From Candidatus Thalassarchaeaceae archaeon (lineage in GTDB: Archaea; Thermoplasmatota; Poseidoniia; Poseidoniales; Thalassarchaeaceae), in contig JASMLH010000009.1 in assembly GCA_030748775.1 (NCBI GenBank), positions 1 to 39,808 of the forward strand: a stretch of 39,808 nucleotides of DNA, given 5' to 3'. Shown here piece after piece: positions 1-39,808 of this stretch. The notes below the pieces were generated by a model, which was given only the letters and a program-made list of their open reading frames with translations, ran no database searches and was not told the DNA's origin. The stretch's first letter is position 1. Each line of letters opens with the position of its first letter. A program made the position numbers and the translations under genes.

Positions 1-175
1 CGGTTCCAAAGACCCAGATTTCACCATTGAGGGATTCTCCCGTGAGAAGGTCTGCTTGCGTTTCCGTTTCGATAAACTCCCAGCCGCTCCTAACCTCCTG
101 TGCCTGGGAGCTTCCAGTTACAAGAATGAGTGCAACCAATGCAAAGGAGGCGAACCATCCTGAACCACGTGGCAT
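1..175 (-). CDS. 5' end of a secreted protein (partial)
   Basis: The reverse strand opens with ATG at 175 and stays open to the window edge (58 codons). Residues 1-26 look like a cleavable signal peptide: a short N-region with one Arg, a hydrophobic stretch (ASFALVALILVTGSS) and a likely AQA/QEV-type cleavage site. The sequence after it (EVRSGWEFIETETQADLL) matches no family I recognise. The start is supported by a purine-rich Shine-Dalgarno-like GAGGAAGGGAA just upstream and by a TATA-like box on the reverse strand at 241-246. It diverges from purC. The mature function cannot be judged from this fragment. Confidence 0.7.
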   Translation of the reverse strand, partial: MPRGSGWFASFALVALILVTGSSQAQEVRSGWEFIETETQADLLTGESLNGEIWVFGT

Positions 176-213
176 TTCCCTTCCTCGTCCAAGGGTGGTT
201 CCGAACGTCATGG

Positions 214-237
214 CCATCCCCATGAGGTTGGGGATGG
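214..237. promoter_or_regulatory. Perfect inverted repeat in the divergent promoter (candidate operator)
   Basis: CCATCCCC (214-221) and GGGGATGG (230-237) form a perfect 8-bp inverted repeat around an 8-nt spacer. It sits between the reverse-strand TATA-like box (241-246) and the start of the leftward secreted gene, covering the expected transcription start near 217. This is a classic position for an archaeal repressor. In RNA it could also fold into a hairpin. The function is inferred. Confidence 0.45.
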
Positions 238-260
238 TGGATATAGTCTAGTCGTCTGGG

Positions 261-267
261 AAATATT
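261..267 (+). promoter_or_regulatory. TATA-like box for the purC operon
   Basis: AAATATT is centred about 26 nt before ATG 290, the spacing expected for a leaderless archaeal transcript. It supports choosing ATG 290 over the TTG at 284 or the later ATGs at 323 and 332. No BRE was confirmed. Confidence 0.45.
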
Positions 268-289
268 CTGTTCAGGCTGGTCATTGGGA

Positions 290-1234
290 ATGTTCATGGT
301 GGCATTTTGTCCGATTGGTTCTATGGGCGAGATGCTGTACAAGGGAAAGGTCAAGCAGGTTTGGAGCACTGAAGATCCCGATATTATTGAATTTAGGTAC
401 ACTGATCAGATTTCTGTTTTTGACCAGATTATACCTAGCCTTATTCCAAGGAAGGGTGAGTCATTGAACCGGGCTTCTTGTCATTGGTTTGGATTGTTAG
501 AGGAAGAGGGGATTTGCAAGACCCACGTAATAGAGATGAATGCCCCCGACAGGGTTCTAGCGAGACGATTCGATGTTATTAGAGAGCCTGGCTCGATTCC
601 AAAGGACGCCGAGAACTTCTTCGTCCCACTGGAGGTGATTTGCCGGCACTACCTTGCAGGTACTGCATGGAGGAGGTACCAGAGAGGAGAAGTCTCCCCG
701 GAGGACTTCGGCTTCGAAATGGGTGTGGAACTCACAGAAGGGGTGAAACTTCCCAAGCCGTTCCTGGAGGTCTCGACAAAGTTCGAGAAATTTGATCGAA
801 ATCTGGACAGGGAGGAAGCTCTACAGATTTCCAATCTTGAGTCCGAAGAACTCGACTCACTCCTCGCCATTGTCCTGGATGTCGACTCAGTGATCGACCG
901 TGAGACTTCCAAGAGGGGCCTAATCCATGTCGATGGAAAGAAGGAGTTTGCCCTAGGCCCTGGACGAGAGCCTGTTCTGATTGACTCATTCGGAACCTTG
1001 GATGAGGACAGATGGTGGGATGCTGAAGCCTACAATAAAGGCCAGATTGTCCAGCTCTCCAAGGAGTCAGTAAGACAGTACTACATTGATTCTGGGCATC
1101 ACTCAGAGCTTTACGAAGCACGGCAGACAGGGGCCGATGAGCCACCCATCCCTCCCTTGCCTGACTACTTGATCGAAAGCACGGCGGAACTATACGCGAC
1201 GATGTTCGAGCGCCTCACTGGAGAGGCTCTCTGA
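290..1234 (+). CDS. purC: SAICAR synthetase (phosphoribosylaminoimidazole-succinocarboxamide synthase)
   Basis: This enzyme makes SAICAR from CAIR, aspartate and ATP in de novo purine synthesis. The family is recognised by the N-terminal nucleotide-binding motif LYKGKVKQVW (about residues 16-25), then SVFDQIIPSLIPRKG. In the C-terminal half lie DGKKEFALGPG (about 215-225) and DSFGTLDEDRWWD, the region holding the metal and substrate ligands. The length of 314 aa is typical of the longer PurC type. The start is not certain: TTG 284, ATG 290, ATG 323 and ATG 332 are all in frame. ATG 290 is chosen because of the TATA-like box 26 nt upstream. It is the first gene of a three-gene operon; the next gene begins 9 nt after its stop. 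Confidence 0.95.
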   Translation: MFMVAFCPIGSMGEMLYKGKVKQVWSTEDPDIIEFRYTDQISVFDQIIPSLIPRKGESLNRASCHWFGLLEEEGICKTHVIEMNAPDRVLARRFDVIREPGSIPKDAENFFVPLEVICRHYLAGTAWRRYQRGEVSPEDFGFEMGVELTEGVKLPKPFLEVSTKFEKFDRNLDREEALQISNLESEELDSLLAIVLDVDSVIDRETSKRGLIHVDGKKEFALGPGREPVLIDSFGTLDEDRWWDAEAYNKGQIVQLSKESVRQYYIDSGHHSELYEARQTGADEPPIPPLPDYLIESTAELYATMFERLTGEAL

Positions 1235-1243
1235 GGGACATAG

Positions 1244-2152
1244 ATGGGTACGCACGAGTACACGGATGATCCTAGGAACGAAAACGTGCAGATTTCGATC
1301 AACGGACGCCTCTATCCGAGGGAGGATGCAAAGGTCTCGGTTTTTGACTCGGGTTTCTTACTCGGCGATGGCGTTTGGGAATCATTCAGGTTACACAATG
1401 GGAAGCTAGCTTTCTTGGATGATCATCTGGATAGGCTGTTCAACGGGGCAGCGGAGATTTCCATGCATCCCCAGAGAGAAAGGGAAGAAATCATCCATGA
1501 GATACAAAGGGTAGTAGAAGCTAATGGTATGGATGACGATGTGCATCTTCGCCTAATCCTGTCAAGGGGCCTCAAGCCTACTCCATATCAAGCACCGTGG
1601 GTGATTTCCAGCCCTCCAACATTGGTGATTATCCCCGAATACAAGAAAGCGAATCCACTTAGAGCTAAGGAAGGCATCAGCCTAGTTTCAGTTGATACAA
1701 TTAGGGGAAGCGACAATATTCAGAATCCTAGGATCAATAGCCTATCGAAGCATAACTGCATAGCAGCCTGCGTCGAGGCTTCGGAGAAGGGGGGCGACGA
1801 GGGCCTAATGCTGGATCCACATGGTTTCGTCTCCACTTGCAATTCGACTCATTTCTTCATGGCCAAGGACGGAGAAGTATGGACCTCTACCGGGGAATAC
1901 TGCCTTGATGGGATTACTCGGAGGAAGGTCCTCGAGCTTTGTCTCCAAAACGGAATCCCTTGTTCGGAGAAGAACTTCACTTTGGACGACGTTAGATGCG
2001 CCGATGAGGCCTTTGTCACTGGCACCTTTGCAGGCCTGACTCCCGTTGTTTCATTCGATGGAGAGCAAATGAGTGGGGGGGAGAGGGGGCCAATTTGTGA
2101 AAAGTTGCAGGAACTATACATCTCCTTAGTGGAGGATGAATGCAGTGACTGA
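1244..2152 (+). CDS. Class IV aminotransferase-fold protein (BCAT/D-amino acid aminotransferase-like) with atypical active site
   Basis: The fold-type IV PLP signature is present: SVFDSGFLLGDGVWESFRL (32-50), the DDHLDRL phosphate-site Arg (R64), GITRRKVLELC (224-234) and TGTFAGLTPV (259-268), as in IlvE and D-alanine aminotransferase. A gapless alignment by eye of INSLSKHNCIAACVEA (164-179) to the family pattern IKSLN...EA puts Asn165 where the PLP Lys should be; a Lys occurs four residues later (K169). At FVSTCNS (195-201) the Glu that normally pairs with the PLP pyridine nitrogen is Thr198. It may therefore be a subfamily with a displaced Lys, or a non-transaminating relative. ATG 1244 follows a GAGGGA Shine-Dalgarno. 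The next gene overlaps it by 17 nt and is sulfotransferase-like. The fold is sure; the reaction is not. Confidence 0.85.
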   Translation: MGTHEYTDDPRNENVQISINGRLYPREDAKVSVFDSGFLLGDGVWESFRLHNGKLAFLDDHLDRLFNGAAEISMHPQREREEIIHEIQRVVEANGMDDDVHLRLILSRGLKPTPYQAPWVISSPPTLVIIPEYKKANPLRAKEGISLVSVDTIRGSDNIQNPRINSLSKHNCIAACVEASEKGGDEGLMLDPHGFVSTCNSTHFFMAKDGEVWTSTGEYCLDGITRRKVLELCLQNGIPCSEKNFTLDDVRCADEAFVTGTFAGLTPVVSFDGEQMSGGERGPICEKLQELYISLVEDECSD

Positions 2153-2879
2153 ACCAATCAAGGTTGCAATGTGGTCCGGTCCCAGGAACATCTCAACAGC
2201 GATGATGTATTCATTCGATAACAGGACAGACTGCCATGCGACCGATGAGCCGCTTTACGCTTCTTACCTTCTTCGCTCAGGGACTCCTCACCCTGGGGCC
2301 GAAGACGTTCTAAGGAAGTACGATACCGATTTCTCCTCGGTCACTTCCATGCTAAATGGACCTGTCCCGGGTGGAAAGGAAATTTGGTACCAGAAGCACA
2401 TGTGCCACCATGTCCCCCGGGATTCTGATTTGTCATGGATTGACGGATTCTCTAACTGCTTTCTAATTAGGGATCCCCGTGAGGTAATTGCTTCCCTTTC
2501 CAAAATTACCAGTTCCATTGATCTGTGGTCCATTGGCTTACCTCAGCAATTGCGGATAGTTGAACACGTTATCGAGTCGACGGGGAGAAGTCCCCCTGTG
2601 ATTGACTCCAAGGACGTGCTGATGAATCCAGAGGGAGTATTGCGTTCCCTATGCCGAGAGCTGGGAATCCAATTCTCCGGGGAAATGACATCATGGGATC
2701 CTGGTCCGAGGGATTGCGATGGCAATTGGGCAGAGTTTTGGTACCAATCGGTTTGGGAATCATCCGGATTCTCTCCTTATTCTCCAAAGGAACTGGAACT
2801 ACCCAGCTCCTTGGAATCAGTATTGGTGGATGCCCAGGTGATATATCAGTCGCTTAGGAATCTCAGATTGGATGACTAG
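2136..2879 (+). CDS. Sulfotransferase-like P-loop protein paired with the aminotransferase
   Basis: The 247-aa protein has the two landmarks of PAPS-type sulfotransferases. An N-terminal P-loop-like segment MWSGPRNISTAMMYSF (12-27) would be the 5'-phosphosulfate loop. FLIRDPREVIASL (109-121) carries the Arg112 and Ser120 expected to hold the 3'-phosphate. ATDEPLYASYL (35-45) is typical of this branch. ATG 2136 lies inside the end of the aminotransferase gene with GGAGG just before it, so translation is probably coupled. Known context: plant BCAT-like proteins, as I recall, join this type of N-terminal domain to a class IV aminotransferase domain, so the two products here may act together. Substrate and true sulfo-transfer activity are unknown. 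It ends with a 4-nt convergent overlap with the next gene. Confidence 0.8.
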   Translation: MNAVTEPIKVAMWSGPRNISTAMMYSFDNRTDCHATDEPLYASYLLRSGTPHPGAEDVLRKYDTDFSSVTSMLNGPVPGGKEIWYQKHMCHHVPRDSDLSWIDGFSNCFLIRDPREVIASLSKITSSIDLWSIGLPQQLRIVEHVIESTGRSPPVIDSKDVLMNPEGVLRSLCRELGIQFSGEMTSWDPGPRDCDGNWAEFWYQSVWESSGFSPYSPKELELPSSLESVLVDAQVIYQSLRNLRLDD

Positions 2880-3496
2880 GAATGCCTTCTCATCAAGACC
2901 CCGCATCTTCTCCTTCCGGCCGCCCTCAGGATTACTAGGAGGTGTCTTAGTGCATCTTGGACACCTCCATCGTGCGGCTCGCTAGAAAGAACAGTCCATG
3001 ACCCCTTCTCGATAGCCTTTCTCAATCTTGGCACCTCCTCTATTCCAAGCCATCCCAGCAACTCGACCCCCCCTGCCCCTTTGCTGAAATCCAACGGGCC
3101 ATCTCGACTCTCCTGAAGGCCACTCCCTAGCTTCCGAAGAAGAGAGTGCATTTCCCCATCATCCTCCTTCGTGTAATGCAGGATGTATTCTACAGCATTC
3201 CCGTCGTTGCTAGGGAATCTCCCCAGTCTCTCCCGAGAGTGCCCACTGTCAAGGGGCCTTGGGGCGCCTCCTCCTTCTTGCCAGTCGAGGATGCAAATTA
3301 GCAGGATAGTTGCAGCATCCATTTCGGGGGCTCTCCCTTCTACCAAATCAGGCAGGATCGACTTCTCGTTTATCATTCCCAACAGGCCTTCGTGACTTCC
3401 TTCGAAGGACGATGCAATGCCCTCCAGGAGATCGCTTGGGCTCTTCGCAATGGGGTCGAAGGTGTGGAATGCAGGAGGGGGGATGTATCTGCCCAC
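2876..3496 (-). CDS. Hypothetical protein, 206 aa
   Basis: No family is recognised. The protein appears soluble, without a clear signal peptide or membrane segment, and is mixed alpha-helical with a basic, Arg-rich C-terminus (AAGRRRCGVLMRRHS). It starts with GTG at 3496, 15 nt after the stop of the 1897-aa surface protein on the same strand, so the two are probably co-transcribed. The 3' end overlaps the sulfotransferase-like gene by 4 nt tail to tail. Being in an operon with a surface protein suggests a linked role, but this is only context. Confidence 0.65.
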   Translation of the reverse strand: MGRYIPPPAFHTFDPIAKSPSDLLEGIASSFEGSHEGLLGMINEKSILPDLVEGRAPEMDAATILLICILDWQEGGGAPRPLDSGHSRERLGRFPSNDGNAVEYILHYTKEDDGEMHSLLRKLGSGLQESRDGPLDFSKGAGGVELLGWLGIEEVPRLRKAIEKGSWTVLSSEPHDGGVQDALRHLLVILRAAGRRRCGVLMRRHS

Positions 3497-3511
3497 GATT
3501 CGTTCCGGGGA

Positions 3512-6500
3512 CTACCTGTCAAGAAGCCTTCTGAGCCTGTCTTCGAATTCGTCGACCTCACCTTCTTCCTCTTCAACGAGCTCCACTTCCCCCCCCTCCT
3601 CGCTGCCTCTTGGTGAGACTTCCTCATCGCTATCAGGAACTTCATCTTCGGGAGACTCTTCTGACGCCCTTTCAGCCATCTTCTCCTCAATCGCGGCCTG
3701 GGTGAGTGAAATCATCCTCTCCCTCTCTCTGTAGTTGCTGACAATCCATGCAAGTCCAATGTAAATGCCCACTACCAATATCGCAGCCATCGCCCCGGTG
3801 TTGAAATTACTCAATCCGTCGGTGACTGAGGTTCCACCGCTAAGAATCAAACTTGCCACGTCATCCGAAGGATCTGAGTCTTGGTCCCAGGGGAATGCGC
3901 ATCCTATTGTTGCGACCAACTCCTGTTCATCGTCAACATCAGGCCGATCTAGAAGGGGCGATGGGACGAACGTCTGAGTCATGTCTACCACATGCTCAGA
4001 GTGATGGGTCCCAGAAGAAATGGTGATGATGCAGTCCGCATCCTCGAGTAGGTTCTCGTTCAGCCTCTTTGTCAGGACCTTTACTTTCTGGCCTTCTCCT
4101 TCTCCCTCCAGTTCCAGCCCCACTAGTCCTACATTCCAATCGCTCCTTCTGATGTCGTAGGTCCTCTCTGCATCCCCGACCATCCTACCCTTGTCATCAA
4201 GCACCCTGATCCCTATTTTCCGTTTCCCCGGAGAGGGCCCCCAAGAATCCGAACTTAGGTTCACAAGTGTAGATGAGTTTGCAGACAGGCTGCCGATTGC
4301 AGAGTCAATCATCTGACCCTCATCGCCGATTAGGAATGCCTGGAAATCGAATACATCACTCCCATTTCCGATTGTGCATGTTGCCTGGATTTCGGTGACT
4401 TCCCCGCTGATTTGGCACAATACGACTCTGACCCCTCCCTCGAATGCTGAAACCTCATACTGGAGAGAAGAAGTACCATCGATTATCAAATTTCCAGTCC
4501 CACTGGAGGAAATCGGCAACAGCCATCCCATACTGCTGAACTGCAACTCTCCTGTTCCGGAGCTCTGGACTACTGAGGACGAGGAGTCCGTACCATAGAT
4601 CATTACCGTTGCATCGTCCCCGACCAGAGCGGAAATGTATGGGGAACTTGCCCACGAGTATTCTGATTGGACTGCGTTGAGGATAATTTCTTGCTGATTG
4701 CCAGCTGGGTCTTGGGCTAGAATCCTGATCGTCTTCTCGTCACCACTCCAGTCTTCATCCGGAACTAGGCTGATTGGCACTCCTCTTTCTTCTCCAATAC
4801 CTAGAACCACCTCTGAAGAACCCTCGACCTCCCATCCCGGGGGGAGGCTAAGGATCTGTAGCTCAATCGTCGTTGGCGAGTTCCCAAGGTTGCTAACCTT
4901 GACTTGGGGGAGTCCCCCATGAGAAGAGATGACCCAGAACCCCTCTCCATCCATTGTGAAATCATGGACTATTGCTACTCTAATTGGAAGGGTGATTTCC
5001 ACGAGACCAGAAGAGTCCCCCTCTCTTACTCTAACGTGCAACTCTACGGATTTTCCGTGCGTAGCAGACTCTGGAGGGGTGATGTTCAGCAATAGTGTTG
5101 TAGAGGAACCGGGTTCGACCTCTCCCATCTCTGCAAGGGGTTCTATCTCCCATCCATTCTGACCAGTTACGTAAACTGATACGTATGGTGAGCTTGGGGA
5201 GTTCCCATACTGTAGTATCTCCAACTCTACAATGGATCCTTCTGGCTCTATCTCCAGGTCGGCCTTGCTCGAAGCGACCCCCCATCCGGGAACGTGCGAT
5301 GCTTGTACGAAGAATGTGAAACTCATTACTTCGAACCCTCTAGCGCTCACTATCACTTCGACCTCCATCGTGGACCCACTCCAGGCCTCGTCTGACACGT
5401 TAGCGAATACTTCCATTGCAACCGTCTGGTTGACGCTTACGTCAACCGCCGAAGACCCACCCGCATCCCATCCATCTGGCTGGTCGCCCTCCTCCACAAA
5501 GAATCGGGTGCCAATTTCAAACTCTATGTCGTCCACCAGATTACCGGTGTTCGTTGCGTTGAAGGCAAACGTCATTTCTTCACCTGGTAGCGCGGAGAAA
5601 GTGGAACCGTTGACCTCTACACCCCCTTGAGTTGTCGTGATTTCCCAGCGATGGTCTTGCCTAACCTCGAAAACTACAACCTTGCTGTCCGAAACACTCC
5701 CGTTACCCACAGATGTCATAGAGAAATTGATGGAAATCGGGATCCTCGCAGGCGTGTCTTCTGGAAGCGTCACGCTCAGGGGTACTGTCCTGAGTGCACC
5801 TGGACCCAGAGAAATGGGATTGCTGCTGAAGGAAACGGAAATCCCTGGGTCCGAGGTAATGTTCTCATCGACAATTAGTTGATGGGCAAGAATGTAAGAG
5901 TCATCGCCATTCCCTGAGTTCTCTAATCTAAGAATAACCAGGGAGGGTTCGCCCACGTCGACAACGTAGGGTTGGGAGACTGGCGAGTTCACCTCCAAGG
6001 CTGCTCGGTGGATCTGTAGTACTTCTAGGGAAAGACGCAGTGCAAAGTCCGTTCCTGAAGTGCTACCATCGAAGAATTGGTGGAATGCTGGCGTGGCATC
6101 TTCGGGCAAATCCAGGAAAATCCATCCTGAGGCCCTCGTACCGGGAGAACCTGTCAATGACACGTTGTCTCCCGAGATGGAAATTGAACCACTACTCTCC
6201 CAAGTCCAGCCCTGTATTGACATGCCCGAGCCGGCAAGGGACCAAGACAGATTCGACGTTCCTTCTGGAATGTCGGCATGAACTTCCCAAGCCAAAACCT
6301 CTTCCGGTACAGACCTCTGATGATCGGTTCTAACCACCACTCCCGCTGCAAAGAAACCCAAATCTACCTGGCTACACTCTTCTTCCTCGCCGCTCCCTAC
6401 GCACATTGTAAGGGGAGTGTTCACGCTATCGCCCAGATTTGCAGATTGTGGGACTCCGAGTCTGGCTGTAACCTCCTTGATTTCACCAGGGCCAAGTGAA

Positions 6501-9205
6501 AGAGCGGTAATCTCCTGGTCCGAGGAATCGAAAATCCTCAGATCTGAGCCCCACTCGGTACCATCCCATGAAATTGCTATCTGGTTCTCTGCTGCGTTAC
6601 CCACGTTCTCGATTAGCAACCAGGCGCTAGCATCCTCCGAAATTAATCCGAAACCATCGCTCGAGGAAGTCCCATCAGAGCCTCTAATTGAAAGGCCCCT
6701 AGTTCTGTTCGCCTCTATTGGCAGGTTGGCATTAGCCGAGGTGTTTCCTCCATCGAGGGACAATGTCAGTCCAAGGAATCCTGAGTCTGAACCAAGTGCA
6801 TCGGAGGGGGCGTGGATTCTCAACTCTGGAAACCATCTTTCTCCCGCGCCTATCTCCACCGAACTTATTCCCCCAGGGGTATTGTCTACCCACCACCATC
6901 CACTAGGCAGGGTGGAGTCATCAACGGACAGGCTCCACGTCCCAGACAGCCTACCAGTAGATCTGATTGCAACTGATGCATCCTCACTACTCCCTGGATC
7001 TACCCTGACTGGCTCTGTTGGAATCTCGAAAGTGGCATTGTAGGTTGGGATGATGGACAATGTTTTGGTCTGGAAGTCATTGTCATATCTTGTTTGAGTC
7101 AGGTTCCTGTACGGGTCGAGGATCAACTCGAACGTGTGCTCCCCCAGGCCCCCACTCCACTCCACGCTGAAAGATGAGAATGATCCCGTACCACTTGGGT
7201 CAACTGGCTCTAAGTTTGCTATTGATCTACTTCCAATCTCAACTCCATTGGCGTAGAGCGTCGCATCAGTGAAGTCGTCAGTGTCCGATGTTCCGGCATT
7301 CTCAATGTAAGCAGTTACCGTCACCTCTTCATCGGGGTCCGGTGCACTTGGGTTGAACTCAATCCCCCGTCCGTCCGTAAGTGGCCTCACATCCGACATT
7401 GACATGGAAACTACCGTACTCCCAATTACTACGTCAAGAGCCGCATCACCATCTACGTCAGCTAGGGAAGGTGAGGACCAGGTTCTGTGTTCAAGCTCCA
7501 AGTCTTCAGACCAGGCGGAGTTTATCCCTGCAGAGGTTCCGGTGGAGCCGTCAAATGCCCATAGAGAGCGACCAAATGGTACAATCAACTCAGGCTCCCC
7601 CTCGTCGTCAATATTCATCCAAGAGGCAGCTGCCACTGCAATCTCATCGTTAGGCGTCCCACTACTCTGCTCTAGATCCCTGTTCCATGCCTCGTTGGGC
7701 GACGCCCCGCCTACATCGTGGCAGCCCGAAACTCCGTGCCTCGCCCCAGTCGTACTCTGCCACCAGGTGACCCAACAAACCCTGTCATGCTCTCCGTCTT
7801 CATCGGTATCGATTGCAGTAGGGGGTGCATCGGCAAAACCATTGGACGCTTCGAATGTCCACAACTCGCTCCCATCGCCTATCTCCATTCCTCTGAACTC
7901 GGCACCGTCGACATTGCCTGAACCATCAGCATCGCTAGGGATCGTGATAATCATCTCTGGATCGGAGTCCGAGTCTAGGTTGGCAATCACCGGTCCTGGA
8001 AGCCTGATGTGAGGGGAATTTGTATCCCCGTCTAGGTTATTCAGAGGCAACCCGTCATCCCAACTTGATCCGCCAGTCTCTGAGTCGATCTTCCAGACCC
8101 ACATCGCCCCATTGCTGGCTTCAATAGTCGTCAGGACGATAAATCCTGTCGACTCATCCATCTGCGCAAATGCCGGATCAGAGGGATGGCTTCCTTTGTC
8201 CAAGTTTACCTGCCACATCGAATTCGGAGTCCCGTTTGTCTGAAGGGGAAGTGCGAGAACTACAGGTTCTTCCGATACTTCATCCAGCGCTGCAATTACT
8301 AGTTCCGCATCCCCATTTAGATCTACATCGGCAAGTAGGGGCTGGGTAGTTGGCTTGTGACCTCCCAAGAGGCTATTGCTGTACGGGCCTTCATCGCTGC
8401 TAATCATTAGGGATTCATCAGTCCATGTCCACAGTTTTTCATCAGAGTGGCCATTCGGTGACCATCCTGTTACAGAGCATGACAACCTTGGTGACCATGC
8501 ATCTACGTGCATACTGCCTGCAGCATCGTAGACTAGGAATATTTCCGGTTGACCGTCGCTATCCACATCCACAACCACCGGAGATGCCTTGATTGCCTCT
8601 GTAGATCCAATATCGACTTGCCAAGCCAGATCTGCGTCTTCTCCCTCTATAATCCGAAGTATGCTGTGAGGGGATCCAGATACTTCCACAGTCTGAACCA
8701 GGATTGTGAACAGAGATCTGCCCCCGCATCGCTGTTCGGCCCCCTCATCGATGTTAATCGACCCTCCGAAGTCCGCAATTGGAGTTGCCAGGGAGTCTGT
8801 TCCGATTGAGTAGGACCCATAGGCCCAGTTTACCGATGGCTCGATTATTGACATCAGGGAGCTTGCATTTGACGGATCACCATATCCGGCACCCCCACTT
8901 GGTTCGTGTCCTGGAACATCTGCGTTCCTTGAACCAGTTCTGCCGAATTGTGGCCAAGGTTGGCCCCCATCCGTCCAAACAGCTACGTTTTCACCAGTTG
9001 TCATCATTTTGGCCGAATTCTCGGGATATTCTTTGTCCACAGGGGCCTCGTTGAAGACCATGTAACTCAGCGACATGGCAATAAGAAGTGTGACGGAAAG
9101 TACGCTTCGTAGCTTGCGGCGGGTCGCGACTCGAGAAGCGGCGGCTACCATCAGAATCGAAGATGCGATTCGGAATCCACTTGAACATTCGCACCAAACC
9201 CACAT
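3512..9205 (-). CDS. Giant surface protein with FG-GAP/VCBS-like propeller, CARDB and repeated Ig-like domains
   Basis: This 1897-aa protein has an N-terminal hydrophobic segment (about residues 33-50, after basic RRKLR). Roughly residues 170-640 hold FG-GAP/VCBS-type blades with calcium-loop-like motifs: VVVDVDSDGQPEIFLV, LLADVDLNGDAELVIAALD, SLADVDGDAALDVVIGS. A CARDB-like beta domain follows (VTVTAYIENAGTSDTDDF, about 670-760), then a long series of NEW3/Ig-like beta domains rich in EVEPGSS and LGPGALRTVP patterns. One membrane helix (about 1804-1822) and a 75-residue acidic, coiled-coil-like cytoplasmic tail end the protein. It should be an anchored ectodomain for adhesion or polymer binding. 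ATG 9205 fits a leaderless start 26 nt after a TATA-like box; ATG 9151 would give a more usual signal peptide. It is followed by the 206-aa gene. Confidence 0.85.
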   Translation of the reverse strand: MWVWCECSSGFRIASSILMVAAASRVATRRKLRSVLSVTLLIAMSLSYMVFNEAPVDKEYPENSAKMMTTGENVAVWTDGGQPWPQFGRTGSRNADVPGHEPSGGAGYGDPSNASSLMSIIEPSVNWAYGSYSIGTDSLATPIADFGGSINIDEGAEQRCGGRSLFTILVQTVEVSGSPHSILRIIEGEDADLAWQVDIGSTEAIKASPVVVDVDSDGQPEIFLVYDAAGSMHVDAWSPRLSCSVTGWSPNGHSDEKLWTWTDESLMISSDEGPYSNSLLGGHKPTTQPLLADVDLNGDAELVIAALDEVSEEPVVLALPLQTNGTPNSMWQVNLDKGSHPSDPAFAQMDESTGFIVLTTIEASNGAMWVWKIDSETGGSSWDDGLPLNNLDGDTNSPHIRLPGPVIANLDSDSDPEMIITIPSDADGSGNVDGAEFRGMEIGDGSELWTFEASNGFADAPPTAIDTDEDGEHDRVCWVTWWQSTTGARHGVSGCHDVGGASPNEAWNRDLEQSSGTPNDEIAVAAASWMNIDDEGEPELIVPFGRSLWAFDGSTGTSAGINSAWSEDLELEHRTWSSPSLADVDGDAALDVVIGSTVVSMSMSDVRPLTDGRGIEFNPSAPDPDEEVTVTAYIENAGTSDTDDFTDATLYANGVEIGSRSIANLEPVDPSGTGSFSSFSVEWSGGLGEHTFELILDPYRNLTQTRYDNDFQTKTLSIIPTYNATFEIPTEPVRVDPGSSEDASVAIRSTGRLSGTWSLSVDDSTLPSGWWWVDNTPGGISSVEIGAGERWFPELRIHAPSDALGSDSGFLGLTLSLDGGNTSANANLPIEANRTRGLSIRGSDGTSSSDGFGLISEDASAWLLIENVGNAAENQIAISWDGTEWGSDLRIFDSSDQEITALSLGPGEIKEVTARLGVPQSANLGDSVNTPLTMCVGSGEEEECSQVDLGFFAAGVVVRTDHQRSVPEEVLAWEVHADIPEGTSNLSWSLAGSGMSIQGWTWESSGSISISGDNVSLTGSPGTRASGWIFLDLPEDATPAFHQFFDGSTSGTDFALRLSLEVLQIHRAALEVNSPVSQPYVVDVGEPSLVILRLENSGNGDDSYILAHQLIVDENITSDPGISVSFSSNPISLGPGALRTVPLSVTLPEDTPARIPISINFSMTSVGNGSVSDSKVVVFEVRQDHRWEITTTQGGVEVNGSTFSALPGEEMTFAFNATNTGNLVDDIEFEIGTRFFVEEGDQPDGWDAGGSSAVDVSVNQTVAMEVFANVSDEAWSGSTMEVEVIVSARGFEVMSFTFFVQASHVPGWGVASSKADLEIEPEGSIVELEILQYGNSPSSPYVSVYVTGQNGWEIEPLAEMGEVEPGSSTTLLLNITPPESATHGKSVELHVRVREGDSSGLVEITLPIRVAIVHDFTMDGEGFWVISSHGGLPQVKVSNLGNSPTTIELQILSLPPGWEVEGSSEVVLGIGEERGVPISLVPDEDWSGDEKTIRILAQDPAGNQQEIILNAVQSEYSWASSPYISALVGDDATVMIYGTDSSSSVVQSSGTGELQFSSMGWLLPISSSGTGNLIIDGTSSLQYEVSAFEGGVRVVLCQISGEVTEIQATCTIGNGSDVFDFQAFLIGDEGQMIDSAIGSLSANSSTLVNLSSDSWGPSPGKRKIGIRVLDDKGRMVGDAERTYDIRRSDWNVGLVGLELEGEGEGQKVKVLTKRLNENLLEDADCIITISSGTHHSEHVVDMTQTFVPSPLLDRPDVDDEQELVATIGCAFPWDQDSDPSDDVASLILSGGTSVTDGLSNFNTGAMAAILVVGIYIGLAWIVSNYRERERMISLTQAAIEEKMAERASEESPEDEVPDSDEEVSPRGSEEGGEVELVEEEEGEVDEFEDRLRRLLDR

Positions 9206-9226
9206 TCAGACCTACGGTCTGACCGC

Positions 9227-9234
9227 TATTCATA
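9227..9234. promoter_or_regulatory. Possible shared TATA-like element of a divergent promoter
   Basis: TATTCATA reads as TATGAATA on the other strand. It lies about 26 nt upstream of ATG 9205 on the minus strand, and on the plus strand it could start the rpo7 leader near 9257. A second plus-strand TATA-like GCTTATAC lies at 9264-9271. Which one is used cannot be told from the sequence. Confidence 0.35.
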
Positions 9235-9274
9235 ACCGCCGAAGGTTTCTGCCAATCCGCTGTGCTTATACAGG

Positions 9275-9310
9275 GGAGGAGGGTCGCCGGGCCGCACGGA
9301 CCTCTCCTCC
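9275..9310 (+). promoter_or_regulatory. Stem-loop in the 5' leader of the rpo7 operon
   Basis: GGAGGAGGGTC (9275-9285) pairs with GACCTCTCCTCC (9299-9310) to give 11 base pairs with one bulged T and a 13-nt loop. Downstream, CTCCC (9342-9346) can pair with GGGAG (9381-9385), which is part of the rpo7 Shine-Dalgarno AAAGGAGGGAG. The leader before ATG 9389 could therefore control access to the ribosome site. If transcription starts from the box at 9264-9271, the first stem would be mostly outside the RNA. Confidence 0.4.
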
Positions 9311-9388
9311 AGAGGCATGGCCGATGAGGGACGGGAGGCGACTCCCCCCCACGTCCGGCTTCGGGAAGGTCCGCAAAGGAGGGAGAAA

Positions 9389-9937
9389 ATGTACACCCTT
9401 GAGACAAGAGAGGACACTATCAGAATACCCGCTGAGTACATCCGAAGGGGCCGCAGACTAGAGGATCACATCGATGAACTAGCACACGATGCCTTCGAAT
9501 GTCGCTTCGACGAGAACGAGAACTTCACACTGCTTACGTTTGACCACGAGGCAGTTGGTAGGGGCAAGATAATCCATGGCGACGGAGCGATATACCAGAA
9601 CGTGAGATTCAAGGCCCTTGTTTTCACTATGGAAAGCAATGAGGTTGTTGACGGGGCAGTCTCAGAAGTCTCCGAATACGGGGCATTCGTAAGGATTGGG
9701 CCAATGGAAGCACTCCTCCATAAGTCTCAGATTCTAGAGGAGCCCATTCAGGTAAATCTAGGAGTAAAGAGGATCGAGGGGTCGCAGACCGGAAAGCACC
9801 TCGGAGAGGGCTCCTTCGTCAGGTCTCGGATAGTGTCCAAATCAATTAACCACAACGACCCCCGTTCCAGCAAGATCGGCCTAAATTGCAAGATGGACGG
9901 CCTAGGCTCCTTCGAATGGATCGGAGGGGATGAATAG
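9389..9937 (+). CDS. rpo7: DNA-directed RNA polymerase subunit Rpo7 (RpoE')
   Basis: This is the archaeal homologue of eukaryotic Rpb7, part of the Rpo4/Rpo7 stalk that binds emerging RNA and aids open-complex formation. Of 182 aa, the N-terminal half is the tip domain with the conserved GRGKIIHGDGAIYQNVRFKALVF (split here as GRGKIIHGDGAIYQ, 58-70). An S1 RNA-binding domain follows (VVDGAVSEVSEYGAFVRIGP, 87-106). ATG 9389 is chosen over an upstream in-frame start because the strong AAAGGAGGGAG Shine-Dalgarno ends a few bases before it and because the protein then starts MYTLETRE, as in the family. It overlaps spt4 by one nucleotide and leads a four-gene transcription/translation operon. Confidence 0.96.
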   Translation: MYTLETREDTIRIPAEYIRRGRRLEDHIDELAHDAFECRFDENENFTLLTFDHEAVGRGKIIHGDGAIYQNVRFKALVFTMESNEVVDGAVSEVSEYGAFVRIGPMEALLHKSQILEEPIQVNLGVKRIEGSQTGKHLGEGSFVRSRIVSKSINHNDPRSSKIGLNCKMDGLGSFEWIGGDE

Positions 9938-10155
9938 TGGTCAAGCAACCCTTTGCGTGCGGCGAGTGCAACATGATCCTTCCAGATCCCGAGAAGAAAT
10001 CTGATCCACCACAGTGCAAGAACTGTCCAAGTGCGCCTGTAACCACCGATTGGCAGGGTTTCGTTGTGATAATGCATCCAGACAGGTCTGAAGTAGCCAA
10101 GAGGCTGAATATCACCAGTCCTGGAAGCTATGCACTGAAGGTAAACATAAGGTAG
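9937..10155 (+). CDS. spt4: Transcription elongation factor Spt4 (RpoE'')
   Basis: The 72-aa protein has the small zinc-ribbon fold of archaeal Spt4: CGECNMI near the N-terminus and CKNCPS about 19 residues on, then the family sequence TTDWQGFVVIMHP and a C-terminal SEVAKRLNI. Spt4 binds the NGN domain of Spt5 on the polymerase clamp and increases processivity. It starts at GTG 9937, which overlaps the rpo7 stop by one nucleotide, and lies 7 nt before rps24e. The order rpo7-spt4-rps24e-rps27ae is a known archaeal arrangement. Confidence 0.95.
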   Translation: MVKQPFACGECNMILPDPEKKSDPPQCKNCPSAPVTTDWQGFVVIMHPDRSEVAKRLNITSPGSYALKVNIR

Positions 10156-10162
10156 TGGAAAA

Positions 10163-10528
10163 ATGGAGATTGTCGAAAGGAGGGAGAACAATCTGCTGGA
10201 CCGGGTTGAGCTTGAGTTCCGCTGGGATCATCCCAAGGAACCTACTCCCTCGCGAGCAGAGATGATAGAGGCAGCAGCCAAGTACGAGCCAGGGGCGGAC
10301 AAGAGCCTCGTATTTGTCAAGAACGTGAACACTCGCTTTGGTATGTCAAGGACATCTGGGGTTGCACTGGTTTACGGTTCTTCCGAATCCGCCTCAATAG
10401 AACCTGAGCACATCATAGAACGTCACAAGACATCAGACGTTCCCGAAAAACCACCTACAACAGAAGAACCCACTGCTGATGATGCGGAAGAAGAACCTCC
10501 AACCGAGCAAGAAGGGGGGGATGAATGA
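10163..10528 (+). CDS. rps24e: 30S ribosomal protein S24e
   Basis: MEIVERRENNLLDRVELEF at the start, and SLVFVKNVNTRFGMSRTSG with VALVYGSSESA in the middle, mark the archaeal/eukaryotic S24e family, a small-subunit protein without a bacterial counterpart. The family core ends near residue 90. The remaining 30 or so residues form an acidic, Pro/Glu-rich tail (PPTTEEPTADDAEEEPPTEQ) that looks disordered. The stop overlaps the start of rps27ae by 4 nt. Confidence 0.95.
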   Translation: MEIVERRENNLLDRVELEFRWDHPKEPTPSRAEMIEAAAKYEPGADKSLVFVKNVNTRFGMSRTSGVALVYGSSESASIEPEHIIERHKTSDVPEKPPTTEEPTADDAEEEPPTEQEGGDE

Positions 10529-10698
10529 TGGGAGAAGGGCCGAATCCGAATGCCAAGCATTCGAAGTACTCTGTCGAGGATGGAGAACTAGTCCGTAAAG
10601 GAATTACTTGCCCAAACTGCGGACCTGGTGTTTTCCTTGGCGAGCATAGCGATAGGAAAGTCTGTGGCAAGTGCGGGCATTCTCAGTCGGACCAATAA
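10525..10698 (+). CDS. rps27ae: 30S ribosomal protein S27ae (zinc ribbon)
   Basis: This 57-aa gene reads MMGEGPNPNAKHSKYSVEDG, then CPNCGPGVFLGEHSDRKVC and GKCGHSQSDQ. The CxxC-x16-CxxC zinc ribbon and length match archaeal S27ae, which lacks the ubiquitin fused to it in eukaryotes. Two tandem ATGs (10525 and 10528) can start it; the first overlaps the rps24e stop, with GGGGGGG before it as the ribosome site. It ends the operon, and the convergent gene stops only 3 nt further on. Confidence 0.93.
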   Translation: MMGEGPNPNAKHSKYSVEDGELVRKGITCPNCGPGVFLGEHSDRKVCGKCGHSQSDQ

Positions 10699-10701
10699 AT
10701 A

Positions 10702-11661
10702 TCAAGTCCCAAACTCGCTCCAGCTCCCATCATTGGTCAGCACCATTTCCCCGATAATCCCAACACCAATACCATCCCTGCTGAAATACTTGGGACTCCC
10801 ATTGGAAAGAATCCCATCATGCCTCCAACCGGTCCATCTCCATTCACCATCAACTATAGCAGCATCCAATACGGGACCAGGAGTCTTCACCACGACCTCC
10901 TCTTCCTCGATCCTTTGAACCGACAATAGTGAACCACCATGCATCATCATCATCCATCCGCTTCCCTCTGAGTAGGAAACTCCGGCAATCTTGTCACCGA
11001 TGTCCAGAACTTTAGAGAAAATAGTCGATCCGTTTGACGGATCGATAACCACCACTCCCCCTGCCTGAGACAGAATTGCTACTCCCCCGGGAATGCCTTG
11101 GACGCAAATAATTCTGTCAATAATGCCCATTCTCGAAATCTCTGGCCACAATGGAAGCTCCTCTCTCCATATCTCTCTAGCTTCCTTGTCAACCATATAC
11201 ATCCCCGAAGCCGTGGTGAAGACCAAGTCCCCTCCCGACTGACCCATCTTCATTGGTTCGGAATCTAGGGTACGACTCCAAATTGATCCTGCAGGCCGTA
11301 GGTCTCGTCCAGAAGATGTCACTAATCGCAACTCTTCCCTGTTAGGTCCATTGATCCATTCCCCATCGAATGGCAGTGCAGCCATTCTGCATTCTCCAAA
11401 TTCCCTATCTAGCCAAACACCCACCCACCTGTCATCCAGGCATACACCGTCGACACACGGTGCTGGGAAAGGCTTGGAACCAACTCCGATTGGCTCTCCA
11501 TTTTCATCAATCCTGAGCAACTCACCTTGGGTTCCTGCCAAAATATTCGCATTCCCGCCCTTGTCGATTCTTAGGGGCGGGAAGCCAATGTACTCGCGAC
11601 TCACAACCTGGGTCCGTCGTTCAGGTATTGAAATGATGCCCGAGAATATTGAAACCTGCAT
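10702..11661 (-). CDS. Probable cytoplasmic beta-propeller protein, 319 aa
   Basis: No catalytic motif is seen. The sequence is built of repeating short beta-strand units typical of WD40/PQQ-like propellers, such as NILAGTQGELLRIDENG, GDLVFTTASGMYMVDKEAREI and VAILSQAGGVVVIDPSNG. No signal peptide or membrane helix remains once the start is placed at ATG 11661 (MQVSIFSG), which has a TATA-like TTATT block at 11685-11689. ATG 11667 is almost as good. The longer in-frame opening to 11742 would run through the divergent dtdA coding region and is less likely. Function is unknown; next to ribosomal and tRNA-editing genes it may be a scaffold. Confidence 0.7.
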   Translation of the reverse strand: MQVSIFSGIISIPERRTQVVSREYIGFPPLRIDKGGNANILAGTQGELLRIDENGEPIGVGSKPFPAPCVDGVCLDDRWVGVWLDREFGECRMAALPFDGEWINGPNREELRLVTSSGRDLRPAGSIWSRTLDSEPMKMGQSGGDLVFTTASGMYMVDKEAREIWREELPLWPEISRMGIIDRIICVQGIPGGVAILSQAGGVVVIDPSNGSTIFSKVLDIGDKIAGVSYSEGSGWMMMMHGGSLLSVQRIEEEEVVVKTPGPVLDAAIVDGEWRWTGWRHDGILSNGSPKYFSRDGIGVGIIGEMVLTNDGSWSEFGT

Positions 11662-11691
11662 CGTCATCACCAAACATGGGCATCTTATTGG
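11642..11691. promoter_or_regulatory. Interlocked divergent promoters
   Basis: Plus-strand AATATT (11645-11650) lies about 29 nt before dtdA ATG 11676 and inside the start of the leftward propeller gene. The reverse-strand AATAA (11685-11689) lies about 26 nt before ATG 11661 and inside dtdA. If both genes are leaderless, the intergenic gap is 14 nt and each promoter lies in the other gene's coding sequence. Confidence 0.4.
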
Positions 11692-12611
11692 TCGCATCCA
11701 GGGCAGACCCAGCATCGATGAACATAATGCATGCATTAACATCGTCTGGCGGATGGAAAGATCCAGAGAAATTCACTCATGGAGATGTGAGAAAAAACAA
11801 TTACACCGAAGCCCATATATTGGAAATTGACGATCTCCACATTTGGTCGGATGGAATCGACGAAATCCACCAGACTGAAACTGGCTTGGAGGTATCTGAA
11901 GTTCTTGTATTGTCCCGGCATGTGTCTAATAGCGAAGTTCCTGCCTTGACCCTTCATGCGATTGGAATACCCGGGGAAACACCTCATGGAGAGAAGGGAA
12001 TGGCAGGGGGAATCAAGGGACAGGTTGTCCCTCCCTCACCTAGGTTCGGGCCCCTATTCAGGGAAATGAGTAGAATTGCAGCAGAACATGGAGTTGATGG
12101 GGACTACGACATCACCCTCGAGGCCACTCATCACGGACCGTCGCTTTCTCGTCCAACATTGTATTTGGAGATAGGATCCACCCCTGAAAGGTGGGCCGAT
12201 AAAAGGGCGGCTGCTGTATGGACCGAAGCAATCTCGAAGTGCCTTGGACTAAATGGGGGTGAACAAATAGGACAATGGAAGGGAGAAGGTGACGTGATGG
12301 TCGGCCTCGGTGGTGGCCACTACGCTCCTCGACACCGTGCAATAATTTCGGAGTCCGAGGTATGGGTTGGTCACATATTGGCAGGGTATGCATTGGATTT
12401 TCAGGAACAGGATTCTTCAGGCCTCCTACCATCGGGAAATTGGCAGCATGCAGTTGAGAAATCCATAGAATCAACACGTTCTGCCTTTCCAGGAGGTCGC
12501 ATCTTCGTCCACTTGGATAAGAAGTCATTCAAGGGTTGGCAGAGAGAAGCACTGCGCCATCTATTAGCAGAAATTAACGTCCCCATCCTTAGGGGAAGGG
12601 ACATACTTTGA
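11676..12611 (+). CDS. dtdA: D-aminoacyl-tRNA deacylase (archaeal DtdA/GEK1 type)
   Basis: This enzyme hydrolyses D-amino acids mischarged onto tRNA, such as D-Tyr and D-Asp, and keeps translation homochiral. The 311-aa protein starts MGILLVASRADPASMNIMHA, the usual N-terminus of archaeal DtdA. It carries LEATHHGPSL (around 148-157), LEIGSTPERW, and GLGGGHYAPRHR (around 210-221), the zinc-binding and catalytic signature. ATG 11676 is preferred over an upstream in-frame ATG because it matches the family start and fits a leaderless promoter. It overlaps the proline dehydrogenase gene by 4 nt, so the two are probably co-expressed. Confidence 0.95.
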   Translation: MGILLVASRADPASMNIMHALTSSGGWKDPEKFTHGDVRKNNYTEAHILEIDDLHIWSDGIDEIHQTETGLEVSEVLVLSRHVSNSEVPALTLHAIGIPGETPHGEKGMAGGIKGQVVPPSPRFGPLFREMSRIAAEHGVDGDYDITLEATHHGPSLSRPTLYLEIGSTPERWADKRAAAVWTEAISKCLGLNGGEQIGQWKGEGDVMVGLGGGHYAPRHRAIISESEVWVGHILAGYALDFQEQDSSGLLPSGNWQHAVEKSIESTRSAFPGGRIFVHLDKKSFKGWQREALRHLLAEINVPILRGRDIL

Positions 12612-13627
12612 CCCCACAATCGTCAAGTCTCGCCTCTATCTCTGATGCGACTATGGGGATAGTGGGGAGGTCGATTGTTGGCTTGCTTCCACTGGCACCA
12701 CGCTTCTTTGTGAGATGGGTAGCTAAGCGATATGTGGCTGGAGAGAGCTTGGATCAGGCACTGGAAGTAATGAAGAGAATTTCTTCCGAGGATGCTTGCT
12801 TTACAATCGATGTTCTTGGTGAGGAGATAAGTACTCTGGCCGAGACTTCATTTTTCATCGATGAGTACGGAAGGGTCCTAGATGCAATTGCCTCAAATGG
12901 AATAGATGCAAACATCTCGATCAAACCAACCGCTTTCGGACTTCTGATTGACCAAGAGGCTGCAATCGACAACATAGAGAGAATTGTTAGAAGGGCAGCG
13001 GAGGATGAAATTTTCGTAAGGTTAGATATGGAGGATAGCAGAGTCACACAACCAACCATAGATGTCTTATTTTCTATTCACGAACGAGGATTGACGAACA
13101 TCGGCCTGGCGATCCAGGGTCGTTTGAACAGATCTATCTCTGACATAAACAATATCTGCGACAGTCTTGGCCCGGATTCAGATTTCAGAATCTGCAAAGG
13201 AATCTACCTCGAACCCGAAGAAATCGCGAGGACTGACTACAGGGGGATTGTCGACTCCACAAATGACGCTATCGATGCTGCAATTGCAAGGGGATCATAC
13301 GTGGCCATTGCATCTCACGATGATCCGGTGATTGAGCACTCCCTAGCATCCTTATCCTCGAATGGCATGGGTCCGGGGAAAACCGATCCTCGCCCAAATT
13401 CACCCCCTTCTAGAACTGGCAAGGGTTCGGGATACGAATTCCAGTTCTTACTTGGAGTCAGAGGGGATGTAAGGAGAGCACTGAGCTCAGATGGTCACCT
13501 TACTAGGGTATACCTCCCATATGGTGCGCGCTGGTATGAGTACAGCATGAGGAGACTTCGAGAGAACCCTGAAGTTGCAGTGCATGTAACAAAGGCGTTA
13601 CTGATGCCTTGGACCAATCGTAGGTGA
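12608..13627 (+). CDS. Proline dehydrogenase (monofunctional, FAD-dependent)
   Basis: Proline dehydrogenase oxidises proline to pyrroline-5-carboxylate, passing electrons to the quinone pool through FAD. The 339-aa protein shows the PRODH TIM-barrel: RYVAGESLDQALEVMKRI (39-56 region), ANISIKPTAFGLLID, VRLDMEDS, IGLAIQGRLNRS, and near the C-terminus YEFQFLLGVR and RVYLPYGARWYEYSMRRLREN, which hold proline-binding Arg residues. It has no P5C dehydrogenase domain, and no such gene is in the window. The TTG at 12608 overlaps the dtdA stop (TTGA) behind AGGGGAAGGGAC; ATG 12653 is a good alternative. Its 3' end abuts the convergent zinc-finger gene with no gap. Confidence 0.93.
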   Translation: MTPQSSSLASISDATMGIVGRSIVGLLPLAPRFFVRWVAKRYVAGESLDQALEVMKRISSEDACFTIDVLGEEISTLAETSFFIDEYGRVLDAIASNGIDANISIKPTAFGLLIDQEAAIDNIERIVRRAAEDEIFVRLDMEDSRVTQPTIDVLFSIHERGLTNIGLAIQGRLNRSISDINNICDSLGPDSDFRICKGIYLEPEEIARTDYRGIVDSTNDAIDAAIARGSYVAIASHDDPVIEHSLASLSSNGMGPGKTDPRPNSPPSRTGKGSGYEFQFLLGVRGDVRRALSSDGHLTRVYLPYGARWYEYSMRRLRENPEVAVHVTKALLMPWTNRR

Positions 13628-14221
13628 CTAGCTAGGCTTGTGGAGGTAAATCCTCCTGATTTGACCGGCTTCCCTGCTTCCAGTAAGAGTCCTGCCCTTC
13701 CCAGTGTGGATTCCTCTGACTCTCCATTTCCTTCCTTCCACCATCATTATCGAACCACAGGAGAATACTCTTTCGGGCTCACATTCAATTTTTGTCGACT
13801 CGCTGAATTCTCCATCAGTCATGGTTATTCCTATGGAAACAATGTCGCACCTAGTTGCCCACATTGAGAATATCTCAGACGCATTCATGACCCTTCTTTC
13901 CTTAGAACCCGAGTCATCTATTCTGGTTATCTTCCAGGAAATGCCATCGTGCTCGAAAACGTCTCCAATCGATATTTCTTCATCCTCGTCTGCTTCAATT
14001 TCGGCTCGAAAGCTTCGTTTTCCGTCTGAAAGGGTTGTTTTGACTTTGACTGCTTTCGGTGGCCTCAGCATCAGCTTGTGCACTGATCCACAACGCTTGC
14101 ACTTGACTAGTAGATCCTCTCCTTTCCCTTTCGGGTTGCTTTTGATAACCTCATGGTCGTGCTTGCCTGAGCAACTAGGGCAATCTGCGATGCCCGTCTC
14201 ACCAATCTCCGCTCCCCTCAC
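13628..14221 (-). CDS. HVO_0476-like archaeal zinc-finger protein
   Basis: The 197-aa protein opens with a zinc ribbon (CPSCSGKHDHE ... VKCKRCGSVHKL, residues 14-49), then a basic linker and two small beta domains, each with a pattern like GDVFEHDGISWKITRID and GSIMMVEGRKWRVRGI. This layout matches the conserved euryarchaeal HVO_0476 family, whose function is not established; a nucleic-acid role is likely from the ribbon. It starts at GTG 14221, three bases from the start of the divergent methyltransferase-like gene as called, and its stop is adjacent to that of proline dehydrogenase. Confidence 0.85.
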   Translation of the reverse strand: MRGAEIGETGIADCPSCSGKHDHEVIKSNPKGKGEDLLVKCKRCGSVHKLMLRPPKAVKVKTTLSDGKRSFRAEIEADEDEEISIGDVFEHDGISWKITRIDDSGSKERRVMNASEIFSMWATRCDIVSIGITMTDGEFSESTKIECEPERVFSCGSIMMVEGRKWRVRGIHTGKGRTLTGSREAGQIRRIYLHKPS

Positions 14222-14224
14222 AAA

Positions 14225-15091
14225 TTGGCCCCCCCATCCTCACGTCTTGAAACCATCCGCCAAGCGATGATTCAAGACCCAAGAGCCCGAGACTGGGCTA
14301 TGCAAGGGGGCGATGGCACTTCGGGCCTTCCTCAAATGGATGAACTCGGCATCATGCAGAAACTCCTGAGCGAAGACCCAGAGTTGGGGGCAGAAGAGCC
14401 AGAGATTGCAGCCAGCATCGGCGAGCAGATGCTACACATGGACATTACTCCGCTGCCTCGGTCCATGAGGAGGCGAATAAGGGACGTTTGCTCCAGAGTA
14501 ATACCTAGGAATGCCATAATTGTCGGAGGGGGAATAGGTCACCTTTCTGCGTGGTTATTCGATATGTGGTGTGGATCCCCGGATAGTCCGAGAATCTCAG
14601 AATCTAGGCCCGGGACACTCAGAATCATGGAGCAAGGAACAAGATTTGGAGTGATAATTGATAGGCTTATCCGAAGATATGGCGCAGAGTCTTGGTGTTC
14701 AGTCGTATCTAGTCCCTGGAAAGAGGTTGTGGCAGAGTCTTCTTCGGCTATAGCAGCAAACGTGGCCCTGCCCCGTGACTCCCTCTCAGTAATCCTGCCC
14801 CTTCCGGTAGATCTAGTAGTAATTGATCTACCCGAGGACGAAAGGGCAGAAGCAGCGTCTGTTGCATTTGACTTACTAGCTCCCGGAGGCCTAGTTCTTG
14901 TTCAAGAACCAACAGTTCCAACGGGTGACGTCGGCTCTCCCTCCGATGATGAGGAGCCAACACCCGCCCAAGCAAAAGTGGAGTCGTTCAATCGTTGGAT
15001 TGGACTCGTGAAGATGGTAAATTCCGACCACTCACTCGGTTTCGCAGAGTTGACTGGTGGAACCCTAGTAGTGCTGCTGAAGAGGGAATAG
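14225..15091 (+). CDS. Class I SAM-dependent methyltransferase-like protein
   Basis: After an alpha-helical N-terminal region, the Rossmann-type order is clear: motif I AIIVGGGIGHLSAWLFD (97-113 region), an acidic end of strand 2 in LRIMEQGTRFGV, strand 3 WCSVVSSPWKEVV, motif IV VDLVVIDLPED, and LAPGGLVLVQEP before the last strands, ending GGTLVVLLKRE. This resembles O-methyltransferases, but the acceptor is unknown and the glycine motif is not classical. TTG 14225 is used because RLETIRQAMIQDPRARDW looks like a natural first helix; ATG 14267 is the alternative. The last 190 nt overlap the convergent subtilase gene on the other strand. Confidence 0.65.
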   Translation: MAPPSSRLETIRQAMIQDPRARDWAMQGGDGTSGLPQMDELGIMQKLLSEDPELGAEEPEIAASIGEQMLHMDITPLPRSMRRRIRDVCSRVIPRNAIIVGGGIGHLSAWLFDMWCGSPDSPRISESRPGTLRIMEQGTRFGVIIDRLIRRYGAESWCSVVSSPWKEVVAESSSAIAANVALPRDSLSVILPLPVDLVVIDLPEDERAEAASVAFDLLAPGGLVLVQEPTVPTGDVGSPSDDEEPTPAQAKVESFNRWIGLVKMVNSDHSLGFAELTGGTLVVLLKRE

Positions 15092-16302
15092 CCACCCTCG
15101 GAATAGTCATTTTTCTCCGAATGCCCCCCTTTTGAGTAAGGGGGATTTCCAGAGATGTTCGAACTTTCCCCTATCAGTTGATCTACTCTTATTATCCCAT
15201 AGCCGTAGTAATCGTCATGGTCAGTCTCCCCCTCCTTCATCTGTGACTTCTCCATGATTAATTGCTTGACACTTTGAATCGCCCCTCTTCCCTCTGAATT
15301 TTCTCTTTGGAGGCTTTCATCGTGTTCCAGGAGTAGCGCAAGGGCACCACTAACCCATGCTGTGGATGCTGAAGTACCGCTGGACCATCCCCACCATGAA
15401 TTTCCACTACTCCCTCCAGTCATCAGAACAGGGACCTCTTGTCCTGGTGCAACGATTTCGGGTTTCTTATCCGGGTCTTCCCTGGGGAGAATGGGATTGG
15501 GCCAAAATCTTCCGTTATTGTCCCCTTTGGAGCTCCCTGACCAGATTTCTCCATTTCGTGAAATTCCACCCACGCATATCACGTCTTCGACTGACCCTGG
15601 TGACTCGACGTCTCCATCATCGTCCTCTCCATCGTTTCCCGCAGCAGCTATGACGAACACCCCACTGTCCATAGCATCTTCAACAGATTGCTCCAGACCG
15701 TCTGTGGTGAAGATTCCTGAACCAAAGCTCTGTTCTCCGCCCAAGCTCAGTGAAATGATGTCAGCCCCCTCTTCGACGCACCAGTCGACTGATTCAGACA
15801 CAGTCTGATCGCTTCCAACCCCCTCGTCATCTATAGCCTTGGAAACCAGTAAACCAACTCCCTTCGAAACTCCCTTTAGCCCTCCATCTGCGACAATAAT
15901 TCCTGCCATTGCAGTACCGTGTCCTTCGTCGTCATAGGGCTGATCTAATTGGTTTACAGAATCCTTCCAACCAATCAGCTGTAAATGATCCAAGTCAGGG
16001 TGGCCGAGGTCTATACCTGAGTCTACCATACAAACTACCACCCCGCTTCCATCTAGATCTACCACATCATCGATACCAGTCATCTCTTTGTATTCCCAGT
16101 CCCACGAAACCAAGGCCGGTGAAGGCCCGCCAAGAGTCAAGCCCTCCTCCCCCTTCCAAATGTAAAGTACTGCTAACGATGACGCTAGGAGCAGAAGAAG
16201 GGCAGAACAAATTGCTACCAATGTTCCAAATGCATCTTTCGAGAGGACTAGAGGTTCCGTGGATCCACCTTGATATTCCCCACTATCCTCAGGTCCGCTC
16301 AC
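14902..16302 (-). CDS. Membrane-anchored subtilisin-like serine protease (S8)
   Basis: The 466-aa protein has an N-terminal membrane helix (about 27-48) and then the catalytic domain. The triad is visible: Asp94 in VCMVDSGIDLGHPDL, His128 in DEGHGTAMAGI, Ser311 in SSGTSASTAWVSGALA, with oxyanion Asn223 in AAAGNDG. There is no obvious I9 propeptide. The domain should lie outside the cell, tethered to the membrane, for protein processing or feeding. The fold ends near residue 376; the final ~62 residues (from about 404) are Ser/Pro-rich and encoded antisense to the methyltransferase-like gene, so they may be a recent extension. It starts at GTG 16302 with a GTGA overlap with the upstream polytopic gene. 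Confidence 0.92.
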   Translation of the reverse strand: MSGPEDSGEYQGGSTEPLVLSKDAFGTLVAICSALLLLLASSLAVLYIWKGEEGLTLGGPSPALVSWDWEYKEMTGIDDVVDLDGSGVVVCMVDSGIDLGHPDLDHLQLIGWKDSVNQLDQPYDDEGHGTAMAGIIVADGGLKGVSKGVGLLVSKAIDDEGVGSDQTVSESVDWCVEEGADIISLSLGGEQSFGSGIFTTDGLEQSVEDAMDSGVFVIAAAGNDGEDDDGDVESPGSVEDVICVGGISRNGEIWSGSSKGDNNGRFWPNPILPREDPDKKPEIVAPGQEVPVLMTGGSSGNSWWGWSSGTSASTAWVSGALALLLEHDESLQRENSEGRGAIQSVKQLIMEKSQMKEGETDHDDYYGYGIIRVDQLIGESSNISGNPPYSKGGHSEKNDYSEGGYSLFSSTTRVPPVNSAKPSEWSEFTIFTSPIQRLNDSTFAWAGVGSSSSEGEPTSPVGTVGS

Positions 16303-17546
16303 CAGATCTCAACTCTTCCGAAATGACTGCCAATTGGGGTGCTCGTTCCGCAGTTTACGCAAACCACTCTTGTCGGGATTCGGTTTTCGCATTTTCCACA
16401 TTCCGAACCAGGCTCACCCTTCCCAGAACACCCATCCTCTGCACAGGGTGCCCTAATCTTCCCACCATCCCCTCTCAATGCTGCAGTTTGTTGGTTACAA
16501 ACCGGGCATTTCCCCTGCTCATCTCTTTTTCGGGGCAGGCTCTCACCAGAGACTTCCCTAGCCCGGTATGATTGGATCCTTTCTTCTGAACCCCCTAGCA
16601 TGAATTGTGGAAGCCAGACGATTCCGAGGAGTAGTAAGATGGCCGACGAACCAGTGATTACGTGGGAGAAAATAAGGAAGTAATTGAGGCTCATTTCATT
16701 CGGGCTAGGGGCGACGGCGTGAGAACTACTCCACGAACTAGCATTCAGCAGGGCAATCCAGAACAGTATGCAAAGGCTCCAGGCCTTTAGGCTGTGATCC
16801 TCCCATGCCCTTTCAAAGACTCTTGGATCAGGGTGTGAGTGACGTTCCTGCACGTGGATGTCTCGAGTCTCCAGAACCGATCTTTTCACCACGAAGTTTG
16901 CTAGAAACAAAGTCACAATGTTAGAAACAAAAACCCATGTCCAACCCAGAATTTCAGTTTCAAATGGGAATTCGGGAGAGTCAGCGTGAGCCTTGATGTA
17001 GCCGAACTGGATAATCCCCATCCCAATGATGAGGTACACTATATTCTCCCTCATTATGGGAAAACTCGCCCAAATCATGGCCAAAGATCCAATCCAACAG
17101 AGAATTGAGAGGAGAGAAAGTATCAGAGATAAATCAGTGATGTGCAGGAATCCGCTGTCATCACCAAGAATTCCTGCTCTATTGTAGTCGCCCCCGCTGG
17201 AAATCTCTCCAATCCCAATATCCCAGGTTCCAAGAATGAATCCAACAACAGACAGTAGAATTACGGTCGATTCCCTCGACCCCCAGTATCTACTTGCCAG
17301 AAAAATATTGTATTCTGCCTCGGATAACAACCGATCGATTTTCCCCAGCCTGGGGTCGAATCCAGCAAAAATCTCCCGTTTCCTAAATCCACTAAACCTC
17401 GGCATACTCGAATCTTGCTTGTTCAAAGTCGGTTCAGGGGTGCCATCTGCGGGAACTGAAACGGCTTCGCTCGGGTCTGACACAGGCGTCCAAGGAACAA
17501 TTTCCCCAATAAGCCCCCCGCTAACTGGTAACCCAAATTTCACCAC
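16299..17546 (-). CDS. Polytopic membrane protein with C-terminal zinc ribbons
   Basis: The 415-aa protein has a soluble N-terminal region, about six membrane helices between residues 90 and 315 (for example TVILLSVVGFILGTW, YLIIGMGIIQFGYI, AILLLLGIVWLPQFM), and a cysteine-rich tail with pairs CPVC, CAEDGC, CGKC and CVNC that should bind zinc. I do not recognise a characterised family. It is translationally coupled (GTGA) to the subtilase, so it may regulate, house or supply the protease. The start used is GTG 17546, only 15 nt after the 3' end of tRNA-Ser on the same strand; ATG 17405 (MPRFSGF) is a possible later start. Confidence 0.75.
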   Translation of the reverse strand: MVKFGLPVSGGLIGEIVPWTPVSDPSEAVSVPADGTPEPTLNKQDSSMPRFSGFRKREIFAGFDPRLGKIDRLLSEAEYNIFLASRYWGSRESTVILLSVVGFILGTWDIGIGEISSGGDYNRAGILGDDSGFLHITDLSLILSLLSILCWIGSLAMIWASFPIMRENIVYLIIGMGIIQFGYIKAHADSPEFPFETEILGWTWVFVSNIVTLFLANFVVKRSVLETRDIHVQERHSHPDPRVFERAWEDHSLKAWSLCILFWIALLNASSWSSSHAVAPSPNEMSLNYFLIFSHVITGSSAILLLLGIVWLPQFMLGGSEERIQSYRAREVSGESLPRKRDEQGKCPVCNQQTAALRGDGGKIRAPCAEDGCSGKGEPGSECGKCENRIPTRVVCVNCGTSTPIGSHFGRVEIW

Positions 17547-17561
17547 TATTGCCCTATTTGT

Positions 17562-17648
17562 TGGCGCCGAGGGCGAGATTTGAACTCGCGAGGGAAAGAT
17601 CCCACGGGCTTTCCAGGCCCGCGCAATACCGGGCTATGCGACCTCGGC
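17562..17648 (-). tRNA. tRNA-Ser (GGA)
   Basis: On the reverse strand GCCGAGG and CCTCGGC form the acceptor stem. The anticodon arm is CGGGC-CTGGAAA-GCCCG, giving anticodon GGA. A long variable arm (GGGA-TCTT-TCCC) and the T arm GCGAG-TTCAAAT-CTCGC confirm a class II serine tRNA. The discriminator is G and CCA is encoded (17562-17564). There is no intron. A protein gene begins 15 nt downstream. Confidence 0.95.
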
Positions 17649-17755
17649 CGAACACTCGCAGAGACATTGCAGTTTTCACAATGACGTTCCTTGAACCTGA
17701 ATAGAATTCACCATTCCGCCACGATTAAACAGGAAATTCCGGTCGCATATGTGCT

Positions 17756-17830
17756 GCCACTGTGGCTTAGAGGTATAGCGTCGCCTTGGTAAGGCGAAGG
17801 TCGGGGGTTCAATTCCCCCCAGTGGCTCCA
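17756..17830 (+). tRNA. tRNA-Thr (GGT)
   Basis: GCCACTG pairs with CAGTGGC. The anticodon arm TCGCC-TTGGTAA-GGCGA gives anticodon GGT, and the T arm is GGGGG-TTCAATT-CCCCC. Discriminator T and encoded CCA follow. There is no intron. A weak TATA-like GATTAAA lies about 30 nt upstream. It diverges from tRNA-Ser across a 107-nt spacer. Confidence 0.95.
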
Positions 17831-17896
17831 TTCGAATCGTCGTATTGGAGACGGGTGACAGATTAATTGATAACTCAGTAGAGCCCCAGTTGGAAC

Positions 17897-20800
17897 ATGA
17901 CCGAAGGCCGAACTACACTTGCAATAGTATTGTCATTACTGATGATTGCTACTCCCCTATCCAGCGCAAACATCTCTTCATGGGATGGCCCAGATGTGGT
18001 TAACAGCAACGGTGATCCAACCATTGTCTCTGGTTTTACCCTTCCAGGAAACTCCACCGTAATGGATGGATGGCTCCATGTGACCAATAATCCGATGTCA
18101 TCATCTGGCACTAGCGCAATCTTATGGGATGAAGACGATTTTGAATCGGGATATGCCGTAGGTGCCATACAAAATGGGAATGGCGAACTGGTCCTGGAAG
18201 ATGATGGCACCAGATCAAACATTAGCAACTTCGACGTGGGGGAGATAGAGGTATCTCTGAGCTCGATATACAAGTACTCCCCTGGGTGGAGGGTCGTATT
18301 CGAGAAGGCAGACTCCTCAAACCTATCAGGTTGCGGAGGAGGGGACGGCACATACCTAAGCTATGGGATGGATAATGACTTCGACGAAAATTTTGACCCC
18401 GACGAGTTGTTGGAAACCCTATATTATTGTGAGACCTATGCTAATGACGATCAGGTTATCTCCCTGACAATTACCGATCAAGGTAGTGGATACATTGCAG
18501 GTAATCTCTCTGCTTCCGGAGGAGGTGGGTCGGGATTCTCTGGCACTTACGTGATAAGCTCTGGTATAGAGAGCATTTCTGTAACCAATGGTGGTTCCGG
18601 CTATGGTACTAGCGATCAGATTCAGATTAATACCAATGGAGATGGGACGGGCGCAGCTGCGTCAATAGGCTCTGTGGATAGCATGGGCTCCATCCTAGCC
18701 ATTACAATGGACAGTGCTGGATCCGGATACCAATCTACAGACAGCATCAATATCGGAGTTGCCAATGGCACTGGTGCTTCACTGTCAGCGAATCTATTCA
18801 GCACTGGAGTCATCCATTCAACTTCCGTAACGGACACTGGCAGCAACTACACATCCGCACCTACTATTGTAATCAGCGATTCCGGTGGCTCTGGGGGGCA
18901 GATAACTGCAAACATGGGTGACTATTACGAATACGAAGTAGACGTCACAACCGAGCCAACCGGGACCAATTGCCCATTGTCAGGTAAAAAGATCGAGGCA
19001 GGACTGGACCTGAATAGGAACAGGAACCTGGACTCGTCCGAGATTTCGAATACCACCTATATCTGCAATCAGTTGAAACTCTGGCAGGCTACTACATTCA
19101 TGGACCTCAATGGAAGCTTGTATGGGGACGAGCAGACCCTTGGTCATGGAGTGGTTCCTTCCTCCTCGTTCGAGGGAATAGTTTCGGCAGGAACTCTGCC
19201 CGGACAACCCGTCCCTGCAGGCACCTCAGGTTACCTACTAATTCCCAAATCTAATGTGCCCAGAGATATTTACATCAATGGCTATTATCTTACCTTCAAT
19301 CATTGGTATCACCTCGACAGTACCTCCATGGGTGGTGGGGACGGAGCATGGGTCGAGTATCGGCTGAAATCCTCTGGCGATTGGGGAAACTGGACATATA
19401 TTGAGCCCCAAGGTGGATACCCAAGCACCATGTCTACCGATGCACCTCTCCCAAATGGGGCAACTTCACCAGTGCCAGTTTTCGCCTCTCCTAGTCACAG
19501 TGGATGGGTGGAAAACAACTTCTCTCTTTCTGAAATAAGTGGAATTGGTGATTCCGACGAAATAGAATTCCGATTCCAGATTTGGACGCATCCAAATGCA
19601 TCATTTGAGAGGCCGGGTTGGTTCTTGGACAACATTCGAGTGGCAAATGATGGCTTGAATATAGGAGCATGGCACCATGGATGCTATACGACCACCTCCA
19701 ACTCATGCACTTATTCCGCGAACGCCATGGGATCCCTAGAGAGGACCATTGATCTTACTGGAACCAACTCTACTTCCAAGATTCAATTGACTATGGAGTG
19801 GGACTTGGAGGGGGGGAACTATGACAATGCCTGCGTTGAGATCTCATTGAATGGCAATACATGGACCGATATATCCTCCACAACAAGCAGCACCTCGTCT
19901 GATTGTTCGGCCAGGACCGGCGCAATTCCGGGCAGTGGATATACTGACGACGATGGGCAGAATTATGGGGACCAAAGTGGCGACTTCCGCAAGGTTTCAC
20001 TAGACATCCCGTCTGGATTCCAAGGCCAGTCCGCGGTGTACTTCAGAGTCGTCGTGGATACAAATGGGTACACCAACTATGGCGGGAGTTACCCTTCCGA
20101 TTCACGAGAGGGACTGACATTATCTGAACTCCGAGTTCTCGATTATTCCGGAAACACTCTCTTCCTGGACGAGATAAACTCCTCATCATCAATGACACAT
20201 TCTGGACTACCCGACTCCCAAGGAAACCCATCACCAGACGATTGGACCTTCTATACCGTATTGAAGGGCCAACAGTCGTTAGGTCTAACTTTCGAGGACG
20301 CAACAGCGAACTCCCCAACAGTTAACGACGAAGAGGGCTGGACTCGTTCGAATTCAGGAACATGTAGCACAGACAAGTGCAAGTTCACCCTAAACAGGGT
20401 TACATCGAACTCTGGACCCCCACTGGCCGCCTCATTCCCTTACCTCTACGGGATAGGTTTCTCCGGGAACTACGACGCCGGCATCGACGAGGCAAGGCTA
20501 ATCTCACCGGCGTATGATATTCCCCTCAATGGGACCTCTTACTTCACCTTCGACCACTGGTCCTGCTCCGAAGCCTCGTGGGACGGCGGGGCGGTCTTCA
20601 TCAAGGTCAACAACGGTAATTGGCAGCATTTCGATCCTGGTTGGTACTCGAGCACCGCCTACACATCTGCCGGGCACAATATGGCAGGAATGGCCGTCTT
20701 TTCAACGGACCACTGTACTGGAACGGCTTCTAGCGGGAGCTGGTCGTCAAATAGCGAGATGACCAACCTTCGAGCGAATCTAGACTCGTACAAGGGAGAC

Positions 20801-23800
20801 ACTGTCAAGTTCAAGTTCGCTTTCGGATCCGATGCAATATGGAACCTAGCAGGGTGGTTCATTGACAATGCCGGAGTCACTATCTCCAATTACGGAGACA
20901 CGGGTAACTGGCTCAGCCCCACATTCTCAATGGACTCTGAGAAGCACTTCAACCACGGCTTCGTTGACATAGAGGCAAACGTGAACGAGGAGGGGTGGAT
21001 TCGCGGTTCCATCGTAGAGTCAGCAACGGGTACCGATATTGCCGGATTCACAAACCTATCATTCCCATTCAGCCTAGCCGGACTGGACTCACAGCAGTAC
21101 CCATATGTACGTCTGAAAGTCCACATGGGTTCAGATGACCCAGAAGTTTCCCCTTCTCTGGGAGCAATACACATTGGAGCAAAAAGAGTACTAAGCGCCG
21201 ACTCTGGATACAATGGGTGGGATTTCAGTACCGGGGTAGAAGTAGTCGATGGACTGCTAAATGCAACTGCAATTACCGGCACAATAAGCTCTGACTTTGT
21301 GTACTCCTCACGACCAATAAGGAGCGTAACTTTGGGAGGGAATATCTCTAGCGGAGTTTCAGCGACAGTTTTCGATCACAACGGGAACTCGATGGGCTCT
21401 GTAACAAAGGGGGGCAAGATAGAGTTCTCAAACGCAATGTTTGGCTATTCTGTCACTGTCACGCTCCCGACTAATGGTTGGATAGACGTTCTCCGAATTA
21501 ATCCAGCCTTCGCAAATCCTGCATCAAATCCATCTATAGATGTCCTAAACGACGGTTCTGAAGAATGGGCGTTCCCAATCTCAGACCAAAATTCACAGTT
21601 TGGTTACGGGCACTTCGGCTGGCAGTCGATGCTGACAAACTCTGGATCATTCTCTAGGACTGCATCTTTTGATCTCGATGGGACAAACTCAGAGTCTATT
21701 TCCATAATGATACCATCATCATCGGTGGTATCTTCTGGAATGCTAGCAATATCCCCTGACTCCGATGGATTCGAATCCCCTGTAACGATATCTCTGGCGG
21801 GCTCCACCGTTTCAGGGGGGTCTGGAAACTCCCCATTCATCACTCCAATTAGTCCCGGCCAACTATCTGGGATTAGCCTGATGAGCACAACTCACACTGA
21901 CTCAGACACTGGAAGGGAATGGCTAGAGGTTCCGATGCTAATTTCATCCGCCAATGCCCAGTCCGTTTCAATCTCAAGTATCGGTATAGGATATCTGATT
22001 TTCGAGAACGTGTCGGACCTAGGGCCATCGATAGCTGGATATCATGAAGAATACACCTCAGACGACCCACCTCCAGAAGAATTGTCAATACCACTTAGCA
22101 TGACTTCAGACTACGGCTCAGTGGCTATTGATGGATCGGTCATATACGATTACATGTTCGTCAACCGAGACTTCTCCGTACCCAACACATTCTACCCAGA
22201 TGGCCAGATCATCGAGGTAGTTACTAGCCACCACCATCTGTATGACAACGCAGACATTGCTGAAATTCAGCTAAAAGGAGCAGCATCGGACGGAAACACA
22301 ATTTCATTTGAGGTTCAGAACAGTGCTGATGGGCTATGGGGAAGCGGACCCTACTCCGTTTCTTTCTCACAAACTTCCGGAAGCAGTCTAGCCCCGTTGA
22401 ATTCAGCCATGAGCTATGTGGAGGAGTCCCAACATCCCGACGGGTACACTGACATAGTTGTACACTGGTTCTTCAAAGTCGAATGGGCTTGGGACGACGT
22501 TGACAATATCTTCTGGAGCGCTAGAGCAAATGATCACAATGGCGAGACAATCTGGCCTTCATCATCCCAAAGCGGTAGCTCCGGCGTTAATGCTGTTGAG
22601 AACGATATCCAAATCGACTCCTTCGAGGTTAGGGACGAAAGTAGTAGGTTGATTTCGAACATCTACGATACATTGTTCTATCCCTTCCCAATACTAGAGG
22701 GAGGAAACCTAAACATCAGTGGAACAGTACGCTTCCAAGACTCCCAAGATGTGCGACCGCAATCGACGGATTTCTCCGTCGCACTGAATCTCTCCGGGTC
22801 CATATACCCCCTACAAACTGGGGATGGCGGAACATTCTCCGGAGTAATCCCATCCCCAACAGGCATCAATCAGATGACCCTCTCGCCGTTAATCCTGACC
22901 GTGGGAGGGCCGGGCTCTAATGGCGCAATGGATTCAACCGGTCAGTTTTCTGGAGTCGAGGTAGTTGTGGACTCCAACCCGCCAGTAGCTGGCCCACTAG
23001 AGGTCCAAACGCCAGTTGGGCTACAATTTGTCGATGGGATGGTTGTAGACCCAACAGTACCGCTCTCCCCATTCGTCACCATTACGGAAGACGAGGCTAG
23101 AGGCGATTCACTGACGCTGAGGTACTGGAGGACAGGAGTGGACGACACAAATGGGGATGGCATTGCAGATGAAAATGAGTACCAGTCTCAGCAAAAGGAT
23201 CTAAGCGTTGGACTGACAGGACAGCAGCAGATTCAATTCACAGGGATCGACGTATCGGAGTTGGACAATGAACTGATACACTTGTACCTTGAAGGAAGTG
23301 ATTGGGCAGGCCTGACTTACCAGGATGGGGGGACGGGAGGAGGCCCTGGGGCAGCTAACTCATGGGCATCCATTGTAGTCGCCGAAGACGTTCTGGTCGA
23401 ATTCGCTGGGGCTGGCCTAGGTACCGGCTCAGCAAGTAGCTCCACCTTCGGACTTGATCGGCAAACTCAGGACAGCATAGACTTCTACCTGATCCCAGGA
23501 ATGGAGCATACGTTCTCAGTACGACTAGATGAGCCAAATGGTTTCCATACAATTGACAACATCACTGTGTTCCTTTGCGGTTACGGGAGTGACCAGGGTG
23601 TCTTCTCATTCAGCCCCTACTCATCGACACTTTGGTCCCCCGAGGATAGCATGTTGACCCCAATCGCAGCCATAACTGAACTAGTCACCGGAACTGTAAC
23701 TGAACTAAGAGTTTCATTCGAGTTGTCATGGGATTATGTGTTTGACGAAGACGACTTTGACTGCAAGCCTAGGGTGCTTGTAGAGGATGGACTTGACCAG

Positions 23801-25135
23801 ATTGAGTCTCCCGTGCTCAGCGCACTTTCCTGGAGGCTAGACAACATCTTGTCCGCGGTACCCGAAACGGCCGAGGACCTGACTCCTCCCCTGGTTGAGC
23901 CAGAAGGGCCAAACCTCTATCTCGGACAGGGCGACCAATTCTCGGTTAGCGGTGCAGTTTTCCATCAGGGTTCAGGATTGATTCTGTCAGAGCCGACGAC
24001 AGATCTAACAGTAACCCTCGCCGTGCAATATGGCGGGGGAACTTATGACTCGTCTGCAGTGGTTGACTCCGAGGGGAACTTCACAGTTTCAATGACCTTG
24101 CCCGACTTCCCCCCAGTAGAGCCGGAAATGGTGCTAACTGCTTCCCTACTGAACACTCCTGGATATTCACAATCAGTTGATAACCAAGACGCCTCGATCA
24201 CTGTAGATACGGCCCCCCCAACAGCTCTGTTCAATCTGAATGAATTCCCCGACTCATCACTCACGGTGATCGAGACAAACACCATGGACAGCGTAACTGT
24301 GACTGTAACGATAGTTGAGGAGATTGGTATGGTCGACGGTCCTTTGGAGGTTTCCTGGGTGATAATCAGGAACGGACAACCCATCACCGGTACTGAGGAC
24401 ACAGGGGAACTCCCTTGGATTTCCAGCCAGGATGAGGATAACAAGCATATTTACCAGGGACAGTTGGATTTCACCCCAGCAATTGCCTTAGAATTACAAG
24501 AAGGGGACAAGGTTTCATTCTGGATATCATCCACGGACAAGGCCGCGAACCCAGTAATCGGTCTCGGAGGTCCAGATAGCCCTAGGACTCCATCACTTAG
24601 AATTGTAGAGTTCCTTGGACAGTACACCCGTGAGGTCATTACCCCGACGAAGAACCCCAATGTGGGGGAGACCCTCAGCATTGTGACATACTGGGAGAAC
24701 CCCGGAAAACTGGACGGCACGATTTCAGTGGGACTTTACGAGCAGAAGTCGGACGGGAGTTGGCAACCTGCGATATCAACTCTGTTGAACGGACCTGTGG
24801 ACGTATATCTTCCTCCGGGCAGCTCTAGCGTGAAGGCCAATTACGAGTATCAGACATGGCAGAGGGGCCAACCCGTTCTAGTTCTTGTAGTTGGAGAGTA
24901 CGTAAATGGAAATTGGGTGGGGGATTTCGAAAACGCAAACTACCAGAACGTCGAGATCTCTGGTATAGAAGTAAATGATGCAGCATCAGTGAACCAGTCT
25001 GGAGAAGCTACAGTGTGGCTTATTGGGGCACTGATGCTCATAATCTCCCTGATGGGAGTTGCTTTCTATGTCCTTAGAAGGGGCGGGGAGGACTTCTATT
25101 ATGACGAGGAAGAATGGGAAGAGGACGAAGGTTAG
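17897..25135 (+). CDS. Giant surface protein with GSGY repeats and MAM/immune inhibitor A-like domains
   Basis: This 2412-aa protein starts with a signal peptide (residues 1-24, TTLAIVLSLLMIATPLSSA). Around 138-172 and 350-385 are two Cys-bracketed modules with EF-hand-like Asp/Asn loops, and between them lie four ~40-residue GSGY repeats. Two lectin-like beta domains of the MAM/immune inhibitor A type follow, ending in RPGWFLDNIRV and LAGWFIDNAGV. Long Ig-like beta regions come next, with one EF-hand-like loop (DTNGDGIADENEY). A single membrane helix (about 2374-2395), the stop-transfer LRRGG and a short acidic tail (EEEWEEDEG) end the protein. It should be an anchored cell-surface adhesin or glycan binder. 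ATG 17897 is about 29 nt after a TATA-like TTAATTGATA, so it may be leaderless. Confidence 0.85.
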   Translation: MTEGRTTLAIVLSLLMIATPLSSANISSWDGPDVVNSNGDPTIVSGFTLPGNSTVMDGWLHVTNNPMSSSGTSAILWDEDDFESGYAVGAIQNGNGELVLEDDGTRSNISNFDVGEIEVSLSSIYKYSPGWRVVFEKADSSNLSGCGGGDGTYLSYGMDNDFDENFDPDELLETLYYCETYANDDQVISLTITDQGSGYIAGNLSASGGGGSGFSGTYVISSGIESISVTNGGSGYGTSDQIQINTNGDGTGAAASIGSVDSMGSILAITMDSAGSGYQSTDSINIGVANGTGASLSANLFSTGVIHSTSVTDTGSNYTSAPTIVISDSGGSGGQITANMGDYYEYEVDVTTEPTGTNCPLSGKKIEAGLDLNRNRNLDSSEISNTTYICNQLKLWQATTFMDLNGSLYGDEQTLGHGVVPSSSFEGIVSAGTLPGQPVPAGTSGYLLIPKSNVPRDIYINGYYLTFNHWYHLDSTSMGGGDGAWVEYRLKSSGDWGNWTYIEPQGGYPSTMSTDAPLPNGATSPVPVFASPSHSGWVENNFSLSEISGIGDSDEIEFRFQIWTHPNASFERPGWFLDNIRVANDGLNIGAWHHGCYTTTSNSCTYSANAMGSLERTIDLTGTNSTSKIQLTMEWDLEGGNYDNACVEISLNGNTWTDISSTTSSTSSDCSARTGAIPGSGYTDDDGQNYGDQSGDFRKVSLDIPSGFQGQSAVYFRVVVDTNGYTNYGGSYPSDSREGLTLSELRVLDYSGNTLFLDEINSSSSMTHSGLPDSQGNPSPDDWTFYTVLKGQQSLGLTFEDATANSPTVNDEEGWTRSNSGTCSTDKCKFTLNRVTSNSGPPLAASFPYLYGIGFSGNYDAGIDEARLISPAYDIPLNGTSYFTFDHWSCSEASWDGGAVFIKVNNGNWQHFDPGWYSSTAYTSAGHNMAGMAVFSTDHCTGTASSGSWSSNSEMTNLRANLDSYKGDTVKFKFAFGSDAIWNLAGWFIDNAGVTISNYGDTGNWLSPTFSMDSEKHFNHGFVDIEANVNEEGWIRGSIVESATGTDIAGFTNLSFPFSLAGLDSQQYPYVRLKVHMGSDDPEVSPSLGAIHIGAKRVLSADSGYNGWDFSTGVEVVDGLLNATAITGTISSDFVYSSRPIRSVTLGGNISSGVSATVFDHNGNSMGSVTKGGKIEFSNAMFGYSVTVTLPTNGWIDVLRINPAFANPASNPSIDVLNDGSEEWAFPISDQNSQFGYGHFGWQSMLTNSGSFSRTASFDLDGTNSESISIMIPSSSVVSSGMLAISPDSDGFESPVTISLAGSTVSGGSGNSPFITPISPGQLSGISLMSTTHTDSDTGREWLEVPMLISSANAQSVSISSIGIGYLIFENVSDLGPSIAGYHEEYTSDDPPPEELSIPLSMTSDYGSVAIDGSVIYDYMFVNRDFSVPNTFYPDGQIIEVVTSHHHLYDNADIAEIQLKGAASDGNTISFEVQNSADGLWGSGPYSVSFSQTSGSSLAPLNSAMSYVEESQHPDGYTDIVVHWFFKVEWAWDDVDNIFWSARANDHNGETIWPSSSQSGSSGVNAVENDIQIDSFEVRDESSRLISNIYDTLFYPFPILEGGNLNISGTVRFQDSQDVRPQSTDFSVALNLSGSIYPLQTGDGGTFSGVIPSPTGINQMTLSPLILTVGGPGSNGAMDSTGQFSGVEVVVDSNPPVAGPLEVQTPVGLQFVDGMVVDPTVPLSPFVTITEDEARGDSLTLRYWRTGVDDTNGDGIADENEYQSQQKDLSVGLTGQQQIQFTGIDVSELDNELIHLYLEGSDWAGLTYQDGGTGGGPGAANSWASIVVAEDVLVEFAGAGLGTGSASSSTFGLDRQTQDSIDFYLIPGMEHTFSVRLDEPNGFHTIDNITVFLCGYGSDQGVFSFSPYSSTLWSPEDSMLTPIAAITELVTGTVTELRVSFELSWDYVFDEDDFDCKPRVLVEDGLDQIESPVLSALSWRLDNILSAVPETAEDLTPPLVEPEGPNLYLGQGDQFSVSGAVFHQGSGLILSEPTTDLTVTLAVQYGGGTYDSSAVVDSEGNFTVSMTLPDFPPVEPEMVLTASLLNTPGYSQSVDNQDASITVDTAPPTALFNLNEFPDSSLTVIETNTMDSVTVTVTIVEEIGMVDGPLEVSWVIIRNGQPITGTEDTGELPWISSQDEDNKHIYQGQLDFTPAIALELQEGDKVSFWISSTDKAANPVIGLGGPDSPRTPSLRIVEFLGQYTREVITPTKNPNVGETLSIVTYWENPGKLDGTISVGLYEQKSDGSWQPAISTLLNGPVDVYLPPGSSSVKANYEYQTWQRGQPVLVLVVGEYVNGNWVGDFENANYQNVEISGIEVNDAASVNQSGEATVWLIGALMLIISLMGVAFYVLRRGGEDFYYDEEEWEEDEG
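18452..18917 (+). repeat. Four ~40-residue GSGY beta repeats within the giant surface protein
   Basis: In frame with the 2412-aa protein, the units begin at QGSGY, GGSGY, AGSGY and TGSNY, spaced 37, 42 and 40 residues apart, with SISVTNGG-type strands before and GGGSG or GTGA loops after. They have diverged at DNA level. Similar GSGY...AP.I.I units are familiar from tail-fibre and adhesin-like proteins. Confidence 0.7.
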
Positions 25136-25253
25136 ACGGCAATATTGGATACGCCCCACATTTGACTCCATCAATCGTCTTGCACCCTCTTTCTTTATAG
25201 GCCACAGACAAATCCTAGCTTAGAGGAAGAGATTCCTCGGATGGGATGCGAAG

Positions 25254-25415
25254 ATGTCTGAGATGCAAAGTGTAGATGAAATGAGGAATGAACTGGAGGA
25301 GCTTAGAGCATTAGTCAATACCCTTCTGACAATAATCATGGAAGAGGCCGACGGTATTCAATCAGGTTCCGCAAACGCAGTATCCTCTCTGCCTGAGCGC
25401 GGTTTCTCGATGTAG
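25254..25415 (+). CDS. Small 53-aa protein with predicted coiled coil
   Basis: ATG 25254 opens a 53-codon frame ending at TAG 25413-25415. Residues 5-33 (SVDEMRNELEELRALVNTLL, then TIIMEE) form a heptad-like amphipathic helix; the rest is Ser/Ala/Gly-rich. A pyrimidine-rich tract with TTTATAG (25193-25199) could be its TATA box, giving a leader of about 30 nt. No family is recognised. It fills the gap between two membrane-protein genes and its composition is coding-like, but homologues are needed to confirm it. Confidence 0.5.
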   Translation: MSEMQSVDEMRNELEELRALVNTLLTIIMEEADGIQSGSANAVSSLPERGFSM

Positions 25416-25471
25416 ACCTTCCCATCTCGGGCATCCAGGCCCCCATAGTTCAAGACAAATGCCCACTTCGC

Positions 25472-26047
25472 ATGCGTGTGGACATCAAGGATGTGGCGAT
25501 TGAGACCTGGCTCCTGATAGGCGCTGTTTCTGTGACAGTGGCCTTCGTAGCAGTTGCCCTGTTCAACCCCAGCGCCTTCGACCCAGAACCAGACTGGGGC
25601 GTCTCAGATGGGTGCATTGGCGGTACCGAACATTCTGAGGATGCAGGAGTCGTGTTTCACTATCATCCAACCCTAAAGATCACTGTCGATGGCCAGAGAC
25701 TTCAGATCCCAGCTAACACCGGAATTGACCAGTCCGGATGTAGGGAAGGAATGCGGTGGATACATGTCCATTCCTCTTCGGAGACGGGCCCCACCACGCT
25801 CCACATCGAGACTCCCTCTAGGATGAATGTCCCATTGGGGTCATTCTTCGAGATTTGGGAGAGGCATGGTTCGAGCAGCCCCGCGCTCACAGATGACAAG
25901 AATTTCGACATAAATAGCAATGGGATCTCCGACTGGGAGGAGTACAACATCACCATGACAGTGAATGGGGTGTCCAATTCTCACTATGAGTCATTTGTGA
26001 TGGAAGACGGGGATAAGATAGAGATTACATTCACGTCAAAGAATTAG
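25472..26047 (+). CDS. Membrane-anchored His-rich extracytoplasmic protein
   Basis: The 191-aa protein has one N-terminal membrane helix (about 12-31) and an outside domain. Notable motifs are FHYHPTLKITVDGQ (62-75), two Cys (48 and 90), RWIHVHSSSETGPTTLHIETP (split: RWIHVHSS, TLHIETP), then SFFEIWERHG and an EF-hand-like DINSNGISDWEEY. The HYHP ... HVH ... GxxHIE ... FFxIW order matches a secreted domain seen in many bacteria and archaea with the HAH/HTHD-type His pairs, suggesting metal binding. The cofactor and role are not known to me. It is followed after 7 nt by the convergent rtcB. Confidence 0.7.
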   Translation: MRVDIKDVAIETWLLIGAVSVTVAFVAVALFNPSAFDPEPDWGVSDGCIGGTEHSEDAGVVFHYHPTLKITVDGQRLQIPANTGIDQSGCREGMRWIHVHSSSETGPTTLHIETPSRMNVPLGSFFEIWERHGSSSPALTDDKNFDINSNGISDWEEYNITMTVNGVSNSHYESFVMEDGDKIEITFTSKN

Positions 26048-26054
26048 GACTCAA

Positions 26055-27542
26055 CTAGCCCTTGATGACAATTAGCGGCCTAAGACGGGCTACTGGTCTA
26101 GCCAACCCCGCCTCGTCTGTAAGCCTGATTACTTCGTCAATGTCCTTGTAAGCATCGGGGGCTTCCTCTGACAGGCACCTTTCGGTGGTCTCGTAGATGT
26201 AAGTCCCCTTTTCCTCTAATTCCTTCTTTACAGCCAATCCATCTATTTTGCTTCTGGCATCCCTCCTAGAAAGGGCCCTCCCAGCCCCATGGCAAGATGA
26301 ACCGAACGCCCTGTTTGAACCACCCTCCGGTCCTGCTAGAACATAGGATGACGTACCCATGTCCCCGGGGACCAAAACTGGTTGCCCAACTCCGGAGAAT
26401 CTTCCGGATAGAGATGGGCTATCGCCACCGAAGGCCCTGGTAGCTCCCTTCCTATGGACGCAACACGAACAAGTTGATCCATGAACATCGTGTTCCTCAA
26501 GTCTTGCAATGTTGTGGCATACGTCGTACACTACCTCGATGTCGACTTCAGAACCCATGTGGTCTTTCAGAGCATTTCTCAGTTGCTGAGTTACTGCACT
26601 TCTATTGGCAAAGGCATAGTTCCCCGCAGCTTTCATCGCCTCGAAGTAGGATTGCCCATCCTTGGAGAAAAATGGTGCCGATGCCAGTTGGATATCTGCA
26701 ACCCCTATCTCCCATTCCTCAGCGTGCCAGGTTCCGTCTGTTTTCTTGTACTTCCCTTCGAGGAATTTTACATGTTCAGAGCAAACCTGGTAACCAAGGC
26801 CCCTGGAACCAGTGTGTACCATTGCGGTTAGCCGTCCTTCCTCGATACCAAAGGACTTTGCAGCAGCCTCATCGAAAACTTCGTCGATAACTTGAATCTC
26901 TAGGAAGTGATTGCCCCTGCCTATCGAACCAAGTGCGGACATCCCACGTCTCTTCGCGATCTCTGACACACTCCCTGAATCTCCATCCAATCTTCCGTTC
27001 ATTTCCATGCTGACTAGGTCTTCATAGTGTCCAAGTCCCAACTCTGCAGCAGCTTTAGCACCTTCAGAGAGGATTTCATCAAGCTCCCCAGAAGACAGCC
27101 TGTGTCCCCCCTTCCCGGTTTCGCCGGAAGGCACCCTTCCCTTGAGGCGATTGCCAAACTCTTTGCTCCCGCTGCCCGACTTCTTTCTGATTAGTGATCC
27201 CAGATCATCGAAACTAAGATCAATTGAACACAGCCTCACACCGCAGTTTATGTCGAAACCTACTCCTCCCGGTGAAATGACTCCCTCATCTTCTACATTC
27301 GTAGCCACAACCCCGCCGATTGGAAATCCATAACCCTGGTGCAAGTCGGCCATCCCCCATGCTTCTCCAACTATCCCTGGAAGAGATGCGGTGTTCGTTA
27401 GTTGCTCCAGTGACCGGTCATTGCTTTTTTCGATGTGTCCTTCATCAGCCACAACCAATGCGTCGACCCTCATTCTGCCTTGCTTCTTGATTCTCTTAAC
27501 GGACCCACCGTCGTCTTCGAGAAACCGCTTCCAGTCCTGCAT
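26055..27542 (-). CDS. rtcB: RNA-splicing ligase RtcB
   Basis: RtcB joins 2',3'-cyclic phosphate and 5'-OH RNA ends using GTP and Mn, and seals tRNA exons in archaea. The 495-aa protein has the family landmarks: GMADLHQGYGFPIGGVVAT (63-81), GVGFDINCGVRL with the metal-binding Cys, GRGNHFLEIQ, HTGSRGLGYQV, VYDVCHNIARLEEH, CCVHRKGATRAFG, and SSCHGAGRALSRRDA with the guanylylated His. No tRNA in the window carries an intron. ATG 27542 is 76 nt from the divergent alaS start. Confidence 0.97.
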   Translation of the reverse strand: MQDWKRFLEDDGGSVKRIKKQGRMRVDALVVADEGHIEKSNDRSLEQLTNTASLPGIVGEAWGMADLHQGYGFPIGGVVATNVEDEGVISPGGVGFDINCGVRLCSIDLSFDDLGSLIRKKSGSGSKEFGNRLKGRVPSGETGKGGHRLSSGELDEILSEGAKAAAELGLGHYEDLVSMEMNGRLDGDSGSVSEIAKRRGMSALGSIGRGNHFLEIQVIDEVFDEAAAKSFGIEEGRLTAMVHTGSRGLGYQVCSEHVKFLEGKYKKTDGTWHAEEWEIGVADIQLASAPFFSKDGQSYFEAMKAAGNYAFANRSAVTQQLRNALKDHMGSEVDIEVVYDVCHNIARLEEHDVHGSTCSCCVHRKGATRAFGGDSPSLSGRFSGVGQPVLVPGDMGTSSYVLAGPEGGSNRAFGSSCHGAGRALSRRDARSKIDGLAVKKELEEKGTYIYETTERCLSEEAPDAYKDIDEVIRLTDEAGLARPVARLRPLIVIKG

Positions 27543-27618
27543 CTAGCCGGACTGGGAAACGTTCTCCTTTCAACGCACCGGGGCAATTTCGCGCATTGAC
27601 TTCAAGACCGATTGGCCG

Positions 27619-30516
27619 ATGGGGCAACCAGGGGTGCCTAACGTGGCCTTTGGAGAGATAGAAATTCCGTTTTGGGAAGAATCTGGACACCAATGCAGAA
27701 CGTGTAGAGTTACTGGGGCAAGATTCTGGACTAGAGATGGTAACAGGACCACATGTGGGGACACCATAGATGACCCCTATTCTTTCATCGGCAATCCCAT
27801 TATTCCGGGCTTTACTTCCAGAGGTAGGGAACTGAAGGATTCGATGAGGGAGTCTTTCCTGTCATTCTTTGAGACTAGGGGGCACACGAGGATTGAACCC
27901 TATCCGATTGTTGCTAGATGGCGGGATGACATCCACCTGACTATAGCCAGCATCGCCGATTTTCAACCACATGTAACTAGTGGCAAGGTGCCTCCTCCAG
28001 CAAATCCATTGAGCATTAGTCAGCCATGTATCAGACTAACAGATGTGGCTGCAGTAGGTCGCTCAGGTCGTCATCTCTCAACCTTTGAAATGATGGCTCA
28101 TCACGCGTTCAACAGACCTTCTGAAGACTCGGTCGTATATTGGATTGACCAGTGCGTCAGGTACTGTGATGAGATGCTGGTCGACTCGTTCGGGATTCTT
28201 CCAGAGGAGTTGACATATGTTGAGAATCCTTGGTCCGGCGGCGGGAATGCCGGACCGGCCTTGGAGGTCATTGTGGGCGGTCTGGAGCTTGCGACCCTAG
28301 TTTTCATGAATCTTGTAGAGGACGAAGAGGGCGACATTGAGATCAAGGGTATCAACTACAAGGAAATGGATTTGCAGATTATTGACACGGGATACGGCCT
28401 TGAGAGGTTCTGCTGGGCCGCTGCAGGGACTCCGACAATATATGAGGCGATATATCCGGAGACAATTTCTTGGCTAAAAGAAATCAGCAATTTCCACTCA
28501 ATCACTGAGGATGTTGGGGCTTCCGTAAATATCGACCAACTTCTTGGGGAGATTTCTAGGTTGGCCGGAATTCTAAATATTGACGTTGGCACCGACGCCG
28601 AGGCCCTGTATTCAGAACTGATAGTAAGAATCAACGAATCCGGCATGAAAATCAACAATAGCCAACTAAAGGAAATTACGGAGCCCCTTTCGTCAATTTA
28701 CGCAATCCCTGACCATATGCACGCATTGTGCAACATGCTCGGGGATGGCTTGGTCCCTAGTAACTCAAAGGCAGGATATCTAGCTAGGATGCTAGCCCGT
28801 AGGGTATGTAGGATGAAAGATGATCTTGGATTGCAGGTCAGTCTCGAGGAACTGGGAGCCCATCACATCGAGAAACATCTCGATATGTCCCCCTTCTCAC
28901 AGAGCAAGGAGGGAATTCTCCAGATCCTAGGTATCGAGGAGAGCAGGTACGAGGAGATGCTCAGAAAGGGCGAGGCTGCTGTAAAGACCGCTCTAAGGGA
29001 AACCTCTTTGGACACTCGAAATGTTAGTGACGAGATACTATTCAGATTGTCTGAAGAAAGAGGATTAAATCCGGAAATGGTAGTTTCAATTGCACATAGG
29101 CTAGGATGGGAGAAACTATCGATAAGAGTTGGACTCTCGGCGGATATGGCCGCTAGAAACGCACAGATGACAAAAGCCGCAGCCAAGCCTAAATCAGCTC
29201 CTGGAATTCTATCAAAGGGCCTCAGCCCCACTTCTCTGGGATATTATGAAGACACCACAGCAACAGACTTCGAAGCATCAGTACTCTCATGCTCACCCCT
29301 ATCTGACGAAGATATCTCAGTCCTGGGCCTTTCAGGAGAGGTTAACTCCGTACCCTCACATGCCATAATTCTCGATCACACTCTTTTCTATCCCGAAGGC
29401 GGGGGGCAACTAGGTGATCAGGGCACCCTATCGGTTGCTGGGACAAAGGTGCATGTCCTCGATACCAGGATAGAAGACGGAGTCGTTTTGCACCTTACAG
29501 ATTCTAATGTCGAGACAGGGAAGAGGGTGAAGGGAAATGTCGACTGGACCAGAAGAAAACAACTCATGGATCATCATACGGCAATCCACATTGTTGGGGG
29601 TGCAGCAAGGGAGGAACTAGGCCCTCACGTCTGGCAGGCTGGATCAAACAAAGGTGCTCGCTATGCAAGACTGGATATCACCCATCACTCTAGGCTCTCA
29701 AGAGATGAGTTGGACAAAATCGAGGATCGGGCCAACGACATAATAGCAAGTGGCCTTGCAATAGAAAAGCTCGTTCTTGACAGGGAGGAGGCCGACTCTA
29801 GGTTCGGTTTCGAGATTTACCAGGGGGGGCCTCCAAAGCACGACACAATCAGAGTCATCAAAATCGGCCAATTTGACATTCAGGCATGCGGAGGTACCCA
29901 TCACGACAACACTGAATCTGTGGATGAATTGAGAATAATCCGCTCCAGTCAGGTACAAGACGGGGTAGAGCGTCTGCAAGTTGTGGCAGGAGACACGGCG
30001 CGCGAGCATTCCCGCAGGCAGGACCGCCTTCTCAACGAGTCTTCTGAAATTCTCGGTGTTCAACCCGAAGATCTCCCAAGGACTGTCAACCGGTTCTTCG
30101 AAGAGTGGAAATACCAACAGAAGAGAATAGAGTCTCTAGAGTCCGAAATCGTACGTCTCAGGGCAGGAGGGGGTGGAGATGCAGCAGTTGAGAAGGATGG
30201 AATACGGTATGTTGTTATGGAGTCTGGTGGCGATACCAAACAGATGATGGGCATGTTAGGGGAACTGACTCGGGACCCCTCTGTACCAACGATTGCAGTC
30301 CTAGGGAGCAGACAGGGTGGTGGTTTCCTGGTAGTAGCCAGTACAGAAGGAACCATTGCCTCGGAGAAGCATAATGCAGTCGAGATTCTGCAAGCAATCT
30401 CTCCACACATTTCAGGAGAGGGCGGTGGAAGGCCAACCATGGCCCAGGGCGGGGGAACAAATCCGGATGGAATTCCCGCTTCATTGGAAGAGGCACGCAA
30501 CTTCCTTGGGATTTAG
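27619..30516 (+). CDS. alaS: Alanyl-tRNA synthetase (archaeal type)
   Basis: This enzyme charges tRNA-Ala and edits mischarged Ser/Gly. The 965-aa protein has the archaeal N-terminal extension with Cys residues (HQCRTCRV, TTCGD). The class II catalytic core follows (FFETRGHTRIEPYPIVARWR; FEMMAHHAFN; GYGLERFCWA), then the tRNA-recognition region. The editing domain carries the metal motifs HHTAIH (HxxxH) and CGGTHHD (CxxxH), and a C-terminal helical/DHHA1 domain closes the protein. ATG 27619 is the first start in frame. A class I aminotransferase gene follows 37 nt after the stop. Confidence 0.97.
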   Translation: MGQPGVPNVAFGEIEIPFWEESGHQCRTCRVTGARFWTRDGNRTTCGDTIDDPYSFIGNPIIPGFTSRGRELKDSMRESFLSFFETRGHTRIEPYPIVARWRDDIHLTIASIADFQPHVTSGKVPPPANPLSISQPCIRLTDVAAVGRSGRHLSTFEMMAHHAFNRPSEDSVVYWIDQCVRYCDEMLVDSFGILPEELTYVENPWSGGGNAGPALEVIVGGLELATLVFMNLVEDEEGDIEIKGINYKEMDLQIIDTGYGLERFCWAAAGTPTIYEAIYPETISWLKEISNFHSITEDVGASVNIDQLLGEISRLAGILNIDVGTDAEALYSELIVRINESGMKINNSQLKEITEPLSSIYAIPDHMHALCNMLGDGLVPSNSKAGYLARMLARRVCRMKDDLGLQVSLEELGAHHIEKHLDMSPFSQSKEGILQILGIEESRYEEMLRKGEAAVKTALRETSLDTRNVSDEILFRLSEERGLNPEMVVSIAHRLGWEKLSIRVGLSADMAARNAQMTKAAAKPKSAPGILSKGLSPTSLGYYEDTTATDFEASVLSCSPLSDEDISVLGLSGEVNSVPSHAIILDHTLFYPEGGGQLGDQGTLSVAGTKVHVLDTRIEDGVVLHLTDSNVETGKRVKGNVDWTRRKQLMDHHTAIHIVGGAAREELGPHVWQAGSNKGARYARLDITHHSRLSRDELDKIEDRANDIIASGLAIEKLVLDREEADSRFGFEIYQGGPPKHDTIRVIKIGQFDIQACGGTHHDNTESVDELRIIRSSQVQDGVERLQVVAGDTAREHSRRQDRLLNESSEILGVQPEDLPRTVNRFFEEWKYQQKRIESLESEIVRLRAGGGGDAAVEKDGIRYVVMESGGDTKQMMGMLGELTRDPSVPTIAVLGSRQGGGFLVVASTEGTIASEKHNAVEILQAISPHISGEGGGRPTMAQGGGTNPDGIPASLEEARNFLGI

Positions 30517-30553
30517 AAACAACCGTCGATTTGATGGCCAATCATCAATACGC

Positions 30554-31765
30554 ATGCCCATGGTAGAGCTCATGGATGTTAGCACAAGGGCTTCCTCGAT
30601 GGAGTACGCAATTCGAGACGTAGTAGTTCCAGCGATGGAGTTGGAGTCCAAGGGGCATGAGGTAATCCGATTGAACATCGGTGATCCTCTGGCATATCCA
30701 GGTTTGCCAACTCCAGAGCACATGGTATCAGCGTTCAAGTCTGCACTTGATAGACAGGACAATGGATACGGGCCGTCCTACGGGATCCAAGAACTCCGGG
30801 ATGCAATTTCCGCCTCCGAGATTTCAAAGGGATGGGATTGCAACTCAGAAGATGTATACGTTACTCATGGAGTCACTGAGGCGCTGCAGATAATATTTGC
30901 ATCATTCTTGGAGGATGGGGACAAGGTTCTAGCTCCAGGGCCACATTACCCACCTTATATGGCATACCCGCAGATGTTTGGCGCCTCTACGATTGAGTAT
31001 AGGATGGTTCCCGAAGACAGCTGGCGTATCGACATCGAGGACATCCGATCAAAGATGGATGAGAATGTCAGGTTGCTTGTACTGATCAACCCAAATAACC
31101 CAACTGGTAATGTTGCCACTGCTGATGAGATAGATGCCCTTCTTGAAATTGCCAGTGAATGGCCAAAATGTGCAGTAATATCCGATGAGATATATGACGG
31201 CTTGGATTTTACAGGAAACTTCGTTTCAACTGCCTCACGTTCAGATTCTGTACCAGTCATCACCCTAAATGGGGTCTCAAAGGTCTACTTCGCTCCTGGT
31301 TGGAGGGTTGGGTACATGGCCTGGCACGACCCATTGGGAATTACAGCATTGGTACGTGATGGCGTTGAGAGGATGCTCCGTAGCAGACTTTGTGCTTCTA
31401 CCCCAGCCCAATATGGATTTCTTGCAGGTCTGCAGGACAATTCTGGTTGGCTTGAAAACCATAGGTCGATAATAAAGGAGAGATTGGACTATTGCTTGGA
31501 AAGAATCGATGGCATCAGTGGCTTGGAATGCCAGAAACCAGGTGGTGCATTCTACATGTTTGTGAAAATAATGGACCCAATAATTGCTTCTGACGACAAG
31601 AAATTCGTCCTCAATCTGCTACACGAGAAACACGTACTTCTTGTACATGGTTCGGGTTTCTCTCCAGAATTTGGCAAGGGTCACTTCAGGATGGTCTCAC
31701 TTCCTCCACTGGACCAACTAGCAGAAGCATTTGACAGAATAGAATCATTCCTGGGAAATTCCTAG
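30554..31765 (+). CDS. Class I/II aminotransferase, AlaT/AspC-like
   Basis: This 403-aa PLP enzyme has the fold-type I pattern: GDPLAYPGLPTP near the N-terminus, NGYGPSYGIQELRDA, LINPNNPTG with the substrate-contacting Asn, ISDEIYDGLDF with the PLP N1 Asp, LNGVSKVYFAPGWRVGYM with the internal-aldimine Lys, and FRMVSLPP with the carboxylate-binding Arg near the end. The overall form is closest to archaeal alanine/aspartate aminotransferases; the substrate is inferred. ATG 30554 (MPMVELMD) is used, since an upstream extension would run inside alaS in another frame. Its place after alaS suggests alanine supply, but that is only context. Confidence 0.9.
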   Translation: MPMVELMDVSTRASSMEYAIRDVVVPAMELESKGHEVIRLNIGDPLAYPGLPTPEHMVSAFKSALDRQDNGYGPSYGIQELRDAISASEISKGWDCNSEDVYVTHGVTEALQIIFASFLEDGDKVLAPGPHYPPYMAYPQMFGASTIEYRMVPEDSWRIDIEDIRSKMDENVRLLVLINPNNPTGNVATADEIDALLEIASEWPKCAVISDEIYDGLDFTGNFVSTASRSDSVPVITLNGVSKVYFAPGWRVGYMAWHDPLGITALVRDGVERMLRSRLCASTPAQYGFLAGLQDNSGWLENHRSIIKERLDYCLERIDGISGLECQKPGGAFYMFVKIMDPIIASDDKKFVLNLLHEKHVLLVHGSGFSPEFGKGHFRMVSLPPLDQLAEAFDRIESFLGNS

Positions 31766-31848
31766 TCATTCCCTCGATTCCCCATTCCGAATATTCGCTG
31801 AAGGTCAAACTCCATGAATCATTATAGCCGAACCCAAATTGCACTACA

Positions 31849-31865
31849 CGCCCTCTACGAGGGCG
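31849..31865 (+). promoter_or_regulatory. Hairpin over the ribosome-binding site of the TSP3-repeat gene
   Basis: CGCCCTC (31849-31855) and GAGGGCG (31859-31865) form a perfect 7-bp stem with loop TAC, 10 nt before ATG 31876. The 3' arm runs into GGGCGGGGG, the purine-rich stretch most likely to act as Shine-Dalgarno. A TATA-like CATTATAG (31819-31826) would start the RNA near 31848, so the hairpin would be at the very 5' end. Confidence 0.45.
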
Positions 31866-31875
31866 GGGGTCTTGG

Positions 31876-34800
31876 ATGGCATTGTCTCACAACCAATATG
31901 CGGTGGCAGCAATAGCCGCCACCCTATGTTTAGCAGGCCTCTACACCGTGGTAGGGGCAGGCCTTTCAAGTACCGACTCAGGCGGTTTCGAGTCTGCAAT
32001 TGATGACGTAGAACTAGGCTCCGATGGCTCCCCACGCGAGTGTCCACCCGATGTCCCCACCATTGGATGTGACTGGGATGGAGATGGGATAGCAGATCGA
32101 ATGGAGAACACTCTCTATGGGACAAACTGGCAAGAAGCAGACACGGATGGGGACGGATTGGAGGACGGTTGGGAGATTGAGAACGGCCTAGATCCCCTTG
32201 ATACTGGAGAACCCTGTATTTCGATTGGCGAAGGTTTGACTGAGGTTGAGTGCGAGGATATTCAGATTAACAGTGTCGATACTGAGCAGGAGACTGGCGA
32301 GCAGAATGAGACATTCCCGAATCCCGACAACGGGCCCCTTGGAGACCCTGATAGAGACGGTCTAACAAATCTAGATGAAGCTGCATTGGGGACAAATCCC
32401 AGACTTAAGGATACGGATGGGGATGGCCTCAACGACAGATGGGAGTCATCACATACCCACGATGTGACTACTCCTTCCGGAGTGGTAACGTTGCTGGACC
32501 CTCTGGATGGAAACTGGAACTGCCCCCTTCTTACGCCAGAAAGGCAGGCTGAGATTCGACTTGATTTGGGCGAGGATTTGTGGGAGGAGATGGGGACTCA
32601 GTTCGGGCACTCCTGTGATGCAATTTTGGATCTAGAGCAGCCCGAACCGGATACTCTCAGAAATTTCGTAGAGGAGAGGTATGACACCAATCCACTTGAC
32701 GAGGATAGTGATGGTGACCTCATCGACGATAGGTACGAGATAGCCTACGGGCCAATCAACCTGGGAGTTCATTGCGGGAGACCAGTATTTGGAATCCTAA
32801 CCATTGACGCCCCCTACACCAGCCTCATGACCGGCCATGGAGACCTAACATGGTTTGAGGAGGATATGGATGGTGATGGCAGGCTAAATGGCCCAAGTGA
32901 CTGGGATTCAGACGGAGACGGAATGCCAGATGGCTTCGAATATTGCTACAATTCTCTTCTGAATCCGGCAAACTCTACAGATGCATATGGTGACAATGAC
33001 GACGATGGCCTGAACAACATCGAAGAGTTCGAGGTCTCGTATACATGGGGCCCTTCCAACTTTACAGATCCACTAGACTGGGACACTGACAATGACGAAA
33101 TGCCTGACGGCTGGGAGCACCAGAGTGGAATCCACCCAAATGATGGAAGCAATGCAGACGAAGACCCGGACTTCGATGGTTATGATGCAGATGGGGATGG
33201 TGCGGTAACCTACAAGGACATGGTGGGCGCATCTACAATAGAGAGGATAGACGTACTCCCGGGTGACTATGTCCAGGTCAATCGGACAATTCTGTGGGTA
33301 AGGACGGTCGTGGATAGCAACTACGTCAACATCCCCGTGAAGACGGACACAACTGGTTGGGTTTACCACATCAATGTCGAGCCAGGTGACGAAGTAACAA
33401 GCAGACTCCAGAACCTAGTTACCGTCGTAGAACAGCACGAGCGCTTCACAAACCTCGATGAGTACAATGCCAGGGACAGGGATGGGGACGGGGTAGTTGA
33501 TGGAAGGTCCACCGATCCCCTTGAGGCAGATACGGATGCCGATGGGCTAATCGATGGGATAGAGGTTATCGGATGGAAGATTCGAATAGTTGACTTCGGA
33601 GTACGCGAGGTCATAGTTAGAAGCGATCCAGGTGTCTATGACACGGACAGGGACGGCCTGTCCGATTCCGTAGAGTACTACGAGACGTTCACGAACACTA
33701 CAGACAAGGATACTGACAATGATGGCCTGGAGGACTACAGGGAGGCAATTGACGGACATCCATGGTATGACAACGGAACCCTGGTCTACTATTTCACCAA
33801 TGCATCAGCTTTCGATACCGACAATGATGGCCTGGAGGACGGCGAAGAAGTGGTAGACGGGCGAGACATGTTTGTGACTCACGCAAACAACGCCGACACC
33901 GACAACGATGGCCTAAACGACGGGGACGAGGTCCTTTACATCCCAAGGCCTTGGCAAGGGGCAACCAATCCACTGATCAACGATACCGATGAGGATGGTC
34001 AGCCCGACGGGTGGGAGATGCAAGTCTTTTCTGTCCAGCAGAACACAAACAGCCACAGCCTATGGATCTCTACATCAAACTGGCTACCTCCGGGTTGCGA
34101 CTCAATGAGCGAGTGCGGCCTCGGTCCCGGCGGTTGGGTATGGGTCAACTATGTGAGTGGATTCTCCACATCTGGAGATCGGAACGATGACGGAGTGATG
34201 GACCCACGCTACTTCCTTCATGAGATGAATCTCTCAGGATTCTCGATTCCTGAGACTGGACGTTGGGCACTGGACCCATCATTCGGATCACCTGTGGACT
34301 CAATCTATGACATCGACAACGACTCACTACAGAACTCACTGGAGGCCCCTGACAGATGGGATACCAACCCCGTGGATGATGACTCAGATGGGGACAAGCT
34401 TCCGGATGGATGGGAGGTAAAATTCTCAGAAGAAGCACTCAGATTGGGACTCGTCGACAACAACTCGCTTGATGCGCTAGGCTCCAGGGGCCCAATGGAT
34501 CCAAGGATGCCAGACTCAGACCTAAATGGAATCAATGACGGTAACGAGGATTTGGACGATGATGGCCTGAATAGGACCGTATTGATGTACAGGTACTGTC
34601 CCGGTTGGGACAACCCCCAGGATTTCGAATGCCACATAGACCCATTCGGTTCGGGTTCCGCATTCTATGATGACCTCGAAAACTACACCAATTTCGAGGA
34701 GTTCCAGAACGGAACAAATCCAATTATCAATGACACGGATGGGGACAAATGGAACGACGGCTCAGAAGTATATCATCAGGACCAAGATGATGATGACATG

Positions 34801-34971
34801 TGGGCAGGGTGGGAGTACTATTTCGGATACGATCCCCATGACCCTTCCGACGCAATGGTAGACTCCGACGGAGACGGTTATGTGAATAAATGCGAGAGCA
34901 AGTGGAACACGAATCCGAAGGACCCAACCAGTTTCCCTTCCCAGGGGGAGTTATGCAGTAACTACGACTAG
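31876..34971 (+). CDS. Secreted thrombospondin type 3 (TSP3) repeat protein
   Basis: The 1031-aa protein has an N-terminal hydrophobic helix (about 8-30) that may be a signal peptide or an uncleaved anchor, then about 20 Asp-rich calcium-loop repeats such as DWDGDGIADRME, DTDGDGLEDGWE, DTDNDGLEDGEE and DSDGDGYVNKCE. These match bacterial and archaeal TSP3-type repeats, which bind calcium and stiffen extended surface proteins. Near residues 455-520 a beta insert without such loops interrupts the array. No C-terminal membrane helix is present, unlike the other two giants. ATG 31876 follows GAGGGCGGGGG. Its 3' end faces guaC. Confidence 0.88.
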   Translation: MALSHNQYAVAAIAATLCLAGLYTVVGAGLSSTDSGGFESAIDDVELGSDGSPRECPPDVPTIGCDWDGDGIADRMENTLYGTNWQEADTDGDGLEDGWEIENGLDPLDTGEPCISIGEGLTEVECEDIQINSVDTEQETGEQNETFPNPDNGPLGDPDRDGLTNLDEAALGTNPRLKDTDGDGLNDRWESSHTHDVTTPSGVVTLLDPLDGNWNCPLLTPERQAEIRLDLGEDLWEEMGTQFGHSCDAILDLEQPEPDTLRNFVEERYDTNPLDEDSDGDLIDDRYEIAYGPINLGVHCGRPVFGILTIDAPYTSLMTGHGDLTWFEEDMDGDGRLNGPSDWDSDGDGMPDGFEYCYNSLLNPANSTDAYGDNDDDGLNNIEEFEVSYTWGPSNFTDPLDWDTDNDEMPDGWEHQSGIHPNDGSNADEDPDFDGYDADGDGAVTYKDMVGASTIERIDVLPGDYVQVNRTILWVRTVVDSNYVNIPVKTDTTGWVYHINVEPGDEVTSRLQNLVTVVEQHERFTNLDEYNARDRDGDGVVDGRSTDPLEADTDADGLIDGIEVIGWKIRIVDFGVREVIVRSDPGVYDTDRDGLSDSVEYYETFTNTTDKDTDNDGLEDYREAIDGHPWYDNGTLVYYFTNASAFDTDNDGLEDGEEVVDGRDMFVTHANNADTDNDGLNDGDEVLYIPRPWQGATNPLINDTDEDGQPDGWEMQVFSVQQNTNSHSLWISTSNWLPPGCDSMSECGLGPGGWVWVNYVSGFSTSGDRNDDGVMDPRYFLHEMNLSGFSIPETGRWALDPSFGSPVDSIYDIDNDSLQNSLEAPDRWDTNPVDDDSDGDKLPDGWEVKFSEEALRLGLVDNNSLDALGSRGPMDPRMPDSDLNGINDGNEDLDDDGLNRTVLMYRYCPGWDNPQDFECHIDPFGSGSAFYDDLENYTNFEEFQNGTNPIINDTDGDKWNDGSEVYHQDQDDDDMWAGWEYYFGYDPHDPSDAMVDSDGDGYVNKCESKWNTNPKDPTSFPSQGELCSNYD

Positions 34972-34992
34972 CGCCAAGAAATATCCTTCCAT

Positions 34993-36042
34993 CTAATCTA
35001 CGTTGAACTTCTGGAAGACTTCGTTCGTCGTCATGCTCACTCTGATGAACGTGGTGCATTTTGGAAGATCCTTAATCCTCCTGGCACCAACATATGAGCA
35101 TGCAGACCTCAATCCCCCTAGGATTGCCTGAACGGTCATCTCCAAGGGACCTCGATATGGGACCCGCACCTCTTTTCCCTCCGGGGCCCTGTGTTTTGCC
35201 ACTTCCCCGTAATGGGTCTCCATTGCCTTCGCCGATGACATCCCGTAGAACGACTTGTATGCAAGCCCGTCATCTCCTTCAATGACCTCTCCCCCTGACT
35301 CGTCATGTCCGGCCAGCATTCCTCCTAGCATTACAAAGTCAGCTCCTGCGGCGAATGCCTTGGACACGTCTCCCGGCGAGGAGCATCCACCGTCTGACAT
35401 CACGTGTCCGTTTAGTCCGTGAGCTGCGTCTGCACACTCCGAAATAGCTGAAAGTTGTGGATATCCAACCCCTGCCACCTTTCTAGTCGTGCATACGGAA
35501 CCGGGCCCAATCCCTACCTTCACTATGTCTGCTCCAGCCAGAATAAGGGCTTCTGTCATCTCCCTTGTTGCTACATTACCTGCAATGATAATTTTCTCGG
35601 GAAACTCTTTCCTAACTCTCCTAACAAATTGGAGGAAAACTTCCCTGTAGCCGTTTGCAACGTCAATACAAATCATCTTCAAACGACTATCGGTGGCCAT
35701 TTTACGCTTCAAGAGCTCAAAGCTCTCGTCAGTCGAACCACAAGTTACCGAGACGAATTCCGGAGACACGCCGTCTTCCCAAGCTTCGGCGAACTCCCTG
35801 GTGGAGTAGAATTTCTGAGTACATGTCAGCATCTTGTGGCCCTGCAAAACCTTAGCTATTGAGAATAGTCCCGTTGTATCCATGTTCGCTGCAACTATTG
35901 GTATTCCTTCCCAAGTCTCCTCCGTATGCCTGAACTTGAACTCGCGAACTAGGTTCACATCAGATCTAGAGACCAGCGTACTCCTCTTCGGACGAATAAG
36001 AACATCCGCAAAAGTAAGCTTCAGATCACGCTCTATGCGCAT
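34993..36042 (-). CDS. guaC: GMP reductase, type 1
   Basis: GMP reductase turns GMP into IMP with NADPH, linking guanine and adenine nucleotide pools. The 349-aa protein starts [22 protein letters not shown], and has [46 protein letters not shown] with the catalytic Cys, [28 protein letters not shown] and [13 protein letters not shown]. It has no CBS domains, so it is not IMP dehydrogenase. It is strikingly like the bacterial and animal GuaC family, rare in archaea, so transfer is possible. A TATA-like CTTAAG lies about 30 nt before ATG 36042. Confidence 0.95.
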
Positions 36043-36106
36043 CGGAACCTTACTACTCCAACGAAGATGAGCTTAAGACTGTTCTGAGGACGAAAATCCG
36101 GAAAAT

Positions 36107-36184
36107 TGGTGCTCGTGCCGGGATTTGAACCCGGGTCGACGGATCGAGAGTCCGTCATGATGGACCGAACTACACCACACGAGC
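36107..36184 (-). tRNA. tRNA-Glu (CTC)
   Basis: On the reverse strand GCTCGTG pairs with CACGAGC. The anticodon arm ACGGA-CTCTCGA-TCCGT gives CTC. The D arm GTGTAGTTCGGTCCATCAT is typical of archaeal tRNA-Glu, and the T arm is CCGGG-TTCAAAT-CCCGG. Discriminator A and encoded CCA (36107-36109) follow. A TATA-like AAATACATTT (reverse of 36205-36214) is centred 26 nt upstream. There is no intron. Confidence 0.95.
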
Positions 36185-36306
36185 GTTTTTCTTTGCGAAT
36201 AGTCAAATGTATTTGAAAACGATGCAGCAAGTATTGATTTTTCACTTTCACTTTCACCCATACCTCCTTTGCCCCGATTGATATGCTAAACTCATGACAA
36301 CGGTCC

Positions 36307-36579
36307 ATGAACGCGAAACAAGAACGACTTACTGGAATGCAGTACAGAAAGAGGCCAGATCCATGCAGAGTAGTTTCCTTGGCGAGTCTCAGGCGTATTG
36401 GACTCGGTCGAGATGAATCAAATGACGGCCCACTTGTCAGCCATAGTGGCAAGTTGGATGGCAACACTTCGTGGTCTCCCACTGGCTCCATTGTAAGGGT
36501 TGAGATCAGTACGAGCAGTTGGAAGGGTCTGCACACCCGAATGCTTTCCTCGCTAGTTGTAACTGCGGAGGCATTCTGA
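36307..36579 (+). CDS. Small protein, possibly KEOPS subunit Pcc1-like
   Basis: The 90-aa product ends IVRVEISTSSWKGLHTRMLS and SLVVTAEAF. This resembles the Pcc1 pattern in which a strand is followed by an Asp/Ser-x-x-x-Leu-Arg helix and a run ending in an AE pair. The N-terminal half fits less well and contains a polar insert. The ATG at 36307 is about 24 nt after a TATA-like GATATGCT, which suits a leaderless start; ATG 36337 is another choice. It is coupled to the next gene by a TGATG overlap. If Pcc1, it would act in t6A tRNA modification. Otherwise unknown. Confidence 0.5.
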   Translation: MNAKQERLTGMQYRKRPDPCRVVSLASLRRIGLGRDESNDGPLVSHSGKLDGNTSWSPTGSIVRVEISTSSWKGLHTRMLSSLVVTAEAF

Positions 36580-36836
36580 TGTCGAGAACACGACGTCTAA
36601 GGGAGGAGGTGTTGAAGCTCCTCGAAGAGAATGGAACCGCCAATACTGTAGAGATATTCGATCATCTGAACGGTCGCTTTCGATGGGGGGCCACAATGAA
36701 CCAGGTTGGCAACATAATGGCCAAAGATAACCGATTCTCGAAGGTTGGTCAAGTTCGAGGGCCATTCAGAGGAAGCGTCTACACAGTCTGCGTTTGGGGG
36801 CTCTCGCATCGCGAAGTCGCTACTGCAACTATCTAG
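36579..36836 (+). CDS. Small winged-helix DNA-binding-like protein
   Basis: The 85-aa protein starts MSRTRRLREEVLKLLEENG and continues TANTVEIFDHLNGRFRWGAT and MNQVGNIMAKDNRFSKVG, which is a helix-helix-turn-helix-wing pattern as in small archaeal winged-helix proteins; the basic start and FSKVGQVRG wing support nucleic-acid binding. It overlaps the preceding gene by one base. It may regulate this small operon, but no operator was found. Confidence 0.65.
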   Translation: MSRTRRLREEVLKLLEENGTANTVEIFDHLNGRFRWGATMNQVGNIMAKDNRFSKVGQVRGPFRGSVYTVCVWGLSHREVATATI

Positions 36837-36863
36837 AAGGGAAGAAGTCAAGGTCACCAGTCA

Positions 36864-37787
36864 TTGCCAGCAATAGTGGGAGTTGGTGCAAGCTTGGGCC
36901 AATGGTGGGTCCTCTTTAGGGCGGGAAACTCTGTAACTGGCATTTTTGGAGTCATTTTAGGTGCTATTCTAGCCACACAAGGTTTTCCCGAAGGTGAAAA
37001 TGCAACAATTACTGCACTTCATGCGTTTTCAGTAATGACATTCATGTTTTCCTGGAACGCATTGAATGACGTTATGGACATTGAGATCGACACAGTCAAT
37101 CGTCCAGACAGGCCCCTTCCCTCTGGTGCGATATCCATTTTTTCGGCCAGAATAGGCGTTTGCATTACTGGACTCGCGTCTTTGATTTCCATGATTGCAG
37201 CAGGATTCGTAGCTAGCAACGGCCAAATTGGGTTGGAAAACTGGATTCCTGCACTAGTGATATGGTCAATAGCCTTGCTTCTACTAGCAAACTACGAGTC
37301 ATCCCACTCGATTTTCCTCGGTTTGAAGGACAGAGGAATACCTGGCAATCTTGCAATCAGCTTGGCTGTGGGATTGGTCATACTTTTTGGGGCCGCCGGA
37401 GTATCCAAGCCATTTGATCATAGAGCCATTTCTGTATTCATTATTGGATTTCTTTACAACTTCTCTCGAGAGATAGTGAAAGACATCGAAGACATGGAAG
37501 GAGATGAGGGGAGAAGCACATTTGCCATGACTTCGGGTCCCGACAAGGCCAGAATGATTGCATGGATTATCCTTCTAATCACATTGGCCTCACTATTGCT
37601 TCCCTTCGCACCGATATTGGGGATTTTCGTCGATTGGCATGTTATTTTTGTAGTTCCAGCCGTAATTTCACTGCTCTTGGTGAAAACGAGGTTATTTGCA
37701 TCTGAGGACCACGCTGCTCAAATGCTGATAAAGAGGTCAATGCAGTTGGGTCTGACCGCGTTTGTGGTAATTTCCCTGATTCCCTAA
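36864..37787 (+). CDS. UbiA-family prenyltransferase (geranylgeranylglycerol-phosphate geranylgeranyltransferase-like)
   Basis: The enzyme family adds the second geranylgeranyl chain to make the archaeal ether-lipid precursor DGGGP. The 307-aa protein is polytopic (about eight helices). Its two Asp-rich loops are visible: NALNDVMDIEIDTVNRPDRP (65-84) and NFSREIVKDIEDMEGDEG (199-216), which bind Mg-diphosphate. The start TTG 36864 is uncertain; GTG 36876 is nearly as likely. It follows the winged-helix gene by 27 nt, so is probably in the same operon, and its stop overlaps argF by 4 nt tail to tail. Confidence 0.9.
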   Translation: MPAIVGVGASLGQWWVLFRAGNSVTGIFGVILGAILATQGFPEGENATITALHAFSVMTFMFSWNALNDVMDIEIDTVNRPDRPLPSGAISIFSARIGVCITGLASLISMIAAGFVASNGQIGLENWIPALVIWSIALLLLANYESSHSIFLGLKDRGIPGNLAISLAVGLVILFGAAGVSKPFDHRAISVFIIGFLYNFSREIVKDIEDMEGDEGRSTFAMTSGPDKARMIAWIILLITLASLLLPFAPILGIFVDWHVIFVVPAVISLLLVKTRLFASEDHAAQMLIKRSMQLGLTAFVVISLIP

Positions 37788-38743
37788 CGAAGCTCCCAAT
37801 AAGTACTCCATGCGGCTTCGTTGCACAAGTAGGTAAGGATGGACATCTGTGCCCACATCCTGTTTTCTGCTTGGTCGAAGACAACACTATTGGTGGAGTC
37901 AATGACTTTGTCAGTAACCTCTTCTCCTCGATGAGCGGGAAGACAGTGCATGAAAATGAAATCCCTGTCTGCATTAGAAACCAGATTTTCATTTACTTGG
38001 AAACCATCGAATGACCCCATCTTACCTTCCATGTGCTCCTCGCCCATAGAAACGAATACATCCGTGTAGATTACTCCTGCACCAGAAACTGCTTCAACAG
38101 GGTCATTGCTTCCGACTATGGTTGATCCTGTTCTCTCTGCAATATCCATGGCCCTGGAAATTACAGAGTCATCGGGCTCGAATCCTGCTGGTGTGGCATA
38201 TTTCACGTCATATCCCATAATTGCTGAACCCAAAACAAGGTCGTGAAGGACGTTATTCCCATCTCCGATCCATGCTACATGGCCATTGACCCTATCCATG
38301 TTTTCAACTATTGTCATCATGTCTGCAGCGGCTTGGCACGGGTGGTGCATATCTGAAAGTGCGTTAATTACTGGAATCTTGGCATTCATCGCCAACTCTT
38401 CGACATCCGCATGCCCGAAGCACCTGTATGTAATGCAGTCTAGGTATCTGGAAAGAACTTCAGCAGTGTCTGCAATCGTCTCGCTCTTACCAAGTTGAAT
38501 GTCACTGGAAAGTAGTGTGATGGGCTGCCCACCCAGCCTGTTAACGCCAACCTCGAACGAAACCCTAGTCCTGGTTGACGGTTTCTCGTATATCGAGCCA
38601 ATTGACATCCCTTCGAGTGGCTTGAAGTCAAAAAGTGCTTCATCATCGTTCTTTATTCGGATTCCCCAGTCGATTAATGCTGGTAACTTCTCTGCCAGAT
38701 CATCTATTGCCAATAGATCAATTTTACCTTCATTGTCTTTCAT
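37784..38743 (-). CDS. argF: Ornithine carbamoyltransferase
   Basis: The enzyme makes citrulline from ornithine and carbamoyl phosphate in arginine synthesis. The 319-aa protein has the carbamoyl-phosphate motif EKPSTRTRVSFE, HHPCQAAADM, the ornithine-type YTDVFVSMGEE, and FMHCLPAHRGEEV with the ornithine-loop Cys. ATG 38743 (MKDNEGKIDLLAIDDL) is chosen because it gives the usual family N-terminus; earlier in-frame starts (38773, 38797) would lie deeper in the GPN gene. It overlaps the upstream GPN GTPase gene by 14 nt on the same strand, so the two are co-transcribed. Confidence 0.96.
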   Translation of the reverse strand: MKDNEGKIDLLAIDDLAEKLPALIDWGIRIKNDDEALFDFKPLEGMSIGSIYEKPSTRTRVSFEVGVNRLGGQPITLLSSDIQLGKSETIADTAEVLSRYLDCITYRCFGHADVEELAMNAKIPVINALSDMHHPCQAAADMMTIVENMDRVNGHVAWIGDGNNVLHDLVLGSAIMGYDVKYATPAGFEPDDSVISRAMDIAERTGSTIVGSNDPVEAVSGAGVIYTDVFVSMGEEHMEGKMGSFDGFQVNENLVSNADRDFIFMHCLPAHRGEEVTDKVIDSTNSVVFDQAENRMWAQMSILTYLCNEAAWSTYWELR

Positions 38744-39596
38744 GCTCAATGTCCCCCGCGAATCCGTCTCTGGCATCTGACATTCCACCAAATACATTCT
38801 GTGCGAAACTTAGTACGTCAGCCTGACCTTCTTCCATTTCACTGGAGAGGGGAACCAGTCCTGGCTGAATTGCGGCATGTTGCATCATCCTCAGTTGGCC
38901 AATGGCAAACTCAGCACGCTGCCCCCCACCTCCTTCAAAGTGACTCTGCTTGGACGACTCTTCGAAGAGAGCAGCCTCAAGGACATCCAGATTTTCCCCC
39001 CACTCTAGTATTCTTTCCAATATTTCTGGTTCAAGAAGGTCAGACTTTGAGAGGAAGTTAGCCGTTGGGAGTCCTAGTCTGAAGTGGACTATAGAAGACA
39101 GGAGCATCTGAGAGACAAATCCACTTGGAGTGCTTGACAGTAATGGATCAAAAAGGAAAATGAGACATGCTCTCCCTTGCCCCAGTACCTCTACCAAATG
39201 ACTCGAAGCCTCTCTGAAAGCAAACAGCTCTACTTGTCCAGGCGTATCTACGATCATTATGTCCCCTGCTAATCCTTCTATTTGCTCGAACACGTCCTCT
39301 GCCTGTGAGGCAACAAGGTCAGCCGCCAGAATCTGGGCCCCATTTGGACCAAGGTCATATTCATCCATTACCTCAGAGAGTGAAATCAAATCTCTGACAT
39401 CGAATTCTGGGTCATAGTGAACCCTCTCAGCACCAGGATCTAGGTTTATTGCTAGAACGTCGATATCTAGGAACCTGGCCCATCTCTGAAAAGATGTAAC
39501 CAACGAACTCTTCCCAGCACCAGCGGTCCCCACAACGAAAAGTACGGGGGGAGTAGTCCCATCATTGACACTCATCGGGACCGCGAAGGCATCCAT
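38730..39596 (-). CDS. GPN-loop GTPase
   Basis: The 288-aa protein has a P-loop GTAGAGKSSLV (23-33), the family-defining GPN loop in DLGPNGAQILA (about residues 81-91), switch II VDTPGQVELFAF, and a guanine-specificity SKSD in LSKSDLLEP. GPN GTPases are dimeric and in eukaryotes help assemble RNA polymerase; the archaeal role is less clear. The start is ATG 39596 with ATG 39575 as an alternative. It leads into argF, an apparently functionally unrelated partner. Confidence 0.92.
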   Translation of the reverse strand: MDAFAVPMSVNDGTTPPVLFVVGTAGAGKSSLVTSFQRWARFLDIDVLAINLDPGAERVHYDPEFDVRDLISLSEVMDEYDLGPNGAQILAADLVASQAEDVFEQIEGLAGDIMIVDTPGQVELFAFREASSHLVEVLGQGRACLIFLFDPLLSSTPSGFVSQMLLSSIVHFRLGLPTANFLSKSDLLEPEILERILEWGENLDVLEAALFEESSKQSHFEGGGGQRAEFAIGQLRMMQHAAIQPGLVPLSSEMEEGQADVLSFAQNVFGGMSDARDGFAGDIEHERQ

Positions 39597-39690
39597 GACT
39601 TCAACGTTCTCAGCCTAGAAACCAGTCAAAGTTGTGCAGGTAACCGTTAAACGAGCTCGACACTCGTGTTGCTATACCCGAGGGGATATC

Positions 39691-39808
39691 ATGGCAGACG
39701 AAGTGGTTCCACCCGATGATGATGAAGATGAACCTTCGTCTGAAGTAACACCCCCTCCGCCCCCGCCTGGATTCGACTCGCCCCCTCCGCCCCCGCCTGG
39801 ATTCGACT
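39691..39808 (+). CDS. Start of a Pro-rich repeat protein (partial)
   Basis: ATG 39691 follows a GAGGGG ribosome site by 7 nt and opens a frame that runs off the window: MADEVVPPDDDEDEPSSEVT, then PPPPPPGFDS repeated. The start is acidic and disordered, with no signal peptide. In archaea such N-terminal polyproline tracts often precede a membrane or signalling domain, but none is visible here. A TATA-like CGTTAAAC (39645-39652) lies upstream. Function is unknown. Confidence 0.6.
   Translation, partial: MADEVVPPDDDEDEPSSEVTPPPPPPGFDSPPPPPPGFD
39751..39808 (+). repeat. Perfect 30-bp tandem repeat encoding PPPPPPGFDS
   Basis: The unit at 39751-39780 is repeated exactly over 39781-39808, where the window ends 2 nt short of a full second copy. 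The period is 30 bp, keeps the frame, and adds 10 residues per unit. The copy number beyond the edge is unknown. Confidence 0.9.

Follow-up and report, generated by a model that had tools for sequence, protein, structure and literature searches.

Genes at the Locus

The DNA analysed here, referred to as the window, is a stretch of 39,808 nucleotides from a Candidatus Thalassarchaeaceae archaeon. Its host genome is a 0.89-Mb, 58%-complete assembly, and among named organisms it is closest to Candidatus Thalassarchaeum and other marine group II archaea. The gene of interest encodes a protein with the fold of class IV aminotransferases, called here the AT-like protein. It lies 9 nt downstream of an apparent purC gene and overlaps the start of a gene for a Sulfotransfer_5 protein (ST), an arrangement that likely reflects translational coupling. 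The coordinates of these and other features are collected in Table 1.

Several further genes occur in the window. An open reading frame without a Pfam match converges on the ST gene, and since ORFs of similar length occupy the same place at related loci (L041 and L044), the one in the window is probably genuine. A D-aminoacyl-tRNA deacylase gene overlaps a gene of the proline dehydrogenase family, and three long reading frames, those with FG-GAP/CARDB, DUF7151 and InhA-like MAM, or TSP3-repeat signatures, probably encode large surface proteins.

Table 1. Features of the window; residue numbers refer to the AT-like protein.
Feature	Position	Strand	Basis
Apparent purC	284..1234		
Class IV aminotransferase-fold protein without catalytic Lys, 302 aa	1244..2152	+	ORF, ATG start
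Arg64 codon agg, phosphate-site arginine	1433..1435	+	Alignment; 93/93
Asn165 codon aat, Schiff-base Lys position	1736..1738	+	Gapless alignment to 5mqz and 7z79; 93/93
Lys169 codon aag, position of the Tyr contacting PLP O3' in BCATs	1748..1750	+	Alignment; Halhy Y147 = K143+4
Thr198 codon act, in place of the Glu pairing with PLP N1	1835..1837	+	Halhy E176 = K143+33
GITR motif, residues 223-226, phosphate cup	1910..1921	+	Conservation of Thr225, Ile/Val224 and Arg226
TGTFAGLTPV motif, residues 259-268, phosphate cup Thr261	2018..2047	+	Gly260 and Thr261 93/93
Overlap of AT-like and ST genes, 17 nt	2136..2152	+	Sequence; overlap or near-contact retained in relatives
Sulfotransfer_5 protein (ST), 247 aa	2136..2879	+	Pfam PF19798, 2.8e-43
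ORF converging on ST gene, 206 aa	2876..3496	-	No Pfam match
FG-GAP/CARDB protein, 1897 aa	3512..9205	-	
D-aminoacyl-tRNA deacylase gene overlapping proline dehydrogenase-family gene	11649..13627	+	
Protein with DUF7151 and InhA-like MAM domain, 2412 aa	17897..25135	+	
TSP3-repeat protein	31876..34971		

A Class IV Fold with an Altered Active Site

By both sequence and fold, the AT-like protein belongs to the Pfam family Aminotran_4. It matches the profile with E=1.4e-41 and 143 bits (cut-off 28.5) over positions 1-222 of 223, and its AF2 model (mean pLDDT 88), in which a helix starts at residue 165, finds its best Foldseek match in chain B of PDB entry 7Z79 (7z79_B; TM 0.92), with branched-chain aminotransferases (BCATs) following at TM 0.85-0.88.

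The active site was read in two ways. In the HMMER alignment to the archaeal BCAT 5MQZ, the relevant segment is gapless (PRINSLSKHN in the window, PNIKSLNYLN in 5MQZ) and places Asn165 at the catalytic Lys and Lys169 at the Tyr. Spacing was taken from the D-amino acid transaminase of H. hydrossis (Halhy), whose active site comprises K143, Y147, which contacts the phenolic oxygen of PLP, and E176 at N1, and whose phosphate contacts are R52, I202, T203 and T239 (PMC8401098). Counted from the Lys, Halhy-type spacings lead to N165, K169, T198, I224, T225 and T261 in the window protein, while R64 comes from the alignment; the offsets of E176, T203 and T239 from K143 are the same as those of T198, T225 and T261 from N165 (+33, +60 and +96). 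An earlier note, made from the DNA alone, had assigned Asn165 to the Schiff-base Lys position and Thr198 to that of the N1 Glu, with Arg64 and the GITR and TGTFAGLTPV motifs retained, and both readings agree with it throughout. A misalignment is ruled out by the gapless alignment together with the spacing equal to that of Halhy.

The protein thus lacks both the catalytic Lys and the N1 Glu of a class IV enzyme. Lys, Glu and Tyr, which contact the cofactor ring, have all three been replaced, while the phosphate cup of Arg, Ile/Val-Thr and Thr is retained as R64, I224-T225 and T261. This same pattern would be expected if the cup held some other phosphorylated small molecule with no vitamin B6 cofactor at all. 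However, the fold and the remainder of the pocket are very near those of the BCATs, and the residue changes could equally tune B6 chemistry, so that this alternative, although a serious one, is rather unlikely.

Comparison with characterised structures helps to define what is unusual. The archaeal BCATs 5MQZ and 5E25 (~35% identity) have the fold and phosphate cup in common with the AT-like protein but possess the three residues that differ here, namely catalytic Lys, N1 Glu and O3' Tyr. A hydroxyl residue opposite PLP N1, like Thr198, is found in the E177S mutant of D-amino acid aminotransferase (1G2W), which nevertheless is engineered and retains its Lys. The nearest PDB match by sequence is 7Z79, an aminotransferase-like protein of Variovorax paradoxus deposited in 2022 (E=2.3e-75, ~42% identity), which belongs to the same family and clade. 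In it, Asn takes the place of the Lys, Ser that of the Glu and Arg that of the O3' Tyr, and the branch it comes from has no ST neighbour. A further entry, 9J32 (2025), is titled "mutant N174K" and carries a Lys at the equivalent of N165, indicating that the crystallographers locate the missing lysine there too. The loss of the Lys is therefore already known in one family member. No paper describing 7Z79 or 9J32, including their apo or holo state, was found in the open-access library searched.

Conservation and Descent of the Family

The family alignment proposed in the earlier note was assembled from 93 sequences including that of the window, the other members being 43-85% identical to the window protein and spanning marine archaea, Proteobacteria, Marinimicrobia, Chloroflexota and one actinomycete bin. 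Asn165 is invariant (93/93) across archaea and bacteria. Position 198 is Thr in 88 sequences and Ser in 5, and position 169 is Lys in 88 and Arg in 5. Loci were fetched with two DNA patterns, one of which spans position 198 and slightly favours its conservation; N165 lies outside both. Within the phosphate cup, R64, T225, Gly260 and T261 are each present in 93/93 sequences, Arg226 in 92/93, and position 224 is Ile or Val. R64, N165, K169 and T198 are found in all 19 genus relatives. Against a 93%-identical relative, the AT-like gene shows dN ~0.04 and dS ~0.63, and the resulting dN/dS of ~0.06 points to strong purifying selection. The gapless alignment, the invariant Asn and this low ratio refute the notion that the altered site is an artefact of misalignment, sequencing error or gene decay, whose probability is now negligible.

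These frequencies also bear on the two explanations offered in the earlier note, namely that the Lys has moved or that the protein serves another purpose by binding PLP or a phosphate ligand. Position 169 is close to the pocket and basic in every member, as would suit an ordinary PLP transaminase in which K169 forms the Schiff base. Yet the V. paradoxus-type branch has Arg there (5/93), which cannot form a Schiff base; K169 lies one helical turn past N165, on the helix that starts there in the AF2 model, and the alignment and the published contacts put it at the O3'-contacting Tyr; and the deposited Lys-restoring mutant 9J32 sits at the Asn position. A relocated lysine is accordingly very improbable. 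The second explanation, by contrast, is indirectly supported by the invariance of the phosphate cup, and is kept.

In a rapidly built tree, some of whose outgroup branches are long, the Asn family forms a single clade separate from Lys-bearing BCATs (SH-aLRT 99), within which the archaeal sequences cluster with two from Marinimicrobia (support 98). Among Thermoplasmatota, its members score 411-510 bits with the family profile vs ≤285 for other class IV proteins. Of the latter, those that were read lie outside the Asn clade, and all retain Lys and Glu at these positions except L123, which has His. A viral occurrence of the Asn family was not seen among 165 pattern matches. A housekeeping BCAT role is unlikely, given that most relatives also carry a second, separate class IV gene.

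A second Lys-less type was encountered among more distant Thermoplasmatota class IV proteins (L140:5898-6848, and also L123), in which His stands at the Schiff-base position (KIHTFNKMN). The L140 protein has a Lys four residues after the His and keeps the N1 Glu, and no ST gene lies nearby.

Taken together, the AT-like gene belongs, with near certainty, to a monophyletic class IV-fold subfamily under purifying selection in which Lys has become Asn, Glu has become Thr or Ser, Tyr has become Lys or Arg, and the phosphate cup is intact, and whose genes are mostly the first of a two-gene unit with Sulfotransfer_5.

The Sulfotransferase Partner

The ST protein has the features of a PAPS-dependent sulfotransferase, including a 5'-PSB loop, an R-x7-S 3'-phosphate motif and a Lys-His strand; its conserved motifs are an SGPRNIST loop, a YQKHM strand and RxPxxVxxS (RDPREVIAS). 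Its AF2 model (pLDDT 93.5) gives modest Foldseek matches, at TM 0.4-0.55, to PAP-bound tyrosylprotein sulfotransferases such as TPST1 and to the ST domains of curacin and olefin synthases. The dN/dS of the gene is ~0.11. No Sulfotransfer_5 (PF19798) member with a known substrate was found in this analysis.

The pairing of the two genes is widely conserved. ST lies directly downstream of the AT-like gene, mostly overlapping it, in all 19 genus relatives carrying the latter. When the window ST protein was used as query, homologues were detected at 76 of 80 GTDB loci, and of the four loci without a match, L059 is truncated by a contig end. At 74 of the 80, ST follows immediately on the same strand or lies within 0.2 kb, and at most of these the two genes share an estimated few to 22 nt; the exceptions are L075, where it is found 2.5 kb downstream, and L100, where it is upstream and divergent. 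Phyla with such loci include Pseudomonadota, Thermoplasmatota, Fidelibacterota, Chloroflexota and Actinomycetota. Both families (ST matches >300 bits) occur in the same 17 of 243 sampled Thermoplasmatota genomes and are adjacent in 17/17. Within families and genera the pair has a patchy distribution, consistent with its loss or lateral transfer as a unit. No conserved third gene was recognised in the module beyond lineage-specific neighbours. At two marine-group-III-like (MGIII-like) loci (L051:3684-4622 and L065:5058-5993), a gene for a DAO-family FAD oxidoreductase shares bases with the start of the AT-like gene.

The Sulfotransfer_5 partner described here is encoded adjacent to the AT-like protein and not fused to it. 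Plants have BCAT-like proteins with a putative N-terminal domain of the Sulfotransfer_5 type. A search of the open literature for publications on aminotransferase-sulfotransferase gene pairs returned nothing relevant. With the loss of the Lys itself already known, the pairing with a sulfotransferase, of which no description was found, is the new and testable part of these results. Given this association, the two proteins probably take part in one process.

Branches Without a Sulfotransferase

Two clades of the family lack the ST gene. The first comprises V. paradoxus and plasmid relatives from Pantoea, Pseudomonas, Agrobacterium and Thioclava, the plasmid members being 44-46% identical to the window AT-like protein. 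These close relatives of 7Z79 adjoin amino-acid ABC transporters, several having a ClC-type channel nearby as well and two a ProC homologue; for instance, L036, L037 and L039 combine the transporter with a chloride-channel gene, and L037 and L039 also have the ProC homologue. The second clade, from Roseobacter-type plasmids, is located near TRAP transporters, regulators or unrelated genes.

The frequent proximity of these branches to transporters suggests that ST is not needed for the AT-like protein to act, in which case the latter probably works on a small imported amino compound. The context of L036, L037 and L039 suggests that a particular amino compound, perhaps halogenated, is taken up and broken down. 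A link to fluoride was considered for the ClC-containing plasmid branch and rejected, as an Rfam search of seven loci revealed no riboswitch and no fitting defluorinase paper was found. Plasmid records label these relatives as "aminotransferase class IV" or "D-amino acid aminotransferase", labels which, if taken as activity, are not supported by the active site.

These branches also help to weigh the possibility that the AT-like protein is a pseudoenzyme, that is, a non-catalytic scaffold, ligand sensor or stabilising subunit of the sulfotransferase. The loss of an essential Lys and the near-perfect coupling to the ST gene are what such a partner would show, and this is a serious alternative. 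However, the two ST-less branches, V. paradoxus 7Z79 among them, have these same active-site residues, and a pure scaffold would need no invariant Asn, Thr/Ser and Lys/Arg in its pocket. We therefore regard the pseudoenzyme as unlikely, although worth keeping in view.

Supply of PAPS

A sulfotransferase of this kind would depend on PAPS, for whose supply in the host the evidence is partial. APS kinase was detected in 10/10 other carriers of the gene pair from the window's family and in 2/2 carriers of family f2. It was found neither in the window's own genome, which is 58% complete, nor in the four MGIII-like carriers (0/4; G042, G111, G122 and G192), and ATP sulfurylase of the PF01747 type was not found in 39 genomes. 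In several genomes of the window's family, APS kinase adjoins Sulfotransfer_3 genes, and these neighbours alone explain its presence there. At G201:C13:149955-151073 and similar places in the window's family, the two lie within a few hundred bases of each other. In genomes with such clusters, matches to PAPS reductase are weak or absent, and PAPS there may serve sulfation rather than sulfate assimilation.

Proposed Function

Most likely, the two genes form a functional module that does not carry out transamination; its Lys-less fold would bind PLP, PMP or a phospho-ligand. The AT-like protein would be repurposed but functional, handling an amino compound. As it has no Lys, no internal aldimine could form; PLP or PMP, whose binding we infer from the phosphate cup, would be held there and would enter as PMP or as an external aldimine. 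With Thr or Ser facing it, N1 of the ring would stay unprotonated, like that of the fold type II elimination and replacement enzymes, where such residues are common at this place, and this argues against classical transamination. Lys or Arg at position 169, at the O3' position, could stabilise the phenolate. ST would move a sulfonate from PAPS onto the substrate of the AT-like protein, either before or after the step of the latter. The explanation as a whole, combining a Lys-less family, a repurposed non-transaminase binding B6 or phosphate, and a sulfotransferase acting on the same substrate, is given middling confidence. Counting against it are the failure to detect APS kinase in the four MGIII-like carriers and the lack of further pathway genes conserved beside the pair.

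As to chemistry, the preferred but tentative suggestion is Lys-independent cofactor catalysis by the AT-like protein. The PMP-dependent dehydrases ColD and E1, aminotransferase-derived proteins of fold type I in which His replaces the Lys, offer an analogy in that both they and the AT-like family have naturally Lys-less active sites; they may work alike but are not homologous. A more specific and quite speculative version is a two-protein leaving-group pathway, in which ST would sulfonate a hydroxy-amino compound and the Lys-less partner, with its phosphate-anchored PLP or PMP and its Thr opposite N1, would eliminate or replace the sulfate. The ST-less branch would then use substrates already bearing a leaving group, for example a halide, which could account for the neighbouring ClC channel.

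Implications

At least 553 relatives in hundreds of genomes are annotated as aminotransferases without the residue that the reaction needs, and the missing essential Lys makes automatic labels such as D-amino acid aminotransferase doubtful for them. The overlap of the AT-like and ST genes, conserved across archaea and bacteria, provides a concrete handle on function, and a crystallised Lys-restoring mutant exists as a control. If the leaving-group pathway were true, this family would represent natural Lys-independent B6 chemistry on a class IV fold, coupled to PAPS.
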